Positions 1-64,000 of a DNA stretch of 64,000 nt are shown in pieces. Within the stretch, counting starts at the first letter, position 1. Every line of letters starts with the position of its first letter. The translations under genes and the position numbers were made by a program. Location of the stretch: assembly GCA_937951485.1 (NCBI GenBank), contig CALEDJ010000020.1, positions 52,010 through 116,009 on the forward strand. Reading direction: 5' to 3'. The notes beneath the pieces were generated by a model. That model was given only the letters and a program-made list of their open reading frames with translations. It was not told the DNA's origin and ran no database searches. Source of the DNA: an uncultured bacterium (GTDB lineage: Bacteria > Hydrogenedentota > Hydrogenedentia > Hydrogenedentales > CAILVY01).

Positions 1-2
1 CG

Positions 3-1793
3 GGGCTCTTGCCGCTGCCGGAACGCACCCCGCTCAACGCCAGGGTTTTTGACCGCATCGAGCGCGACGGGTACAGCGTGGAGAAGGTCCATTTCGAGGC
101 ATGGCCGGGTTTCCTGGTGACCGGCAACCTCTACCGCCCGATCGGCGAAGGGCCGTTCCCCGCCATTGTCAACCCGCACGGCCATTGGCAGAACGGACGT
201 CTGGAAAACAGCGAGACGGGGTCGGTGCCGGGGCGTTGCATCACCCTGGCGCGCATGGGTATTGTGGCCTTCTCCTACGACATGATCGGCTACAACGACA
301 GCATGCAGTTCCCGCACAACTGGGGGGGCGAACGTGAGAAACTATGGGGGGTGCATCCCTTCGCGATGCAACTGTGGTCGAGCATCCGCGCCGTGGATTT
401 CGTCGAAAGCCTGCCCTATGTGGACCGGGACCGCATCGGCTGCACCGGTGCATCCGGCGGCGGCACGCAGACCTTTGCTCTGATGGCCGTGGACATGCGC
501 ATCAAAGCCGCCGCGCCGGTCAACATGATTTCCTCGACCATGCAGGGCGGTTGCCTCTGTGAAAACGCGCCTGTCCTGCGCCTGGACAACTCGAACATGG
601 AGATCGGCGCGCTCATGGCGCCGCGCCCGCTCCTGCTGGTCTCCGCCACGGGCGACTGGACCCGCGAGACGCCCCGCGTCGAGTATCCCGCCATCCGATC
701 CATCTACGCGCTCTATGACGCCGCCGACAAGGTCAGCAACGTCCACATTGACGCGGGCCACAACTACAACCAGGCCAGCCGCGAGGCGATGTACCGCTTC
801 TTCGGCAGGTGTTTCCTCGGTGAACGCGACTGGGACCAGTTCACGGAACCGCCGTTTGAGGTCGAGGACGAGGCGGCGCTCCGCGTCTTTGCCGACAAGC
901 AGGCCATAAGCGGATACCCATCCAGGGACGAGGTGATTGCATCGGTCATTGCGCGCATCCGCGACAAATGGAGGGCGATCCTGCCACAACGGCCCGAGGA
1001 TGCGCCCGCATTCCGGAAAAGGTACGGCGGCCTGCCGGCCGAGGTGATTGGCGCGACCGTGCCACACCCCAATGACTTGTCGTGCGAACGGGTTTCCATC
1101 GAAAAACGCGGGGACCACGTACTCGAACGCTGGATCATCGGGCGCGCGCGCGAAGGTGATGCCATTCCCGCGCTGTTTTACCGTTCAGACGGCCCCGAAG
1201 CGCAGGACGCCGTGCTGCTCGTGCATGGCGCGGGCAAGGCCGCGCTCGCCGACCCGGACGGCAACGGTCCGGGACCGCTCGTGTCCGCGCTGATCGCCGA
1301 AGACAGGGCCGTGCTGTGCATTGACGCCTTTCTGATTGGCGAACACCACGCGCCCGACGTGCGCACCGAGCGCCGCCGCGAGGGGAATTTCATGGACACC
1401 TTCCAGCCCACCGACGCCGCATACCGCGTGCAGGACGTGATCACCGCCATGACCTTCCTCCGCGCGCGGCGCGACCTCACCGGACGCATCACGCTGGCGG
1501 GTTTGGAAGAGGCCGGGTTGTGGTGCCTTTTCGCCGGCGCGATTGACGGCGGCGCGGCGGCCACCCTGGCCGACATGAACGGCTTCGCGCTGGACGATGA
1601 CGACGCCTGGGTGAAGGACTGCTACATTCCCTGCATCCGCGCCGTCGGCGATGTGCGCACCGCCGCCGCGCTGATCGCGCCGCGGCGGCTCACCCTCATG
1701 AACACCGGCGCGCCGGACGACGGCGGGTGGTGCGGCGCGCACGTCGAAACGGGCACCTTGCCGCTCGATGCCATTGTGGAGGCGCTCCGGTGA
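3..1793 (+). CDS. Acetyl-xylan-esterase-like alpha/beta hydrolase (5' partial)
   Basis: The frame is open to the left edge, so the true start lies outside the window. The first possible start inside it is a TTG at position 9, and residue numbers below count from there. The protein resembles the large alpha/beta hydrolases of the acetyl xylan esterase / dienelactone hydrolase group. The nucleophile elbow GASGGG places the catalytic Ser at about residue 149. An oxyanion-region NPHGHW lies near residue 55, and a conserved DAGHNYN stretch near 250 carries a candidate catalytic His. After about residue 390 a second hydrolase-like half begins (VLLVHGAG) but shows no obvious serine elbow, so it may be a degenerate duplicate. 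Such proteins probably deacylate plant or algal polysaccharide. Its stop overlaps the start of the phosphoesterase gene, so the two are translationally coupled. The hydrolase class is secure; the substrate is not. Confidence 0.8.
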   Translation, partial: GLLPLPERTPLNARVFDRIERDGYSVEKVHFEAWPGFLVTGNLYRPIGEGPFPAIVNPHGHWQNGRLENSETGSVPGRCITLARMGIVAFSYDMIGYNDSMQFPHNWGGEREKLWGVHPFAMQLWSSIRAVDFVESLPYVDRDRIGCTGASGGGTQTFALMAVDMRIKAAAPVNMISSTMQGGCLCENAPVLRLDNSNMEIGALMAPRPLLLVSATGDWTRETPRVEYPAIRSIYALYDAADKVSNVHIDAGHNYNQASREAMYRFFGRCFLGERDWDQFTEPPFEVEDEAALRVFADKQAISGYPSRDEVIASVIARIRDKWRAILPQRPEDAPAFRKRYGGLPAEVIGATVPHPNDLSCERVSIEKRGDHVLERWIIGRAREGDAIPALFYRSDGPEAQDAVLLVHGAGKAALADPDGNGPGPLVSALIAEDRAVLCIDAFLIGEHHAPDVRTERRREGNFMDTFQPTDAAYRVQDVITAMTFLRARRDLTGRITLAGLEEAGLWCLFAGAIDGGAAATLADMNGFALDDDDAWVKDCYIPCIRAVGDVRTAAALIAPRRLTLMNTGAPDDGGWCGAHVETGTLPLDAIVEALR

Positions 1794-2659
1794 CGGATGC
1801 CGCCCAAAACCCTCCGCGTGACGCGCTTGTGCACATCACCGACATCCATTTCTGGGAGATTGTGCGCAATCCCCTGCAACTTCTGAACAAACGCTTCCTC
1901 GGCAACCTGAACGTCATCCTGCGGCGGCGGCGCGCCTTTGACACCAGCCACGCCGCCGCGTTCGCGGACGCCCTCGCCGCCACCGGTGTGCGCGTGCTGT
2001 TTGCGGGCGGCGATTTCACGTCCACCGCGACCGACGGCGAGTTCCGCCAGGCCGCCGCGTTTCTGGAGAATCTGGCCGCGCGCGGCATGCAGATCATCAT
2101 CATTCCCGGCAACCACGACGTCTATACCTTTGAATCCGTGCGCAAGCGCCGCTTTGAGCGGCATCTGGGGGCCTTTTTGCCGGAAGCGGGGTACCCCTGC
2201 CGCATCACCCTGCCCGGCGGCACGCCGATGGTGCTCGCGCCGACCGTCTGCCCGAATTGGCTCTCCTCGCGCGGGCGCATCGCCGACGCCGACGTGGACC
2301 GCGTCGCCCGGTTGATTGCCGAAGCCCCCCCAGGCCCCCTCATCGTCGGCAGCCACTACCCCGTGCTGCACGCAACAGAAGGTTATGCCTCCGGGCCTAT
2401 GCGCCGCCTGCGCAACGCCGACGCGCTCCGACGCGCGCTCGTGGACGCCGCCGCGCAGCGGCCCATCCTCTTCCTCTCCGGGCACGTCCACCGCTTCAGC
2501 GACCAGCCCGACCCCGAAGCGCCGCGCCTGCGCCACTGCACCACCCCCGCCTTGTTTCATCGCCACCGCCAAGGCGGCATCGCCGGGGCTTTCTCAGAGA
2601 TACACGTCGGACAGGAAGATTTCCTGGTCCGCCCCCACACCCTCCGCGACGACACCTGA
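1790..2659 (+). CDS. Calcineurin-like metallophosphoesterase
   Basis: A 289-residue protein. I chose the GTG at 1790 because it overlaps the preceding stop (GTGA) and has a GGAGG ribosome-binding site about 8 bases upstream. Longer starts would sit inside the previous gene without such a site. The two-metal phosphoesterase motifs appear in order: DIH near the N terminus, GGD, GNHD, GSHYP and a C-terminal GHVH. These ligands bind Fe/Mn/Zn pairs and hydrolyse phosphomono- or diesters. There is no signal peptide or membrane segment, so it is probably cytoplasmic. The substrate cannot be read from the sequence; candidates are cyclic nucleotides, nucleotides or sugar phosphates. Coupling to an esterase gene is the only context. 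Confidence 0.87.
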   Translation: MTDAAQNPPRDALVHITDIHFWEIVRNPLQLLNKRFLGNLNVILRRRRAFDTSHAAAFADALAATGVRVLFAGGDFTSTATDGEFRQAAAFLENLAARGMQIIIIPGNHDVYTFESVRKRRFERHLGAFLPEAGYPCRITLPGGTPMVLAPTVCPNWLSSRGRIADADVDRVARLIAEAPPGPLIVGSHYPVLHATEGYASGPMRRLRNADALRRALVDAAAQRPILFLSGHVHRFSDQPDPEAPRLRHCTTPALFHRHRQGGIAGAFSEIHVGQEDFLVRPHTLRDDT

Positions 2660-2749
2660 CCGTGCAATCCCCGAGCATCAACCCGTGGGGTGTGTCACAC
2701 CGCGGGACCGGCCTGACGCGAGGAAAAACCGGCCCGATACGGCGCAGGG

Positions 2750-2785
2750 GTCGGACCAGTCCGACTTGTCGGACCAGTCCGACAA
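2750..2785. repeat. 9-bp-period GTCSGAC array, left of helicase gene
   Basis: Four 9-base units alternate GTCGGACCA and GTCCGACTT/GTCCGACAA. Each pair makes a hairpin with 7-bp arms (GTCGGAC/GTCCGAC) around CA. It lies in the 248-base gap between the phosphoesterase and the helicase. Otherwise that gap holds only the predicted helicase promoter. Related 9-base arrays occur at five other intergenic places in the window. Confidence 0.85.
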
Positions 2786-2846
2786 AAACAATCACCCAGC
2801 CGCCCTTGGGGGCGGAACCTTTCCGATTTCTGGAATGCCTGGGGGC

Positions 2847-2875
2847 TTGAAGTCTGAAAATTTATTCAGTATTCT
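2847..2875 (+). promoter_or_regulatory. Predicted sigma70-type promoter of helicase gene
   Basis: TTGAAG at 2847-2852 and TATTCT at 2870-2875 are separated by exactly 17 bases in a locally AT-rich stretch. This predicts transcription from about 2882, some 25 bases before the helicase start codon. It rests on sequence pattern only. Confidence 0.5.
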
Positions 2876-2907
2876 AAAGGGCGCATCAACAACAAAGGAG
2901 ACCGGCC

Positions 2908-5511
2908 ATGAAGATGACGGAACTGATCCGATACGATGTGCCTGCGGACGTGGTGGCGTTGTGGCGGGAGCGGGAAGGGGAGACGCTGCTGCCGCTGCAG
3001 GAAGTGGCGGTGAAGCGGCACGGGCTGTTCGGGGGGGAGAATCTGCTGATTCAGGCGCCGACCAGTTCGGGCAAGACCTTTATCGGAGAGATGGCGGCGA
3101 TTCAGACGGCGCTGCGCCGCCGGAAGGTGGCGTATCTGGTGCCGCTGAAGGCGCTGGCGGAGGAGAAATACCGGGATTTTCGGGAGAAGTACGAGCATTA
3201 CGGGCTGAAGGTGATTGTGTCGAGCCGGGACCGCCGCGAATATGACCGCGACTTCGAGGCGGGCGACTTCGCGATTGCGGTGGTGGTGTACGAGAAACTG
3301 GCGCAACTGCTGGTGCGGCGTCCGGAGCGCCTTTCCGAGATTCATCTCGTGATAGCGGACGAATTGGAACTGCTTTCCGATCCGGACCGGGGGGCGATGG
3401 CGGAATTGCTGTTGGCGCGGGTGCTGCGGGCGGGCCGCCGCCTCATCGGGCTTTCGGCGGTGCTGGGCGGCGCGGATCGGCTGGCGGCGTGGATGAACGC
3501 CCGGCTGGTCGCCTACGAGCGGCGCCCGGTGGAACTGCGCTACGGCGTGCTGCACGGCGGCGTGTTCCGCTACCGCGGCTACAACGACGGCGCAGAGGGC
3601 GAGGAGGCGATGGAGGACGCGCCGGGCGAGTCGGCCTGGGAGATTCTCACGCGGAACGTGGCGCGGTTGGCAGAGCGGGGCGAATCGAACCTGATTTTCG
3701 TGAAGGCGAAGCACGAGTCGCGCCGTGGCGCGGAATTGCTGGCGGGCCGGTTGCGGCTTCCGGCGGCGGAACACGCGATCGCGGCACTGCGCCGGCGCGA
3801 GCCGACCCGGTCGCGCGACACGCTCATCGAGACGCTCGGCAGCGGAATCGCCTTCCACAACGCCGATATGTCGCCGGAGGAGCGGGCCATCGTGGAGCGG
3901 GCATTCCGCGAAGGGGAAATCAGGGTGATGGTGTCCACCAGCACGCTGGCGGCGGGGATGAACCTGCCCGCGCGCAACGTGTTCCTCAGCGCCGAGAAGT
4001 GGCGCTACGATCAGCGGCTGGGCATCCCATGGAAAACGCCGCTGCTGCGGGCGGAATACGAGAACATGAGCGGCCGCGCCGGCCGTTACGGCGCGGGCCA
4101 CGCCTTCGGGCGCTCCGTGCTCATCGCGACCACGCCGTTCGATCAGGAAACGCTGTGGCGGCGCTATGTGGAGGGCGATCGGGAAGCGGTCGAGCCGCGC
4201 CTGGCGGGAGAATCGCTGGAGAACCATGTGCTGCGCCTGACCGCCTCCCGGTGTTGCCGGACTTCCGAGGAGTTGCTGGATTTCCTGGAGAGCACGCTCA
4301 GCGGGCGCTGGGTCTGGGCGGAGAACTATCCCCTGGACGAGATCGCCTTCAAAATCCGCGCCGCCGTCAACCGCTGCGCCGATGCCGGGGCGATCCAGAT
4401 CAACCCGGAGGGCGGGCTGGACGCCACGCCCTTCGGCATGGCGGCGGCGGCGCGGGGCGTGTCCATCACCACGGCGCACGAACTGGCGCACTGGATCAGC
4501 GAGTCGGAGACGCGGGACTGGATTGACCTGGACCTGCTGTTCGCCGCCGCATCGGTCCCCGACGCGCGGCTGGTGCAGGTGTCGCTGAGCGCACGCGAAT
4601 ACGAGCGGGCGGACTACCCCGGCCTGCTCAAGCGCGTCACGCGCGACGAGCCGATCGCCGCCGATGTCCCCATGAACCGCATCCGCAACTGCAACCTGCA
4701 GCCCTTTTTCGACGAGGTGCGCGCCATCAAGATCGCCCTGTTCCTCAACGAATGGATCGCGCAGTCGCCGGTGCGCGACATCGAGGATCGCTACCACACC
4801 ATGATCGGCCAAATCCTCGCCGCCGCCGACCAGATCAGTTGGATCATTGACGCGACCGCCGCCATCGCCGCCGCGCGCGGCGCGTGCGGCGCGTTCACGG
4901 ACCGCATCCGCACGCTGGCTGAGCGGACGCAGCGCGGCCTGCGCGAGGAAATGCTGCCGGCGGCGCGGTCCGGCGCGCCGGGACTTGACCGTAACGCATT
5001 GATCCGGCTGCATGCCCACGGCCTCTGCGACGCCGCCGCCATCGCCGCCGCGCCCCAGGCCGTACTCGCCCAGTGGATGCCCGCCGATACCGCGCGCGCC
5101 CTCAGGGCGTGGGCGCGCCTGGAACACCCCCCCGCGCCGCCGGGACCGCCCGAAGCGCCGCCGGCCGCGCGGATGCCGGCGCTGATCGTGGACGACGCCT
5201 CCCCCGGCGAGGCGCTGGTGGACGGCGCGCGCGTGCCGCTCCAGGAAAAGCAGTACCGGATGATCCGCGTGCTCGCGGCCAATCCGGGCGTCTGTGTGCC
5301 CTATGACTGTATCTACAAGGCGGTTTGGGGCGACACCGTCGTCGAGGACAACCAGATGCACTTCCAGAAACGTAAACTCGCCGCCGCCATCGCCGCCGCA
5401 TCGCCCCGCCGCGACGGGCTGATCAAGACCATTCCCAAACGCGGCTTCATGCTCGACATGCCCCCCGAAGAGGTATTGGTGAAAGCCTTGGCGGTCGTGC
5501 ATGCCGCGTGA
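2908..5511 (+). CDS. Ski2/Hel308-type DExH helicase with C-terminal OmpR-type winged helix
   Basis: An 867-residue superfamily 2 helicase. The ATG at 2908 has AAGGAG about 8 bases upstream. Motif I is APTSSGKT (50-57), motif II is DELE (151-154) rather than DEAH or DEAD, motif III SAVLGG is near 183, motif V VSTSTLAAGMNLPA is at 342-355 and motif VI SGRAGR is at 388-393. This is the Hel308/Ski2-like layout. From about residue 770 the protein changes to a winged-helix domain of the OmpR/PhoB C-terminal type: VPLQEKQYRMIRVL, then VWGD, then a recognition-helix-like stretch and IKTIPKRGF at the hairpin wing. That domain normally belongs to response regulators. Here it would give sequence-specific DNA binding to a helicase. 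Likely roles are in DNA repair, recombination or RNA/DNA remodelling at defined sites. Repeat arrays lie on both sides of the gene. Helicase and winged-helix assignments are strong; the role is unknown. Confidence 0.88.
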   Translation: MKMTELIRYDVPADVVALWREREGETLLPLQEVAVKRHGLFGGENLLIQAPTSSGKTFIGEMAAIQTALRRRKVAYLVPLKALAEEKYRDFREKYEHYGLKVIVSSRDRREYDRDFEAGDFAIAVVVYEKLAQLLVRRPERLSEIHLVIADELELLSDPDRGAMAELLLARVLRAGRRLIGLSAVLGGADRLAAWMNARLVAYERRPVELRYGVLHGGVFRYRGYNDGAEGEEAMEDAPGESAWEILTRNVARLAERGESNLIFVKAKHESRRGAELLAGRLRLPAAEHAIAALRRREPTRSRDTLIETLGSGIAFHNADMSPEERAIVERAFREGEIRVMVSTSTLAAGMNLPARNVFLSAEKWRYDQRLGIPWKTPLLRAEYENMSGRAGRYGAGHAFGRSVLIATTPFDQETLWRRYVEGDREAVEPRLAGESLENHVLRLTASRCCRTSEELLDFLESTLSGRWVWAENYPLDEIAFKIRAAVNRCADAGAIQINPEGGLDATPFGMAAAARGVSITTAHELAHWISESETRDWIDLDLLFAAASVPDARLVQVSLSAREYERADYPGLLKRVTRDEPIAADVPMNRIRNCNLQPFFDEVRAIKIALFLNEWIAQSPVRDIEDRYHTMIGQILAAADQISWIIDATAAIAAARGACGAFTDRIRTLAERTQRGLREEMLPAARSGAPGLDRNALIRLHAHGLCDAAAIAAAPQAVLAQWMPADTARALRAWARLEHPPAPPGPPEAPPAARMPALIVDDASPGEALVDGARVPLQEKQYRMIRVLAANPGVCVPYDCIYKAVWGDTVVEDNQMHFQKRKLAAAIAAASPRRDGLIKTIPKRGFMLDMPPEEVLVKALAVVHAA

Positions 5512-5580
5512 TTCGGATTGTTGTGGCCGATTCCCCTTTGTGTTGTGGCCGGTCTTCTTTGTGTTACACCCCCATTAACT

Positions 5581-5614
5581 TCCGACTCGTCTGACTCGTC
5601 CGACTCGTCCGACG
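5581..5614. repeat. 9-bp-period TCCGACTCG array, right of helicase gene
   Basis: Nearly four tandem copies of TCCGACTCG, one with a single change (TCTGACTCG), lie in the gap after the helicase gene. The unit length and the GTCCGAC core match the array at 2750-2785 on the other side of the gene. Confidence 0.85.
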
Positions 5615-5746
5615 TCTATTGCCACCGATCCCCGGCATTCCGGGAACTCTTTTCATCCGTCGGTGTTTCACCACACGGAACGCGCCGACATCGTCAAACA
5701 GCACGAAACACGGCGCAAGTCAACCCAACCTTGGAGGACCTTGAAC

Positions 5747-6466
5747 ATGAGCAGTACACGCCTGCGTATTCTCGCCGCCATCACGATGACCGTGCTGGCA
5801 TGGCCCGTTTTCGCCCAACAGCCGCCCCCGCCGCCGGGACCGCCTCCCTTGGACCACCCGAAAGTCCGCGAGATATTCGATAACGCGGACAAGGACAAGG
5901 ATGGCAAACTGGATTTCGAGGAATTCAAGGCCGCATTGCAGGCAGGCCGCGAAGTCCTGCGCGAACGCCGCCCGCAGGGTCCGCCGCCTGATCGCATGCA
6001 ACTCCTGGAGCGGCTGCGCGCGGCGGATACGGACGGCGACGGCCGGGTCTCCCTGGAAGAGTTCCGCGCCGCATTCCCCGGTGCGCCGGAAGCCCGTTTC
6101 CGGGAACTTGACCGCAACGCCGACGGCTTCATCAGCCGGGAAGACCTCGTTGACGAGGGTCCCTTGGGACCTCACCCTGAAGCAGGACCGCACCCCGGCA
6201 TCGGACCACGCCCAGAGGGGCAACCGCGCATGCCTTTGCGCGATCGCCTGCACGCCGCCGACCGCGACAGCGACGGCAAGGTGACACTGGAGGAGTTTCG
6301 CGCCGCATTCCCCAACGCGCCGGAAACCCGTTTCAAACAACTTGACACTGACGGTGACGGCGTCATTGACCTGAACAATCTCCCGCCCCGTCCGCCCAGA
6401 GCGCCGCGTGAAGGGGGCGAGGGTCGTCGGCCACGCGAGGGCCGACAGGCGCCCCCCATACAGTAA
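5747..6466 (+). CDS. Secreted EF-hand calcium-binding protein
   Basis: A 239-residue protein. The ATG at 5747 is preceded by GGAGG 10 bases upstream, and it places a signal peptide (hydrophobic TMTVLAWPVFA, cleavage near AQQ) at the N terminus. A proline-rich linker follows. Five EF-hand-like loops are visible: DKDKDGKLDFEE, DTDGDGRVSLEE, DRNADGFISRED, DRDSDGKVTLEE and DTDGDGVIDLNN. Most keep Asp or Asn at calcium positions 1, 3 and 5 and an acidic residue at 12, so Ca2+ binding is likely. Loops come in pairs separated by a His/Pro-rich spacer. Such proteins are common exported proteins in this kind of bacterium, but their partner is unknown. The gene stands alone and ends at a clear terminator. 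Confidence 0.87.
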   Translation: MSSTRLRILAAITMTVLAWPVFAQQPPPPPGPPPLDHPKVREIFDNADKDKDGKLDFEEFKAALQAGREVLRERRPQGPPPDRMQLLERLRAADTDGDGRVSLEEFRAAFPGAPEARFRELDRNADGFISREDLVDEGPLGPHPEAGPHPGIGPRPEGQPRMPLRDRLHAADRDSDGKVTLEEFRAAFPNAPETRFKQLDTDGDGVIDLNNLPPRPPRAPREGGEGRRPREGRQAPPIQ

Positions 6467-6493
6467 ACCCTTTCCCCCGGAGCAATCCCATCA

Positions 6494-6522
6494 AACGCCC
6501 GGCGCAAGACGCCGGGCGTTTT
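6494..6522 (+). terminator. Intrinsic terminator after EF-hand gene
   Basis: The hairpin has arms ACGCCCGGC and GCCGGGCGT around GCAAGAC, with a T-tract after it and an A-tract before it. It lies 28 bases after the EF-hand stop and may also end transcripts arriving on the minus strand from the GHL10 gene. Confidence 0.8.
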
Positions 6523-6630
6523 GGGTCATGGAATCCATTACGTTACACCGCAGGAACGGTGGAACGGGGGAAAGTAGATGCCGCGAGGCCGTTCATTTAC
6601 AAACCGAGTCCAGACAAGCCTGGCCGGTTG

Positions 6631-9069
6631 TCAGGGACGCCGGGTGATGCCCATGCCGCAGCGCGGCAGGATTTCCTCCGCCTCCGCCGCGCCGAGGTTG
6701 AAGACGGTGAATCCGCCGGTTTTGTACTTGCGCGTGGCGTTGATTTGGTCAATCAGAGTGATCATGCGATCGGGCGTGGGCCAGACGCTCAGACCGATGC
6801 CGGGATAAAGCGACGTCGCGCCGGCCCATTCCCGTTGGCGGCGCACCAGATGATCGAATTGCGCCGCCCCCGGCGTGTAGTTCATCGGGCAGACGAAGTC
6901 GAGATAGCCCCGTTCGCACCACATCTTCCAGTCCTGCCCGATGTTCTCGCGGTCCATCGGCCAGTTGGGAAAGACGGCGGCGGAGATTTTGACGCCGGGG
7001 CGCGCGGCGCGGACTTCCTGATGCACTGCCGCGACCACGCCGGTGATCTGGTTCCGCCGGAATTCCCGCCAGGCCGCCTGCAATGCGGCGTCATCCACGA
7101 CGGCTTTCGGCCATCCGCGCACCGGCGCGCCGATGCGTTTTTCAAAGCGTTCCCGGCATCCCTCACAGAAACAGGTCCGCCGGTCGGGGTATCGGATATA
7201 GTCCAGATGCACCCCATCCACCGCATAATTGCGGACCACTTCCACCAGGCTTTCCACTTCGAGCCGCTGATTGGCGGGATGCGACGGACAGAGCCAGTCC
7301 GCCACCGGCGCGCCGTCAATATTCTTCTGGATGCGCCCCTCGGCCTTCATGCGGTCCCGGAAGGATTGCGGCGTCCGCGCGCCCATGTTCCAGCAGACCT
7401 TCCAGATATGGCATTCCAGGCCGTATTTGCGGCTGGCCGCAAGGCAGGCGGCGATGGCGTCGCCCTGTTCCGTCACCTGCGGCGCGACAGGCAGGACCGT
7501 GCTGGGGTAATAGGCCACGCCGCCCCAGACCATGTTGGGAATCACGGCGGTGAATCCGTTTTCCGCGAGGATACGAGCACTGTCGTCCCAGGTTTTTCCC
7601 GGAACGCCATAGGCGTCGTGGCACCAGAAGAGACGCTGCTCGCCGGGCCGGGGCGTCTGTACGCGACAAAAGGCTTCCACGAGCCGATCGCGCGCCGCCT
7701 CAGCGGCGGCGATGGCCGAAGCATAACCGCGTTCCTGAAACAATTGCCGGGCGCGCGCATGCTGCGCCTCCGCCTGCGCGATCGCGTCGCGCGCCGCATC
7801 ATCGCGCGCCTGCGCGCGCAGCGCCGCGACGGCGTCCGCGAAATCCGCGCAGGGTCCCAGCGCGCCCGCGCGCTGGATGCGAAACTGCGCCGCGTCCTTC
7901 CAAGACGCCGGGGCAAAGGGGCCGATCATGGAGAGCAGCAGCAGACGCTTGTTTTCCGGGTCATCACGCAGAAGGATATGGGTCATGTGTGCGGCGTGTT
8001 CCGTGATGACGATAGCGGGATGGCCCGTGTTTTTCCCGGTATCGTCGTGCCAGTAGCCGGCGATGCGCCCCTTGCCGCCGATGGGTTCCACCGTTTCTAT
8101 GTTCCAGGACATCTGGCGCGTCACTTCGGGCATGCCGGCCGGGGCGTTTATTGCGGCTTGAATCCGTGCGAAGTGGCCGGGACGTTCCTGGCCGATGCTG
8201 CGCACGGCGCGGATGCCTGCCGCCGCCTGCACGGCGGGCGGCAGGCGGAAAAACGATACCAGGCCGCCGCCGCCCTGGGTGAAACGCTGCAGGCATGCCG
8301 CCGAGGTATCGGTCATCGCAGGGTTGTAGGGCAGGATGATCGCTTTGCGTCCCGCGACCCGCCGATCCGTGAGGTCTTCGTCGCTGATGACGGCGTAGTC
8401 CAAGCCAAGGTCGTCAAGCAGGCGCGCCGCAGTTTTCGCCGCGTCCAGGATGGCGCGCGATTCCGGCACATGCTGTCGCGCGGCCCAATCCCCCCGGATG
8501 ATGGCCAGCGCCGCGTCGCCCGCAGTCAGAGCAAAATTCGCGATCAGGAACGCCGTGGCGGCGCTGCCGCCGCGCCATGCTGCGATGCGGATTCCGTCAA
8601 TCTTGCCCCAGCCGGCGGGGTTTCCCTCCGTACCCATCTCCGCCTTGGCGATGGTGACGAGATTCCATGTGTCGAGGTCGTTGATGGAAAACGGCGCGGA
8701 ATACCAGCCGCCGCCGCTGCGGCAGTAGAAGGTGAATCCGGATATCGGTTCCGGGTTCTCGCAATAGAGATGGAAACGCAACCCGCGGCTTTCGCTGAGG
8801 TCAATGCGAATGTCCAAATCCCAGGTGATACGCTCCATCTCTCCCTGCTGAAAGGGGCAGGGAAAGCGCATGGCGTATTGTCCCGCTTCCGGCGCGGGGA
8901 CGGGCGCCGCCGCCGGCAACGACGGCTTCCACGCGCCGGGCGTTCTCGAAAACTCCGCCAGCCGCATTCCCGCCGCACCGGACGGCGCGGGCGGGGGCGA
9001 CGCCGCCGCGACGCCGATAAAGCCGAGGACGAAAAGCGCAGTACATGCAATGAAATGATTTCGAAACAT
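6631..9069 (-). CDS. GHL10-type glycoside hydrolase-like exported protein
   Basis: An 812-residue protein. I chose the ATG at 9069 because it gives a good signal peptide (ALFVLGFIGVAAASP) and overlaps the preceding stop by one base (ATGA). The N-terminal part to about 230 looks like an all-beta carbohydrate-binding-type region. Residues about 230-400 resemble a class I glutamine-amidotransferase-like fold (AIILPYNPAMT, then a glycine-rich loop), as often attached to such hydrolases. The C-terminal 300 residues match the hypothetical glycosyl hydrolase 10 (GHL10, DUF187) family, a TIM barrel with CPSHP and GVHLDYIRYPD, followed by a small CxxC cluster (CFCEGC). It probably acts on extracellular polysaccharide; the bond cleaved is unknown. 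It is last in a three-gene unit with the 50-residue and PsiE-like proteins. Confidence 0.82.
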   Translation of the reverse strand: MFRNHFIACTALFVLGFIGVAAASPPPAPSGAAGMRLAEFSRTPGAWKPSLPAAAPVPAPEAGQYAMRFPCPFQQGEMERITWDLDIRIDLSESRGLRFHLYCENPEPISGFTFYCRSGGGWYSAPFSINDLDTWNLVTIAKAEMGTEGNPAGWGKIDGIRIAAWRGGSAATAFLIANFALTAGDAALAIIRGDWAARQHVPESRAILDAAKTAARLLDDLGLDYAVISDEDLTDRRVAGRKAIILPYNPAMTDTSAACLQRFTQGGGGLVSFFRLPPAVQAAAGIRAVRSIGQERPGHFARIQAAINAPAGMPEVTRQMSWNIETVEPIGGKGRIAGYWHDDTGKNTGHPAIVITEHAAHMTHILLRDDPENKRLLLLSMIGPFAPASWKDAAQFRIQRAGALGPCADFADAVAALRAQARDDAARDAIAQAEAQHARARQLFQERGYASAIAAAEAARDRLVEAFCRVQTPRPGEQRLFWCHDAYGVPGKTWDDSARILAENGFTAVIPNMVWGGVAYYPSTVLPVAPQVTEQGDAIAACLAASRKYGLECHIWKVCWNMGARTPQSFRDRMKAEGRIQKNIDGAPVADWLCPSHPANQRLEVESLVEVVRNYAVDGVHLDYIRYPDRRTCFCEGCRERFEKRIGAPVRGWPKAVVDDAALQAAWREFRRNQITGVVAAVHQEVRAARPGVKISAAVFPNWPMDRENIGQDWKMWCERGYLDFVCPMNYTPGAAQFDHLVRRQREWAGATSLYPGIGLSVWPTPDRMITLIDQINATRKYKTGGFTVFNLGAAEAEEILPRCGMGITRRP

Positions 9070-9221
9070 CAGGACGACTTCTTGATAATCGCGTCCACTT
9101 CCGACAGGATAATCCGGCCCACCTCCTTGCGGTGTTCCGGGGAAACCTTGTAATGTTGCAACTGTTCCAGCAATTCGATGGTGCGCATAGCGACCTGGTA
9201 GGCGAAATCCTGCACTTTCAT
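9069..9221 (-). CDS. Small conserved-looking 50-residue protein
   Basis: This short gene encodes 50 residues with no signal peptide or membrane segment. It is predicted mostly helical and charged (MRTIELLEQLQHYKVSPEHR), ending in KKSS. The ATG at 9221 has a GAAGGA ribosome-binding site and lies in an ATGA overlap with the PsiE-like gene stop. Its own stop overlaps the GHL10 start in the same way. Overlaps on both sides argue that it is truly translated. I recognise no family. It could be an accessory peptide of the membrane protein or a translational coupler. Confidence 0.6.
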   Translation of the reverse strand: MKVQDFAYQVAMRTIELLEQLQHYKVSPEHRKEVGRIILSEVDAIIKKSS

Positions 9222-9757
9222 GATGTATCTTCCTTCGTGCTGACAACCCCCGGCAGCAAACGCCGCCATACATGGCCACTGTATTTGTCGCCAACGGATA
9301 CAAGGAAATAAACGATGCCCACCGCCACCACCAGCGCCGCCATGGAAAAGATAAACATGGGGGAATAGTCGCTGGCGTCCAGGATGATGATCTTTCGGGC
9401 GATGGCCATCAGCGCCGTACCTACCACGATCTTGGCGTGAAATACCTCTTCGCGAAGATACACGGTGATGTTCACGAAAATCTCGATCGCGATCAACACC
9501 GCAAGAAAGGCCCCGAAAAGTTCCATGAACCCGCTGATCTTGAATATCATGTGCGGCGGCGACAACAACTCGTCCCAGAACATCAGCATCACATCAAGCA
9601 CACCGAAGAAGATGACAAAGGTCATCATCACCGCGAGTATCTTCACCGCAAAATGAATGCAGCGATGCAGCGTTTCCATCAGCGCGTCCTGCTGATCATT
9701 ATTGGGCGGATCAGGAGGCGGCAGGGCCGGTTTCTTCTGGTCTGTCTCAGTGGCCAT
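9218..9757 (-). CDS. PsiE-family inner-membrane protein
   Basis: A 179-residue protein counted from the ATG at 9757; an ATG at 9799 would add 14 residues and cannot be excluded. After a hydrophilic N terminus it has four hydrophobic segments, roughly VKILAVMMTFVIFFGVL, MELFGAFLAVLIAIEIFV, a shorter VVGTALMAIARKIIIL, and SMAALVVAVGIVYFLV. The IEIFVNITVYL ... KIVVGTALMAIARKIII pattern is typical of phosphate-starvation-inducible PsiE and related proteins, whose function is poorly known. Pairing with a secreted hydrolase through double ATGA overlaps is unusual. No Pho box was sought successfully upstream. Confidence 0.75.
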   Translation of the reverse strand: MATETDQKKPALPPPDPPNNDQQDALMETLHRCIHFAVKILAVMMTFVIFFGVLDVMLMFWDELLSPPHMIFKISGFMELFGAFLAVLIAIEIFVNITVYLREEVFHAKIVVGTALMAIARKIIILDASDYSPMFIFSMAALVVAVGIVYFLVSVGDKYSGHVWRRLLPGVVSTKEDTS

Positions 9758-9909
9758 GGCGATTCGCACTCTTCGGTTGTATGTCTGCGATATGCGCATG
9801 AATGACGGGGAAAGTGTAACAAGGAGACGCTGGGAATTGCCAATCCCGTCATACGACGGTTTGCGGGTTCTCTGCGCTTTCGCACGGCCTGGACAGGATG
9901 ATCCGATAT

Positions 9910-9938
9910 TGACATTTTTTACCCCCGCAGATGTTATT
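9910..9938 (+). promoter_or_regulatory. Predicted sigma70-type promoter of LOV-phosphatase gene
   Basis: A perfect TTGACA at 9910-9915, a 17-base spacer and TGTTAT at 9933-9938 lie about 80 bases before the start codon. The box is the best -35 match in this part of the window. Confidence 0.55.
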
Positions 9939-10019
9939 ATCAGGGAGGGGCAACAAGAGAGTTTTCACTTCAGATGAAGGATTTGGGATTTCACCGGCAA
10001 CCTGAAAGGGATGCATTCC

Positions 10020-11381
10020 ATGATTAGAGGGAAGAGACGGCGACTGCATCCATGCGCAGGAGTCCATTCACGGTTGGCGGCGCGCGTGGAAGACTTGGAG
10101 GCGCAATTGCGCCGCGCGCGGCGCGCCGAGCGGGCGCGGCGCCTGGAAAGCGAACGCCTGAACGAGCAGTTGCAGGTGTTGCAGCGCGCCATGGCCACCA
10201 CTTCTGAAGGCATCACAATCAGCGATGCCCGCCGCGCGGATATGCCGTTGATTTACGTGAATGAGGGTTTCGTCCGGTTGACCGGATATTCCCGGCAGGA
10301 GGTGCTGCACCGGAATTGCCGCTTTCTGCAAGGACCGGATACACCTCCGGAAGAAGTGGACAAAATCCGCGCGGCGCTGAACGAAGGCCGGCAATATACC
10401 GGCGAACTGTTGAACTACCGCAAAGACGGCTCGCCTTTCTGGAACCGCATCTCACTGACGCCGCTGCGAAACAGCCAAGGCAAAGTGACGCATTATGTCG
10501 GCGTGCAGTCCGACATCACAGAGCGGGTGCAAGCCGAAAAATCCGTCCGTGACGCCCTGACACTCCTGGAATCGGTCAATCAGCAGTTGACCGGCGCGAA
10601 CCGGCGCATGAAGCGCGAACTCGCGGCGGCGGCAAAGATGCAGCAGGCGCTGCTGCCCGACCGGGTTCCGGAAACGCCGACGGTCCGCTTTCATTGGAAA
10701 TTGATCCCTTGTGAAGAACTGGCCGGCGACATTCTCAACATATTCCGATTGGATGCGGACCATGTCGGTATCTATCTCCTGGACGTTACAGGGCATGGCG
10801 TGGCGGCGGCATTGCTGGCGGTTTCCGCCAGCAGGATGCTCTCCCCCGTCGGCAATGTGGAGACTCTTCCCTGTGAAGCCAACCATGAGGAGAGTCACAG
10901 TTACCGGTTGCTGGAACCGGCCGAAGTGGCGAACAACCTGAACCGCATTTTTCCCTGGGAGCCGGAATCGGGACAGTTCTTCACCCTGATCTATGGGGTG
11001 CTGAACCTGCGCCGCCTCACCTTCCGTTATGTCTCAGCGGGGCATCCCCCGCCGATTCACCTCAAGGTCTCCGGCGACGCCGTGTTGCCGCGCGGCAAGG
11101 GCCTGCCCATCGGCCTGAGCGAAACACCTTACGAAGAGCAGGTGATTCAAATGACACCGGGCGACCGCCTGTGGATCTATTCCGACGGCGTCACGGAAAC
11201 CGCGAACCAGAATCATGAAGCCTTCGGCAATAACCGATTGTTGGACACGCTGCGCAGACAGGCGGAGACCCCGCTGGAGAAAGGAATGGAAGCGCTACTC
11301 GCTGAATTGCGCGCATGGCGCGGCAATCGCCCTCTTGAGGACGATATTTCACTGGTTGCAGTGGACGCCAGGACGGCATAG
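10020..11381 (+). CDS. LOV-domain (blue-light) SpoIIE/RsbU-type PP2C phosphatase
   Basis: A 453-residue protein. The ATG at 10020 is better spaced from GAAAGGG than the one at 10011. An N-terminal coiled coil (about 20-55) precedes a PAS domain of the LOV class (about 57-170). It has NCRFLQ with the flavin-adduct Cys at residue 100, NYRKDG and FWN with the two flavin-binding Asn, and GVQSD with the signalling Gln near 163. A helical linker leads to a SpoIIE/RsbU phosphatase domain from about 205: AAKMQQALLP, AGD with a metal-binding Asp near 237, DVTGHG at 255-260, and YSDGVTE near 392. LOV-SpoIIE proteins probably dephosphorylate an anti-sigma antagonist in response to blue light, switching on general stress genes. 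No antagonist, anti-sigma factor or sigma gene is adjacent, so the partners are elsewhere. The domain calls are strong. Confidence 0.92.
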   Translation: MIRGKRRRLHPCAGVHSRLAARVEDLEAQLRRARRAERARRLESERLNEQLQVLQRAMATTSEGITISDARRADMPLIYVNEGFVRLTGYSRQEVLHRNCRFLQGPDTPPEEVDKIRAALNEGRQYTGELLNYRKDGSPFWNRISLTPLRNSQGKVTHYVGVQSDITERVQAEKSVRDALTLLESVNQQLTGANRRMKRELAAAAKMQQALLPDRVPETPTVRFHWKLIPCEELAGDILNIFRLDADHVGIYLLDVTGHGVAAALLAVSASRMLSPVGNVETLPCEANHEESHSYRLLEPAEVANNLNRIFPWEPESGQFFTLIYGVLNLRRLTFRYVSAGHPPPIHLKVSGDAVLPRGKGLPIGLSETPYEEQVIQMTPGDRLWIYSDGVTETANQNHEAFGNNRLLDTLRRQAETPLEKGMEALLAELRAWRGNRPLEDDISLVAVDARTA

Positions 11382-11487
11382 ACAGACACGTGCCCCCCGC
11401 ACTCTCAACGTCTTGGTTCGCTCGATGCCTTCAGTGAAATGAAGCGTCCAGTGCCTTGGAATGGCCGGGCGCTTTCGGGGTGAAGAA

Positions 11488-11934
11488 CTATTGCATCGCT
11501 TCCAGGCGTCTACGCGCTTCGCGCACCCCGATCGTTTTCAACTCAAGCACGGCTTTGCGCGTAGCATTACGCAGCCGCAACCGGCCGCCGCGACGCTCCC
11601 ACTGATACACCGACTGACTGCTGACGCCCAACAGTTTCCCCATTTCCACCTGGGTAAGTCCCAGTCTCTCCCGCATGGTGCGGATTGTTTTGGAGGAGAT
11701 GCGCGCCCGGTCTTTTTCTTTAGTCTCTTCCGGCGCTCTTTGCAGCCCGCCTTTGACCGCCTTTTCTGCAATCCGCTTGTTTTCCTTCTGCAAGGACGCA
11801 ACGGTTTTTCGAAGTTGCGACACGGCGCGTCGCGTCTCTACAAGGTCCTTTCGGACATTCTCCAGAGACGCCTTGAACTCTTTTCTTGCGAGCCTTCGTA
11901 CTTCTTCCTGGAACAACTTGTTGAAATTCGGCAC
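11488..11934 (-). CDS. XRE-type helix-turn-helix regulator with N-terminal coiled coil
   Basis: The GTG at 11934 gives a 148-residue protein and has AAGGAG 9 bases upstream. An ATG at 12015 would be longer but lies upstream of the predicted promoter. Residues 20-65 are strongly heptad-like and charged (KASLENVRKDLVETRRAVSQ), probably a dimerising coiled coil. Residues about 82-115 form a Cro/C1-type helix-turn-helix: MRERLGLTQVEMGKLLGVSS then VYQWE. The C-terminal tail is basic. This arrangement, short coiled coil then XRE domain, differs from phage repressors, which carry the HTH first. The target is unknown. It lies between the LOV phosphatase (convergent) and the sulfatase. Confidence 0.8.
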   Translation of the reverse strand: MPNFNKLFQEEVRRLARKEFKASLENVRKDLVETRRAVSQLRKTVASLQKENKRIAEKAVKGGLQRAPEETKEKDRARISSKTIRTMRERLGLTQVEMGKLLGVSSQSVYQWERRGGRLRLRNATRKAVLELKTIGVREARRRLEAMQ

Positions 11935-11965
11935 GAGAGCCACTCCTTCTTTGGACAAGTGAATA

Positions 11966-11993
11966 GTTATAGGAACGTTTAGAGAAGGTCCAC
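11966..11993 (-). promoter_or_regulatory. Possible promoter of XRE-type regulator
   Basis: On the minus strand GTGGAC and TATAAC are 16 bases apart. Transcription would start near 11959, which supports the GTG start at 11934 rather than the ATG at 12015. Confidence 0.35.
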
Positions 11994-12253
11994 CGCTTCC
12001 CTGAATCATCGGCATTTATTCTAGCACCGCATTCCCCGGGATGCAACGTCAAAATCAGTGTGCATTACTTTCAGCAGCGGCTTTTCCTGAGTTGCACAAT
12101 CGCGGGAGTCGGCGTTTATGGCGGCCTTGGTTACTGAAGGGCATGGTTATAGTGGCAGCATGATATTGCGTATTTTCCACATACCAATCTTAAAATAGAA
12201 GAGATTTTTGAAACAGCGCAACTGAATAGGAAATCCGAAATCACGGAGCGATG

Positions 12254-13702
12254 CTATTTCTTTTCCCCAGAGCCGGCTGCTGTTTTCACAAGAGGATCCC
12301 CCATCTTGTGCTGCATCTTTCCCAAGTGTTTTCTGAGACGATTCAGCGCTTCGGCGTGCGCGGCGTCTTCGGAAAGGTCGCGCATTTCCCAGGGATCGTT
12401 TCGCAGGTTAAAGAGCAGCCATTTTTCCGTGGCGGGATAGTGAATCAGTTTGAATCCGTCCATGATCAGCATGCGCTGCAAATCCATGCAGGCGCCGTAA
12501 ATGGCGTTGCGAGCCGCGGACCGGGCGCCGCGCAGCAGCGGCACAAGGCTCCGGTATTCGATCCCCTCCCACGTCGCAACGTCCGCTGTTTCCAGCAACG
12601 TTGGCACAATATCCTGCATGTAGACAGGCGCTTCGATGTGCGCGCCGCGGGGAATGCCGGGTCCGGCGACAATCAGCGGCACGCGCATACTGTGATCATA
12701 CATGTTCTGCTTGCCCATCAACCCGTGCTGGCCGCAGGCCAGCCCATTGTCAGCGGAAAACACAACGAGTGTGTTGTCACCAAACCCGGCAGCATCCAAG
12801 GCATCGAGGATCCGGCCCACCTGCGCGTCCAGATGGGCGATGATGGCGTAATATTCCGCGCGATGCACCTTTACGGCGGCCTCGGTCCGGGGAAATGGAG
12901 CGAGTTTTTCGTCGCGTAAATCCGAACCGCACCCTATCGCGTCTTTATATGGATACTCGGGCAGGAAATTTTTCGGCACGGCGATGTTTTCAGGCGGATA
13001 TTGATCCAAGAATTCCTTGGGCGACTGCCGGGGGTCATGCGGCGCGTTGAAGGACAGGTACATGAAAAATGGCTTGTCGCCGGTCCTGGCGTCCTGAAGG
13101 AAAGATTCCGCATCGTCGGCGACCACTTCGCTCCAATGGCGTCCGCCTTCCCAATATCCTCCTTCTGATGTGTCCCAGGGACGCCATGCGTCCGGCGCAC
13201 CGGACTTTGGACGGTGGTATCCCGATTCCGCGAGGAAGGGCATGCCGCCGGGCCGCACATGCGCGGTATGTTGGAACACTTGTTCCGGCGCCGTCGCCAC
13301 ATGCCATTTGCCGGAGAAATAGGTTGCATATCCCGCTTCGGCCATACGCAACGGCCACAGGCGGCCTGCGTCCCGTTCGGCATCCAACCGTTTATCGAGC
13401 GCCTGGGCGCGCCAGAGGTATGCGCCCGTCATGAGCATGGTGCGGCTGGCCACACAAATGGCCCCGTGCCATCCCCCCATGTTATAGGCGTTCACGAAGA
13501 CCGCGCCCCGCGCCGCCAGGCGGTCTATGTTCGGGGTGCGCGCCTCCCGACCGCCCAGCGCGCCAACGCATCCGGGGTCCAGATCATCCGCAAAGAGGAA
13601 CAACACATTGGGCCGGGACCGCGCCGGCGCACCAAAGGCTGGACATGCGGCCAATGCCGCCGCACCCACGCCCATTCGTGCAAGGAATTCGCGTCTATGC
13701 AT
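12254..13702 (-). CDS. Tat-exported type I sulfatase
   Basis: A 482-residue protein starting at the ATG at 13702, which follows GCGGAG and begins a twin-arginine signal (HRREFLARMGVGAAALAA). The alkaline-phosphatase-superfamily sulfatase fold is clear: NVLFLFADDLD binds metal, TPNIDRLAARG follows, and SGKWH and ADNG...GQHGLMGK complete the site. The nucleophile motif is CVASR (83-87), a Cys-type motif with Ala where CxPSR has Pro. Cys-type sulfatases need conversion of Cys to formylglycine by an anaerobic (anSME) or FGE maturase, and neither is in the window. It probably removes sulfate from sulfated polysaccharides such as fucoidan or mucin-type glycans, in keeping with the GH29 fucosidase further on. 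No TonB system is adjacent. Confidence 0.92.
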   Translation of the reverse strand: MHRREFLARMGVGAAALAACPAFGAPARSRPNVLFLFADDLDPGCVGALGGREARTPNIDRLAARGAVFVNAYNMGGWHGAICVASRTMLMTGAYLWRAQALDKRLDAERDAGRLWPLRMAEAGYATYFSGKWHVATAPEQVFQHTAHVRPGGMPFLAESGYHRPKSGAPDAWRPWDTSEGGYWEGGRHWSEVVADDAESFLQDARTGDKPFFMYLSFNAPHDPRQSPKEFLDQYPPENIAVPKNFLPEYPYKDAIGCGSDLRDEKLAPFPRTEAAVKVHRAEYYAIIAHLDAQVGRILDALDAAGFGDNTLVVFSADNGLACGQHGLMGKQNMYDHSMRVPLIVAGPGIPRGAHIEAPVYMQDIVPTLLETADVATWEGIEYRSLVPLLRGARSAARNAIYGACMDLQRMLIMDGFKLIHYPATEKWLLFNLRNDPWEMRDLSEDAAHAEALNRLRKHLGKMQHKMGDPLVKTAAGSGEKK

Positions 13703-14044
13703 CCGAAGACTCCGCTTGAAACACCGTGGGTTTCGGGTTCGCACATTAACCACCTTCTATTCATCATTATTGTGCGCCATGCGGGGCATTGCGCCGCAGT
13801 TCGAAGCAATCCGAAATAAAAGCGGCATCGTGTTTATAACAGATTACCACACTATGCTTCGCGTCGGGACGCCCGCAACAATGGGGATTGTCGCCGGACG
13901 TCCGCTTCGGATGCATGGTGACCCCATATCCGCGCGTAATTGAGACTGGCATCAATGTGTTTTTCTGAAAGCCCAGGCAACGCGGCATCATTTATAGATA
14001 TGCGTTTCGAGCAAAAGCGCATGTATCTCTCGATCAAAACGTCA

Positions 14045-14108
14045 AATGTGGATGCGGCAAGATGCCGCATCCACATTGACGAAAAGCAGACGCGGCATCC
14101 TGCCGCGT
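14045..14108. repeat. Two tandem GCGGCA/TGCCGC hairpins
   Basis: The first hairpin (14045-14077) has perfect 15-bp arms around AGA. The second (14090-14108) has 8-bp arms ACGCGGCA/TGCCGCGT around TCC. The same core with an AGA loop recurs at 33022-33042. There is no T-tract, so it is not an ordinary terminator; it looks like a REP-type dispersed hairpin. Confidence 0.85.
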
Positions 14109-14142
14109 TATTTACGCATGGATTCGGGGGTGAGTGCTCCTG

Positions 14143-14171
14143 TTGCAGCAGGCGGGAATCCTATGTTAGAT
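14143..14171 (+). promoter_or_regulatory. Possible promoter of SCP2/aminotransferase/transketolase operon
   Basis: TTGCAG at 14143-14148 and TTAGAT at 14166-14171 are 17 bases apart, about 80 bases before the first gene of the operon. The -10 match is modest. Confidence 0.35.
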
Positions 14172-14249
14172 TTCCCCTGCATATGCTTGCGGGGAAGGGA
14201 TGCCCATGCAAAAGGCCGTAATCCGAAGCGATGAGGGGATGCCGTGCCC

Positions 14250-15008
14250 ATGAATCGGGAATTGATTCGCGCCAATCTCAATCTCTATGCCGTGATGCAG
14301 AATCTTGAGGAACTGCCCCGGTTGGACCCGGAGATCGGGGAATTAATCAAGGACTGGAAGATTGCCATCCAGTTTTCAGTCCTGAACGGCCCCTCGGCGC
14401 ATGTAGCGTTCGAGAACGGGGTATGCATGCATGGGCGGGGGGCGCATCCCGCGCCGTCGGTGCGGCTGTTTTTCACCTCGCCGCGACATCTTAACCGGAT
14501 GATTGACGGGTCCGGCACGCCCATCCCCCTGAAAGGCTTTTCAAAACTGTCTTTTCTGCAGAAAGATTTTGCGCAAATGACGGAACGGCTGGAGCATTAT
14601 CTTAAACCGAGGAATGGATTGATTCAGGACGAAGCGTTTCTGCGGGCCAACACGACGATGACCCTTTACACTGCGGCCTATGGCGTGCGCGAACTGGCGA
14701 CATCGGATCCGTTGTGCCAATCCATCGCAGCCCAAACCCCGCAAGGCACACTCCTCATGGGTATTCAGGACGGTCCCCAGGCGCATATCCGTTTCGGCAA
14801 AGACGCCGTGACGGTTGCGAAGGGGCCGGTGGAGCATCCCACGGCGATGATGATGTTTCGGGATTTTGCGGCGGCGAACGCCTTATTGAATATGCGTAGC
14901 GACGCATTTACGGCGGTGGCGAAGGGCGAACTGTTTCTTCGGGGAATGCTTCCCATTGTGGACAATGTCGGCCTGATTATGGACCGAATACAAGGTTATC
15001 TTCTCTGA
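14250..15008 (+). CDS. Tandem SCP2-like (sterol-carrier-type) protein A
   Basis: A 252-residue protein from the ATG at 14250; an in-frame GTG at 14244 is an alternative, closer to GAGGGG. It has no signal peptide or transmembrane segment. Two SCP2-like repeats are visible. The first (about 20-115) runs through FSVLNGPSAHVAFENG to FTSPRHLNRMIDG and a KGFSKLSF strand. The second (about 150-250) runs through MGIQDGPQAHIRFGKDAV to FRDFAAANALL and GELFLRGMLP. The alternation of a ligand-cavity strand, a helix pair and an amphipathic end follows the SCP2 fold, which binds lipids, sterols and acyl-CoAs. It is the first gene of a five-gene operon and has a diverged paralogue as the last gene. Its job is probably to hold a hydrophobic substrate for the enzymes between them; this is an inference. 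Confidence 0.7.
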   Translation: MNRELIRANLNLYAVMQNLEELPRLDPEIGELIKDWKIAIQFSVLNGPSAHVAFENGVCMHGRGAHPAPSVRLFFTSPRHLNRMIDGSGTPIPLKGFSKLSFLQKDFAQMTERLEHYLKPRNGLIQDEAFLRANTTMTLYTAAYGVRELATSDPLCQSIAAQTPQGTLLMGIQDGPQAHIRFGKDAVTVAKGPVEHPTAMMMFRDFAAANALLNMRSDAFTAVAKGELFLRGMLPIVDNVGLIMDRIQGYLL

Positions 15009-15103
15009 TCCACCATGCGGGAGAACTGTCTATGATGAACATCTTGCCTGGCAATGGATGCAGCGCCGGCCGATGCTGCCGGAGAAGGCGGGAGTAACGC
15101 CCA

Positions 15104-16336
15104 ATGGAGACTTATCAATTTCCCGGATCGGCGGCGCTGTTCAAGCGTGCGGCGAAGGTGATCCCCTGCGGTGTTTATGGTCACTTCAGCCCGGCGCCGT
15201 GTGTGCCGGCGGATGCGTATCCGTTCTTCGCGTCTCGCGCCAACGGGTCCCGATTCTGGGATGTTGACGGCAATGAGTTTATTGACTACATGTGCGCCTA
15301 TGGGCCGATGATTCTGGGGTATGGCAATCCGGTGGTGGATGAGGCCTTTCGCGCCCAGATGAACCAGGCGGATTCGTGCAGCCTCGCCTCGCCGAAAATG
15401 GTGGAACTGGCGGAATATCTGGTGAACCTGATCCCTATTGCCAACTGGGCGTTTTTCGCCAAGAACGGCGCGGACATCACCAACTTTGCCGTCATGATCG
15501 CGCGCGCGGCGACGGGCCGGAAGAAAATCATCGCCATTCGCGGCGGCTATCACGGCACCTCGCCCTGGATGCAGGCGCCCGGCCACCACGGCGTTACGGA
15601 GGAAGACCAGGAAAACATCGTCCGGGTTCCCTGGAATGATATCGCCGCGCTGGAGGCGGTCTTTGATCGCCATCCCGGCGATGTGGCGGGATTCATTTCC
15701 ACGCCCTATCACCATCCCGTCTTCGCGGACAACGAAATGCCCGCCGAGGGATACTGGCAGAAGGTGCAGGCGTTGCTGCGCAAGCACGGCGCGGTGTTCA
15801 TCATAGACGATGTCCGCTGCGGGTTCCGCCTGCACATGGGAGGATCCTGCGAATACTTCGGGTTCAAGCCCGACCTGATTTGCTTCTGCAAGGCCATCGC
15901 AAACGGCTATCCCATTTCCGCGCTGGTGGGCGTGGAGGCGCTGAAGAACACCGCCGCCAAAGTTTTCCACACCGGCAGTTACTGGTTTTCCGCCGGGCCG
16001 ATGGCGGCGGCGCTCGCCTGCCTGAAGGAACTCAAGCGTCTTGACGCGCCGGAAATCCTGCGCGCCATCGGCAGGAAACTGAATGAAGGGATGGTCGCCA
16101 TCGCGAAGAGCCACGGCTATGACTTGAAAGTCACCGGAGACCCCGGCATGGCGTATTACAGGATCACCGACGATCCGACCCTGATGCTGCATCAACAATG
16201 GTGCGCGGAATGCACCCGCCGCGGCGCCTTTTTCACCTCGCATCACAACTGGTTCGTATCCACCGCGCATTCGGACAAAGACATTCAGCAGACTTGGGAT
16301 ATCTGCGACGACGCGTTCAAGGCCATCAAATCGTAG
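15104..16336 (+). CDS. Class III PLP aminotransferase (glutamate-1-semialdehyde aminomutase-like)
   Basis: A 410-residue fold-type I enzyme. The ATG at 15104 starts METYQFPGSA. Class III hallmarks are present: WDVDGNEFIDYM near 52, GGYHGT at 147-152 in the PLP-phosphate region, IIDDVRCGFR with the cofactor-contacting Asp at 235, and CKAIANGYPISAL with the Schiff-base Lys at 263. The DDVRCG form of the usual DEVxTG resembles the glutamate-1-semialdehyde aminomutase branch. A heme role is unlikely, since true HemL is normally beside other heme genes and none is here. Between SCP2-like and transketolase genes it more likely transfers an amino group to an aldehyde or ketone, perhaps a transketolase product. 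It is 32 bases upstream of the transketolase N gene, so co-transcription is likely. Confidence 0.87.
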   Translation: METYQFPGSAALFKRAAKVIPCGVYGHFSPAPCVPADAYPFFASRANGSRFWDVDGNEFIDYMCAYGPMILGYGNPVVDEAFRAQMNQADSCSLASPKMVELAEYLVNLIPIANWAFFAKNGADITNFAVMIARAATGRKKIIAIRGGYHGTSPWMQAPGHHGVTEEDQENIVRVPWNDIAALEAVFDRHPGDVAGFISTPYHHPVFADNEMPAEGYWQKVQALLRKHGAVFIIDDVRCGFRLHMGGSCEYFGFKPDLICFCKAIANGYPISALVGVEALKNTAAKVFHTGSYWFSAGPMAAALACLKELKRLDAPEILRAIGRKLNEGMVAIAKSHGYDLKVTGDPGMAYYRITDDPTLMLHQQWCAECTRRGAFFTSHHNWFVSTAHSDKDIQQTWDICDDAFKAIKS

Positions 16337-16368
16337 TGCGGCGCAACGCCAAGGGAGTGCTTACAACA

Positions 16369-17202
16369 ATGCCAATCAACGACCAGGAACTCGGCGAACT
16401 CAAGCGTATCGCGAAAAAAATCCGACTGGACATCGTTGACGTGACGGGATGGTCCGGCGGCGCGCATATCGGCGGTTCGCTCAGCATGGTGGAGATCCTC
16501 ACCATTCTCTACTGGAAATATATGAACATTGACCCGGCCCGACCGAACTGGGAAGACCGCGATCGGTTCGTGTTGAGCAAAGGCCACGGCGGCGTCGGGC
16601 ATGCCGTCGTGCTCGCGCATCGCGGCTATTTCCCGTTCGAAGACCTGAAAGAATTCAACCACACCGGCTCTAAACTCGGTATGCATCTGGACAGCAAGAA
16701 AGCGGTCGGCGTGGAAGCATCCACCGGATCGATGGGGCACGGGCTGTCGCAGGCCGTGGGCATGGCGCTGGGCGCGCGCGTGCTGAAAAAGTCTTGGCGG
16801 GTGTACTGTGTCATCGGCGACGGCGAGAGCAACGAGGGGTCTATCTGGGAGGCGGCCATGGCCGCCGCGCACTACAAACTGGCCAATCTGACGGCCTTTC
16901 TGGACCGCAACCGCATGATGATTGACGGCCCCACGGAGGAGGTCATGAGCCTGGAACCCTTGGCGGACAAGTGGGCCGCCTTTGGCTGGGCGGTCCGTGA
17001 GGTGGACGGCCACGACCTCCGGCAACTCTCCGAAGCCGTGGAGTTTGCCCAGTCCCACCTGGCGGGACCGGTAATGGTTTTATGCAGGACGGTCAAGGGC
17101 AAAGGCGTGGACTTCATGGAGAACGATCCCGCCTGGCATTACGGGGGACTGAGCAAGGAACTCGTGGAACGGGCGAAGCAATCGGTGGAACGAGAGGGCT
17201 GA
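16369..17202 (+). CDS. Transketolase, N-terminal (ThDP-binding) subunit
   Basis: A 277-residue subunit from the ATG at 16369; earlier starts in this frame would overlap the aminotransferase gene. It covers the diphosphate-binding domain of a split transketolase. LSKGHG near residue 69, GMHLDS, STGSMGHGLSQAVGMALG and the thiamine-diphosphate motif GDGESNEG...N with Mg-binding Asp and Asn are all present. VKGKGVDFME near the end is also typical. In two-subunit transketolases this part pairs with the PYR/C-terminal subunit, here encoded 4 bases downstream. Together they transfer two-carbon ketol units between sugar phosphates or related acceptors. The housekeeping role cannot be excluded, but its place between SCP2 and aminotransferase genes suggests a dedicated pathway. 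Confidence 0.92.
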   Translation: MPINDQELGELKRIAKKIRLDIVDVTGWSGGAHIGGSLSMVEILTILYWKYMNIDPARPNWEDRDRFVLSKGHGGVGHAVVLAHRGYFPFEDLKEFNHTGSKLGMHLDSKKAVGVEASTGSMGHGLSQAVGMALGARVLKKSWRVYCVIGDGESNEGSIWEAAMAAAHYKLANLTAFLDRNRMMIDGPTEEVMSLEPLADKWAAFGWAVREVDGHDLRQLSEAVEFAQSHLAGPVMVLCRTVKGKGVDFMENDPAWHYGGLSKELVERAKQSVEREG

Positions 17203-17206
17203 GAAC

Positions 17207-18223
17207 ATGGCAAAAGAAGGCGGCCTGACCTGGACGGTGTACGACGCCGACAAAATGACCCAGCGGGAAATCTACGGGCTGGTGCTCAGCGAACTGGGCG
17301 AAGAATACCCGGAGATCGTGGGACTCTCGGCCGATCTGGCCAAATCCACCAAGATCGGCACCTTCGGCGACAAGTTCCCCGATCGCTTCTTCAATTTCGG
17401 CATCGCCGAGCAGAACATGTTCGGCGTGGCGGCGGGCTTCGCCAAGGCGGGACTGATTCCTTTCGTATCCACATTCTCGGTCTTCGCGTCCATGCGCGCC
17501 GCCGAATTCCTGCGCACGGACTGCTGCTACCAGAACCTGAACGTCAAGGTGATCGCCACGCACGGCGGCACCTCGTTCGGCTCGGCGGGAAGCACGCACC
17601 ACGCCACGGAAGACCTCTCCATCGTGCGCGCCTTCGCCAATCTCGTCGTCATCGTGCCGGCGGATGCGATTGAAACCGCGCACGCCGTGCGCGCCTGCAT
17701 GAAAATCCAGGGGCCGGTCTATATCCGCATCGGGCGGGGCTTTGAACCGCGTGTCTATGAATCGTTCGACTACGGGTACCAGGTCGGCAAAGCGGTCGAA
17801 ATGCATCCCGGCACGGACATCACCGTCATCGCCTGCGGCGCGACGGTGTATCATGCCGTGCAGGCCGCCAGAATCCTCAAGCAGGACGACGGCCTCAGCG
17901 TGCGCGTGCTCAACATGCACACCATCAAGCCCATGGACGAAGAGGCGATTATGCGCGCCGTGACCGAAACCCGCCGCATCATCACTGTCGAAGATCACAA
18001 CGTTATCGGCGGATTGGGCGGCGCGGTGGCGGAAGTCATCGCGGGCGGCGGCAAGGGCTGCGCCTTCCAGCGGGTCGGCATCCCGGATACCTTCTGCCCC
18101 CACGGCTACCCCGAAGACCTGATGAACCTCTACAAAATAGATACGGACGGGATCATCGAAAAGGTCCGCGAAATCATGGGCCGTGATTTTGAGGCGGATG
18201 AGGACTGGGAGGACGAGGTGTAA
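17207..18223 (+). CDS. Transketolase, C-terminal (PYR-binding) subunit
   Basis: A 338-residue subunit. The catalytic Glu that activates thiamine lies in FNFGIAEQNM near residue 70. THGGTSFGSAGSTHH (about 120) is the substrate-side loop, and VYIRIGRG leads to the C-terminal domain with VEDHNVIGGLGGAVAEV. The first 18 residues (MAKEGGLTWTVYDADKMT) are a little longer than in many relatives. The gene is separated by 4 bases from the N subunit and has its own ribosome-binding site (GAGAGG), so this is a genuine two-gene enzyme and not a frameshifted single gene. The Asp/Glu-rich tail (EADEDWEDEV) abuts the SCP2-like gene with a 3-base gap. Confidence 0.92.
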   Translation: MAKEGGLTWTVYDADKMTQREIYGLVLSELGEEYPEIVGLSADLAKSTKIGTFGDKFPDRFFNFGIAEQNMFGVAAGFAKAGLIPFVSTFSVFASMRAAEFLRTDCCYQNLNVKVIATHGGTSFGSAGSTHHATEDLSIVRAFANLVVIVPADAIETAHAVRACMKIQGPVYIRIGRGFEPRVYESFDYGYQVGKAVEMHPGTDITVIACGATVYHAVQAARILKQDDGLSVRVLNMHTIKPMDEEAIMRAVTETRRIITVEDHNVIGGLGGAVAEVIAGGGKGCAFQRVGIPDTFCPHGYPEDLMNLYKIDTDGIIEKVREIMGRDFEADEDWEDEV

Positions 18224-18226
18224 TTC

Positions 18227-19003
18227 ATGGCGACACAACAGGAACTGATCACGGCGCAAATCGTGCTCCGCGCCGTGCTCCCGGTCATCAAGGTCATGCT
18301 GCAGGACGACCCCGCCACGCGCAAGCGCTTCGGGGGCGTCAATGCGACGGTGCAGTTCGTGGCGCAGGACGCCGCCGGGCCAATCGGCGCACACCTGCGT
18401 TTCAGCGATGGGACCGTCGAAGTCGTGCAGGAACTGCTGGAAAAGCCCGACCTTCAGTTCTCTTTCTCCAGCGTCGCCAAGATGAACGCCATGTTTGCGG
18501 GCAAACCGGTCCTGCCCCGCATCAAAGGGTTGACCAAAATCGGCCTGCTCGTGAAGGTCTTCGGCATCCTCCTCGGCCTGAAGATTCTCATGCCCACCGC
18601 CAAACCCAAAGACCCGCACAAGGCCCGACTCAAGGTGAAGATGACGCTTTACATGGTTTCCACGGCCCTCAGCGTGTTGAACAAGGCCGGCGATCCGGAA
18701 ATGACGCAATGGACCCGTAAGCAGCCGGAGCGCATCTACCAGTGGTCCGTAGACGGCGAGGACATCGCCTGCTATCTGCGGGTGAAGGCGGGGATGACCA
18801 AGGCGGGCCGCGGCTTTTATGAACGGCGCAAGCCGTTCGTCCACATGAAATTTGCCAATGTTGACGCGGCCCTGGCCGTGCTCACCAATTCCGTGGACCT
18901 CGTGCAGGCGATGGCACAGGGCATGGTGGAAAACGAAGGCAGCCCGGAATACGGCGCGCAAATCGGCGATTTCATGTTCAAAATCGCCGGCATGTTGAGT
19001 TGA
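18227..19003 (+). CDS. Tandem SCP2-like (sterol-carrier-type) protein B
   Basis: A 258-residue paralogue of the first gene in the operon, from the ATG at 18227 three bases after the transketolase C stop. The first SCP2-like half (about 30-130) has VNATVQFVAQDAAGPIGAHL, RFSDGTVEVV and a PDLQFSFSSVAKMNAMF helix region. The second half (about 140-255) ends with HMKFANVDAALAVLTNSVDL. A hydrophobic stretch (KIGLLVKVFGILLGLKIL, about 103-120) is more pronounced than in protein A and could be a lipid-cavity or membrane-contact helix. There is no signal peptide. Having SCP2-like genes at both ends of the operon suggests that they work as a pair, for example as donor and product carriers. It is convergent with the solute-binding protein gene, 13 bases away. 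Confidence 0.7.
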   Translation: MATQQELITAQIVLRAVLPVIKVMLQDDPATRKRFGGVNATVQFVAQDAAGPIGAHLRFSDGTVEVVQELLEKPDLQFSFSSVAKMNAMFAGKPVLPRIKGLTKIGLLVKVFGILLGLKILMPTAKPKDPHKARLKVKMTLYMVSTALSVLNKAGDPEMTQWTRKQPERIYQWSVDGEDIACYLRVKAGMTKAGRGFYERRKPFVHMKFANVDAALAVLTNSVDLVQAMAQGMVENEGSPEYGAQIGDFMFKIAGMLS

Positions 19004-19016
19004 CGCACCGGCCCGA

Positions 19017-20390
19017 TCAGTCCCATGCGGCGGGCGCCCCCTGGGCGATGAGTGCGTCATATTGCGCGCGCAATGAGGGGTCTGTCTCCAGGGTTTCAAT
19101 GATCGCGCGGTTGACCTCCCGCGCCGAATCTATCATCGCCTGGCGGCCGCTTTTCAGCCCTTCGCGCATCATGTCGGTGTGTTTTTCAAGAATCCGGTCC
19201 ACCATGTAGCCGTTGACAAAGGGGCTGGGGTATTCCGGATCGGCGTTTTCCAGCGCGTTCCGCCATGTGTCGTTGTAATCTTCTTCAGGGCGCTCCGGGT
19301 TGTGCAGAAAATCCGTTTCATATTCGCCGTAGTGGTATCGCTTCACCGGACCAAGAGCGTCCGCCTGCCGATTGATCAGGGCGTTCCATTCCGGGCTGTG
19401 CATGAACGCCACAAAGTCCAGCGCGGCTTCCCGGTGATGGCTGAAACGATTGACCAGACTGGCGCGCCCGCCGCCGAAAATACGGTCGCTCGGTCCCCGC
19501 GGCAGGACCACCGCGCCGATGTCCAGATGCTTGTAGTCGGGATGCCGCAAAATGCATAGCCACCACCGGCCGCCCACGGCCATCGCCGCACGCTCCGCCG
19601 CAAACAGCGCCAACGGCCCGGTGCCCCAGCCCCCCGCCGCGGCGATCGATGCCTCCTCGGTCGCCGTCGGAAGCACGCGATGCACGTGGGTCATGTCGGC
19701 GAAAAACTGCATCGCTTCCTGCGCCGCCGGCGCGTCGAGCATGCATCGGGTGCCTTCCGGCGAATAGATGTTGCCGCCCCATTGACCCAGCAGGGAAAAG
19801 CGCCACTCCCACTTGTCCAGAATCATGCCGAACTGCATCGGGCGACCCCGCGCATCGCGCTGTGTCAGCGCTTTCGCCGCGGCGATGCAATCCTCCCACG
19901 TCCACCCCGCTTCAGGATACGGGATGCCCGCTTCACGGAACAGGCGCTTGTTGAACCACATGGCGTTGGCCGTGGCGTTGCCCGCATGGCCGTACATGCG
20001 CCCGTCGAGCAAGGTGTGCGGCCAGACGCTCGGCCACATTTCGTCCCAGCGCACACCCCGCTGCGCCATGGCCTCCGTGATATCCATCGCGATATCGGCG
20101 CGGACGTATGCGGTCAACTGAAACCCGTTATAACAGTCAAACACGTCCGGTCCCACGCCTGCCATGCTCTGCACAATCACCTTCTCCAAGGTGGCGTTTG
20201 CAGGGTCCAGCACCACCCGGTAATCGGGATGGTGGGCGTTGAACAGGTCAATCTGCGCCCGACGGACCGGGTTGTCATCGGTCGCCCAGACAATCGGGAT
20301 GCGCGGATCGTCATCCCGCGGACGCCACAGTCCGGCCACCACGGACAACGCAACCAGGGCGCAGAATATGACGAGAAGAAAATGTTTCAT
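19017..20390 (-). CDS. ABC transporter sugar-binding protein (family 1), no permease nearby
   Basis: A 457-residue exported protein with a hydrophobic N-terminal signal (FLLVIFCALVALSVVAG). It follows the family 1 extracellular solute-binding pattern: IVWATDDNPVRRAQIDLFN, DVFDCYNGF, MWFNKRLFREAGIPYPE, WTWEDCIAAAKALT and FAAERAAMAVGGRW. It probably binds an oligosaccharide in the periplasm and delivers it to an ABC importer. No permease or ATPase gene is next to it in the window, so it is an orphan or works with distant components. The signal has no standard lipobox (the Cys is in the hydrophobic core), so it may be membrane-anchored by the uncleaved segment. It ends 13 bases from the convergent SCP2-like gene with no clear terminator between. 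Confidence 0.85.
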   Translation of the reverse strand: MKHFLLVIFCALVALSVVAGLWRPRDDDPRIPIVWATDDNPVRRAQIDLFNAHHPDYRVVLDPANATLEKVIVQSMAGVGPDVFDCYNGFQLTAYVRADIAMDITEAMAQRGVRWDEMWPSVWPHTLLDGRMYGHAGNATANAMWFNKRLFREAGIPYPEAGWTWEDCIAAAKALTQRDARGRPMQFGMILDKWEWRFSLLGQWGGNIYSPEGTRCMLDAPAAQEAMQFFADMTHVHRVLPTATEEASIAAAGGWGTGPLALFAAERAAMAVGGRWWLCILRHPDYKHLDIGAVVLPRGPSDRIFGGGRASLVNRFSHHREAALDFVAFMHSPEWNALINRQADALGPVKRYHYGEYETDFLHNPERPEEDYNDTWRNALENADPEYPSPFVNGYMVDRILEKHTDMMREGLKSGRQAMIDSAREVNRAIIETLETDPSLRAQYDALIAQGAPAAWD

Positions 20391-20996
20391 GACTCTTTAA
20401 GACCCTTAAGATTATGAGGCCACGCGTATTCGGCCAGAAAAAACCTGGCGTGTTTGCACGTAACAGTTTCAAGCAATTCGACGGACGAATGAACTGTTCT
20501 GGATTCCCGCCCGTGCGGAACTGACGAATTTCGATAACATTTCAGCCGACTGAAGCAATCTCTCCGCATGACCCTGTCATTGCGAGTCTCCCACCGCCTT
20601 TGACGGCGATTCAGAAAAGAAAGGAAACGCGCTTTCTCAGCAATGAAATGATCTGAATCTGTCCGCCAATCCTGCATCCTCGTCATTGCGATCGAAGCAA
20701 AGCACTCTCGGAGATCATGAGGTCGCGGTTGTTTCAGATTGCTTCGTTCAGCGGCGCTGCGCGCCGCACCGCCCGCAATGACGAGATTATGTCCATGTGC
20801 TGTCCGAAGAATACGTAATCGCGTTTATGAAAATATGTGCTTAGATTACCAAGACATTGCCTCCATGTCCATCGCGCATTGTCGCAACCCCGCCGTTTGC
20901 AGCCTTCGCAGAAAACAGACATAATGCGACGGACGCCGCAGGCCGGGCGCGGCATTCCTGGACATGATGGGGATACGACAGCGAAAGGAATTTCAA
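20391..20996. other. 606-base intergenic region with dispersed repeats
   Basis: It holds a solo end (20525-20547) of the element better seen at 40330-40475, half a CTGGATTCCCGC repeat near 20500, and the inverted TCATTGCG repeat at 20679-20785. I find no supported gene. Confidence 0.6.
20679..20785. repeat. CTCGTCATTGCG inverted repeat element
   Basis: The 107-base element begins CTCGTCATTGCG and ends CGCAATGACGAG, a perfect 12-bp inverted repeat, with internal GATTGCTTCG and a CGGCGCTGCGCGCCG hairpin. A related copy is at 63255-63357. This kind of dispersed palindromic repeat is known in many bacteria. Confidence 0.85.
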
Positions 20997-22076
20997 ATGC
21001 CGGTGGTGTTTCGCAAGGTGCTGATTGCGGACGAACGCTATGAAGCCGCGGGTGTCTTCGATGTGGACAACGACGGTATTCCGGACATTGTGTCCGGCGC
21101 GTTCTGGTACAAGGGGCCGGACTTCAAACAGAAAATCCCCGTGGGACCGGTGCGCGCGGAAGGCGAGTATTTTGACGATTTCTCGACCATTCCCCTCGAT
21201 GTGAACGGCGACGGCCGCATGGACTTCATCACCGGCGGCTGGTGGGGCAACACCTTGCGATGGCGCGAAAATCCCGGGGAAATCAGCAAGGAATGGCCGG
21301 AGCATGTGATCGCGGAGGTCGGCAACATTGAGACGACGCGCGCCTGGGACGTGGACGGCGACGGCGCGTTGGAGATCGCGCCGAATTGTCCCGGCAAACC
21401 GTTGACAATTTTCAAATTGATCAAGGATAAAAATGGCAAAGGAACGGGCTGTTTCTCCGCGCACAAAATCTACGACGGACCGCAGACCCATGGGCTGGGC
21501 TTCGGCGATGTCAGCGGCAATGGCCGCGGCGATTTCGTGCTCGCGAATGGCTGGTTGGAGGCGCCCAAAAACCCCTTTGAGGAGGAGTGGATTTTCCATC
21601 AGGATTTTGATTTTGGCGGCGCGAGCGTACCCATTCTCGTCGTGGATGTGAATGGCGACGGCTTGAATGACCTGATTGTCGGGCAGGGACACGGCTACGG
21701 GCTGCACTGGTATGAACAGCGGACTGATTCGCGGGGGCGGCGCTCCTGGATACAACACCCCATTGACCTGGACAACAGCCAGTACCATGACATGCAGTGG
21801 GTGGACATTGACGGCGACGGGGAATGCGAACTGGTCACCGGGAAACGCTACCGCGCCCACTGCGATCACGATCCCGGCGCGTTTGATCCGGTCGGTTCCT
21901 ATTACTTCAAGTGGAATGGCGAAAACTTCGTCAAGCAGGTGATTGATTACGGCCCGCCGCGCGTGGGCAAGGGATTGGGCATTCACTTTGCCGTGGCGGA
22001 TTTGAACGGCAATGGCCGGATGGACATTGTCGCCCCCGGCAAAGACGGGCTCTATGTATTCTTCAACGAAGGGTGA
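20997..22076 (+). CDS. FG-GAP/VCBS beta-propeller repeat protein
   Basis: A 359-residue protein from the ATG at 20997, which has AAAGGA about 7 bases upstream. It carries a series of FG-GAP/VCBS-type calcium-binding repeats: DVDNDGIPDIV, DVNGDGRMDFI, DVDGDGALEIA, DVSGNGRGDFV, DVNGDGLNDLI, DIDGDGECELV and DLNGNGRMDIV. These seven blades suggest a complete seven-bladed propeller. Unusually for this family no signal peptide is visible, since the N terminus is MPVVFRKVLIADE. It may be cytoplasmic or exported by another route. The next gene, an oxidoreductase, starts 19 bases downstream, so they are probably one transcript. The function of such propellers is often carbohydrate- or protein-binding. 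Confidence 0.85.
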   Translation: MPVVFRKVLIADERYEAAGVFDVDNDGIPDIVSGAFWYKGPDFKQKIPVGPVRAEGEYFDDFSTIPLDVNGDGRMDFITGGWWGNTLRWRENPGEISKEWPEHVIAEVGNIETTRAWDVDGDGALEIAPNCPGKPLTIFKLIKDKNGKGTGCFSAHKIYDGPQTHGLGFGDVSGNGRGDFVLANGWLEAPKNPFEEEWIFHQDFDFGGASVPILVVDVNGDGLNDLIVGQGHGYGLHWYEQRTDSRGRRSWIQHPIDLDNSQYHDMQWVDIDGDGECELVTGKRYRAHCDHDPGAFDPVGSYYFKWNGENFVKQVIDYGPPRVGKGLGIHFAVADLNGNGRMDIVAPGKDGLYVFFNEG

Positions 22077-22095
22077 CAACGGGGAGCAATTGCGT

Positions 22096-23154
22096 ATGCC
22101 TGGGGACAAGGTTCGGATCGGTTTTGTCGGTGTGGGTGCGATGGGCCAGTGCGCGCATCTGAAGAACTACGCCACGTTGCCCGACTGCGAGGTGGTCGCC
22201 ATTGCCGAGATTCGCCCGAAACTGGCGCAACTTGTGGCGGAGCGATATGGCGTGCCGAAAGTGTACCCGGACCATGCGGCGATGCTGGCCGCCGAACAAC
22301 TGGACGGGATCGTCGCCTCCCATATGTTCACCCGACACGGCGTGCTTGTGCCGGAATTGCTGAAGGCGCGCGCGCCGATCTTCACCGAAAAACCACTGGC
22401 GGGCAGCATTGCGGCGGGCCGGCGCATCCTCGCCGCGTTGAAAAGGAGCCGCACATGGCTCACGGTCGGCTATCACAAGCGCAGTGATCCGGCCACCATG
22501 TACGCGAAAGCCGCCATTGACCGCCTGAAACAATCCGGGGAACTCGGCGCGATGCGCTATGTGCGCATTTGCATGCCGGCGGGTGACTGGATCGCGGGCG
22601 GCTTCAGCGACTTGATCAACAGCAACGAACCGATGCCCCCGCTGGAGTACGAAGCGCCCGCTCCGGATATGGACAAGAAAACATGCGCGGAATACATCAG
22701 TTTCGTCAATTATTACATCCATCAGGTCAATCTCATGCGGCATTTGATGGGCGAACCGTACCGCGTGACGCATGCCGACAAAGCGGGCGCGCTGCTCGTC
22801 GTGGAAGGCAGGAGCGGCGTTACCGGCACCATTGAGATGTCGCCATACACGACCAGCATCGCCTGGCAGGAGGAGGCGCTGGTCGCTTTTGAACACGGCT
22901 ACGTCAAGATTTCGCTGCCTGCGCCGTTGGCGTCAAACCGGCCGGGCCGCGTGGAAATCCTGCGCGATCCCGGCAACGGAGCCGTACCGGAGACCATCGT
23001 TCCCGATCTGCCTTGGGTGCACGCGATGCGTCAACAGGCGGTCAACTTCGTGCGCGCCGTCCGGGGCGAAATCAAGCCCATGTGCGAAGCGCAAGAAGCC
23101 CTCGAAGATTTGAAGGCCGCGCGGGACTATATCCGCCTGCGCTTTGGAAAATAA
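22096..23154 (+). CDS. Gfo/Idh/MocA-family oxidoreductase
   Basis: A 352-residue protein from the ATG at 22096 with GGGAG upstream; longer starts would overlap the FG-GAP gene. The N-terminal Rossmann fold shows IGFVGVGAMG. The family EKP motif is in FTEKPLAGS near residue 98, followed by VGYHKRSDP. The C-terminal alpha/beta domain has YYIHQVNLMRHLMG with the usual catalytic-region His. It should oxidise or reduce a sugar or cyclitol with NAD(P). It is paired with the FG-GAP protein (19-base gap) and followed by an NhaC antiporter (24-base gap). Three genes of this superfamily occur in the window (here, 31.7 kb and 34.2 kb), in keeping with an organism specialised in glycan breakdown. Confidence 0.9.
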   Translation: MPGDKVRIGFVGVGAMGQCAHLKNYATLPDCEVVAIAEIRPKLAQLVAERYGVPKVYPDHAAMLAAEQLDGIVASHMFTRHGVLVPELLKARAPIFTEKPLAGSIAAGRRILAALKRSRTWLTVGYHKRSDPATMYAKAAIDRLKQSGELGAMRYVRICMPAGDWIAGGFSDLINSNEPMPPLEYEAPAPDMDKKTCAEYISFVNYYIHQVNLMRHLMGEPYRVTHADKAGALLVVEGRSGVTGTIEMSPYTTSIAWQEEALVAFEHGYVKISLPAPLASNRPGRVEILRDPGNGAVPETIVPDLPWVHAMRQQAVNFVRAVRGEIKPMCEAQEALEDLKAARDYIRLRFGK

Positions 23155-23178
23155 CCATATTCCGAATAAGGATGCCGC

Positions 23179-24639
23179 ATGCAACATGAGCCGCCCGCGC
23201 CGTCGTTGAAATTGTCGTTGATTCCGTGCACCGTGCTGATCGCGTTGCTGGGAGCGAACGTCTGTTTCTTTGGCGATGACGCCTCCTCCGGACCGAACCA
23301 GGTGGCGCTGCTGCTGTCGGGGCTGCTCGCGTCGTTATTGGGGCGCATGGTGTTGGGGCTGAACTATCGCGAGATCGAACTGCGCGCCATCAAGTCCATC
23401 GTACTCGCAATGGAAGCCATCATCATTCTGCTGATCGTGGGCTGCATCATCAGCCTGTGGATTCTCAGCGGCATTGTGCCCACGATGATCTACTACGGGA
23501 TCAAAGCCCTCAATCCCACCGTCTTTCTGCTTATCGCATGCCTGATATGCTCGCTCGTGTCGCTCGCCATTGGGAGCAGTTGGTCCACCATGGGTACGGT
23601 GGGCGTGGCGCTGATCGGCATCGGCAAGGCGCTGGGATTCCCCGATGCGCTGGTGGCGGGCGCGATCATTTCCGGGGCGTATCTCGGCGACAAGATGTCG
23701 CCGCTCTCCGACACGACGAACCTGGCCCCGGCGGCGGCGGGCAGCGAGTTGTTCACCCACATCCGGCACATGTTCTACACCACCATCCCCGCATACACGC
23801 TGGCCGTACTGGCTTTTGCGGGCATCGGCCTGCTCTACACGCCCGGCCGCTATGACCCCGCCATGATTCAGGACATCGTTTCGACACTCGAAGGCGCATT
23901 CCAAATCCGCTGGCATCTGCTGCTGGTGCCGCTGCTGGTCATCGTGCTTGCGGCGCGGCGCGTGCCCGCCATCCCGGCGCTGGTGATTGGCGGCCTGCTG
24001 GGCGCGTTGGTCGCAGTACTCGCGCAGCCCCAGCAATGCGTGGCGAAGACCGGCGACGACTTCACGCTCGCCGCCGGATACATCCGCATCCTCGACACGG
24101 CCTACAATGGATTCGTCATGAAAAGCGGGCATCCGGTCGTGGACGACCTGCTGTCGCGCGGCGGCATGGTGAACATGTTCTCGACGGTTTCCCTGATCAT
24201 GATGGCGATGTTCTTCGGCGGAACGATGGAGGCGACGGGCATGCTGCCGCGCATCGCGCGCGCCATTCTGTCCAAGGTGCATGGGGTTGCGAGCCTCGTC
24301 GGAGCGACGGTCGGCACCTGCATCCTCTTCAACATCTTCGCCGCCGAGCAGTATTTGGCCATTGTCATTCCCGGGCGAATGTTCCGCACCGCGTATGAGA
24401 AACTGGGGCTTGCCCCCCGGAACCTTTCGCGTGCGTTGGAAGACGGCGCCACGGTGACCTCCGTGCTTGTGCCCTGGAACACCTGCGGGGCCTTTGCCAG
24501 TTCCGTGCTTGGCGTCGCCACCCTGGCTTATCTGCCGTTCTGCTTCTTCAATCTCGCCTCGCCCGTCATTTCCATCGCCACCGCCGCCATGCGTTTCGGC
24601 ATCGTCTATGAGAGCAAACCGTCCGCGCCGGAACCATGA
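23179..24639 (+). CDS. nhaC: NhaC-family Na+/H+ antiporter
   Basis: A 486-residue polytopic membrane protein with about 11-12 hydrophobic segments. The signature SSWSTMG (133-139) and AYLGDKMSPLSDTTNLA (167-183) are diagnostic of NhaC. Proteins of this family exchange Na+ for H+, or in relatives malate/lactate. The start codon at 23179 follows AAGGA. It lies 24 bases downstream of the oxidoreductase gene and is probably cotranscribed, so the antiporter might serve that pathway or simply be chance clustering. It would help in sodium or alkaline stress. No riboswitch is apparent upstream. The family call is firm; the exact substrate is not. Confidence 0.93.
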   Translation: MQHEPPAPSLKLSLIPCTVLIALLGANVCFFGDDASSGPNQVALLLSGLLASLLGRMVLGLNYREIELRAIKSIVLAMEAIIILLIVGCIISLWILSGIVPTMIYYGIKALNPTVFLLIACLICSLVSLAIGSSWSTMGTVGVALIGIGKALGFPDALVAGAIISGAYLGDKMSPLSDTTNLAPAAAGSELFTHIRHMFYTTIPAYTLAVLAFAGIGLLYTPGRYDPAMIQDIVSTLEGAFQIRWHLLLVPLLVIVLAARRVPAIPALVIGGLLGALVAVLAQPQQCVAKTGDDFTLAAGYIRILDTAYNGFVMKSGHPVVDDLLSRGGMVNMFSTVSLIMMAMFFGGTMEATGMLPRIARAILSKVHGVASLVGATVGTCILFNIFAAEQYLAIVIPGRMFRTAYEKLGLAPRNLSRALEDGATVTSVLVPWNTCGAFASSVLGVATLAYLPFCFFNLASPVISIATAAMRFGIVYESKPSAPEP

Positions 24640-24742
24640 TGCGTAGAATCGCCATGGTTTTCCTGGGTTTTGGGAAACACGCAAAGAACAGAAAGGACGC
24701 ATAGGATATCCGGGATATCTGCTGAATCTTTCAGTCCCTCCT

Positions 24743-24787
24743 GTTCATCTTGTCCATCGTATCCATGCTGTCCATTCCATCCACCCT
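24743..24787. repeat. 9-bp-period GTCCAT array
   Basis: Five 9-base units: GTTCATCTT, GTCCATCGT, ATCCATGCT, GTCCATTCC, ATCCACCCT. It lies in the 229-base gap between the antiporter and phosphofructokinase genes. Period and GTCC core match the arrays around the helicase gene. Confidence 0.75.
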
Positions 24788-24868
24788 GACAACCATCTAC
24801 CTACTGTACTGTTCCTTGGATTGTTTCAAAATCCTGTAATTCGTTCCCCTGGTGTGAGAAAATAATGG

Positions 24869-26224
24869 ATGAACGAACCCCAGAGACACACGGGAAGTCA
24901 TGCACTTATGTTGACGCCGGAAAACGTGACGATAGCGACACTTGGCCCGTGCCGTGTTCCCTCCCCGGTCAGGCTCAACACGATATCCGGCGATATTGTC
25001 GGCAATTATGTTTCCGATGAGACGCGGGTGCGCCATACGATAGAGATACATGGCACGTCCCCGCCGACGCCGGAAGTGCTCCTGGAAAAGGCGGGACCGC
25101 GCGAACGTCTTTTTTTTGATCCCAAAGAGACGCGAGCCGCCATTGTCACCTGCGGCGGTTTGTGTCCCGGCCTGAACAACGTCATCCGCTCCGCGTATCT
25201 GGAATTGCATCACAACTACGGCGTCCGCGATGTCCTGGGCATTCGCTACGGATACCAGGGACTCAACCCCAAGGCCGGTCTGCCGCCCGTGCAGTTGACA
25301 CCGGAACTGGTGGAATCCATTCACGAGGAAGGCGGCACAATTCTGGGCACTTCCCGCGGACCCCAACCCGCCGACGTCATGGTGGATTTCCTTGCGGATC
25401 AGCGAATCAACATATTGTTCTGCGTCGGCGGCGACGGCACGCAGCGCGGTGCGCATGCGATCTGCGAAGAAGTGCAGCGGCGCAGCCTGCCCATTGCCAT
25501 TGTCGGCATCCCGAAAACCATTGACAACGACATCGCCTGTGTCGCCCGCACCTTCGGCTTTTCCACAGCCATTGAGAGGGCGCGCGACGTACTCACCTGC
25601 GCTCACATCGAGGCGCATGGCGCGCTCAACGGCATCGGACTGGTCAAACTCATGGGGCGCGACGCCGGTTTTATCGCCGCCGGCGCGACGCTTGCCAGCC
25701 AGGAGGTCAATTTCACCCTGATCCCCGAAGTGCCCTTCACACTGGACGGCGATGACGGTTTTCTGAATGTTCTGAAAAAGCGCCTGATTGCGCGACGCCA
25801 TGCGCTGATTGCCGTTGCAGAGGGTGCGGGGCAGGGCCTGATGAATGATTCTCCCGAAGAACGCGATGCGTCCGGGAATATCAAACGGGGCGATATCGGA
25901 CTGTATTTGCGCAACCGCATCGAGGCGTTCTTCTGCGAACAGCAGATGCCGGTCTCCATCAAGTATTTCGATCCCAGTTACCTCATTCGCAGCGTGCCCG
26001 CCAACTGCGACGACAGCCTGCTCTGCGATCAACTCGCCCGACACGCGGTTCACGCGGGCATGGCCGGCAAGACCGACGTCCTGATTGGATTGTGGAATGA
26101 TGTCTTCACGCATGTGCCCATCTCTGTCGCTGTCATGGGAAAGAAGCGCGTCTCGCCGGAGGGCGAACTGTGGCGTAGCGTCCTGGCCGCCACCGGCCAG
26201 CCTCCGTGTTTTGCAACGTTCTAG
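24869..26224 (+). CDS. ATP-type 6-phosphofructokinase (long, plant/trypanosome-like class)
   Basis: A 451-residue protein from the ATG at 24869; a start at 24908 (MLTPENV) is possible. It has the phosphofructokinase hallmarks CGGLCPGLN (95-103), GGDGT (187-191) and PKTIDND (215-221). At the phosphoryl-donor position it has Gly190 (GGDG), as in ATP-dependent enzymes, and Lys216 in PKTIDND, where bacterial PfkA has Gly. The Gly/Lys pair is the pattern of ATP-dependent enzymes of the plant and trypanosome type, whereas pyrophosphate-dependent enzymes have GGDD. It phosphorylates fructose 6-phosphate to the 1,6-bisphosphate in glycolysis. The N-terminal 80 residues form an extension similar to those relatives. 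No other glycolytic gene is adjacent. Confidence 0.9.
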   Translation: MNEPQRHTGSHALMLTPENVTIATLGPCRVPSPVRLNTISGDIVGNYVSDETRVRHTIEIHGTSPPTPEVLLEKAGPRERLFFDPKETRAAIVTCGGLCPGLNNVIRSAYLELHHNYGVRDVLGIRYGYQGLNPKAGLPPVQLTPELVESIHEEGGTILGTSRGPQPADVMVDFLADQRINILFCVGGDGTQRGAHAICEEVQRRSLPIAIVGIPKTIDNDIACVARTFGFSTAIERARDVLTCAHIEAHGALNGIGLVKLMGRDAGFIAAGATLASQEVNFTLIPEVPFTLDGDDGFLNVLKKRLIARRHALIAVAEGAGQGLMNDSPEERDASGNIKRGDIGLYLRNRIEAFFCEQQMPVSIKYFDPSYLIRSVPANCDDSLLCDQLARHAVHAGMAGKTDVLIGLWNDVFTHVPISVAVMGKKRVSPEGELWRSVLAATGQPPCFATF

Positions 26225-26755
26225 CGGAATGGCATACAACAGGGAATGCTGTGTTTGGCTACATCCCCCTTTGAAGGGGGTGGCGCGAAGCGCCGGGGGA
26301 TGTAAAAGTGCGGACGGGACCAGAAAGGCCAGGTGGAAGAAGCGGGTGGCGCGCAGCGCCGGGGGATGTAAAAGACCATATGCCACACCCCGACAAACCA
26401 CGCCATTCCCCAATGCCTCAAAAAACTCACGCCCGAAGGGCGGAACAAATTGAAACCCGTTCCGCTGAAGTGTTGCCGTGTTTTCGGTGGTCCTATCAGG
26501 TGATCGCTCTGAGAAGCGATTGATATCGTCACAACGCGAAAGCACATCGGCTGGGTGGGATATTCTCGTCCCATTTTCCGCGCCGGCATTTCTGCGGGAT
26601 TGCCGCGCTTGGCGGCGCGTGCTACACTGTAGCGGAGTAAGGCGGTTGAAGGGGATCGCCACCGGCTTTTGCAGGGCAAAATCCGGCGCGTATGCCTTCC
26701 CCGGTTGGTGAGTGCGCCGCCGCAGTGTTGAGCCGAAGCGACAGCGATTGGGAAT
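26225..26755. other. 531-base intergenic region with palindromic repeats
   Basis: It contains two copies of the CATCCCCC repeat (26261-26308 and 26345-26383) and otherwise no supported gene. Small frames here translate the repeats and lack ribosome-binding sites. Confidence 0.6.
26261..26383. repeat. CATCCCCC/GGGGGATG palindromic repeat, two copies
   Basis: The first copy (26261-26308) begins ACATCCCCC and ends GGGGGATGTAAAAG with a GGCGCGAAGCGCC centre. The second (26345-26383) repeats GGCGCGCAGCGCC, GGGGGATGTAAAAG and ACCATATG. The same unit in opposite orientation is at 35560-35580 and 40381-40440. Confidence 0.85.
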
Positions 26756-29700
26756 ATGACACAGGACGATCAGACCAGGCCGTCGGAGTCTGCCGATGTT
26801 GATCCGGGCAATACGGGACCTTCGGAACAAGGGATTCCGAACAACGCCCCACCCGATGCCGAGCCTCCAAAGGGGGAAATACCGGTTGACAGTGCCCGTA
26901 AGGAGGAATCCGTCCCTTCGGAGAGCGTGGCCAAACAGGAGGATATAGACCGGTTGGTGGCCGCCCTCATGCAGGAAGGTGCGCCGGAAAGGGATTCCGC
27001 CGAGACAGGTGCAGCGCACGAAAGCGGAAAAGAAGCCCCCGCAGCAAATGTTTCCGGCGAAATGGCGCCGGAAACGACCGTACCCATTCCGGAAGAAGCG
27101 GAAAAGGTTTCGAGCGCAGTCATGGGGGAAAGCGGTCGGGAGGAAATGGCCGAAGGCGATGCGTGTCTCCCGGAAGAGACCCTGGCGGCAGAGCCGTCCG
27201 CTGCGCTCCCCGACAAGGACTCGTTGTTGGACCAGTCCGCCCTGGAAGCCCTGTTAATCAAGGCGACGATAGACGAGCCGGAACCGGCTGAAATGGATGT
27301 GCCCCTCGTGGATGCCGCCGAGGATGAAAACCTGGCGCCCGTGGGCGAAGAAGATGTGCTGATTATTGAGGAAGAGGCAGAAGAAAAGCCCCTGCCTCCT
27401 TTGACGCCGACCCAGATAGACAAACTCATGGCCAAGACGAGCAAGAAGAGTTCGCCGTCTTCGCGCGTCAAGCGCCCCCCCGCCTCGGCCGCGCCAATCC
27501 CGGAAGAAAAGATCGAGACACTGATTTCCTCCATTGAAGACGATACAAACGGAGCATCGGAGACGGAAGAGAAACGGGAACAGGAAGCAGAGAGCACGGT
27601 GGGCACGGAAAACCTTGCCGCCGCCGCAACAACCCCCTCCCCCTCCGTGGCCGAAGTGGATTTGCTGGCCAAGGAGGAATTGAACGCCAAACTGGCGCAG
27701 GCCATGGAGGCGGACCGCCGGAAGCGAACCGAGAAACAACGCGAAGTGGAAAAAGCGCTTTGGGAAGCCGCGAAAAAGAGGAAAGCGGAGACCGTTGATA
27801 TCGTGGCACCGCCGGATAAGGAGATTCCGGAAACAACAGACTATGCGCCGCCGCCCAAGCCCCGCAAACCCAGCGCTCTTTCCACATTCCTGTATGAAAA
27901 CACTTTGCGTATCGCGGTGTCGCTCATTATCGGATTGCTTGTGGCCATGGGGACTTTCACGTGGCTCTATGTGAACCGGGAATTGATCCCCTCCATGGAT
28001 GCCTTCGGTATTCGCAGGACAGGCGAACTCGAATTGGCCATGCGGCGCGCGGAACGCTTTTACAGCGTAGGGGATTACGCGCGGGCCGCCCGGGAATTGG
28101 AACACCCGATCGCGCGGGCCGTGCCCGGAAAAGAGCGCAGCGACGCCCAATTTCTGCACATAGACGCCATGTATCATGATTACTCTGCATATGGCGGAGA
28201 GCCGTTGCGCCCCATTGAGATTATTGACTACATTGACAGGGCGATCGCGGAAGCCCCCCTGCACCCCCGCGCCCCGGAAGCCATCTATTGGAAAGCCGTG
28301 CTCTATCAGAGCGACGCCTTGCCCTACGCCGCAATGGATGCGTACCGCCAACTGATTGAGCAATATCCCGACACGCCGCACAGCGACAAGGTGCTCTATG
28401 AAGCCGCGCAACTCGCCCTTGAACTGCGCAATCCCCGCGAGACTTCGGAATACGCACAACGCCTGGTGCGCCAGTTTCCCGGTTCCCCCTACGCGCCTGG
28501 GGCGCGCCTGCTGCTGGGCGACGCATACGCCATGGCCGGCATGGAGGACGATGCGCGCACCCTGTATGTGCGGGTCGCACAGGCGCATCTGACAGACGCC
28601 ATCGGCGCCGAGGCGTACCTGCGCCTGGCGCGGCTCGCGATGACGCAGCAACGATATGACGAAGTCATCACCCATCTGGAATCGCGCATGCATGACGCAT
28701 TTACGGAAAAAGGAAACGATCAGGTCCATCTGCTTCTGGCGCAGGCGTACAGGATGAAGGGACAGCGGGAGAAAGCGCGGGAAATCCTCAATGATCTCAT
28801 CAATTTCTTTCCCGACAGCGACGTGATTCCCGACGCCTATGTGGAATTGACCCAGGTGTTGGATGAACTCGGCCGGCGCAAGGATGCGGTACGTCTGGCG
28901 CAGCAGGCGGCAAGACGCTATCCCGAAAGCCCGCAAGTCTTGCGGAATGCGGGCGAACTGCTGGGGATCGAAGGCAACGCCCTCGCCGCCGCAAGCATGC
29001 TGGTGGCTGCGGATGAGGCCGGCGCAAATGATCCCACGCTGTTGTTGACCGCGGCGCGCCACTACCGCACGTTAAACATGTTGGAGCAGGCGCGCGAAAC
29101 CTATGCCTCCCTGCGCCGCAAGCATGCACGCGCGCCGCAGGCCGTCACCGCCGGAATCGAGGAAGCGCAGGTGCTCTACGCGATGGAACGGATCGCCCAG
29201 GCGATCAGCCGCATGGAAAACCTCCTGGTGACAACGGGCGACGGCGAACAAAGGCTGGCGGTGCTGCTGGCGGCGGCAAGGCTCTATCGGGACCTCGGCA
29301 TTGCCGAAAAGGTGGTGGAACTGTCAAAGCAAATCGCCGCCCTTGCAACAGACCCGCAGGTGCTCGCCGAAACGACGATAGACCTGATTGACGCGGGCGC
29401 GACGGAGGACGCGCGACGCATCATTAACCGGTTGGATTTTTCGCGCGTGAAGAATGCCACCGCATATGCCCTGCTCATGAAGGAAGGCAAGGCATTGATG
29501 GGCGTGGACCCCCGCCGCGGCCTGGAACGCATGGAACAAGCCTATCTGGGCTATCCCGAAACCCGTGCCCCTGAAGACGAACAGGACCTCATCGAAGCAT
29601 ATCTGGCCGCCGACCGACCCGCGCCCGTGCGCCGCATTGTGATGGAAAAACGCGCGCGCGCGCGCGAAGCGCCCGTGGAATTGCCCTATTTCATTGACGC

Positions 29701-30013
29701 CGCCGTCACGTGGGCCGATTACCTCTTCGCCAAAGGCGACTACCGCGCCGCCGCCGACGCCTATGCCATGGCCCAGGAGGCCGCCGCCGACGCGCTACAC
29801 ACGGTTACCGGCATCAAGAAGGATATTGCCTGGGCAAAATACCAGCGCGCAAACGCCCTGCTCAAACTGAACGATTTCCATGCCAGTCTCGCCCTGTTCA
29901 CGGAAATCGCCGCGTCCGATGCGCCGTGGGCGAAAGAGGCGGCCGTCAAGGCGGAATACGCCCGGCTGGAACAGCAACTCCGAGGCGAAACCCCCATCGC
30001 CCAGGAGGGATGA
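26756..30013 (+). CDS. Large single-pass TPR protein with acidic N-terminal domain
   Basis: A 1085-residue protein. The first 370 residues are acidic and low complexity, rich in Glu, Pro, Ala and Ser, with KTSKKSS near 225. A single transmembrane segment lies at about 383-405 (IAVSLIIGLLVAMGTFTWLY). A helical TPR-type region follows, about 430-1075, with BamD/YbgF-like repeats such as YPDTPHSDKVLYEAAQLALE, FPGSPYAPGARLLLGDAY and FFPDSDVIPDAYVELTQVL. This predicts an inner-membrane protein with a disordered cytoplasmic tail and a large periplasmic scaffold. The ATG at 26756 has only a weak ribosome-binding site. The next two genes follow after 3 bases and a 4-base overlap, so it heads an operon with a coiled-coil protein and a histidine kinase. 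Confidence 0.8.
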   Translation: MTQDDQTRPSESADVDPGNTGPSEQGIPNNAPPDAEPPKGEIPVDSARKEESVPSESVAKQEDIDRLVAALMQEGAPERDSAETGAAHESGKEAPAANVSGEMAPETTVPIPEEAEKVSSAVMGESGREEMAEGDACLPEETLAAEPSAALPDKDSLLDQSALEALLIKATIDEPEPAEMDVPLVDAAEDENLAPVGEEDVLIIEEEAEEKPLPPLTPTQIDKLMAKTSKKSSPSSRVKRPPASAAPIPEEKIETLISSIEDDTNGASETEEKREQEAESTVGTENLAAAATTPSPSVAEVDLLAKEELNAKLAQAMEADRRKRTEKQREVEKALWEAAKKRKAETVDIVAPPDKEIPETTDYAPPPKPRKPSALSTFLYENTLRIAVSLIIGLLVAMGTFTWLYVNRELIPSMDAFGIRRTGELELAMRRAERFYSVGDYARAARELEHPIARAVPGKERSDAQFLHIDAMYHDYSAYGGEPLRPIEIIDYIDRAIAEAPLHPRAPEAIYWKAVLYQSDALPYAAMDAYRQLIEQYPDTPHSDKVLYEAAQLALELRNPRETSEYAQRLVRQFPGSPYAPGARLLLGDAYAMAGMEDDARTLYVRVAQAHLTDAIGAEAYLRLARLAMTQQRYDEVITHLESRMHDAFTEKGNDQVHLLLAQAYRMKGQREKAREILNDLINFFPDSDVIPDAYVELTQVLDELGRRKDAVRLAQQAARRYPESPQVLRNAGELLGIEGNALAAASMLVAADEAGANDPTLLLTAARHYRTLNMLEQARETYASLRRKHARAPQAVTAGIEEAQVLYAMERIAQAISRMENLLVTTGDGEQRLAVLLAAARLYRDLGIAEKVVELSKQIAALATDPQVLAETTIDLIDAGATEDARRIINRLDFSRVKNATAYALLMKEGKALMGVDPRRGLERMEQAYLGYPETRAPEDEQDLIEAYLAADRPAPVRRIVMEKRARAREAPVELPYFIDAAVTWADYLFAKGDYRAAADAYAMAQEAAADALHTVTGIKKDIAWAKYQRANALLKLNDFHASLALFTEIAASDAPWAKEAAVKAEYARLEQQLRGETPIAQEG

Positions 30014-30016
30014 CAC

Positions 30017-30457
30017 ATGGATGACATGGCCCTTTGCCAGCGCGTTCGCGCCGCCATGGAACGACAAATCGCATGGATGGAAACTGCGCTGCGGGATTTG
30101 GAGGGACTGGAATCCGGTGGAAATGAAGCGGCTTTGGAGCACTTGGCCGCAACGCAGAAAACACGGGAGAAGCAACTGGCGGACCTGCTCCGTGAACAAC
30201 GGACCCTGCTGGCCGAGTGGCGGGCCGCGCAGGGAATTCCCGCGGAAGAGCGCGAGAGGATGCGCCGCCTGGCGGCGGGTGCGGAGAAACTTGCCGGACG
30301 GCTCCGCCGTCGGTATGACGAAGCCGTTGCGTGGGCCGATGCGGAAAAGAAACACTGCGCAGAGGCCATGCAGTCCGTCCGGCGCGGTCGCGACATGATC
30401 ACCCGATACCGCCCCGGAATAGACGAACCCCCGGGATTCATTGATCGCAACGCATGA
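30017..30457 (+). CDS. Coiled-coil protein, possibly FlgN-like chaperone
   Basis: A 146-residue, highly helical protein with GGAGGG before its ATG at 30017. Heptad-like charged stretches run through about 10-120 (ATQKTREKQLADLLREQRTL). The C terminus ends RYRPGIDEPPGFIDRNA. Length, helix content and a short polar tail resemble FlgN, the chaperone for flagellar hook-filament junction proteins, but no residue is diagnostic. A kinase resembling the flagellar FlrB/FlgS type follows with a 4-base overlap, which gives some support. No structural flagellar gene is in the window, so the alternative is a generic coiled-coil partner of the TPR protein. Confidence 0.6.
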   Translation: MDDMALCQRVRAAMERQIAWMETALRDLEGLESGGNEAALEHLAATQKTREKQLADLLREQRTLLAEWRAAQGIPAEERERMRRLAAGAEKLAGRLRRRYDEAVAWADAEKKHCAEAMQSVRRGRDMITRYRPGIDEPPGFIDRNA

Positions 30458-31602
30458 CAAACGAGATCGGCGACATCGAAACGCTCGCGCAGGCATTTGA
30501 AGCGTTCATCCAAAGCACGCGCACCCTGGAGGAGGCGCATCGCCGCTTGCAGGAACGCATCGGCGAACTCGACCAGGAACTCGCCGGCAAGAACCGGGAA
30601 CTGGCCCTCAGCACGGAATACCTGACCAATCTCCTCGAAAGCATCTCCGACGGCGTCATCGCGGTGGACCCCGACGGCATCGTTACCAGATTCAACCGCG
30701 CCGCCGCCGCCATCCTCGGATATGAAGCAAAGGAAGTCACCGGCAGGCCGTTCAAGGATATTTTCGGGCGGGACTTCGCCGCACCGCGCATTCCCGACGA
30801 CATGGCGCTGCGCGCCAGAAGCGGCAGAATGGTGCCCATCAGCGAACGCGATTCCCCCATCCACGATCAGAGCGGACGCCGCATCGGCAACGTGAAAACC
30901 TTTCAGGACCTCAGCGAGATCATCGCCCTGCGCGAGCAGGTGCGCCAACGCGACCGCCTCGCCGCCATCGGCGAAATGGCCGCCACCGTGGCCCATGAAA
31001 TCCGAAACCCGCTCGGCGGCATTCGCGGCTTTGCCGCATTTCTCGCCCGCGACATCCCCCCGGATGACCCCCGCGCCCGACTCGTGGACAAAATCCAGGA
31101 GGGTACGCGCATCCTCGACACCGTAGTGAATGACCTCCTCGAATACACCCGCCCAGTCAATCTGAATCCAACCACCGTGGCATGCGGGGCCCTCCTCCAG
31201 GATGTCGTCGGCTTTCTGAACCATGACCCCGCGCGTATTGCCGTTTCCGTCGCCATGCCGCCATCGCTGCACGTGCGCGCCGACCCGGAAAAAATGCGGC
31301 AGGTTTTCATGAACATCCTCATCAACGCCGTGCAAAGCATCCGCGATTCCGGCGAAATCGCCATAACCGCACAGGCCGACGACCACTATGTCGCCATCGC
31401 ATTCCGCGACACCGGTTGCGGCATGGACGCCGGGGAACTGGAACGCATTTTCTGGCCGTTCTACACCACAAAGGAAAAGGGCACCGGTTTGGGACTTGCC
31501 GTGTGCAGGAAGATCGTCGAAGCCCACGGCGGCGACATCCGCGCCGACAGCCGCCCCGGCGAAGGAACCACCATCACCCTCCGCCTCCCCCGCGTGGAAT
31601 AA
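30454..31602 (+). CDS. PAS-domain sensor histidine kinase, FlrB/AtoS-like
   Basis: A 382-residue soluble kinase with no transmembrane segment. A coiled coil (about 10-55) precedes a PAS domain (about 58-155; SISDGVIAVDPDGIVTRFN). Then a HisKA domain has MAATVAHEIRNPLGG with the phospho-acceptor His at 181. A HATPase_c domain follows, with N box NILINAV, G1 DTGCGM, and G2 GTGLGLAVC. Its coiled-coil-PAS-kinase order with MAATVAHEIRNPLGGI resembles FlrB/FlgS kinases that control flagellar genes, working with a sigma54 response regulator. The regulator is not in the window. It overlaps the FlgN-like gene by 4 bases (ATGA), so the two are translationally coupled. Confidence 0.88.
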   Translation: MTNEIGDIETLAQAFEAFIQSTRTLEEAHRRLQERIGELDQELAGKNRELALSTEYLTNLLESISDGVIAVDPDGIVTRFNRAAAAILGYEAKEVTGRPFKDIFGRDFAAPRIPDDMALRARSGRMVPISERDSPIHDQSGRRIGNVKTFQDLSEIIALREQVRQRDRLAAIGEMAATVAHEIRNPLGGIRGFAAFLARDIPPDDPRARLVDKIQEGTRILDTVVNDLLEYTRPVNLNPTTVACGALLQDVVGFLNHDPARIAVSVAMPPSLHVRADPEKMRQVFMNILINAVQSIRDSGEIAITAQADDHYVAIAFRDTGCGMDAGELERIFWPFYTTKEKGTGLGLAVCRKIVEAHGGDIRADSRPGEGTTITLRLPRVE

Positions 31603-31624
31603 ACCGCGCACCGCAGCGCCCCCT

Positions 31625-31651
31625 CTCCATGCCGTCCATAATGTCCATTCC
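31625..31651. repeat. 9-bp-period GTCCAT array (short)
   Basis: Three 9-base units CTCCATGCC, GTCCATAAT, GTCCATTCC lie between the kinase stop and the next oxidoreductase gene. The last unit is identical to one at 24770-24778. Confidence 0.65.
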
Positions 31652-31711
31652 ATACAAGACACCATCCCCCTCAATATGCTATATTTTCTCACAAAAAAGA
31701 AGGAGGACAGC

Positions 31712-32758
31712 ATGGCGAAAGTCGGATTTGGGATAATCGGATGCGGGAATATCGGGCCGGTGCATGCGGCGGCCATCGCGGGGGTCAAGCAGGCCAGGCT
31801 TGTCGCGGTGTCCGATATTGTGGAGGCCAGCGCCAACCGCCTGGCGAGTCAATATGGGGCCGACGCCTACACCGATTTCCGGGCGCTGCTGGAACGCAAA
31901 GACGTTCACGCGGTCTCCCTCTGCGTACCCAGCGGCATGCGCGCGGAAATCGCGGAAATCTGCGCCGCCGCCGGCAAGCATATCCTTTGCGAAAAACCCC
32001 TCGAAGTCAGTACGAAACGCATTGACCGCATCATCCGCGCCACGGACAAGGCAGGCGTGCTGCTGGGTTGCGTTTTTCAGAGCCGTTTCGCCGAAGGCAC
32101 GCGCCACATCCGAAAAGCCATTGAAACCGGTCGCTTCGGAAAACTGGTGCTTGGCGACGCCTACATCAAATGGTATCGCTCGCCGGAATACTACGCGAGC
32201 GGGGCATGGCGCGGCACGCGCAAACTCGACGGCGGCGGCGCGCTGATGAACCAGGGCATCCACCAGATTGATCTGCTCCTGCATTTCATGGGGCCGGCAA
32301 AACGGGTGGTTGCGCAGACCACGTGCATCGGACACGAAGGACTTGAGGTGGAGGACCTCGCCACCGCCATGGTCGAATTCAAAAACGGCGCCTTCGGCGT
32401 GATAGAAGGCAGCACCGCCACATGGCCGGGGCACCCCGCCCGCGTCGAAGTGCATGGCACCGAGGGCGGCGCCATTCTCGAAGACGGCGAACTGGTTTTC
32501 TGGCGTTTCAGCAAACGCAAGCCGGTGGACGCGAAAATCGAAGCGGCCATGGGCCGCGAATCGGCGCTGGGTTCCGGTGCCGCTGACCCGCTGGCCGCGC
32601 TCAAAGCCGAAGGCCATCGGCGTCAAATCGAAGATTTCACCAGGGCGATTCTGGAAGGGCGTTCGCCGACTGTGGACGGCCGCGAAGGCCGCCATGCCGT
32701 CGAATTGATCGAGTGTATTTACAAGTCAGCGAGCACCGGAAAGACCGTGACATTGTGA
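31712..32758 (+). CDS. Gfo/Idh/MocA-family oxidoreductase
   Basis: A 348-residue protein from the ATG at 31712, preceded by a strong AAGGAGG. It has the Rossmann glycine motif IIGCGNIGPVH, ADAYTDFRALL, and the family catalytic Lys in CEKPLEVS near residue 95. NQGIHQIDLLLHFMG carries the conserved His. Total length is normal for the family. It probably oxidises a sugar or inositol. It stands alone: the next gene is 410 bases away across a repeat-rich gap, and the histidine kinase gene ends 109 bases upstream. Similarity to the 22.1-kb and 34.2-kb enzymes is only at family level. Confidence 0.92.
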   Translation: MAKVGFGIIGCGNIGPVHAAAIAGVKQARLVAVSDIVEASANRLASQYGADAYTDFRALLERKDVHAVSLCVPSGMRAEIAEICAAAGKHILCEKPLEVSTKRIDRIIRATDKAGVLLGCVFQSRFAEGTRHIRKAIETGRFGKLVLGDAYIKWYRSPEYYASGAWRGTRKLDGGGALMNQGIHQIDLLLHFMGPAKRVVAQTTCIGHEGLEVEDLATAMVEFKNGAFGVIEGSTATWPGHPARVEVHGTEGGAILEDGELVFWRFSKRKPVDAKIEAAMGRESALGSGAADPLAALKAEGHRRQIEDFTRAILEGRSPTVDGREGRHAVELIECIYKSASTGKTVTL

Positions 32759-32767
32759 ATCTGTGTT

Positions 32768-32956
32768 TGTTGTGGCCGGTTTCCAGACCTATCTGTTGTG
32801 GCCGGTCTCCAGACCTATCTGTTGTGGCCGGTCTCCAGACCGAGCCACGCAACCGACCGAAGGTCTCCAGGTTGAGAAAAAGGACTATCTGTTGTGGCCG
32901 GTCTCCAGACCGAGCCACACGCAACCGACCGAAGGTCTCCAGGTTGAGAAAAAGGA
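32768..32956. repeat. Tandem TGTTGTGGCCGGTCTCCAGACC array
   Basis: Two long units of about 65 bases (32821-32885 and 32891-32956) share GTTGTGGCCGGTCTCCAGAC, a CAACCGACCGAAGGTCTCC segment and GTTGAGAAAAAGGA; two short partial units precede them. Fragments of the same repeat, TTGTGGCCGG, occur near 5521-5560 and 33097. Confidence 0.85.
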
Positions 32957-32987
32957 CGGCAAGGACGGCAAGGAGAGCAAAGACTGG
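32952..32987. repeat. 9-bp-period AAGGACGGC array
   Basis: Units AAGGACGGC, AAGGACGGC, AAGGAGAGC, AAAGACTGG. Read on the other strand the unit is GTCCTTGCC, again a GTCC-N5 nonamer. Confidence 0.7.
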
Positions 32988-33021
32988 CGGGACTCTTGCC
33001 GCGTTCGCTCGCTCTTGAACT

Positions 33022-33042
33022 GACGCGGCAAGATGCCGCGTC
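33022..33042. repeat. GCGGCA-AGA-TGCCGC hairpin
   Basis: Perfect 9-bp arms GACGCGGCA/TGCCGCGTC around AGA. The core matches the first hairpin at 14045-14077. Confidence 0.85.
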
Positions 33043-33168
33043 TGCAATTGGAACATGGGTGGGTGAAGCAAAGCGAAACCCACCATTGACTATTATGTGG
33101 CGCGGTCAGGAGACCGTCCACAACAGAAAACTTCATTGCACCCACCTTGCGGGAATGCATTGAAGAAG

Positions 33169-34248
33169 ATGGGAATATGTATGCGTGTTGCACTGCGTTT
33201 TGCGATAGTCATCGGCGTTTGTATGCCCGGGGCTGCCTGGGCGGGACCTGATACCGACCCGCTTGTCCCCATGAATGAATCATTGGGCAGGGCCGCCGAT
33301 GCGCCGTTGCCGGAGGTCGTGGCGCGCATCGGCGACGAAATCATTACCGGGGCGGAATTCCAACGGGACCTTGAATACCGTCTCCGGCGAATGGAAGCCA
33401 TTCAGGGCCGAAGCATCACGCCGGACACCGCATTCCGTCGTGAAACCCTCCAGGATGTCATAGACGGACGCATTCTCAAGATTCTGGCAAAGAATGCGGG
33501 CATTGTCGTGACGGACGAGGAGGTCGCTGCGGAGTATGAACAAGGCCGCGCCGCCTTGGGGTCGGAAGACGCTTTTCAGGCATACCTGAAGCGCGAGGGG
33601 ATGACCGAGGACTACCTGTTGCAGGAGATTCGCAACCGGTTGATGACGGAGAGATGGGTTGAGCGGAAAACGGCGGGTATTCATATTTCCGAGCAAGACC
33701 TTCGTCGGGAATATGAGCGATGGACGCGCGAAGGCCGTTTGGTCCGCACGGGCCGCACCGCCGACATCGCGCATATTCTGATCCGCGTCGCCTCGGAAAG
33801 CCCTGGAGACGATGATGCCGCCCGGCAGCGCATCGAAGCGGTCCGCAACCGTATTCTGGCCGGCGAGAATTTTCAGGATGTCGCCCGCGAGGTCTCCGAG
33901 GACCCTGTTTCCGCGCCATTGGGCGGCGAATACCTGGAAGCGGCGCCCGGCAAGATGCTGCCGGAAGTCGAGGAACGCCTGTTCACCCTGGTAATCGGCG
34001 AGGTTTCGGAGCCTTTCCGTTCCCGGCACGGCTGGCACATCATGACGGTTCTGGCGCAAAATGCGCCCGGTGTCATTTCCTATGAGCGGGCGCGCGAATT
34101 GTTGCATACCAGCCTGCTCAACGCCCGCAAGAACGCCATCCTCTCCAAAATCGTGGAAGATGCCAAGAAGGTGTTGGACATAGAAATCTTCCGCATTTCC
34201 GAAGATTCTGAAGAGAACCAGACGCAAAAGGAGATTGTTGCGCCGTGA
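33169..34248 (+). CDS. SurA-like periplasmic peptidyl-prolyl isomerase (parvulin)
   Basis: A 359-residue protein from the ATG at 33169; an ATG at 33181 also gives a good signal peptide (ALRFAIVIGVCMPGAAWA). A SurA-type N-terminal helical domain (about 45-190; VVARIGDEIITGAEFQRDLE) is followed by a parvulin domain at about 195-300, with AHILIRVAS, FQDVAREVSEDPVSAPLGG and RSRHGWHIMTVL. Parvulin-type folding helpers such as SurA assist outer-membrane proteins in the periplasm. The C-terminal tail is charged. Its stop overlaps the GTG start of an oxidoreductase gene by 4 bases, an unusual partner because that enzyme has no signal peptide. Confidence 0.88.
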   Translation: MGICMRVALRFAIVIGVCMPGAAWAGPDTDPLVPMNESLGRAADAPLPEVVARIGDEIITGAEFQRDLEYRLRRMEAIQGRSITPDTAFRRETLQDVIDGRILKILAKNAGIVVTDEEVAAEYEQGRAALGSEDAFQAYLKREGMTEDYLLQEIRNRLMTERWVERKTAGIHISEQDLRREYERWTREGRLVRTGRTADIAHILIRVASESPGDDDAARQRIEAVRNRILAGENFQDVAREVSEDPVSAPLGGEYLEAAPGKMLPEVEERLFTLVIGEVSEPFRSRHGWHIMTVLAQNAPGVISYERARELLHTSLLNARKNAILSKIVEDAKKVLDIEIFRISEDSEENQTQKEIVAP

Positions 34249-35510
34249 ACCCGGAAAAAGCCCTGGACGTCCTCATCATCGGCGGGGGGATGATTACCAA
34301 TGATCTCATCCTGCCCTCGATCTATCATCTGCAACGATCCATCGTGCGCCGAATATCGGTATGCGCGCTGCAGAGCGCGCCGTTGCGCGCGCTGAAGGAG
34401 AACCCGGAATTTCAGGAATGCTTCCCCGGACAGAATTTCACCCCCCATCCCTCGCTGGATGAAGCCCCTGACAAAGTCTTTCCGGAACTTTACAAGTCCG
34501 TGCTGGCCGCCCTGGAACCCCGCAACGCCGTCATCGTCGCCCTGCCTGACCACCTCCACTATCCCGTGGTCATGGAGGCGTTGCGCTGCAATCAGCACGT
34601 CCTCTGCGTCAAGCCGCTGGTCCAGGAATACCGCCATGCGGTCGAGATTGAACATCTCGCCCGGGAAAAAGGGCTTTTCGTCGGCGTGGAATATCACAAG
34701 CGCTTCGACACCCGCGCCCTGATGGCGAAGCACCACTATGCGCGCGGGGATTTCGGGACCTTCATCATGGGCGAGGCCAAAATGATCGAGCCGTATTACT
34801 ATCGGCACTCCAATTTTCAGAACTGGTTTACCACAGAAAACAGCGATCCCTTCACTTATGTCGGCTGTCACTATGTGGACCTGGTGTATTTCATCACGGG
34901 GCTGAGGCCCGTGTCCGTTTCCGTGGCCGGGGTCAAGGGCCGCTTTCCCAACGGCAAGGAGGGGTACATGTGGGCCAATGGCCGCGTCATCTTCGAAAAC
35001 GGGGCGATCCTGTCCGTCACCGACGGCTTGGGCTATCCCGACGAAGGGGCGGGCAGCAATGAGCAGTGCCTGAGTATGTTCTTCGAAGGCGACGACAAAG
35101 CCGGCCTGCTCAAGCACGACGACCAGTTCCGGGGGGTAAGCCATTGCTACCTCGAAGGCATCGGCTGCGCCGGATCCCACTTCAATTTCGTCAGCCCCGA
35201 TTTTTTCCGGCTGGTTCCCTGGCAGGGACCGGGACGCCGCCCCGTCGGATATGGCTTTGAATCCATTGCCGCCTCCATCAATGCGATGCACCAGATCGAA
35301 CAGGAAACGCGCGGCATGAGCGACGCCGATGCGCTTCGGCGTCGCCGTGAAATCATTGCGGAAATTGACCAAAAGGGCATCATCGCCACGCCGGCCAATT
35401 CCAGCGTCAACGAACTGGTCATGGAGGCTGCGCGCTGTTCCATTCTCAATGACGGACTTATTGTGGATATTTGCTATGGCGCCACGCCCCATATTCAACA
35501 ACGCTCCTGA
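34245..35510 (+). CDS. Gfo/Idh/MocA-like oxidoreductase with VKP motif
   Basis: A 421-residue protein starting at a GTG (34245) that overlaps the previous stop and follows AAAGGAG. The Rossmann region is VLIIGGGMITNDL, and the usual EKP is replaced by VKP in CVKPLVQEY (near residue 122), so the Lys is kept but not the Glu. YHKRFDTR follows as in the family, and FTYVGCHYVDLVYFITG has the conserved-region His. At 421 residues it is longer than the other two oxidoreductases here, with a longer C-terminal helical tail. It may be a divergent dehydrogenase or, given the VKP change, a binding protein. Overlap with a SurA-like gene shows coupled translation. Confidence 0.82.
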   Translation: MNPEKALDVLIIGGGMITNDLILPSIYHLQRSIVRRISVCALQSAPLRALKENPEFQECFPGQNFTPHPSLDEAPDKVFPELYKSVLAALEPRNAVIVALPDHLHYPVVMEALRCNQHVLCVKPLVQEYRHAVEIEHLAREKGLFVGVEYHKRFDTRALMAKHHYARGDFGTFIMGEAKMIEPYYYRHSNFQNWFTTENSDPFTYVGCHYVDLVYFITGLRPVSVSVAGVKGRFPNGKEGYMWANGRVIFENGAILSVTDGLGYPDEGAGSNEQCLSMFFEGDDKAGLLKHDDQFRGVSHCYLEGIGCAGSHFNFVSPDFFRLVPWQGPGRRPVGYGFESIAASINAMHQIEQETRGMSDADALRRRREIIAEIDQKGIIATPANSSVNELVMEAARCSILNDGLIVDICYGATPHIQQRS

Positions 35511-35593
35511 ATTGATCGTGATGCTTTAGCGGAGTGGCATGGATTGCCCTGGCGCACTATATGGTCTTTTACATCCCCCGTTACACGCCACTC

Positions 35594-35610
35594 GGCTAAA
35601 ATGTAACGAT
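35594..35610. repeat. Solo end of the TTCGTTACATTTTGGC element
   Basis: GGCTAAAATGTAACGA matches the right end of the element at 40330-40475. Between 35560 and 35580 a CATCCCCCG stretch follows ACTATATGGTCTTTT, the same order as at 40381-40402. Confidence 0.6.
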
Positions 35611-35669
35611 TGATCCACTTGTCCAGTCCGTCCACATTGCCCGAAAAAAAGCCCCCCCGCATTTTTTCA

Positions 35670-35698
35670 TTGACAATTCCCCGTGCAGCCATTAGACT
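35670..35698 (+). promoter_or_regulatory. Predicted sigma70-type promoter of HDOD-kinase gene
   Basis: A perfect TTGACA at 35670-35675 and TAGACT at 35693-35698 are 17 bases apart, giving a leader of about 20 bases before the start codon at 35726. Confidence 0.55.
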
Positions 35699-35725
35699 TT
35701 TCCCGCAATTTCGGGAAGATGTCAG

Positions 35726-38386
35726 ATGGATGCCAGGGGATTCCGGGAGAAGATCGCATCGGGGGTGCATATCCCGCCGCTTCCGCCAGTGTTGCGCGCG
35801 TTGTTTGTCGCGCCGGAACGATCCTCCGCATGGCGCGCGGCGATACAGCAAGACCCCTTGGCCATCGAAGTGGTCATGGAAGCGGCGCGTACCGAATCCC
35901 CTGACTCCGCCCCGCGAGATCTGGATGCAGCGTGCGCCCGTCTGGGCATGGACGGGCTGAGAATCGCCCTGGCCCGGCATGGATTGATCCAGTGCTTCCC
36001 CGCGGACGCGGGCAGACGATTGGACCGCCGGGCCTTCTGGCGGCATGCCTTGGTCTGCGCCCGCCGATGCAAGGACATCGCGTCTATCTCCAAACGCTGG
36101 AATCCCGCCGAAGCCTATCTGGCGGGTCTGGTCCATGACATCGGCAAGGCGGCATTGGACACGTTAACCGAAGAGGGCTATTCGCGCATCATCGAGGCGG
36201 TCGGCGCATATGGTATTACTGCGCTGGATGCGGAACGGCGCGAATTCGGCGCGGACCACGCCCAGGTCGGCAAATGGGTCATTGCCTGGTGGGAATTGCC
36301 TGAACCGTTTGCCGAAGCCGCCTGGCTGCACCACCATCATCCCGCCGCGCTGGATGGACTTCCCGTGGCCGTGGACCTGATTCATATCGTCGCCATCGCT
36401 GATTGGGTGGCGCATCTCGCCGATGCCGCACGCATCGGCGACGCCGCCATGCCTGACACCATCGCGTCGCACTGCGCCGCGCTGGGAATCAGCCGGCAGC
36501 AGTTCAGCGACCTCGCCGGAAAAGACACTGTTCACTCGGAAAGCATTCCGGACGCCACCGTAACGAGAGATGCGGCCCCTGCCGGTCGCACCCCACCCAC
36601 CGCGCAGATGGAACCCGCCATCCGGGAACGACTCCAACGATACCTCGCCCTGCATGCCATGAACCGGCGACTGGCGACGGCAAAGGATCGTATGACCGTG
36701 CTCCGCATTGTCGGCGAGGCCATTCGCGACGTATTCGGCATGGCTTCGGGCCTGTGTTACGCAACGCGAGAAGACGGTCGCGCAGAGGGCATCCGCTGGC
36801 GCGACGCATCCTCCGATGTGATCGCTCTTCAATCAGATAATCACGGCGCCGAGGAAGCCACGAAGACGCCGCAGGACTCATATCTGCGGACGCTTCTCCG
36901 ACATCTGGCCCCTGATCTTGAGGCGCTGGACAGCGCCCTCGTGCGCCACGGTCTGGTCGCAGTGCCTATCGCGGCCGTCGGCCGCGCCTTCGGCCAGATC
37001 ATTGTTGACGCCGCTGATTCTCAGTTCCTTCCCGATGAGGAACATCTCGGCGATCTGATGGCCTTCGGCGGCGCGGCGGGCGCGGCCCTCGCGCGCCTGA
37101 ACGCCCTGCAGCGCGCCGATCAATACAGCGAAGCCCTCGCCACCACGCTGTGGAAACAGGAACTGGCCTTCAAGCAGGCGGCGCGCGGAGAACGGCTCGC
37201 CGGCATCGCCCTGCTCGCCGCCCGCGCCGCCCATGAAATCAATAATCCCCTCGCCGCCATTTCCGGACGGGCGCAAATTCTGGCCAACCGCATCACTGAT
37301 CCCGAGGATCGGCGCGCGGCTGAAACCATCATCCAACAGAGTCGGCGTATCAGCAGAATTCTCCATGATCTGCTCCAATTCGCCCAGCCGGGCGAACCGA
37401 CCTTCCAACGCATCACCATTGTTCCCCTCTTGCAACAGACAGTTGCCTCGCGACGGCAACGCCTCGCGGAGAAGAAAATCCGCATTGTCGAAGATTTTGC
37501 CCAGGACATCCCCCCAACCCGCGCAGACCCCCTGCAACTCAAACAGGTGTTTTCCAATTTGCTCCAGAATGCCGAAGATGCCATGTCCGAAAACGGCGGC
37601 ACACTGACCCTGCGCGTCAAACCTGTCCACGACCGCAGGGCCATCGTCATACAGATCGCAGACACCGGTTGCGGGATCGCCCCGGATGCGCTCGACCGCG
37701 TCTTCGAACCCTTTTTCACCACCCACACCTCGACGGAAAACAGCGGCCTCGGCCTCGCTGTCTGCCACGGCATCATCGAACGGCACCGGGGCGCAATCAC
37801 CCTGCATGGCAGCGTGGGAAAGGGCGCGACCTGCACCATCACCCTCCCCGCCGCCACCGAACAGGACTTTCCCGAAACGACGCATCCCGTGCCTGATGTG
37901 TCAGATCAACCCACAGCAAGCACCAACAGACCGCCAACCCCCTCACAAACCCAAGCAACCCCTGATGCCCCGCCACAGACACCCCCATCGCCAACAACAA
38001 AACCGGAAAACCCGCGCCCTCTCGCGCTTGTCGCCGAACCCAGCGAGGAACTGCGCGAAGTGCTCGCCGCGACCCTGGCAACCCAAGGTTTTGAGACCGT
38101 TACCGCCGCAGACGGACTGGAAGCCCTCGCCGCCGCCCTGTCAAAGAAGATTGACCTCGCCATCCTCGAATTCACCCTCACCGCCACCGACGGCTCCCCC
38201 GCCCATCAGTACCTCCGCGTGCGAAACCCGCGCATGCCCATCATTCTGCTGGCCGATGCCGGCGTGGAGGACACCTCCGCCATCGGCTTCGAATACGGCG
38301 TGCATGGCTGCCTGCAAAAACCCTTCGATATCGCCGCCTTGCTCAATCTCACCCGCAAAATCCTCGCCGCACGCAGCGTGGCGTAG
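35726..38386 (+). CDS. HDOD-GAF-histidine kinase hybrid with degenerate receiver
   Basis: An 886-residue soluble protein. An HDOD domain (about 10-270) contains an intact HD pair, LVHDIG (His137, Asp138), then HHHHPAALDG. A GAF-type domain (about 310-470) is followed by HisKA with AARAAHEINNPLAAI (phospho-acceptor His503) and HATPase_c (about 600-715; DTGCGIAPD and GLGLAVC). A Pro/Thr-rich linker (about 720-765) leads to a receiver-like domain (768-884). In that domain the phosphoryl-acceptor Asp position is Glu815 (LAILEFTL) while Lys865 (QKPFD) remains. The Thr position is Ala (ILLADAG). It may sense ligands through GAF and signal through an unphosphorylatable receiver. The ATG at 35726 follows GGGAAG. 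No partner regulator is adjacent. Confidence 0.87.
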   Translation: MDARGFREKIASGVHIPPLPPVLRALFVAPERSSAWRAAIQQDPLAIEVVMEAARTESPDSAPRDLDAACARLGMDGLRIALARHGLIQCFPADAGRRLDRRAFWRHALVCARRCKDIASISKRWNPAEAYLAGLVHDIGKAALDTLTEEGYSRIIEAVGAYGITALDAERREFGADHAQVGKWVIAWWELPEPFAEAAWLHHHHPAALDGLPVAVDLIHIVAIADWVAHLADAARIGDAAMPDTIASHCAALGISRQQFSDLAGKDTVHSESIPDATVTRDAAPAGRTPPTAQMEPAIRERLQRYLALHAMNRRLATAKDRMTVLRIVGEAIRDVFGMASGLCYATREDGRAEGIRWRDASSDVIALQSDNHGAEEATKTPQDSYLRTLLRHLAPDLEALDSALVRHGLVAVPIAAVGRAFGQIIVDAADSQFLPDEEHLGDLMAFGGAAGAALARLNALQRADQYSEALATTLWKQELAFKQAARGERLAGIALLAARAAHEINNPLAAISGRAQILANRITDPEDRRAAETIIQQSRRISRILHDLLQFAQPGEPTFQRITIVPLLQQTVASRRQRLAEKKIRIVEDFAQDIPPTRADPLQLKQVFSNLLQNAEDAMSENGGTLTLRVKPVHDRRAIVIQIADTGCGIAPDALDRVFEPFFTTHTSTENSGLGLAVCHGIIERHRGAITLHGSVGKGATCTITLPAATEQDFPETTHPVPDVSDQPTASTNRPPTPSQTQATPDAPPQTPPSPTTKPENPRPLALVAEPSEELREVLAATLATQGFETVTAADGLEALAAALSKKIDLAILEFTLTATDGSPAHQYLRVRNPRMPIILLADAGVEDTSAIGFEYGVHGCLQKPFDIAALLNLTRKILAARSVA

Positions 38387-38667
38387 CCTGATAATCGCCA
38401 CACGCCGGACATATGAAGTGTGAGACCGGCAGAATCTGCGCCTCCTGTCCAGTATTCGCAATACGCAGGGCCCGTCTCCGCGGTAATCATTTTCATCACA
38501 GAATCTCGGGCGGCTCCGATATCGAAATACCATGAACGCAGGGCTTCATGTGTTCTTTTGCCACTTCCGCAAAACGCCGGTCCTTCCACGGCATTATTGC
38601 ATGGTGCACACGCTAGAATAGCGCTAGGCCTGTGAAACCAGTATGATAAACGCTGGAGCGCTTCATT

Positions 38668-40314
38668 ATGGTGTTGGACGAAATCCGATGGAAACACCGA
38701 TGGCTGGCATTGGAAGGACTGATGATCGCCGTGGCGGCGGCGGCGTTGCGGGCGCGGCATCTGTCGGCGGAATCCGTCTGGCTGGATGAGTATTTCAGCA
38801 TGGCCTATCTGGATGCGCCGAATCTCTGGCGCTTCCTTTTCGAACAGCGCGGCGAAAACTGGGAAATGGTCCCACTATACTACGCGCTGCAATACGGCTG
38901 GGCGCAGGTTTTCGGCACATCCCCGGAAGCCATCCGTTGGCTGTCCATATTGTTCGGCGCAGGTGCGGCGGGTTTGATTTATGTCATTGGCAAACTCTTC
39001 TTCGGACGCATTGCCGGCCTTGTGGCCGGGCTGTGCATGGTTTTGTCGCCGTTTCAGATTTTCCATGCGCAAGGCATCCGGCCTTATTCGTTGATGGCGC
39101 TGCTGGGCGCGTTGGCGCTGTTGTCTTTGTTTCAGGCATGCGAGAGCGGCCGCCGGGGCTGGCGGGTGTTGAATGTTGCGGCCAATGTATCGCTGTGGTG
39201 GACGCATCTTTTCGGTGTGCTGGCGCTTATCCCCCAGGGAATGTTTCTTCTGTTACGCGGAACTACGAGGGGCCGTCCGTTCGCGTTGTGGACGGCTGTC
39301 CATGCGATCATGCTGATTCCGCTGGCGGCTTGGATACGCAGCATGGTCTGGGCGCCGGATCCCCCCTTAGGGCGGCCGCCATGGCGGGAATTCACCAATG
39401 TCTTGCTGTGTTCAGACGGTGAATACTTCCGGTGCCTCATCGGCTATCCCGACAAATCACGCGAGATTGCCCTCACCGCGCTGCAGGACTGGTTGCTCGA
39501 TATTCGCAGCGATGCGGAAACGGCGCTGGTGCGAGTATTGTTGCTGGGTTCTTCATTGGCGTTCTGGCGGCTGCTGACCATTGCCGTGCGCCGTCTGGAA
39601 CGGCCGATGTCAACCGATGAATCGCACCGTGTGTTCTCCACGCTTCTGGTGTTCCTCTGGTATGCCGTGCCGCTGTTTGCGTTGTATGCCATGGCATTGT
39701 TATGGAAGCCCCATTCATTACAGGCTCGTTATCTTATTTACGCGTATCCCGGCTTATACCTGATCGTCGGGGCGGGTATTGCCGGATTGCGCTGGCCGGT
39801 CACGCGTGTCCTCTGTGGCGGCGCCTTGATCGCGCTCATGGGCCTGCAAACCCTCATGGCGGATCAATTCCCGATGCGCACGGATTACCTGAGTGCGTCG
39901 CGGCAGTTGCGCGCCGAGGCGCGCCCGGGTGAATTGGTGATTGTGCCGGATTGGAATGATCTGCGCGTGCTGGAATTCAATCTGGGGTCCCACGATTTGC
40001 GCATCGCCCGGCATGATTACCAGATTGATGCATGGGAATTCATCGAGATGGCGCTGGGCCGGGAGTCGGTTGTCTGGGTGGTGATGGGCACTGGCGCTGA
40101 GGCCGATGAAATCCTCCCGCGTCTGGAAAGGTTCTGCCGCGACCGGGACATCCCCTTCACGAGAACGGTCTATCTCGGCATGAGGAACCTTTACTTATAT
40201 CGCTGCGCACCGAAGGATGCGATACAGGCCGCAACAGAACGTGATACAGCGCTTCGTATGCATAGTCCGGAGGTTGAATCAGCAACGGCGCCAGACCGAA
40301 GCGACCACTTGTAG
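38668..40314 (+). CDS. GT39/PMT-like membrane glycosyltransferase
   Basis: A 548-residue polytopic membrane protein. After the first hydrophobic segment (LMIAVAAAALRARH) it has the DE motif SVWLDEYFSMAYLD in the first extracytoplasmic loop, typical of PMT/ArnT-type transferases that use lipid-linked sugars. Further membrane segments include GAGAAGLIYVIGKLFF, IAGLVAGLCMVLSPF, FQIFHAQGIRPYSLMALLG and, near the end, LYLIVGAGIAGLRWPV. The C-terminal 130 residues are soluble and probably face outside. The ATG at 38668 has GGAG upstream. It probably moves a sugar from a polyprenyl carrier to a protein or lipid. It is convergent with the TPR-GT39 gene across a repeat element. Confidence 0.8.
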   Translation: MVLDEIRWKHRWLALEGLMIAVAAAALRARHLSAESVWLDEYFSMAYLDAPNLWRFLFEQRGENWEMVPLYYALQYGWAQVFGTSPEAIRWLSILFGAGAAGLIYVIGKLFFGRIAGLVAGLCMVLSPFQIFHAQGIRPYSLMALLGALALLSLFQACESGRRGWRVLNVAANVSLWWTHLFGVLALIPQGMFLLLRGTTRGRPFALWTAVHAIMLIPLAAWIRSMVWAPDPPLGRPPWREFTNVLLCSDGEYFRCLIGYPDKSREIALTALQDWLLDIRSDAETALVRVLLLGSSLAFWRLLTIAVRRLERPMSTDESHRVFSTLLVFLWYAVPLFALYAMALLWKPHSLQARYLIYAYPGLYLIVGAGIAGLRWPVTRVLCGGALIALMGLQTLMADQFPMRTDYLSASRQLRAEARPGELVIVPDWNDLRVLEFNLGSHDLRIARHDYQIDAWEFIEMALGRESVVWVVMGTGAEADEILPRLERFCRDRDIPFTRTVYLGMRNLYLYRCAPKDAIQAATERDTALRMHSPEVESATAPDRSDHL

Positions 40315-40329
40315 CAAGTGTGAGTCTGA

Positions 40330-40475
40330 GAATTTCGGTAACATTTTAGCGCAATGGCGCATGGGTCGTAGGGGCGCACCATATGGCCTTTCACATCCCC
40401 CGGCGCTCCGCGCCACCCCCTTCAAAGGGGGACATCCCCCGCTGCACCTCGCTGCGCCAAAATGTAACGAATTTC
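40330..40475. repeat. MITE-like element with inverted ends and CATCCCCC core
   Basis: The ends GAATTTCGGTAACATTTTAG and (reverse) GAAATTCGTTACATTTTGGC are imperfect inverted repeats of about 22 bases. Inside lie GGCGCTCCGCGCC and CATCCCCC units as at 26261. The right end stops directly at the stop codon (40477-40479) of the TPR-GT39 gene. Solo ends are at 20525-20547 and 35594-35610. Confidence 0.75.
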
Positions 40476-40476
40476 G

Positions 40477-43400
40477 CTATTGCGTCTGCGCCGCCACGTC
40501 GCGTTCCTGCAGTGCACGGTCGAGGTGTTCGCGCACCTCGCGCCAGTCGGGCCGCAGCAGCAAGGCGCGCTGAAGATGTGAGATCGCCCCGTCAAGGTCC
40601 CCAAGCCGCATCAGGGTCTGCCCCAACACAAAATGCGCGCCGGCATGCCGGGGGTCCAACCGGACGGCCTCACGCAGTTGTTCCGTTGCCTCGTCCAGCC
40701 GATTATCTCTGGCAAGCACCGACCCCAGATTGGCCCGGGTATCCGGGTTCTCCGGGTTCAGGCGTGCGGCTTCCTGGTAGTGCATGATGGCCGCCGCCTT
40801 GTCGCCAAGGCGCACCAGGAGGTCCGCAAGATTGTTATGCGCCAGCGCGAAATCCGGATTCAGACGGATTGCCTCCTCGTAATGGGAGCGCGCCTCCGCC
40901 ATGCGGTTGGTGCAGGCCAGCGCGTCGCCCAATCCGCAATGTGCTTCCGCATCTTCGGGACGTTCCTCCAGATATGTCGTGAATTGGCCGATGGCGCCAT
41001 CCATGTTGCCGGCTCTCGCCAGAAGGAAGGCCAGCCGCCGGATCGTATCGAGGTTCTGCGGGGCGAGTGTCAGCGCCTCTTCGGCTTCGCCGAGCGTGGT
41101 GAGGGCATCGGCCAGTCCTTCGCGCGCATCCGCATCTGCAGGGTCCGACATCAGGGCTGCGCGGAAGCGCTCCGCAGCGGCGCGATGTTCCTTTTTGTTC
41201 AGCAGCAGAAATGCGAGGTTTTTTGCGGAGTCGGGATGATCCGGGTTGGCGTTCAGCGCCGCTTCGTAGTGCCGAATGGCTTCATCGGTGCGCCCCCTGG
41301 CGGCGAGCAAATCCGCAAGATGATGATGGGCCGGAGCGAGACGCGGCTCCAGCGCCACCGCGGCGGCGAAATGTTTCCGCGCCGCCTCGGTATCACCGGT
41401 GGCGTTCATTGCCAGACCCAGGTTAAGGTGGATGGCGGCGTTGTTCGGATCGTGTTCCAAAGCGCGGCGTATCAATGCAATGCCCTCATCGGAATCGCCG
41501 CGCTGCCACAGGATATAGCCTTTGTTGAACAACGCACCGGGATTTTCCGGCGCGATTTGCAGGGCGCTTTCAAATTGCGCTAAGGCATCCTCCACACGAC
41601 CCATGGCATACAGCGCCGCACCCAGGCCGTTCATGGCGTCGAGATAGCCGGGTTTCAGCGCCAGGGCCTCTTCGTATTGAGCGGCCGCCTCCTTCCAGCG
41701 CGCCGCCCCCGCGAGGGCTTCGGCATAGTCGTAGCGCACGTTGGCGTTGTCCGGACTGACGCGCAGGCACTGCACATAGTGGGGCAGCGCCTCCTCATGG
41801 CGGCCGCTGTTTGCCAACGCCAACGCGAGGTTGTAATGAACCGCTTCAAAGGCCGGGTCGGTCTCCAGCGCCTTGATGAACGCATCCACGGCCTCGGCAT
41901 GACGGCCCGCATGTTGCAAGGCAAGGCCGATGCCATACCACGCGGAGGCGTTCGACGGGTTGTTTTGGGCGGCCTGCCGGAAATGCGCCAGAGCCGCTTC
42001 CTGGTCGCCTTGGGCCAGCAGGCGGAAACCAAGGGCGGCGTGTGCGCCGTCATGCCGTCCGTTGATTTCCAGAGCCATGGTGAACGCCGCAATGGCCTGT
42101 GCCGCTTCGTCCTGTTTTTCCAGGAGCAAACCAAGGTTGTAGTGGGCATCGGCGTACGCGGGATCGAGGCGAATACTTTCCCGCAGCGCACGTATGCCCC
42201 CTTCCAAGTCTCCTGCTTGCCCCAGATAGTAGCCTAGATTGAAATATGCCCCTGCATGGTCCGGCTTCAGCGCGACAGCGCGGCGGAAAGCGTCCAGCCC
42301 GCCTTCGAGGTCCCCCTGTTGTGCAAGTGCATTACCCAGACTGTTCCATGCATCCGAGTAGTCGGGGTCGCGCTGCAACGCCTCGCGCAAATAATCTGCG
42401 GCGGCTTCGTGGCGCCCCATCACGGAAAGGGCGCACCCCACGTTGAACCATGCACGGGGGTCATCGGGCCGTGCTGCGACCGCCTTCTCCGCGAAATGTT
42501 CGGCGTCGTCAAAACGTCCCGTTTTCGCAAGCGCAAACGCATAGTCTGAATATGCGGCGTCGTAATCGGGCTGAATGCGCAACGTTTCCTCGAAATGGGT
42601 TGCGGCCTTGATAAAATCATTCTTCCTGCCGTATGCCAGCGCAAGATTGAAATGATAGTCCGCCTGACCTGGCCGTGCCGCCACCGCCCGCTCGTAATGC
42701 GCGATGGCGTCTTCCAGATCCCCCTGTGCCGCGAGTTGATGGGCCAGATTGAAGTTGGACTGCGGGTCTTCCGGGGCGGTTGCCAACGCAGCCCGAAACA
42801 ATCGCACCGCTTCTTCCCGTTCTCCTTTTCTCGCCAATTCAAAGCCCAGGTGATTCAGGGCGTCCAGATGCGCGGGATTCATGCGGACGGCCTCGCGGTA
42901 TTCCGCGATGGCCGCGTCCGTATCACCGGCGGCGGCCAGCGCCAGACCGAGATTGAATCTGGCCACAGCGTCGTCGCGGTGGACGGCAATCGCCTGCCGG
43001 AACTGGGCGATGGCCTCATCCGTCCGGCCTGTCCGAAACAACGCGATGCCGTAGTTGTAGTGCACCTCCGGGTATTCGGGACGGAGGCGGAGCGCGGCTG
43101 CGAAATGTTCCGCCGCCTCTGCGGCATGGTCCTTTTCCAGGAGCAGCACACCGAGGTGGTAATGGGCGTAGGGGTCATCCGGGCGACGCGCCAGCCACTG
43201 CTGAAAATCCGCGATGCCTGCCTCAATGCGGCCCCTGGCCATGTAGGCCGTGCGGCGTTCGTCGTTCCACCGGGAGAGGTCCGGCGCGACGGGAATAAAC
43301 TCGATATGCGCCACGGCGAAAATTGCCAGTGCTGCAGCGCCCCAGCCGGCGGCGTTGCGCCAATCTCGACTGGAGAAAAAGACGCCGATACGCCACAAAC

Positions 43401-44733
43401 CGTAGCCGCCGATAACGAACATGAAGGGAATCAGCGGGACGCGGTAGCGCGCGCCCACGATCAGCGGCAGGAATATCGCGTGGTATGCCGCCGAAAACGC
43501 CAGCAACAATACCAGGGTGCGTCGCGCCGACGAGGCGTCCGTGTCCGGCGCATCGGCTTGCCGAACCCACACGCGGTCGCGCAGCAACAGCAACAACCCC
43601 AAGGCCAGCACGGTCAGCGGCAGCGCGAATCCCGGCAGACGGCGCAGGGTTCGCGACCATTCCTTTTCATACGTCGTCACCTTGTTCTCGTCAATCTCGG
43701 CGGGGCTCCAGTAGAGCACGGCGCGCTTGAGAATGAGCCGGAGAAATTCAACGGGATGATCGCGTATCCAGGCGCGCGCGTTGGAGACGAAATAGTCCCG
43801 CCATTCCCGGTAGGTCAGGCGTTCCCTGCCCATCTCCGCCGCGAGCGTCTCCATCATTGTGGGCAGGTCGAAGACACTCCAGCCGCCATCGGGCACGAGC
43901 CTTCTCAATGCAGGCGTATCGGGAGAATACCCATCCGCGCCATCGCTGTTGCCGATCATCAGACTGACCTCGCCGGTGTGCGCGATGGGCGTGAACGTGC
44001 CGCTTGCGCGATAGTTGCGGACGGTCACCGGAGACACCGGCAGCGCCACGCCGATGATAAATCCGGTCACCCAGACGGCAAAGACGCGCCCGCGCTGCAT
44101 CCGCCATGCGGCCCACGCGGCCCACAGGAACACCACCGGCGCCATGCTGATCCCTTCTCCGCGCATCAGCGCCGCCGCGCCCAGCAACAGCCCCGCAATC
44201 AGGCCGTGAAATGGTGCGGGCCGCCGCACCCACTGATGACAGACAAGCATAAGGCACAGGATCAACGTGATAAACGGAACCGGCTGGTTCAACTCCCCCT
44301 CATAGTAGATCATGGACCAGTAGGTAGCCATGAGGAATGCCGCGACAAGGCCCGCAGTCCGCCCAAATAATACGCGGCCCAAATAGAAAACCAAGACAAT
44401 ATTGAACAGTCCCAGCGCGATTTGCACGATGCGTGGCGCAAGGTAACTCGAATCCGTCAGCGCATAGATGGCCGCCAGATACAGCGAATAGCCCGGCGGG
44501 TTGGGATAGGGGTATCCGTCAATAAAGCCTTCCCGCTTGCCCGCGGGCGGCGACCAGTCCCCCGACACCATCGCCCGCGCCCAATAGTCCTTGAACTGCG
44601 GGTCATTCATGGGATAATCGAAATCCGGCGCATGCACCAATTCGCTGAGATAGCACAAGCGCAACACAAGCCCCAAGAGCAGCGCCAGACCCAGCAATAG
44701 CGCCGTGCGTCTGTCCGAAAAGATCAGCGTCAT
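40477..44733 (-). CDS. GT39-type membrane domain fused to about 27 TPRs
   Basis: A 1418-residue protein from the ATG at 44733 (MTLIFSDRRT); a start at 44814 would add 27 residues. The first 480 residues are polytopic (about 10 segments) and resemble GT39/PMT glycosyltransferases, with PDFDYPMNDPQFKDYW in the first loop and YEGELNQPVPF. From about 505 to the end are 34-residue TPR units, about 27 by count, such as PDDPYAHYHLGVLLLEKDHA and PEYPEVHYNYGIALFRTGRT; one near the middle of the last third is degenerate (TTLGEAEEALTLAPQN). Similar membrane-TPR fusions belong to O-GlcNAc-transferase-like or scaffold proteins, but no GT41 catalytic domain is present. The TPRs probably hold a protein substrate or partner in the periplasm. 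It ends abutting a MITE-like element. Confidence 0.85.
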   Translation of the reverse strand: MTLIFSDRRTALLLGLALLLGLVLRLCYLSELVHAPDFDYPMNDPQFKDYWARAMVSGDWSPPAGKREGFIDGYPYPNPPGYSLYLAAIYALTDSSYLAPRIVQIALGLFNIVLVFYLGRVLFGRTAGLVAAFLMATYWSMIYYEGELNQPVPFITLILCLMLVCHQWVRRPAPFHGLIAGLLLGAAALMRGEGISMAPVVFLWAAWAAWRMQRGRVFAVWVTGFIIGVALPVSPVTVRNYRASGTFTPIAHTGEVSLMIGNSDGADGYSPDTPALRRLVPDGGWSVFDLPTMMETLAAEMGRERLTYREWRDYFVSNARAWIRDHPVEFLRLILKRAVLYWSPAEIDENKVTTYEKEWSRTLRRLPGFALPLTVLALGLLLLLRDRVWVRQADAPDTDASSARRTLVLLLAFSAAYHAIFLPLIVGARYRVPLIPFMFVIGGYGLWRIGVFFSSRDWRNAAGWGAAALAIFAVAHIEFIPVAPDLSRWNDERRTAYMARGRIEAGIADFQQWLARRPDDPYAHYHLGVLLLEKDHAAEAAEHFAAALRLRPEYPEVHYNYGIALFRTGRTDEAIAQFRQAIAVHRDDAVARFNLGLALAAAGDTDAAIAEYREAVRMNPAHLDALNHLGFELARKGEREEAVRLFRAALATAPEDPQSNFNLAHQLAAQGDLEDAIAHYERAVAARPGQADYHFNLALAYGRKNDFIKAATHFEETLRIQPDYDAAYSDYAFALAKTGRFDDAEHFAEKAVAARPDDPRAWFNVGCALSVMGRHEAAADYLREALQRDPDYSDAWNSLGNALAQQGDLEGGLDAFRRAVALKPDHAGAYFNLGYYLGQAGDLEGGIRALRESIRLDPAYADAHYNLGLLLEKQDEAAQAIAAFTMALEINGRHDGAHAALGFRLLAQGDQEAALAHFRQAAQNNPSNASAWYGIGLALQHAGRHAEAVDAFIKALETDPAFEAVHYNLALALANSGRHEEALPHYVQCLRVSPDNANVRYDYAEALAGAARWKEAAAQYEEALALKPGYLDAMNGLGAALYAMGRVEDALAQFESALQIAPENPGALFNKGYILWQRGDSDEGIALIRRALEHDPNNAAIHLNLGLAMNATGDTEAARKHFAAAVALEPRLAPAHHHLADLLAARGRTDEAIRHYEAALNANPDHPDSAKNLAFLLLNKKEHRAAAERFRAALMSDPADADAREGLADALTTLGEAEEALTLAPQNLDTIRRLAFLLARAGNMDGAIGQFTTYLEERPEDAEAHCGLGDALACTNRMAEARSHYEEAIRLNPDFALAHNNLADLLVRLGDKAAAIMHYQEAARLNPENPDTRANLGSVLARDNRLDEATEQLREAVRLDPRHAGAHFVLGQTLMRLGDLDGAISHLQRALLLRPDWREVREHLDRALQERDVAAQTQ

Positions 44734-44912
44734 GCCACAGCCTTTCGGGCGCAAGCATTGTCGGGCCTCCCGGACAAATCCGTTCCGCCGCAGCCCGTGC
44801 GCTTTTCCCGGCAAGGGATATTGCCGGCAGGGGTAGTCGGGTCGCCTCCTTTATGGTCCGGCAGACGGTATGCCGAACGGTATCCCCGTGTCGAATGGTC
44901 CATACCCATGCT

Positions 44913-46457
44913 TCACTCCCCTGCGGGGGTCTTCAGCCACCCCTTTGTCTTGAGGTATCGTATGGCGCCTTCGCTAAGGAACAGCGGCATGGCGGCGCAT
45001 GCCCGCCAGAAGGAACCGTGGAGTGAACGCCGGATGAGGCGAAAATACGCTATGGGACGCAAAAAAGTCTTGGCGTAGAACGCGGCCAATCTCAACGCCA
45101 GGCGGGTTGTCGGCGCATTTGCGTGGCGACGAAATGCCGCAATCAGGCGGCGCATGAGCGGGCGATGCAGGAACCCGGCAATCTCAATCAGAACATTCGC
45201 GTCTCTCTTTTCACGGAAATAGTAGTCTCTGTCCACGGCAGGTTTGATACGTTCCGGGCATTCATTTTTCGCGCGTTCGTATAATTGTGTCCCATAGTAA
45301 AAGGTGAGCGAAAAAATCTCCAGATAGAAGGGACGGGGCGTTTCCAGAAGTGTTTCGGCCGTTTTCAATTCATCTTCGAGCGATTCAAAGGGATTGTCCA
45401 CAATCACATCATAATAGGCCGCGACGGGATACCGGTGAATCAATTGGGCCGCTTTCAGAAAATCGGCGGCGGTGGTCTGTCGCAGGTACACCTCTTTACA
45501 GATGCGGTCGCTGCCGCTTTGCAGCCCCATGTTGGCCCATGCCAGGCCGGCGTCCACCAGCAGGTCCATCTTCTCCTGCGTGAAATAGCGCGGCGCGCCT
45601 TTGACTATGAAGGGCAGATTGATGCGCGCTCGATATTCGCTGCAAAAAGATTCCAGATATTCCCTGGTACAGGCCAGAAAACAATCATCCGTAATGTCCA
45701 CATAGGTGAGCCTCGGCCCTTCCTGCATGGCCGTCTCAAGTTCTTCCATCACATGGCCGATGCTTCTGCGGCGAATGGGATTGTGCGCGTACAACGTTTT
45801 TAGAAAACTGTTCACGCAATACGAGCAGGCATAGGGACATCCGCGCGAGGACAGAATCTTGTAAACACCGCCCCGGTAGCGGCGGAACCTGACCAGATGC
45901 CCGGCCGTGAGCGAATGAATGGCCCCGTTCAGAAGCACAAAACTGTTCTGCGGAATCTGCCGCGAAATCGGCAGTTCGTCCAGTTCCGTCACAAGCGGAT
46001 GCATGGGGTTGCGGTGCAATGCGCCATTTTCCAGAAAACACAAGTTCTTGACATCGTGAAACGACCTGCCCTGTTGCGCAGCCTCCGCGAGGTCCAGCAT
46101 CGTCTGTTCCCCCTCCCCGATGCAGACATAGTCGGCATCTTCCAGGCACATCTCCGGCGCCGTGGTGGCATGAATCCCCCCCCAGATGAGGGGAATTTCC
46201 GGGAACGCCTCTTTCAGGGCGCGCGAAACCCGCTTTGCCACACTGTAGTCAATGGCCATGAGGCTGATGCCGATGAACGCCGGCGTGAGTTCACGCACAA
46301 AACAGGCCAATGCAGCGTTGTCATCCGGGGAATCCGGGTCGAAACGCGGCAGATACAGCAAATACGATTGCCAACCCCGGTCCAGCAGCAGATGGTGCAG
46401 CCCCTTGAGCCCGATGATGTCCAGATTCCGCTGCACGCTTATCAACAGGATGTTCAA
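44913..46457 (-). CDS. B12-binding-type radical SAM enzyme
   Basis: A 514-residue protein. The N-terminal part (about 1-150) resembles a cobalamin-binding domain: ILLISVQ, GISLMAIDYSVAKRV, WGGIHATTAPE and EGEQTMLDLAEA. A Lys/His-containing cobalamin ligand is not obvious. The radical SAM core follows, with RGCPYACSYC giving the 4Fe-4S ligands Cys207, Cys211 and Cys214, then MGLQSGSDRI. The C-terminal 120 residues are predicted helical and basic (LRLAAFYAKTFLRPIAYF). Such enzymes usually methylate unactivated carbon or rearrange lipids and natural products. The divergently transcribed neighbour is another radical SAM protein, with 299 bases between them. The family call is firm; the substrate is unknown. 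Confidence 0.88.
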   Translation of the reverse strand: MNILLISVQRNLDIIGLKGLHHLLLDRGWQSYLLYLPRFDPDSPDDNAALACFVRELTPAFIGISLMAIDYSVAKRVSRALKEAFPEIPLIWGGIHATTAPEMCLEDADYVCIGEGEQTMLDLAEAAQQGRSFHDVKNLCFLENGALHRNPMHPLVTELDELPISRQIPQNSFVLLNGAIHSLTAGHLVRFRRYRGGVYKILSSRGCPYACSYCVNSFLKTLYAHNPIRRRSIGHVMEELETAMQEGPRLTYVDITDDCFLACTREYLESFCSEYRARINLPFIVKGAPRYFTQEKMDLLVDAGLAWANMGLQSGSDRICKEVYLRQTTAADFLKAAQLIHRYPVAAYYDVIVDNPFESLEDELKTAETLLETPRPFYLEIFSLTFYYGTQLYERAKNECPERIKPAVDRDYYFREKRDANVLIEIAGFLHRPLMRRLIAAFRRHANAPTTRLALRLAAFYAKTFLRPIAYFRLIRRSLHGSFWRACAAMPLFLSEGAIRYLKTKGWLKTPAGE

Positions 46458-46756
46458 TAGATACGATCTCCTGTAACAGCGTCCGCAAAGGATTCAAAAC
46501 AACGACGCCGGATGAATCATTTGAATATCTCTTTGCTCTGCACGCCGTTTAAAGCATATCACGTGAGGCAGAATGGATGCGAAATCGTAATCCAGCATCC
46601 CTTCGTCTTCCCCGCTGCCTTCCTTATATGGCACCGGGAAAGATGTGGGCAATTATTCTCGTTTTTTGAGCGCACAATTTGAAAAAACGCAGTATGTGCG
46701 ATAAAATATGTGTGATACATGTAAATATGAAATTATATTATAAAAGTACAATACCT
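46458..46756. other. AT-rich divergent intergenic region with promoter
   Basis: 299 bases between the two radical SAM genes. The last 120 bases are much richer in A+T than the flanks and hold a promoter at 46679-46707. I see no gene. Confidence 0.6.
46679..46707 (+). promoter_or_regulatory. Predicted sigma70-type promoter of SPASM radical SAM gene
   Basis: TTGAAA at 46679-46684 and TAAAAT at 46702-46707 are exactly 17 bases apart. A TTG start codon at 46679 would fall in the -35 box, so the gene must start further on. Confidence 0.55.
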
Positions 46757-47890
46757 ATGTTTGAAAAACTAGCGTCAGGCATCGAAAAGATACGCCACCT
46801 GAACCGTATCCGTTCGGTGTCGTGGGGGCGTTTGCTGCGCCTTATGCCACAGGTATGGCTGGACTATATACGTGGACGCGGCATCAGTCATTCCCTTGTT
46901 AACGTGACACTGGAAGTGACATATCGGTGCAATGCCCAATGTTCATTCTGCTTCGCGGACAAGAGTCTCCCATCTCCAGGACGGCAGGAGTTGTCTGCCG
47001 AAGAGATCGGCGCCGTGGCAGCGTCTGTGTCGCCGCAGGGTGCCGGCTTTTTCCTCACGGGCGGGGAACCGTTTGTCCGGTCGGATATGCCGGAAATTAT
47101 TAAGAGCATCAAGCATTACAGGCTCAAGGTGGGGATCAATACGAACATGTCGTTGCTGACGCAGGAGATAGCGCTGGCGTTGCGTGACCTCAACTTGGAT
47201 TACCTCATCGCGTCCTTGCACGGCCCCCGCGAAATACACGACCGCCTGACCGGTGCTGCCATGTACGATGCCATCATAGAAAACATCGCCCTGCTGCGCC
47301 GCATCTCCCCGCAAACACGCGTCTTGGTCAATTGCGTCATTCTTCCGGAAAATGTCGAGCGACTCTCAGAGGTGGTTGTGGAGATCGCAAGAGCCGGAGC
47401 GCATGCCCTGACGCTCCAGCATGAAACATTCATCACTCGCGAGGAAGTGGATGCCTATCATGAGGTCTGGCGGGATCTTTTTGGTGAAGGTCTTTCCCCA
47501 CCGCTGAACGTGCCCATGCGCGGGTCTGGCCGTTGCGATCCCGCCGCAGTTATCGCGTCCATTCATGAAGCCAAGCATGCAGGTCGCGCGGCGGGAATGC
47601 CCGTTTTTGTCAAGCCAGATCTCTCCGAAGCAGGCTTTGTCGCCTGGTACGAGGGCAGATTCCACCCGTACGGACGCTGTTCTTATCTGTACACCGACGC
47701 GCGCATCACCCCCTATGGAGACGTGGTGGCGTGCCAATCATTACCGTTGGTTTTGGGCAATGTCAGACACCAGCCGCTGCCGGAAATTTTCAATAATGAA
47801 GCCGCGGCGCATTTTCGGCGCTGCATCCGGTTCCGTGGCGGCAGCATCCCCGGTTGTGCGCGATGCTGCAAACTCTACCGAAGTTTTTGA
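46757..47890 (+). CDS. Radical SAM protein with SPASM-type C terminus
   Basis: A 377-residue protein from the ATG at 46757 (MFEKLASG). I prefer this start because the upstream in-frame codons are extremely A+T-rich and lie at the predicted promoter; ATG 46727 is possible. LEVTYRCNAQCSFCFADK carries the three Cys of the SAM-binding cluster near residue 58. FFLTGGEPFVRSD follows. The C-terminal third has CSYLYTDARITPYGDVVAC and CIRFRGGSIPGCARCC, the pattern of SPASM auxiliary clusters. It may modify a peptide or carbohydrate. Its base composition is lower in G+C than most of the window, at least at the 5' end. A GT39 protein follows after 51 bases. Confidence 0.88.
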   Translation: MFEKLASGIEKIRHLNRIRSVSWGRLLRLMPQVWLDYIRGRGISHSLVNVTLEVTYRCNAQCSFCFADKSLPSPGRQELSAEEIGAVAASVSPQGAGFFLTGGEPFVRSDMPEIIKSIKHYRLKVGINTNMSLLTQEIALALRDLNLDYLIASLHGPREIHDRLTGAAMYDAIIENIALLRRISPQTRVLVNCVILPENVERLSEVVVEIARAGAHALTLQHETFITREEVDAYHEVWRDLFGEGLSPPLNVPMRGSGRCDPAAVIASIHEAKHAGRAAGMPVFVKPDLSEAGFVAWYEGRFHPYGRCSYLYTDARITPYGDVVACQSLPLVLGNVRHQPLPEIFNNEAAAHFRRCIRFRGGSIPGCARCCKLYRSF

Positions 47891-47941
47891 TCGCAGGAAG
47901 ACGGTTTGGTTTTTTGTCTCACAATGACATGATCTCCTCTT

Positions 47942-49702
47942 ATGATACAGCAGTGTACAACAACGATTTTGGCAAGGATGAACGTTTCGAATGAAGCCGG
48001 CCGGGGAAAACGGTTCTGGATGCTGCGCTGGCTGTTCCTTGCGTTGCGCGGAGCAGAACCGCGCGCATTACTCGGCCTGTTGATGCTTGCAACAGGAATG
48101 TGCGCTGTCGCGGCGATTGCGTTTGACCGTGCGGATCTTTCCGGAGATGAGGCGCATTATTGGGACTGGTCGAGAGACCTGGATTGGTGTTATTACTCCA
48201 AACCTCCCCTGGTTGCCTATGTGTTGCGTCTTTCCTCCCTGGTATCAGGAGGCGGTGAAAGTGCCATTTTTACCGCAGGCGCAATGATATTCATTCTACT
48301 GCTTCTACCAGCCGCATATTGCTCAGGATCGGGTATTGCGCAAAGCAAGATGGCGGGATTGGTCACAGCGCTTGGCGTGTTTGGCATGTATTACCAGGCA
48401 TGCTCGGTGCTGACCGTGGAAACAAACAAACTGGTGTCGATCTTCTGGCTTGGGGCTATGTTGACGTTTCATCAGGCGGTGAACGGAGGCCGGGGGGCGT
48501 GGATCATGACAGGGCTGTTTGCCGGCCTGGGTCTGCTTTCGAAACACACCATGGTATTGCTGATTCTCTCCTTTGCCCTTTATCTCATCTTGGTGGACCG
48601 AAAGCCGTTAAAAACGCGCGGACCATATCTTGCGGCAGCCCTTGCCATTCTTATGAATGTCGGAGTCATCTATTGGTATCTGCGTTATGGGTTCACGGCC
48701 TATCATCACATGGCGACGCTCAATGCGGGCGCGCCGGGGATCTCCCTGGTGATGCGACCTGCTCAGTTCCTGTTGATGCAATTCGTCTCCGTCAGTCCCG
48801 TCTTGTTCCCCCTGTTCATGGGGGCGGTGGCCCTGATGCTCTTTCGCTGGCGGTCAGACAAGACGGCGGCGTATCTGTTTCTCTGCTGGGGGGTGACGTT
48901 CGGGTTTTTTGCCGGCCTTTCCATGACGCGCGATATTTATGTCCATTGGCCCATGCAGGGTTACTACGCTGCCGCCGTCGCGCTCGGATACGCGACCGCC
49001 AATGCGCGATCAATCCGGGCACGCCGCGTTGTATATGGGTTAACCGCGCTGCATGCCGTGGCCGTATGGGGCATTCTCTGCCTCGGGAGTTTTCAAACGA
49101 CGCCTAATGTGGAAGGAAGCCGGATCGGTCATGCGTTGGAACCCTTTGCAGATGAAATTCTCCAAGAACAGGTCTTTCTCGTGGCCGATGATCGCTGCTT
49201 GACGGCGCTTGCAAGTTTCTATGGTCCGGGGCAGCCCCGTGCCTATTGTCTGCCCGTCATTTACCGCGATATCTGCCAATACGATATCTGGGGCGGCTGG
49301 GAAACGTTGATTGGGAAAGATGCCATCCTGATGCTCGTGGCGGATGATGACCAGGCCAATCAGGTTGCCAAAGACTTGGTAAAATTCAGAGTCTTCGCGG
49401 CTTGCGGCCCGTTGCAAGGCAGATTCACGCCCGAGGGTCTTTTCGACCCAATCCTAGAGGACAGCGACCAGCCGGCGGAGACCATAGATGAATGGGCACT
49501 GTTTGACGACTCGCTTTTCTGTGGACCGGTTGCGAATACACACATGCCGGATTGGCTGTCCCATTTGGACCGAAATGTCCGGATATACAAAATGCACAAG
49601 TTCGCCGGCTTCAACAACTGGCGCGATTCGGATTTTTACGGCGGACAAGACCAGATTTTTTCACCACCGGACAATGGCGGCGCCTCGCGATGTTTGCATT
49701 GA
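47942..49702 (+). CDS. ArnT/PMT-type GT39 membrane glycosyltransferase
   Basis: A 586-residue polytopic membrane protein from the ATG at 47942; ATG 47978 (MNVSNEAG) is possible. The conserved first loop reads LSGDEAHYWDWSRDLDWC followed by YYSKPPLVAYVLR, which is the GT39/ArnT signature that binds the undecaprenyl-phosphate sugar. About ten membrane segments follow. A soluble C-terminal domain (about 400-586) contains GPGQPRAYCLPVIYRD. It probably transfers a pentose or hexose to lipid A or other envelope acceptor. It may be cotranscribed with the SPASM radical SAM gene. A MITE lies 20 bases after its stop. Confidence 0.85.
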   Translation: MIQQCTTTILARMNVSNEAGRGKRFWMLRWLFLALRGAEPRALLGLLMLATGMCAVAAIAFDRADLSGDEAHYWDWSRDLDWCYYSKPPLVAYVLRLSSLVSGGGESAIFTAGAMIFILLLLPAAYCSGSGIAQSKMAGLVTALGVFGMYYQACSVLTVETNKLVSIFWLGAMLTFHQAVNGGRGAWIMTGLFAGLGLLSKHTMVLLILSFALYLILVDRKPLKTRGPYLAAALAILMNVGVIYWYLRYGFTAYHHMATLNAGAPGISLVMRPAQFLLMQFVSVSPVLFPLFMGAVALMLFRWRSDKTAAYLFLCWGVTFGFFAGLSMTRDIYVHWPMQGYYAAAVALGYATANARSIRARRVVYGLTALHAVAVWGILCLGSFQTTPNVEGSRIGHALEPFADEILQEQVFLVADDRCLTALASFYGPGQPRAYCLPVIYRDICQYDIWGGWETLIGKDAILMLVADDDQANQVAKDLVKFRVFAACGPLQGRFTPEGLFDPILEDSDQPAETIDEWALFDDSLFCGPVANTHMPDWLSHLDRNVRIYKMHKFAGFNNWRDSDFYGGQDQIFSPPDNGGASRCLH

Positions 49703-49713
49703 ATGACAATGGT

Positions 49714-49883
49714 GGACTCAGGTAACCGTTCACGGGGTTGACCCCCAAAAAACATGGGGTTTTTCGCAATTGCAGCGGGAGAACGGCGCGAAAATGCGGC
49801 AAAATGCGACGACTTGTGATCCGAAAAGTGCGGTTTTCCGAGTGTTTTTCCATTCTGGACCCCGTGAACGGTTACGGACTCAG
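49714..49883. mobile_element. 154-bp MITE with 17-bp inverted repeats and 8-bp target duplication
   Basis: The element spans 49722-49875. It starts GTAACCGTTCACGGGGT and ends ACCCCGTGAACGGTTAC, a perfect 17-bp inverted repeat. It is flanked by exact direct repeats GGACTCAG at 49714-49721 and 49876-49883. GTAA ends with an 8-bp duplication fit the IS66 family, so it is probably a nonautonomous IS66-type MITE. It has no coding capacity. The right target copy overlaps the stop codon (49880-49882) of the exosortase-epimerase gene, so insertion happened at the stop. Confidence 0.93.
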
Positions 49884-52870
49884 GGGGTCTGCGCCAGCAA
49901 TCTGGCCAGGCGGTTTTCCGACTGAATGGCCGCGCGGACGGTGTGATAGTTGATCTTCCAGGCGTGGCCCATGTAGTCCCAGAGCAGGTTGTTGTTTTCG
50001 TCGAAAAGCGGGTACCACTCGCCGACTGCGTGGTTGATGACGTAATCCATGACGAAGCGATGGACGTTTTCATAGGCGTCGAAGTATTTTTCGGGCCCGA
50101 AGAGCAGACATGCGTCGAGAAAACCGATAAGTGCTTCCGCCTGCTGCCAGAATTCTTTGTTGCGTTCGCGCGCGGGACCATCGTGCGCTCCCTCGCAATA
50201 AACGCCGCCGCGTTCCCAATCAATGCCGTATTTCGCGCAGTGGTCGAAAATTTTGCGCATGGATTCTTTGTACCGTTCCAGTTCCAGGTCCAGAATGCGT
50301 ATGGAGTGGTTGAGCAGCCATGCGAACTCGACGTTATGTCCATAACTGGTGTTGTTCAAGGGACGGCCTTCCTGATCCTCCACGTCACGGTCTGAACCCC
50401 AGACATTCTTGAAGATGATGGCGCGCAGCGGGGTCCAGTCAAATGAGAACTGGGCGATACCCGTACCGTATTCGGGATGGATCATATGTCTGAACAGCAG
50501 GTCAATGACATCACAGGCATCGCGCCGGTGGCGCGCCTCGCCGGTGGCTTCATAGAGATTCGTGAATGCCTCCATGAGATGCATGTGCACGTCGAGCGAT
50601 TTTCGGTCACCGCCGTAAACGCCGGGCTGTTTGGGCGACCAGTCTTCCTCGAAAAACTCCCCGAAACCTCCGTTCAGAATATCCGCTGCATGGACCCGGA
50701 TGCAGCGCCAGGTTTCCTCGGCCATTTCCAGGGCGCGGCGATCGCCGGAGGCCATGGCGAATTCGCTCAGCGCATAGATGGCGAATGAATGGCCGTACAT
50801 GATCTTGCTGCGATCCTGGGGCGTACCGTCCTGCCGGCAGGTCCAATACCAGCCCGTGTTCGTCTGGTCCCAGAAGTGTTTGATGAGGAAATCCACCCCT
50901 TGTCGCGCAATTTCCAGGAAACACGCATCGGCCACTTGTGCGCGACAGGCCGAAGAATAGGTGTAGATCATACGCGTTTGGCACACGAGGGTTTTCAGGG
51001 TTTCGCCGGTGGGATTGCCGTTTTTGTCGAGATAGGTCAGAAACCCCCCGTATTGTTCATCCACCCCGTGCGTCGTCCAAAACGGCAGGAGTTCGTTGAA
51101 GAGATGATTGCGCATTTCCTGGAGGCATTTATCAATTCGTTCACGCAGTTCCATCTTTTTTTCTCCTGATTTGCCGCTGTTTTCCTGAAAGTCTATTGGT
51201 TCTCCGGGCAAAACACAAGTGGGGGAAACCGGCATGCGCCGGGCTGTTTCGTCAGGCGCCGCGCCTGACGGAAGCGAAGGGTCAGCGACGCCATGCGGCG
51301 GACCGCCGGGAGTGCTTCCCGGCTGACCGCCGCTGCTGTCCGGCGGCTGACCGCCGCTGCTGTCCGGCGGCTGGCCGCCGCTTCGTCCCTCCTGACTGGC
51401 GAGATACCGCATCATTTGCCCCCAATAGGCGAACACGATCCAGAGCAAGAAGGGGAGCGTGAGGAAAAACTGGATAATGGCAGTGGGAACTTCGCTGGCT
51501 TTTTGTAGCGCCTCCTGGTAGCGCAGGACCACAACGATGAACACTATATGCCCTGCCACGAGGATGCCGCAGCCATAGGCGAGGATACGGAGGCGCCGCC
51601 ACAGGCGCAGGCCCGCGGTGGCCAGCACCAGCGCGATGTACGGCGGGATGTTGGTCACCAGCAGCGCAATGGGCAGCGCCGGCTCCCGGCCTGCCATTTC
51701 AAAGATGAGGCGTGTTTCCGTGTTCAGCAGCCCGTGCGCTTCGATGCGCCCGCCGTCAATGGGCAGGCTGGTGGTCCAGCGAAGAATCCACATGCATATG
51801 GCCAGTAACGCGCGGCCATACACCGGTACGAACCACCACCACAGCACCGCGCAAACAACAATACCCGCGGCGAATCGCACGCCAAACATCGCCACGCGGC
51901 GAATCCGCGCCCGGGACGCAAACACCGTTCGGAAAAACGGCGGCATCCGTCGTTCGCGATTCACAAGAAACTCCAGCCAAGCCAGCCAAACCACAACGAC
52001 GAAGATGATGTAAATCGCCTGCCAAACGTAATAATGGGAGAAATGAAAGATTTTGCCGCCTGCCGTCAATGCGCCGATCACCCCCAGGCAGGAGAGCCGG
52101 AAAATGTTCACGGCATACATAACCGGCAGTCCCAGAATCAATCCGACCAATCGTTTCCACCATCGTGTCGGAAAGGCAAGGACCGCCGCCAGGAAAATGG
52201 CCATCACTTCAATCGCCCCGCATTCGGAAACAACATAGAAATCGAAGAATTTGCCGCGTTCCGGGTGGATTCCCTCGCCTCGGCGTTCCATGAATTCCCG
52301 GTGCCGGGCGCGCAATGCTTCGATTTCTTTCTGGAGTTCGGCGCGTTTTGCCGCGCGCTCCCCGGCGCTCAGCGCGTTGTCCGTTTCAAGGATTTCAAGT
52401 TGCGCCTGCGCCTGACGCAATTGCTGGGTGATACCCGGACGCAACACAAACGAAACATGCGGACCGTGCAAACCCCCATGCGTCGCCTGCCGTGTCTGAT
52501 AGGCCCGGTAACTCCAGCGCTCCCACGGCGTCAAGGGGGCGTTGGACGCTGCAGCCACCTCCTCAGCGGTCGGCGCTTCCCGTCCCTGTTTCCAGGCGTT
52601 CAGGGAGGCCCGTGCTTCCCTGGGGCTTGGCCCCGCCCGCAAGGCGCTTTCCAGTTCTGAGGAATGACCTGCTTTTCCCAGGACCCAGGAAGTGTGGCGC
52701 GCCACCTGGAATAGATACCAGTCGTTCAGGCGCGTGTTGATGGCGTAGCGGTAGCCTGTGAGCAGGAACAGGACGACCACCACGAAGACCAGGATGAAGC
52801 GAAAGGTGCGCCCGCGTCCACCCGTGTCCTCCGACATGTCCTCCTTGGACGGTCCTGCCTCAACGGCCAT
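49880..52870 (-). CDS. Exosortase-like membrane domain fused in frame to an AGE-type 2-epimerase
   Basis: A 996-residue continuous frame from the ATG at 52870. The first 560 residues are membrane-bound: one N-terminal segment, a periplasmic helical loop (about 60-210, coiled-coil-like QAQAQLEILETDNALSAGE), then the exosortase/archaeosortase core. Its predicted triad is Cys217 (SECGAIE), Arg258 (NIFRLS) and His276 or 279 (FHFSHYYVW). More membrane segments follow. A Gly/Ser/Pro/Gln-rich linker (about 480-560) contains a tandem repeat, SSGGQPPD. The last 424 residues are an N-acylglucosamine or cellobiose 2-epimerase-like alpha/alpha barrel: EQYGGFLTYLD, KIMYGHSFAIYALSEF, YGHNVEFAWLLNH and GHAWKINYH. 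No PEP-CTERM protein is visible nearby. The internal epimerase start is also viable (see the internal site), so this may be one fused protein or two. Confidence 0.78.
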   Translation of the reverse strand: MAVEAGPSKEDMSEDTGGRGRTFRFILVFVVVVLFLLTGYRYAINTRLNDWYLFQVARHTSWVLGKAGHSSELESALRAGPSPREARASLNAWKQGREAPTAEEVAAASNAPLTPWERWSYRAYQTRQATHGGLHGPHVSFVLRPGITQQLRQAQAQLEILETDNALSAGERAAKRAELQKEIEALRARHREFMERRGEGIHPERGKFFDFYVVSECGAIEVMAIFLAAVLAFPTRWWKRLVGLILGLPVMYAVNIFRLSCLGVIGALTAGGKIFHFSHYYVWQAIYIIFVVVVWLAWLEFLVNRERRMPPFFRTVFASRARIRRVAMFGVRFAAGIVVCAVLWWWFVPVYGRALLAICMWILRWTTSLPIDGGRIEAHGLLNTETRLIFEMAGREPALPIALLVTNIPPYIALVLATAGLRLWRRLRILAYGCGILVAGHIVFIVVVLRYQEALQKASEVPTAIIQFFLTLPFLLWIVFAYWGQMMRYLASQEGRSGGQPPDSSGGQPPDSSGGQPGSTPGGPPHGVADPSLPSGAAPDETARRMPVSPTCVLPGEPIDFQENSGKSGEKKMELRERIDKCLQEMRNHLFNELLPFWTTHGVDEQYGGFLTYLDKNGNPTGETLKTLVCQTRMIYTYSSACRAQVADACFLEIARQGVDFLIKHFWDQTNTGWYWTCRQDGTPQDRSKIMYGHSFAIYALSEFAMASGDRRALEMAEETWRCIRVHAADILNGGFGEFFEEDWSPKQPGVYGGDRKSLDVHMHLMEAFTNLYEATGEARHRRDACDVIDLLFRHMIHPEYGTGIAQFSFDWTPLRAIIFKNVWGSDRDVEDQEGRPLNNTSYGHNVEFAWLLNHSIRILDLELERYKESMRKIFDHCAKYGIDWERGGVYCEGAHDGPARERNKEFWQQAEALIGFLDACLLFGPEKYFDAYENVHRFVMDYVINHAVGEWYPLFDENNNLLWDYMGHAWKINYHTVRAAIQSENRLARLLAQTP
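51154..51176 (-). promoter_or_regulatory. Strong internal ribosome-binding site and start for the epimerase part
   Basis: Inside the long frame, CAGGAG followed by AAAAAAAG precedes an ATG at 51154 (MELRER). A protein of 424 residues starting here would have the normal length of an AGE-type epimerase. This suggests that two genes became joined when the upstream stop codon was lost. Confidence 0.6.
51325..51385. repeat. In-frame tandem repeat in exosortase-epimerase linker
   Basis: On the minus strand it encodes repeated SSGGQPPD units; on DNA it is near-perfect copies of CTGTCCGGCGGCTGACCGCCG. The length is a multiple of three, so the frame is kept through it. Confidence 0.8.
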
Positions 52871-53008
52871 ACTGGTGCTCCGCTTTTCCTATTGCCTGTT
52901 CCCATGCTTCGCCGCACCGGTTCCAGCGGGTCAATGGGGGGGAATGCAGCATAGCAAGTCTGGCCGATCCCCGGCAAATGCGCAACGGCCCATGCCTGGG
53001 GCGCGCGC

Positions 53009-54871
53009 TTACTCCAATGCCACGCAAAAACGGTAATTCCAGCGCCGATTCGGAGCGCTGTCGCCATTGACGCCAAAGTCGGCGACGTCGCTCAGGTCCT
53101 GAACGTTGTCCGCCCACTTGAAATCAAAGACAGGGCTTTCTCCGGTCGCCTCAAGCAGTGCGCGCGAAACGGCGATCTCCATGCCATTGCCGCTTACGCG
53201 GTATGCGGCGGTGCCGACGCTCACCCAAACGTTGTTTATCCAGGCCTTCACCGTCGTTTCCGTGGCGCTTGGCACTTCAAGATTCACCACATAGTCATGC
53301 CCCAGACAGCCGGTCCCCGCATCCTGGTCCATGTCAATCAGAAGGTTCATCCAGTGAGGGTCGGTGTGTGGCGTGATGGCCTCGCGCGTCTGGATGAAGA
53401 AATAGAGATTATCCCGGTCATAAGCCGCTTTGGCGAGGACAAAATCATTGCGGCCCGTGTCATTGCGATACACGAGGGTTCCGTATCCCGGATGATCGCG
53501 GTGCGTCACATCACCGATGGTGTCCCGGTACTGCGGTGTGACATCAGCCCAATCATCGAAGCGGCCGTCAATCGTGATGGAAGAAGGTCCCTTTGCGCAC
53601 GGCCTTTCGCGCACGCCCTTGAATCGGCGCACCCATGCCGCCAGTTGGTAATAGTAGTTGTCGGTGTGCCCGCCGCGCATGGGTTCGCAGTCGCGGCTGT
53701 ATTCATGCGTGTATTGGTCCACAAACAACCCGCCGGGGTAATAGCAGTCCGCGTCGGTGTACTTGCTCCATTCGGTGTAGCGACCCGCAATCCATTCATT
53801 CCATCCGGTGACGAAGATAAACGCCGGGTTCACCTCCATGGCGCGCCGCCACTGTTCGTCGAAGTTCAGCCCGAGGTTGACCGCGCCTTCCCGGGTGTCT
53901 TTCGCGCCGTTGTGCCAACTCCGACCCATCGCCCCGGCCTTGTGGCTCATGGGGGCGGGGCCTGGGGTCTCGGGCAGGGCATTCTGGGCGACGCCCACGC
54001 TCATCTGCTCCGCCTCTCCCCTGCTGTTCCTGAACACATGCTGCGGATGCACCTCCAGCCAACTCCACTGGTCCGGGCCGTCCGGTCCCAGCCAATAGTC
54101 CGGCATGGGACGACGGAAAGTGAAAAAGGCAAGCATCTCTTCATCCCTGATGAAATCCTTGTTTGCGAGGATAAGCGGTTTGCCCTCCCAGACAAACCAG
54201 AGTTCTTTCCAGAGACCGGGCTTGTAGAGGTCCTGCCAGAGCAGGTCCGTCACCGGCGTCGGATCCCAGAACGGCGCAATGAACGCAATGGCGGGCGTGC
54301 GCGCGCCTTCGGCGCGCATGGCAACGTATTCACGGCACAGCGCCTCGTATTCGTCCTTCCAGGTAAACGGCGGGTTCGTGGTATCGAAGAAAATCACGTC
54401 AATGCCGGCATCAGACAGCATGCTTGCATGTTTCCGTATTACGAAGGGGTCGGTCATCAGATAATAACCGAGTTCAGGTTCTCCCCAGTGATGGGGGGCG
54501 TTTCTCTCAGGCCAGACCACAGCGCCCCCCTCGCCCGCGGCGGCGATGATTCTGGTGTTGTCATACGGCCCGTTCGGATTGGGTACGTGCCAGGTCCAAT
54601 AGAAAATGCCGACCCATTTCCCCGGTGTGATCGGCCCCGTTTCTTCGATACCGGGTTGGGCCCGCCCCAAAGCGTCCGTGGCCACCCAGGTATCCGCATA
54701 CACATCGCCGTCCGTATAGGGGTCGCCTTTGAATTCGGCCGCTTCCGGCGCATGAACGGTCAGCAACATCGCAACCGTCCACGCCATAAGACGGCCGAAT
54801 CCCGCGCCCTTGCGCATCACCGAATCAGATGTCACCACTGCGACACATTGCCCCGATATGCGAGCAATCAT
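53009..54871 (-). CDS. GH99-like exported hydrolase with CBM9/DOMON-like C terminus
   Basis: A 620-residue exported protein. The ATG at 54871 follows a near-perfect AAAGGAGG at 7 bases, although it makes the signal-peptide n-region long before LMAWTVAMLLTVHAPEAA. The middle (about 75-440) resembles the GH99/GH71-like family: VGIFYWTWH, HASMLSDAGIDVIFFDTTNP, and VTGWNEWIAGRY. The C-terminal 170 residues look like a carbohydrate-binding family 9 or DOMON-type domain (SITIDGRFDDWADVTPQYRD, then MNLLIDMDQDAGTG). It probably binds and cleaves an alpha-mannoside or similar glycan outside the cell. It follows the URO-D gene in the same direction with a 72-base gap. Confidence 0.82.
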   Translation of the reverse strand: MIARISGQCVAVVTSDSVMRKGAGFGRLMAWTVAMLLTVHAPEAAEFKGDPYTDGDVYADTWVATDALGRAQPGIEETGPITPGKWVGIFYWTWHVPNPNGPYDNTRIIAAAGEGGAVVWPERNAPHHWGEPELGYYLMTDPFVIRKHASMLSDAGIDVIFFDTTNPPFTWKDEYEALCREYVAMRAEGARTPAIAFIAPFWDPTPVTDLLWQDLYKPGLWKELWFVWEGKPLILANKDFIRDEEMLAFFTFRRPMPDYWLGPDGPDQWSWLEVHPQHVFRNSRGEAEQMSVGVAQNALPETPGPAPMSHKAGAMGRSWHNGAKDTREGAVNLGLNFDEQWRRAMEVNPAFIFVTGWNEWIAGRYTEWSKYTDADCYYPGGLFVDQYTHEYSRDCEPMRGGHTDNYYYQLAAWVRRFKGVRERPCAKGPSSITIDGRFDDWADVTPQYRDTIGDVTHRDHPGYGTLVYRNDTGRNDFVLAKAAYDRDNLYFFIQTREAITPHTDPHWMNLLIDMDQDAGTGCLGHDYVVNLEVPSATETTVKAWINNVWVSVGTAAYRVSGNGMEIAVSRALLEATGESPVFDFKWADNVQDLSDVADFGVNGDSAPNRRWNYRFCVALE

Positions 54872-54943
54872 GGTTTGCCTCCTTTGCTTGACAGCAGTAT
54901 TTCAGGCCGGAAACGGGAAAGATTTACCCTGTTCCTTGAACAG

Positions 54944-55963
54944 TCAGCGCCGCCAATGCGCGCGCAGATAATCCATATAAAACAACGCATTCTCCACCGG
55001 CACATTGCTGGGAATATGGTTGCCCACGGCCACGATGAATCCCGGGCAGTCCATCGCCAAGGCAATGGTGGCGTCCACTTGGGCGCGGATGGCGTCGGTG
55101 TTGCCAAAGGTCAGAGTGCGGCAGTCCACCGCGCTGCCGACAACCACGTGCGTTTTGCCAAAGTCGCGGACCACGCGATCCAAGGGAACCATCGGCTCAA
55201 AGATGAAACCGTCCGCCCCGGCATCCGCGATATCCTCCAGAAACATGTTCCAATCGCCATCGGAGCAGAACAGGACCTTCTTTCCGGCCTTTTTGAGGGG
55301 TTTCCACAGCGCGGCGTATCGCGGGAAAATCACGCGGCGATAGAACGCGGGATTCATGAAAGCCCCTTGCGTCCAGACCATGTCATCGTGACAGATGAAC
55401 ACCTCGATGCTGGTGCGCGCCCAGGCATGATAGTGGTGCAGGCTGAGTCGAAAAATGGAATCCAGAATGCGCTCAAAAACGTCGTGATACGCGGCCGCAG
55501 TAAGCAGCCATTCCCAACCAAACGCCTCGATAGCGCCGGATACCATGGTTTTGTAATAGCCCCCGGTGAACACCTGTTCTGGATACTGTTGCCGTCCTTC
55601 CCGGTAATGCTGCTCATAGAAAACAATCAGCCCATCCATGTCCGGCAGGCCATACTCGCAAACGGCATCGAAGGCATGCACCTCGTGGATCGTCCGGAAA
55701 GGGGACGGCGTCGCCTCACGGCGGTCAATGCCGCCTTCCAGGAACTCCGCGTGGCCCATGTCCGTGGTGCGGCCGCGCTCGCTCCAGGGCGTCGGGCCGT
55801 CATGCGTATTCCAAATCAGATCAAAGTCCCACGCGTCTTCAAAGCGTTGACTGCTCTTTGCCTCCACGACGGCGCGCAGTCCCTCATGGGAGCAATATTC
55901 CGTATGACCCAGCCTCGGCGTCGGCCGCAGAAAAATGGTGTCAATGCCGATCCGGTAACTCAT
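54944..55963 (-). CDS. URO-D-fold protein of the methyltransferase-like group
   Basis: A 339-residue protein whose gene starts 6 bases after the fucosidase stop. It has the uroporphyrinogen decarboxylase-type TIM barrel near the C terminus (LFCSDGDWNMFLEDIADAGA, DGFIFEPM, VVVGSAVDCR, GFIVAVGNHI). The N-terminal arginine pocket of true HemE is not evident, and there are no heme genes nearby. It is more like the MtaA/CmuA-type or other glycan-locus members common in this type of bacterium. Those include proteins whose reaction is unknown. The coupling to a fucosidase suggests a role in modified-sugar metabolism, for example demethylation of methylated fucose; that is only an idea. Confidence 0.85.
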   Translation of the reverse strand: MSYRIGIDTIFLRPTPRLGHTEYCSHEGLRAVVEAKSSQRFEDAWDFDLIWNTHDGPTPWSERGRTTDMGHAEFLEGGIDRREATPSPFRTIHEVHAFDAVCEYGLPDMDGLIVFYEQHYREGRQQYPEQVFTGGYYKTMVSGAIEAFGWEWLLTAAAYHDVFERILDSIFRLSLHHYHAWARTSIEVFICHDDMVWTQGAFMNPAFYRRVIFPRYAALWKPLKKAGKKVLFCSDGDWNMFLEDIADAGADGFIFEPMVPLDRVVRDFGKTHVVVGSAVDCRTLTFGNTDAIRAQVDATIALAMDCPGFIVAVGNHIPSNVPVENALFYMDYLRAHWRR

Positions 55964-55969
55964 GGCGGG

Positions 55970-57268
55970 TCATTTCAGGAACAACTCGATCACCGGCACG
56001 GTGACGCGGGGCTTGATTACCGGCAGTTCGAGAGTGACAGACCCCGGTTTCATCCATTCCGGCAGCGGCTTGTCGTCGGGCGCTTCGAGGACCTTTATTT
56101 CCGATGCGTCATGGAGCAATTGCGCATATTCGATTTTCCCTGCAAGACCGGGCAGGTGCAGGTGCCTGAAAGGCCAGGCGAACACATGCAGATACACGCG
56201 GTTGCCGTGCTGCGTGTAGCGGCAGTCCTGCGGCGCTTCGAACACGCTTTGCGTGCAGCCGTAGATGGACCGCGCATGCAGTCCCATCCACTCCGCATAC
56301 GTCTGGAGCGCCCGTACGGCCCGGTCATCAAAGGCGCCGCGCGCCGTCGGGCCGACGTTCATCAGCAAGTTCCCGCCGCAACTCACCGTATTCACCAGCA
56401 TCTGGATCAACTGATCCGGACTCTTCCAGGTCGCCTCGTCGCGGTGATAGCCCCAGGAGCCGCTGAAGGTCTGGCATGTCTCCCAATAGACCGGTTTGCC
56501 GTCCACCGTCACCCAGCCGTGCGGCTGAAACTGCTCCGGCGTGTGGATGTCGGCCATTTCCGGGGGCAGATCAAGACGGTTGTCCACGATAATCCCAGGT
56601 TGCAGTTCGCGCGCCAGCGCCAGCAGCCTTTCACTGTCCCAATCCTCCCGCCCCTTGCCCTTCAGCCCCTTGTGTTCGGCGTTGGGATAGGAAAAATCGA
56701 ACCAGATGATATCAATATCCCCGAAATTTGTGAGCAATTCCCGAACCTGGTTGCGCATGTATTCCCGGTAGCGGGTCATGTCCCGGCCTGCATTGAGGCG
56801 CGCCGCGTCGGGATGGTTCCGCATCGGATGGACGGGATCAATGGTGAAATCGGGATGGTGCCAGTCAATCAACGAGTAATAAAAACCAATCCGCAGTCCC
56901 TCGGCGCGAAACGCATCCACCACCTCGCGCAGCAGGTCTCTGCCGCATGGCGTATTCGTCGCCTTGTAGTCCGTGTACTGCGTGTCCCACAGGCAGAAGC
57001 CCTCGTGGTGCTTCGACGTGATCACCATGTACTTCATGCCCGCTTCGCGGGCCATCCGCGCCCACTCCTGCGGACAGAACAAATCAGGGTCGAAATGGCG
57101 GAAATACTTCTCATATTCCGCGTCAGGGATTTCCTCATTGTGCTTCACCCATTCATGGCGCGCCGCCGCCGCATACGTGCCCCAGTGAATAAACATGCCG
57201 AAACGCGCCTGCACAAACCAATCCATATCCCCCGCCACGGCTGCGGGCTGTGGAACCTTGTTTTTCAT
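55970..57268 (-). CDS. GH29 alpha-L-fucosidase, apparently cytoplasmic
   Basis: A 432-residue GH29 enzyme. The ATG at 57268 follows AAGGG at a good distance; a GTG at 57277 would add 3 residues. The N terminus has WFVQARFGMFIHWGTY, then KYMVITSKHHEGFCLWD. The nucleophile Asp is in IDIIWFDFSYP (residue 191). GGNLLMNVGPTARG and VETCQ-type loops are typical. There is no signal peptide, unlike many GH29 enzymes, so it acts inside the cell on imported oligosaccharide. It is the first gene of a unit with the URO-D protein and probably the GH99-like hydrolase. Removal of alpha-L-fucose from algal or mucin glycans is the expected reaction. It complements the sulfatase at 12-14 kb. Confidence 0.92.
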   Translation of the reverse strand: MKNKVPQPAAVAGDMDWFVQARFGMFIHWGTYAAAARHEWVKHNEEIPDAEYEKYFRHFDPDLFCPQEWARMAREAGMKYMVITSKHHEGFCLWDTQYTDYKATNTPCGRDLLREVVDAFRAEGLRIGFYYSLIDWHHPDFTIDPVHPMRNHPDAARLNAGRDMTRYREYMRNQVRELLTNFGDIDIIWFDFSYPNAEHKGLKGKGREDWDSERLLALARELQPGIIVDNRLDLPPEMADIHTPEQFQPHGWVTVDGKPVYWETCQTFSGSWGYHRDEATWKSPDQLIQMLVNTVSCGGNLLMNVGPTARGAFDDRAVRALQTYAEWMGLHARSIYGCTQSVFEAPQDCRYTQHGNRVYLHVFAWPFRHLHLPGLAGKIEYAQLLHDASEIKVLEAPDDKPLPEWMKPGSVTLELPVIKPRVTVPVIELFLK

Positions 57269-57646
57269 CGCGATCACCCTTTTCCCGGAAAATCACACCA
57301 CTGCGACAGAGACTAACACAGACCAACACTCGGTTACATCTCTTTTGATCGAAGACATGGTGCTTGCTCATGCCTTCAAGCATTCCCAATGCATCGCCCG
57401 ATGAAACAGGGGCTCCACGACGCAAGCGGCAAACATGAAATCAACCCGAAAGAAGAGTACAATCCGTTTCATTCGTGTTCGGTCAAACAAGTTTGCAGGA
57501 TGGCCGTGCGCAACGTTCATAGCCAATGCGGGGGCCGCGCGAAGCGTTCTGGATTCCCGCCTGCGGGAATCCAGAAGACATAAACCAAGTGTCAACCGGA
57601 CACGAATGAATCCGTCTCTACTATTTTGCTTCGAGGGATTGTCGTT
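57269..57646. other. 378-base divergent intergenic region
   Basis: It separates the fucosidase operon from the Rrf2 gene. The only structure I see is the inverted repeat at 57547-57576. Short frames across it have no support. Confidence 0.6.
57547..57576. repeat. CTGGATTCCCGC inverted repeat
   Basis: Perfect 14-bp arms TTCTGGATTCCCGC and GCGGGAATCCAGAA around CT. Such hairpins are widely dispersed in bacterial genomes. A half copy is near 20500. Confidence 0.85.
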
Positions 57647-58135
57647 ATGTTTCGTCTCTATTCAAAAGGCTGCGCCTACGCACTGCGCGCACTGGTGTGC
57701 GCCGCAGCCACAGACGGCGGTAAGCGGTTCAAGGCGACGACCATTTGCCGGCGCGCCGGCATCCCGGAAGCCTATACCCGCAAAGTCTTCCAGGCATTGG
57801 TGCAAGGAAAATTCCTGCGGGCGGTCCTTGGCCCCGGAGGCGGCTACGAACTATCCCGCCCTCCCGGCGAAATCTCCATCCTGGAGGTAATCCGCGCCGT
57901 GGACGGCGAAGATACCTTTGATCAGTGCATTATGGGGCTGCCCCAGTGCGGTTGTGAGCAACCCTGTCCCTTGCATCCCGTATGGGAAGAAGCCAAGAAA
58001 GCATTGCTTCAGAGACTTGCCCAGAACACCTTGCAGGACTTGGTGACCAGCACGACTTCTTCCATATGTTCCGAAACTGAACAGAAAGTCATGTCAAAAC
58101 GCCAACGAAACCTGAAATTACCTCGCAAAAAGTGA
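57647..58135 (+). CDS. Rrf2-family Fe-S-type transcriptional regulator
   Basis: A 162-residue protein from the ATG at 57647, with GAGGGA 8 bases upstream. The N-terminal winged helix matches Rrf2 (MFRLYSKGCAYALRALV, then LVQGKFLRAVLGPGGGYELS). Four Cys (94, 101, 103 and 107) lie in CIMGLPQCGCEQPCPLHPVW, the region that holds the iron-sulfur cluster in IscR/NsrR. The C-terminal 45 residues are Ser/Thr- and Lys/Arg-rich. It probably senses nitric oxide, oxygen or Fe-S status. No isc or suf gene is next to it. The zinc-ribbon gene follows 186 bases later under its own promoter. Confidence 0.9.
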   Translation: MFRLYSKGCAYALRALVCAAATDGGKRFKATTICRRAGIPEAYTRKVFQALVQGKFLRAVLGPGGGYELSRPPGEISILEVIRAVDGEDTFDQCIMGLPQCGCEQPCPLHPVWEEAKKALLQRLAQNTLQDLVTSTTSSICSETEQKVMSKRQRNLKLPRKK

Positions 58136-58258
58136 AAAAAACGGATTCTTTCCCGACGCATTGTCTCAGTGTCGGATTTTTCCTCAAGGCTGTTTAGGCC
58201 AAAATTCCCGCAAAACCCGACGATGTCATTGTTTTTTAATACGAAAAAGCGGTATTCC

Positions 58259-58287
58259 TTGCTTTTTCTCCGATTGTGTGATATCAT
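58259..58287 (+). promoter_or_regulatory. Predicted sigma70-type promoter of zinc-ribbon gene
   Basis: TTGCTT at 58259-58264 and TATCAT at 58282-58287, 17 bases apart, in an A+T-rich stretch. The start codon is at 58322. Confidence 0.45.
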
Positions 58288-58321
58288 ACCAATGAGGTTT
58301 GATTCTGCAGGAGTTTTTGAA

Positions 58322-58777
58322 ATGTTATCATTAATTGAAGTGACATGTCCGCACTGTGGCGCCCAAGGGCAGATTATCATGCCTCCGATGGACGCCGTCA
58401 TCGTTGGCCCGTGTCCGGAATGCCTGGGCATGGTGATGATCTTTTGCGGGAAGGCCTTGCCATTGGACAACGACATCATGAGGCAAGGCACCGCCGATGC
58501 GAAGAAGCAGCATTTGATGGATGTGATTTCGGGATTCATCAGAGAGCGGGTGGATCGGTTGGTCAATGGCGCCCTTGAAGATGAGTTCAATCCGGAGTCA
58601 TTTCCCGATCCGCTCTCGAACGAAGCGCAGCATGACCATCAAGAGGCACGCCCGCAAGGATCCAAGACTATCGCGTTGCATTCCCCCATCACCCCGCAAG
58701 AGATGGACCGGTTCGTCAAGCAGGAACTGCAGCGTATTGACGACAGGGACTATTTCAAATCCATTTTCGGCACATAG
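58322..58777 (+). CDS. Small zinc-ribbon protein, function unknown
   Basis: A 151-residue protein. The ATG at 58322 is favoured by a GCAGGAG ribosome-binding site 8 bases upstream and by the promoter at 58259. CPHC (9-12) and CPEC (31-34) form a predicted zinc ribbon. A variable, charged middle (residues 60-110) contains His- and Asp-rich runs (EAQHDHQEARPQ). The C terminus reads TPQEMDRFVKQELQRIDDRD. I do not recognise the family. Rrf2 regulator and tRNA genes flank it without obvious connection. It could be an RNA- or DNA-binding accessory protein. Confidence 0.65.
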   Translation: MLSLIEVTCPHCGAQGQIIMPPMDAVIVGPCPECLGMVMIFCGKALPLDNDIMRQGTADAKKQHLMDVISGFIRERVDRLVNGALEDEFNPESFPDPLSNEAQHDHQEARPQGSKTIALHSPITPQEMDRFVKQELQRIDDRDYFKSIFGT

Positions 58778-58876
58778 CCTGTGGATTTTCCAAGGATTTC
58801 CGTTCCCCACTATCACAGTCCCTGCGGTAACATAGACCTTACAATTCCAAGCAGACGGGGCGAAGTTGCTTTGCGA

Positions 58877-58905
58877 TTGAATGTCACCCGAAAATGTGGT
58901 ATAGT
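58877..58905 (+). promoter_or_regulatory. Predicted tRNA-fMet promoter
   Basis: TTGAAT at 58877-58882 and TATAGT at 58900-58905, 17 bases apart, predict a start about 20 bases before the mature 5' end. This is typical for a monocistronic tRNA gene. Confidence 0.6.
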
Positions 58906-58930
58906 TGCCTTAAGCAAAAAAATGTATTGA

Positions 58931-59007
<77 letters not shown>

Positions 59008-59017
59008 TGGATACGCG

Positions 59018-59048
59018 AGGACTTACGCAAACGCGTAAGTCCTTTTTT
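59018..59048 (+). terminator. Intrinsic terminator after tRNA-fMet
   Basis: Arms AGGACTTACGC and GCGTAAGTCCT (11 bp) around AAAC, followed by a run of T. Confidence 0.93.
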
Positions 59049-59675
59049 CATTGAAAAGGGCCGAGATTGGCGGGTGCTCGCTCTGGGCAAAGCAATGAGT
59101 CACTTCGCAAATTGGGGGTGCGAAAATACAGACGTTGCCCTCAACTCAATTATTCGTCTTCCAAACGCCTCGGGCGCAGGACTTCAATACCGGCGGCTCC
59201 GCACTTTGGAAATGGTCTTGGGGATGTCTGATCGCTTGACGCCGTCTTGGCGCGCCTGGTGTCGAAAAACCCGCATGATAATGCTTCAGCCATGCAGACA
59301 GAATGTAATCGGGTTGCTCCAAACGAAAGCACATGAAGTAGTTTAATATATCGCCCTTTGTAGATTCGATCCAGGTCTCGACGCCGACCAAGGCACCCAA
59401 GCGGAGAAGTTCGGATTTCTCTTGCGGAGTTGCTGCAATACGGCTGACGTCAATCCGGGGGCGCAGTATCCGGCCGTCCAATTGGAAAATTGCTGAGTGG
59501 TTGTCGTTGCACTAATATTTGCTATCAAAGGATTTGCGGAAATCCCCCTATTTCTCACATAACCCAAAGGTCGCTGGTTCGAATCCAGTCCCCGCTACTA
59601 TACTACATAAAATCAACGCGTCAGGGGGACGAAGTAGAACAGATATGACTATTTGTCTACCATTAACTTAAATAA
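59049..59675. other. 627-base region between tRNA genes, no supported gene
   Basis: It contains the truncated tRNA copy at 59558-59598. A minus-strand frame at 59146-59481 gives a 111-residue predicted peptide that begins plausibly (MDGRILRPRIDVSRIAATP), but has no recognised family and no good ribosome-binding site. It may be the remnant of an integrated element. Confidence 0.5.
59558..59598 (+). pseudogene. 3' half of an initiator-tRNA gene (truncated copy)
   Basis: Forty-one bases match tRNA-fMet positions from the anticodon to the acceptor (58965-59005) with five differences, all in the T stem. The 5' half (CGCGGGGTGGAGCAG) is absent upstream, so it is not functional. Two of the changes are compensated by matching partners (C-G and T-A replace G-C and C-G), so the source was a different functional tRNA. 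Confidence 0.85.
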
Positions 59676-59753
<78 letters not shown>

Positions 59754-60201
59754 ACCGAATGGTAGCAATGATTTATCGCCGTGCTATTAAAGACAAATAC
59801 CTCAACGACTATAAGGTGACGATAAAAATTCAGTTACGCACAACCGTCTTCGGCTGAAAAAATGGCATCACAGTCGTTTTTTTCACTCAAGCAAAATAGC
59901 ATAAAGAGCAGCGCGAATGCAAGGGAAACGACGATTTTGATTGTCCGTATGTGTGTATCGGGCGAGGCCGCTTTGTGATTTCGGCTGAGCGGGGCTGGAT
60001 CTTTCGGGTCGGCCCCCCTTCAACTGCCTGCGGGCGTAAGTTTGAACCCAGCCCCCCCATCATATGCACCCGCGCAAGATTCGGTGCAAGGCGCAGGGGA
60101 ATGATTTCGTAAATCCGCCGCCTTCTGCATGGCAGCGGTGCAGTTGGTTTTGCTGCAGAACACGATTATGATTTGTCCTCAACTGCTGGAAGGAAACGGC
60201 C
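59754..60201. other. 448-base intergenic region
   Basis: It separates the divergent tRNA-Pro and DUF5107-TPR genes. Apart from the predicted promoter at 60144-60172 I find nothing. A minus-strand frame at 59887-60069 is not supported. Confidence 0.6.
60144..60172 (+). promoter_or_regulatory. Predicted sigma70-type promoter of DUF5107-TPR gene
   Basis: TTGGTT at 60144-60149 and TATGAT at 60167-60172 are 17 bases apart, with the start codon at 60202. Confidence 0.5.
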
Positions 60202-63200
60202 ATGTCTGCAACGTTCACATCCATTGCGTCGCTGATACTCCCTTCGGTTCTACTCGCATGTGCGGGCGCGAATGCGGACGCGCCGCCGGAGAAATCGCGT
60301 GCATGGGAAGGCTTTCTCGATTTGCCGACCTATCCGTGGTATGACGATGAGCACCCGGTCTTTGCAACCTATGAAGGCGCAATCTATTACCCTTATACCC
60401 GGCAGGACCACATCGGCAAGGATGCTGTGCCGCGGCGCTACAAGGCGCTTTTCCTGGAAAACGAATACCTCCGCGTGACCTGTCTGCCGGAACTGGGCGG
60501 GCGCGTGCATTCCGTCTTCGACAAGGTCGCCGGTGTCGAGATGTTCCACACCAATAATGAAATAAAGCCCGCGCTCATTGCGATGCGGGGCGCATGGATA
60601 GGCGGGGGGATCGAATGGAATCCCGGCCCGCAGGGCCACACGGTCACCATTCTCTCGCCGGTGGATTGCATGGTTCGCGAGAACAACGACGGATCGGCCA
60701 CGCTTTTTGTGAGCAACACGGAGAAGATGTTCCGGACGCGGTGGTCGGTGCGCCTCACGCTGCATCCGGGCAAGGCCTATTTGGACGAGGAAATCCGCAT
60801 TTTCAATCCCGCCGACGGCGTGCATCCCTATTATTTCTGGAACTGCACCGCATTCCCGAACCGACCCGGCACGCGGTTCATCTACCCCATGACACTTGGC
60901 ACGGACCACGCCGGGACTTCGTTTTTTCGCTGGCCCATCCACGAGGGCCGCGACCTGTCCTGGCTCAAGAACTATGACACCATGACTTCGATCTTCGCTT
61001 ATGAGTGCGTTTTCGATTTCTTCGGCGCTTACGACGTGGACGCGGACCGCGGCATTGTGTCCCATGCGAACCACCACATCCTCAAAGGCAAGAAAGCCTG
61101 GACGTGGGGCCAGGACGATTTCGGCATCGTCAGCCAGATGGCGCTTTCCGACGCCGGCCCGGAGGGCGCGCCCTATATCGAGGTGCAGAGCGGACCCTTG
61201 CTCACCCAGGCCGACTACGGCATGTTGCGGCCACGCCAGGAAATAGCATGGCGGGAGTACTGGTACCCCGTGCGCGGCCTCGGCGACGGCTTTGAGTATG
61301 CTACACGCGATGCCGCGGCGCAAGTCCATCGGCGCGACGGCGCGCTGGAACTGCGACTCGTTGTCACAGGCGCGTTTCCCGGCGCGACATGCCGTCTCGT
61401 ACAGCAGGGCCGGGAACTCCTGCACGAAAAGCGCGACCTGACGCCGGAAAAGACGGAAACCATCGTCCTGCCACACCCGCCGGAAGGCCCCGTCCATATC
61501 GAACTGCTGGCGTGCGACGGGACCGCGCTGCTCGCCTACCAAAGCCCGATCGCGATTCCGCATGTGGACCCGCCGGACCTGAATCGTCCACCGGCCCGCC
61601 AGGACGGCCAGCCCACCGCGGAGGAAAAATACCTGGAGGCGTACCTGCTCGATAGCCAGAGCAACCCCGCTGCCGCGCGCGCGGCGTATGAAATGGCGCT
61701 GGCGATTGACCCGCAGCATGTCCGCACACGCATCGCGCTGGCGGCACTCGATATCGAAGACGGCAACTGGGCGGCGGCCGCCGAACATGCGGCCATCGCC
61801 GCCCGGCGTGACCCCGGCTGGGGCGAAGCGTGGTATTGGCTGGGCGTGGCGCGATTGCAGCAAGGCGATTTGGACGATGCCGTGCGCTGCGGCTACAAGG
61901 CCGTGACCGCGCTGGACGCGAAGGCGATCGGACTGAACCTCGTGGGCCGCGCACTCATGCGCAAGGGCGATTACGCGGGGGCGACAGAGGCGTTTGCGGA
62001 AGCCGCCGCGCATGCGCCGCGCGATGGTCGCAACCTCGTGCACTGGCTCCTGGCGCGGCGCGCCGCAGGTGATGCGGAAGGGGCCGCACAAGATGCGGCC
62101 GCGCTCGTGGAAGAGGATCCGATCGATTTTGCCGCACGCACCGTGCTTGCGCTGCAAAGCGACCGCGCCCTGCCTGAGTTTCTCGCGCATTTGGACACGT
62201 TTTCCGGAGAAAAGGAATTCACCCTGCTGGAGTGTGCGGCAATACTGGCGGATTTGGGATTGGAAAAGGATGCCGCACGATTGCTGGGGGCCGCCTGCAT
62301 GGCGCCGGATGCGCCGTTCCCTTGCAGCCTGCCGGCCTGCTATCAACTCGCCCATTACGCAGCGCGCAGCGGGGACGCCGCGTTAGCGCAGGCCGCGCTC
62401 GACCGCGCAGCGGCGCTGCCCGATACACCGGTATTTCCGGCGCGCGCAGAGGAGACCGCGGCGCTGGAATACGCTGTGCAGACGCGGCCCAACGATGCGC
62501 GCGCGCATCTGTTGCTGGGTCATGCCCATGCGGGTCGGGGACGTCTGCAAGAGGCGCTCCGGCATTGGCGCGCCGCCGTGGAACATGATGCCACGCTGGG
62601 CGTGGCGTGGCGGCTGATTGGTCTGCATGCCTGGAAAAAGGATGAGCACCTGGAGGAGGCCCTTGGGGCTTATCGTCGGGCGACAACGCTCCGCCCCACC
62701 GACCAGATTGCCCACCGGGAAATGGCGGAAATCCTCACTGCGCTCGGCCGGCGCCCCGAAGCAATCGCCCTCATGGAGCAGATGCCGAAGGAGCCTTCGC
62801 CCCGCTACGACACGGTCCTGTGGCTGGCTGAAGCCTATCTGGCCGAACAACGCTATGACGACTGCATCAACCTGCTCAGCGTCGCCCGATTCTCCAACTG
62901 GGAAGGCGTAACAAAGCCGCACGACATCTTCGTCGCGGCGCTCTTGGCGCGGGGGCGCGGTCATTTCCATGCGGGCCGCCTGGATGCCGCGCTTGCCGAT
63001 TTCCAGCGCGCGCTCACCTATCCCGAAAATCTGGAAGTCGGCGCGCAGTACCGGCTTACCGATGCCGAAGTCCGCTATTGGCTCGGCAAAACCCTGCATG
63101 CGCTCGGCCGCTTGGAAGAAGCCCGCGCCGCGTGGCGAAAAGGCGCTGCGCAAATCACCTCGGCGCATCCGCCGCTGCCGTTCATCACCGTCACCCCGGC

Positions 63201-63249
63201 GCAGGACGAACATGTCCGCAAATGTGCGGAAGCATTGGAAAATTTCTGA
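60202..63249 (+). CDS. DUF5107 domain plus TPR-repeat exported protein
   Basis: A 1015-residue protein from the ATG at 60202, with AAGGA upstream. It has a hydrophobic signal with the run SVLLACAGANADA, where the Cys might be a lipobox, but the n-region lacks positive charge so lipidation is uncertain. Residues about 50-360 match DUF5107: YKALFLENEYLRVTCLPELGG, GRVHSVFDKVAGVEMFH, and SHANHHILKGKKAWTWG. This all-beta domain is related to carbohydrate mutarotase-like/chondroitin lyase-like folds. From about 460 onward the rest is TPR (RTRIALAALDIEDGNWAAAA, and GWGEAWYWLGVARLQQGDLD). DUF5107-TPR proteins are common in glycan-degrading bacteria. The substrate is unknown. Confidence 0.87.
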   Translation: MSATFTSIASLILPSVLLACAGANADAPPEKSRAWEGFLDLPTYPWYDDEHPVFATYEGAIYYPYTRQDHIGKDAVPRRYKALFLENEYLRVTCLPELGGRVHSVFDKVAGVEMFHTNNEIKPALIAMRGAWIGGGIEWNPGPQGHTVTILSPVDCMVRENNDGSATLFVSNTEKMFRTRWSVRLTLHPGKAYLDEEIRIFNPADGVHPYYFWNCTAFPNRPGTRFIYPMTLGTDHAGTSFFRWPIHEGRDLSWLKNYDTMTSIFAYECVFDFFGAYDVDADRGIVSHANHHILKGKKAWTWGQDDFGIVSQMALSDAGPEGAPYIEVQSGPLLTQADYGMLRPRQEIAWREYWYPVRGLGDGFEYATRDAAAQVHRRDGALELRLVVTGAFPGATCRLVQQGRELLHEKRDLTPEKTETIVLPHPPEGPVHIELLACDGTALLAYQSPIAIPHVDPPDLNRPPARQDGQPTAEEKYLEAYLLDSQSNPAAARAAYEMALAIDPQHVRTRIALAALDIEDGNWAAAAEHAAIAARRDPGWGEAWYWLGVARLQQGDLDDAVRCGYKAVTALDAKAIGLNLVGRALMRKGDYAGATEAFAEAAAHAPRDGRNLVHWLLARRAAGDAEGAAQDAAALVEEDPIDFAARTVLALQSDRALPEFLAHLDTFSGEKEFTLLECAAILADLGLEKDAARLLGAACMAPDAPFPCSLPACYQLAHYAARSGDAALAQAALDRAAALPDTPVFPARAEETAALEYAVQTRPNDARAHLLLGHAHAGRGRLQEALRHWRAAVEHDATLGVAWRLIGLHAWKKDEHLEEALGAYRRATTLRPTDQIAHREMAEILTALGRRPEAIALMEQMPKEPSPRYDTVLWLAEAYLAEQRYDDCINLLSVARFSNWEGVTKPHDIFVAALLARGRGHFHAGRLDAALADFQRALTYPENLEVGAQYRLTDAEVRYWLGKTLHALGRLEEARAAWRKGAAQITSAHPPLPFITVTPAQDEHVRKCAEALENF

Positions 63250-63254
63250 CTTCT

Positions 63255-63357
63255 CGTCATTGCGAGCGGTGCGGCGCGCAGCGCTGCTGAGCGAAGCAAT
63301 CCGAAATAATGGTGGCCTCAGGCTGTTCGCGATTGCTTCGCTACGCTCGCAATGACG
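63255..63357. repeat. CGTCATTGCGAGCG inverted repeat element
   Basis: It starts CGTCATTGCGAGCG and ends CGCTCGCAATGACG (14-bp perfect inverted ends). Internally it has CGGCGCGCAGCGCTG and GAAGCAATC/GATTGCTTC. It is the same family as 20679-20785. Confidence 0.88.
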
Positions 63358-63400
63358 CGGATTCAGGGTTGGCTGGTAAATTCAGATTGTTGCATTATGG

Positions 63401-63423
63401 CCGACATTTCCGACACGTCCGAC
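63401..63423. repeat. 9-bp-period CCGACANNN array (short)
   Basis: CCGACATTT, CCGACACGT, CCGAC give 2.5 units with the same GTCCGAC core and 9-base spacing as the arrays around the helicase gene. Confidence 0.6.
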
Positions 63424-63636
63424 AAACACCATTGGCGGGGTGCGCGTCGCTCTCCACCCGGCCGGGATTCCAGCAGCGATTCCGCCATTGCATTCCCAAG
63501 GGGCGCATAAGGGGTGGATTCCTGCTCAGTGATCCCCAGTTTTCAGATGAAAGGATACACAAAAGGCGCGCATGGTCTTTTTTGCCTTCAAATGGTCTCA
63601 CGTTGAGGAATCGAGTTCCATTTGGAGGGAAAAACC

Positions 63637-64000
63637 ATGTACGCCTCGAGCAAGATGCTGACACGGATAGTGGCCGATGTACAAGACATGCGCTTGTCGC
63701 GGGCCAGGACACTTGCGCCCATCGTAAGCGCCGCGCCGTTGATGAAGGGGGGCGGGGTATTGGCGTCAGGACGGGCCATGTCGTGGGAAGCAGCGGCAAA
63801 ACACTGCATAAAACGCATCTGGCGTTATTGCGGAGCGCGGCTGCGGGCATCCGCGCCGACTGCGGGAAATTCAAAAGAGGGGATGGCGCTTTGTGCAGCG
63901 CCTGTCCCATATTCATCAGGTCAGCGTGGAGCGGCACATGGGCACGCTCGAGAAACTGGGGATAGGCCGTGGCGACATTCGATATCGCACAAAAACTCAA
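63637..64000 (+). CDS. IS4-like transposase N-terminal part (3' cut by window; possibly decayed)
   Basis: The ATG at 63637 follows GGAGGG by 7 bases and its frame is open to the window end (121 codons). The first 65 residues, IVADVQDMRLSRARTLAPIV and MSWEAAAKHCIKRIWRYC, resemble the N terminus of IS4-type transposases (pattern LSRxRTLA...KHxIKRxWRF). After about residue 66 the sequence loses this resemblance, and another forward frame near the end (RLSHIHQVSVERHMGTLEKL) reads more naturally. So a frameshift is likely. Whether it is an intact element cannot be decided without sequence beyond the window. Confidence 0.4.
   Translation, partial: MYASSKMLTRIVADVQDMRLSRARTLAPIVSAAPLMKGGGVLASGRAMSWEAAAKHCIKRIWRYCGARLRASAPTAGNSKEGMALCAAPVPYSSGQRGAAHGHARETGDRPWRHSISHKNS

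What the first reader, a model, noticed from the sequence alone, without database searches (positions are those of the whole stretch)
14250..19003. Five-gene operon: SCP2-like, class III aminotransferase, split transketolase, SCP2-like
Seen: five same-strand genes with gaps of 95, 32, 4 and 3 bases. The end genes encode tandem SCP2-like proteins, and the middle encodes an aminotransferase (Lys263) and both halves of a ThDP transketolase. Known: SCP2 domains bind lipids, transketolase moves two-carbon ketol units, and class III enzymes aminate aldehydes and ketones. I know no described pathway with this set. Inference: the enzymes build an aminated polyol or sugar head group on, or carried with, a hydrophobic molecule held by the SCP2-like pair. 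An analogy is hopanoid side-chain amination by HpnO-type enzymes, but no hopanoid gene is seen here.
Basis: partly seen in the sequence, partly recalled or inferred. Interest (0 to 1): 0.72.

Follow-up and report, generated by a model that had tools for sequence, protein, structure and literature searches.

The report
Transketolase–aminotransferase lipid operon with SCP2 carriers
A five-gene unit found in the same order in several bacterial phyla looks like an uncharacterised assembly line in which a modified two-part transketolase and an aminotransferase, each with its own lipid-binding partner protein, make (or possibly take apart) a sphingosine-like amino-alcohol lipid without the usual enzyme for that job.

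Summary
In detail: five same-strand genes at 14250-19003, gaps 95/32/4/3. They form a conserved unit: 43 loci (Hydrogenedentota, Spirochaetota, MAGs labelled Deltaproteobacteria and Verrucomicrobia) keep the same order and strand, with varying flanks. It splits into two modules, SCPa-AT and TKn-TKc-SCPb, so each enzyme keeps its own tandem-SCP2 partner; both partners are predicted confidently as double SCP2 folds. The AT is not a glutamate-semialdehyde mutase: it is 41% identical to FumI, which deaminates the sphinganine-like backbone of hydrolysed fumonisin (shared clade 100/100). The transketolase keeps its ThDP site and most phosphate-binding residues, but the acceptor-recognition pair D469/R91 (E. 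coli numbering) is replaced by Ala/Gly and Asn in essentially all orthologs; D469 is the position changed to make E. coli transketolase accept aliphatic aldehydes. Best reading: ketol transfer to a fatty aldehyde, then C2 amination, giving a 2-amino-1,3-diol (sphingoid-type base) without serine palmitoyltransferase: azinomycin/vazabitide chemistry on a lipid. Direction and product are inferred; breakdown in reverse is the main rival. The hopanoid analogy fails: no cassette-positive Hydrogenedentota genome has a squalene-hopene cyclase. I found no description in the papers searched.

The parts
14250..15008 (+). SCPa: tandem SCP2-like protein, partner of the aminotransferase (alternative GTG start 14244)
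   Evidence: AlphaFold pLDDT 94.2, pTM 0.90, two SCP2 domains; orthologs hit Pfam SCP2; precedes AT in all but one of the AT loci, also where AT lies away from TK
15104..16336 (+). AT: class III PLP aminotransferase, FumI clade, K263
   Evidence: best solved relative 6HBS aminopentol aminotransferase E 1.4e-95, 324 bits versus 169 for best GSAM; 41% identity to FumI; clade 100/100 with FumI
16369..17202 (+). TKn: ThDP-binding half of split transketolase
   Evidence: closest solved 6yak split transketolase N chain; H66, D155, N185, H261 invariant and H26, H100 near-invariant; R91->N in 65 of 66 readable, G99->M, G262->Y
17207..18223 (+). TKc: pyrimidine-binding and C-terminal half of split transketolase
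   Evidence: closest solved 6yaj; E411, H461, H473, R520 invariant; D469->A/G in 74 of 74 orthologs
18227..19003 (+). SCPb: tandem SCP2-like protein, partner of the transketolase
   Evidence: Pfam SCP2 1.2e-7; AlphaFold pLDDT 92.8, pTM 0.89, SCP2 fold matches including a C16 fatty-acid-bound SCP2; follows TKc in nearly all loci

Best explanation
The operon encodes a two-step enzyme pair acting on a lipid aldehyde. Step 1: the split transketolase takes a two-carbon ketol unit from a sugar phosphate and adds it to a long-chain aldehyde presented by SCPb, giving a 1,3-dihydroxy-2-keto-alkane. Step 2: the FumI-type aminotransferase, with SCPa, aminates the C2 ketone to a 2-amino-1,3-diol, that is a sphinganine-type long-chain base made without serine palmitoyltransferase. 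Shown: gene set, order, conservation, two-module structure, predicted SCP2 folds, FumI relationship, remodelled acceptor pocket with the catalytic site kept. Inferred: lipid aldehyde acceptor, sugar-phosphate donor, regiochemistry, direction and product.
For: (1) 43 complete loci across phyla with differing flanks. (2) SCPa-AT and TKn-TKc-SCPb are separate modules in two genomes, and SCPa-AT-TKn is apart from TKc-SCPb in a third, so the SCP2 proteins look like enzyme partners. (3) AT is 41% identical to FumI, which deaminates C2 of a long-chain 2-amino-3-hydroxy compound. (4) TK: D469->A/G and R91->N together; controls with D469 keep R91 (E. coli, human, C. hydrogenoformans, Collinsella), controls with Tyr at 469 lose it, including a LysW-linked Streptomyces TK. 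D469T is the described propanal-accepting change and gives a hydrophobic surface (PMC10787763, PMC5073344). (5) H100 is kept; H100L was the change introduced for pyruvate acceptance, so a hydroxyacetyl donor and a retained 1-OH are expected. (6) Chemical precedent: transketolase AziC5/C6 plus an aminotransferase make DADH from an aldehyde (PMC9570651). (7) No alpha-oxoamine synthase found in this genome. (8) For the biosynthetic direction: four full-cassette Spirochaetota genomes of 1.9-3.3 Mb have no acyl-CoA dehydrogenase hit, and full-length neutral ceramidase occurs only in cassette-negative Hydrogenedentota.
Against: No activity data and no lipid analysis. SPT-like enzymes coexist with the cassette in some genomes (3 Hydrogenedentota; about a dozen Spirochaetota), so it is not a simple SPT replacement. 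TK modules without an adjacent AT are common in Spirochaetota. R358, one phosphate contact, is lost in over half of the orthologs. FumI is a catabolic enzyme. The source of the aldehyde and later N-acylation genes were not looked for successfully. The genome is a draft (94% complete).
Confidence: 0.42

Rival explanations
1. Same enzymes run in reverse: a sphingoid-base breakdown unit. AT deaminates the long-chain base to the 2-keto-3-hydroxy compound and TK moves carbons 1-2 to an aldose phosphate, releasing a fatty aldehyde. SCP2 proteins bind the scavenged base.
For: FumI is catabolic and uses pyruvate as amino acceptor. TK and AT reactions are reversible (general knowledge). TetR-type regulators sit beside some Spirochaetota cassettes. 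Many cassette-positive Spirochaetota have abundant acyl-CoA dehydrogenases.
Against: Four full-cassette genomes have no acyl-CoA dehydrogenase hit. No aldehyde dehydrogenase, ceramidase or transporter is a generally conserved neighbour in Hydrogenedentota. Full-length ceramidase is in cassette-negative genomes only.
Confidence: 0.22
2. The cassette makes or remodels another hydrophobic amino-polyol (for example from a polyprenyl, aromatic or omega-functionalised aldehyde), not a sphingoid base. The VOC, ADH and SDR genes found beside some relatives point to further steps.
For: Extra VOC, ADH_zinc and SDR genes next to some TK modules. D469 changes also allow aromatic aldehydes (PMC5073344). 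SCP2 domains bind varied lipids (general knowledge).
Against: FumI relationship favours a linear long chain with a 2-amino-3-hydroxy group.
Confidence: 0.24
3. Hopanoid side-chain modification (aminobacteriohopanepolyol-like).
For: HpnO is also a class III aminotransferase (general knowledge).
Against: 0 of 32 cassette-positive Hydrogenedentota genomes have a squalene-hopene cyclase hit, 9 of 36 cassette-negative ones do.
Confidence: 0.02
4. Soluble sugar metabolism: an ordinary split transketolase next to a sugar aminotransferase, with SCP2-like proteins as structural scaffolds without lipid.
For: Catalytic and most phosphate-binding TK residues are kept.
Against: Coordinated replacement of R91 and D469 in essentially all orthologs, tandem SCP2 partners for both enzymes, AT in the FumI clade.
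Confidence: 0.1

Closest known systems
FumI, aminopentol aminotransferase of Sphingopyxis sp. MTA144 (PDB 6HBS/6HBV)
   Same: Closest solved relative of the AT (41% identity, 100/100 clade); shares the IDYMCAYGP motif and the missing GSAM segment after YHG; acts at C2 of a long-chain 3-hydroxy amine
   Different: FumI lies in a fumonisin catabolic gene cluster; the natural substrate of the cassette AT is unknown
AziC5/C6 transketolase + AziC1/C7 aminotransferase (azinomycin) and the carrier-protein version (vazabitide A)
   Same: Transketolase adds C2 to an aldehyde, then amination gives the same amino-diol arrangement; a carrier is used in the vazabitide version; the D469 position is also changed in a LysW-linked Streptomyces TK seen here (L203)
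   Different: Substrate is a glutamate semialdehyde derivative, the AT in L203 is of the DegT type, no SCP2 proteins
Carboxydothermus hydrogenoformans split-gene transketolase (6YAJ/6YAK)
   Same: Closest solved relative of both TK halves; two-chain ThDP enzyme
   Different: Keeps D469 and R91; no SCP2 or AT partner that I know of
Serine palmitoyltransferase route to sphingoid bases
   Same: Would give the same type of product
   Different: An alpha-oxoamine synthase condenses serine with acyl-CoA; no such enzyme found in this genome
SCP2-domain proteins (UbiJ, SdsA1 C-terminal domain, SCP-2)
   Same: SCPa and SCPb match this fold
   Different: Two SCP2 domains in tandem, each protein tied to one enzyme of a pair

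Membership tests
ThDP transketolase | ThDP/catalytic residues H26, H66, H100, D155, N185, H261, E411, H473 | tested here: met
   Near-invariant in 67 TKn and invariant in 74 TKc sequences
ThDP transketolase | Canonical acceptor recognition by D469 paired with R91 | tested here: not met
   D469 is A/G in 74 of 74, R91 is N in 65 of 66 readable; it should work like a transketolase but with a changed acceptor pocket
ThDP transketolase | Phosphate-binding residues R358, S385, H461, R520 | tested here: inconclusive
   S385 (71 of 74), H461, R520 kept; R358 in 31 of 74 only
FumI-type aminotransferase | Sequence clade separate from GSAM | tested here: met
   100/100 support, though the FumI branch is long; 324 versus 169 bits
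FumI-type aminotransferase | Activity on long-chain 2-amino-3-hydroxy compounds | not testable with these tools
   needs enzyme assay
Glutamate-1-semialdehyde 2,1-aminomutase | Curated HMM score above cut-off | tested here: not met
   230.6 bits versus cut-off 398 (PRK00062), 212 versus 527 (hemL)
SCP2 lipid-binding proteins | SCP2 fold | tested here: met
   Pfam SCP2 on SCPb and on several SCPa orthologs; predicted folds
SCP2 lipid-binding proteins | Binds lipid | not testable with these tools
   needs binding assay
Serine palmitoyltransferase sphingolipid pathway | Alpha-oxoamine synthase in genome | tested here: not met
   No TIGR01825 hit at E<=1e-20 in G000, 94% complete
Serine palmitoyltransferase sphingolipid pathway | Bacterial ceramide synthase and CerR in genome | not tested
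Hopanoid side-chain pathway | Squalene-hopene cyclase in cassette genomes | tested here: not met
   0 of 32

The most novel reading that the evidence does not exclude
A serine-palmitoyltransferase-independent pathway to sphingoid-type lipids: a dedicated transketolase adds a sugar-derived C2 unit to a carrier-held fatty aldehyde and a FumI-type transaminase installs the amine, used across Hydrogenedentota, Spirochaetota and other bacteria.
Probability: 0.38. Interest if true: 0.9.

Novelty: new variant of a known kind. Interest (0 to 1): 0.74.

Why it matters
Sphingoid bases are generally held to start from an alpha-oxoamine synthase. A second, sugar-derived route would change how sphingolipid producers are recognised in environmental genomes, since current surveys look for Spt (for example PMC11334938), and would be a natural version of the transketolase-transaminase cascade that biocatalysis built by engineering.

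Tried and rejected
Hopanoid link: rejected, no SHC in cassette genomes. Strict either/or with SPT: rejected, SPT-like proteins coexist in some genomes; the alpha-oxoamine synthases scanned from cassette-negative Hydrogenedentota score best as BioF, so they do not support exclusivity. GSAM assignment of the AT: rejected. Generally conserved extra genes in Hydrogenedentota flanks: none found. Literature searches for transketolase with sphingolipid or long-chain base, or with SCP2, gave nothing relevant. Neutral ceramidase as sign of breakdown: Pfam hits in nearly all genomes are mostly weak N-terminal matches; only full-length ones were used. Plasmid records hold only distant split transketolases.

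Full report
Observation. The window lies in a Candidatus Hydrogenedentota draft genome (relatives named; G000, 4.55 Mb, 94% complete). Five + strand genes stand at 14250-15008 (SCPa), 15104-16336 (AT), 16369-17202 (TKn), 17207-18223 (TKc) and 18227-19003 (SCPb), with gaps 95, 32, 4, 3 and the PLP lysine at 263. Pfam assigns Aminotran_3, Transketolase_N, Transket_pyr/Transketolase_C and SCP2; SCPa itself has no Pfam hit. The flanks are a divergent sulfatase (12254-13753 -) and a convergent solute-binding protein (19017-20390 -), not generally shared by relatives.

Conservation. SCPb orthologs (about 60-73% identity) were found in 30 of 60 related genomes and TKc in 30 of 68 genomes of the phylum; together 32 of 68 genomes carry the unit. 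A scan of genome contigs added MAGs labelled Deltaproteobacteria, Spirochaetes and Verrucomicrobia, and 32 of 392 Spirochaetota genomes carry the TKc ortholog. Gene order with HMMs built here: 43 loci SCPa-AT-TKn-TKc-SCPb, all on one strand; 19 TKn-TKc-SCPb; 2 SCPa-AT alone; a few partial ones, most of them near contig ends. Apart from the cassette no gene is generally conserved in the Hydrogenedentota flanks. In Spirochaetota, TetR regulators, a VOC (glyoxalase-fold) gene after SCPb, or ADH_zinc and SDR genes beside AT-less TK modules recur.

Two modules. In a Spirochaetes MAG (G072) and a delta MAG (G073), SCPa-AT (L113, L115) lies apart from TKn-TKc-SCPb-SDR (L048, L049). In G070, SCPa-AT-TKn and TKc-SCPb are on separate contigs. 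So SCPa goes with AT and SCPb with TKc. This suggests that each tandem SCP2 protein serves its own enzyme.

SCP2 folds. AlphaFold2 gave mean pLDDT 92.8 (SCPb) and 94.2 (SCPa), both with two alpha/beta SCP2 domains in tandem. Foldseek finds SCP2 proteins with both, including UbiJ, human SCP2 and a mosquito SCP2 with bound C16 fatty acid. Lipid binding itself is not shown.

Aminotransferase. The best solved relative is FumI, aminopentol aminotransferase (E 1.4e-95, 324 bits; next GSAM 169 bits). Identity is 41% over 394 residues, GSAM 34%; a segment present in GSAM after the YHG motif is missing from both AT and FumI. GSAM HMMs score far below cut-off. In an IQ-TREE analysis cassette ATs and FumI (with one further Spirochaetes paralogue) form one 100/100 clade apart from GSAMs, with the warning that FumI's branch is long. 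FumI moves the C2 amine of hydrolysed fumonisin B1, a sphinganine-like backbone, to pyruvate (PMC2933618; resemblance to sphinganine PMC9858248).

Transketolase. The closest solved relatives are the two chains of the C. hydrogenoformans split transketolase. Catalytic residues are kept. In E. coli numbering D469 is Ala (69) or Gly (5) in 74 of 74 TKc sequences; S385, H461, H473 and R520 are kept or nearly so, and R358 only in 31. R91, which pairs with D469 in E. coli TK (PMC5073344), is Asn in 65 of 66 readable TKn sequences; G99 is Met and G262 Tyr throughout. Controls: enzymes with D469 keep R91 (E. coli, human, C. hydrogenoformans, Collinsella); those with Tyr at 469 lose R91, among them a Streptomyces TK in a LysW cluster. 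D469T is described as propanal-accepting and gives a hydrophobic surface; H100L was the change introduced for pyruvate as donor, and cassette enzymes keep H100 (PMC10787763). I infer a hydroxyacetyl donor and a non-hydroxylated, apolar aldehyde acceptor.

Mechanism. C2 transfer onto a fatty aldehyde gives R-CHOH-CO-CH2OH; amination at C2 gives R-CHOH-CHNH2-CH2OH, which is the sphinganine arrangement. The same chemistry on a glutamate semialdehyde by AziC5/C6 and an aminotransferase is described for azinomycin, with a carrier-protein version for vazabitide A (PMC9570651). The lipid version here is inference.

Direction. The genome has no alpha-oxoamine synthase at E<=1e-20, so it probably does not handle bases from an SPT of its own, subject to completeness. 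SPT-like proteins are present in three cassette-positive Hydrogenedentota and several Spirochaetota, so the cassette is not simply an SPT substitute. Four Spirochaetota with the full cassette (G258, G335, G384, G431) have no acyl-CoA dehydrogenase hit, which speaks against use as a carbon source there. Full-length neutral ceramidase was found only in four cassette-negative Hydrogenedentota. I put biosynthesis ahead of breakdown about two to one.

Hopanoids. None of 32 cassette-positive genomes has a squalene-hopene cyclase hit; 9 of 36 others do (Fisher p 0.002, without correction for kinship).

Novelty. Searches of a 5.4-million-paper library found no description of this set. The parts are known kinds; their combination with paired SCP2 proteins and the proposed lipid product are not, as far as I could find.

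Noticed in passing
window 10011-11381 +: LOV-type PAS domain (motif NCRFLQG) fused to a SpoIIE phosphatase: a probable blue-light-controlled phosphatase in a Hydrogenedentota genome.
   Followed up: partly
window 14036-14110 and 33020-33045: Near-perfect long palindrome CGTCAAATGTGGATGCGGCA-AGA-TGCCGCATCCACATTGACG followed by a second GCGGCA-NNN-TGCCGC hairpin, about 150 bases before SCPa; a third GCGGCAAGATGCCGC copy at 33025. Could be REP-like or a terminator.
   Followed up: partly
L147, L152, L160, L049 (and L048, L050 without the alcohol dehydrogenase seen): AT-less variant: zinc alcohol dehydrogenase - TKn - TKc - SCPb - SDR (epimerase/3beta-HSD like). May lead to a non-aminated polyol lipid.
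   Followed up: partly
L153-L158, L161-L164, L178: A 170-residue VOC (glyoxalase-fold) protein directly downstream of SCPb in Spirochaetota cassettes; role unknown.
   Followed up: partly
L114:1197-2489: A second FumI-clade aminotransferase (41% to the cassette AT) in G072 next to a glyoxalase gene, without SCP2 neighbour.
   Followed up: no
L200, L201 (Paraburkholderia, Mesorhizobium plasmids): Split transketolases with Tyr at the D469 position and R91 lost, beside dehydrogenases or an aminotransferase: probably another specialised transketolase group.
   Followed up: partly
L041 versus L063: A contig labelled Nitrospiraceae in its public record appears to be the same contig as one in a genome placed in the Hydrogenedentota phylum here, so record titles of these MAGs are not reliable taxonomy.
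   Followed up: partly
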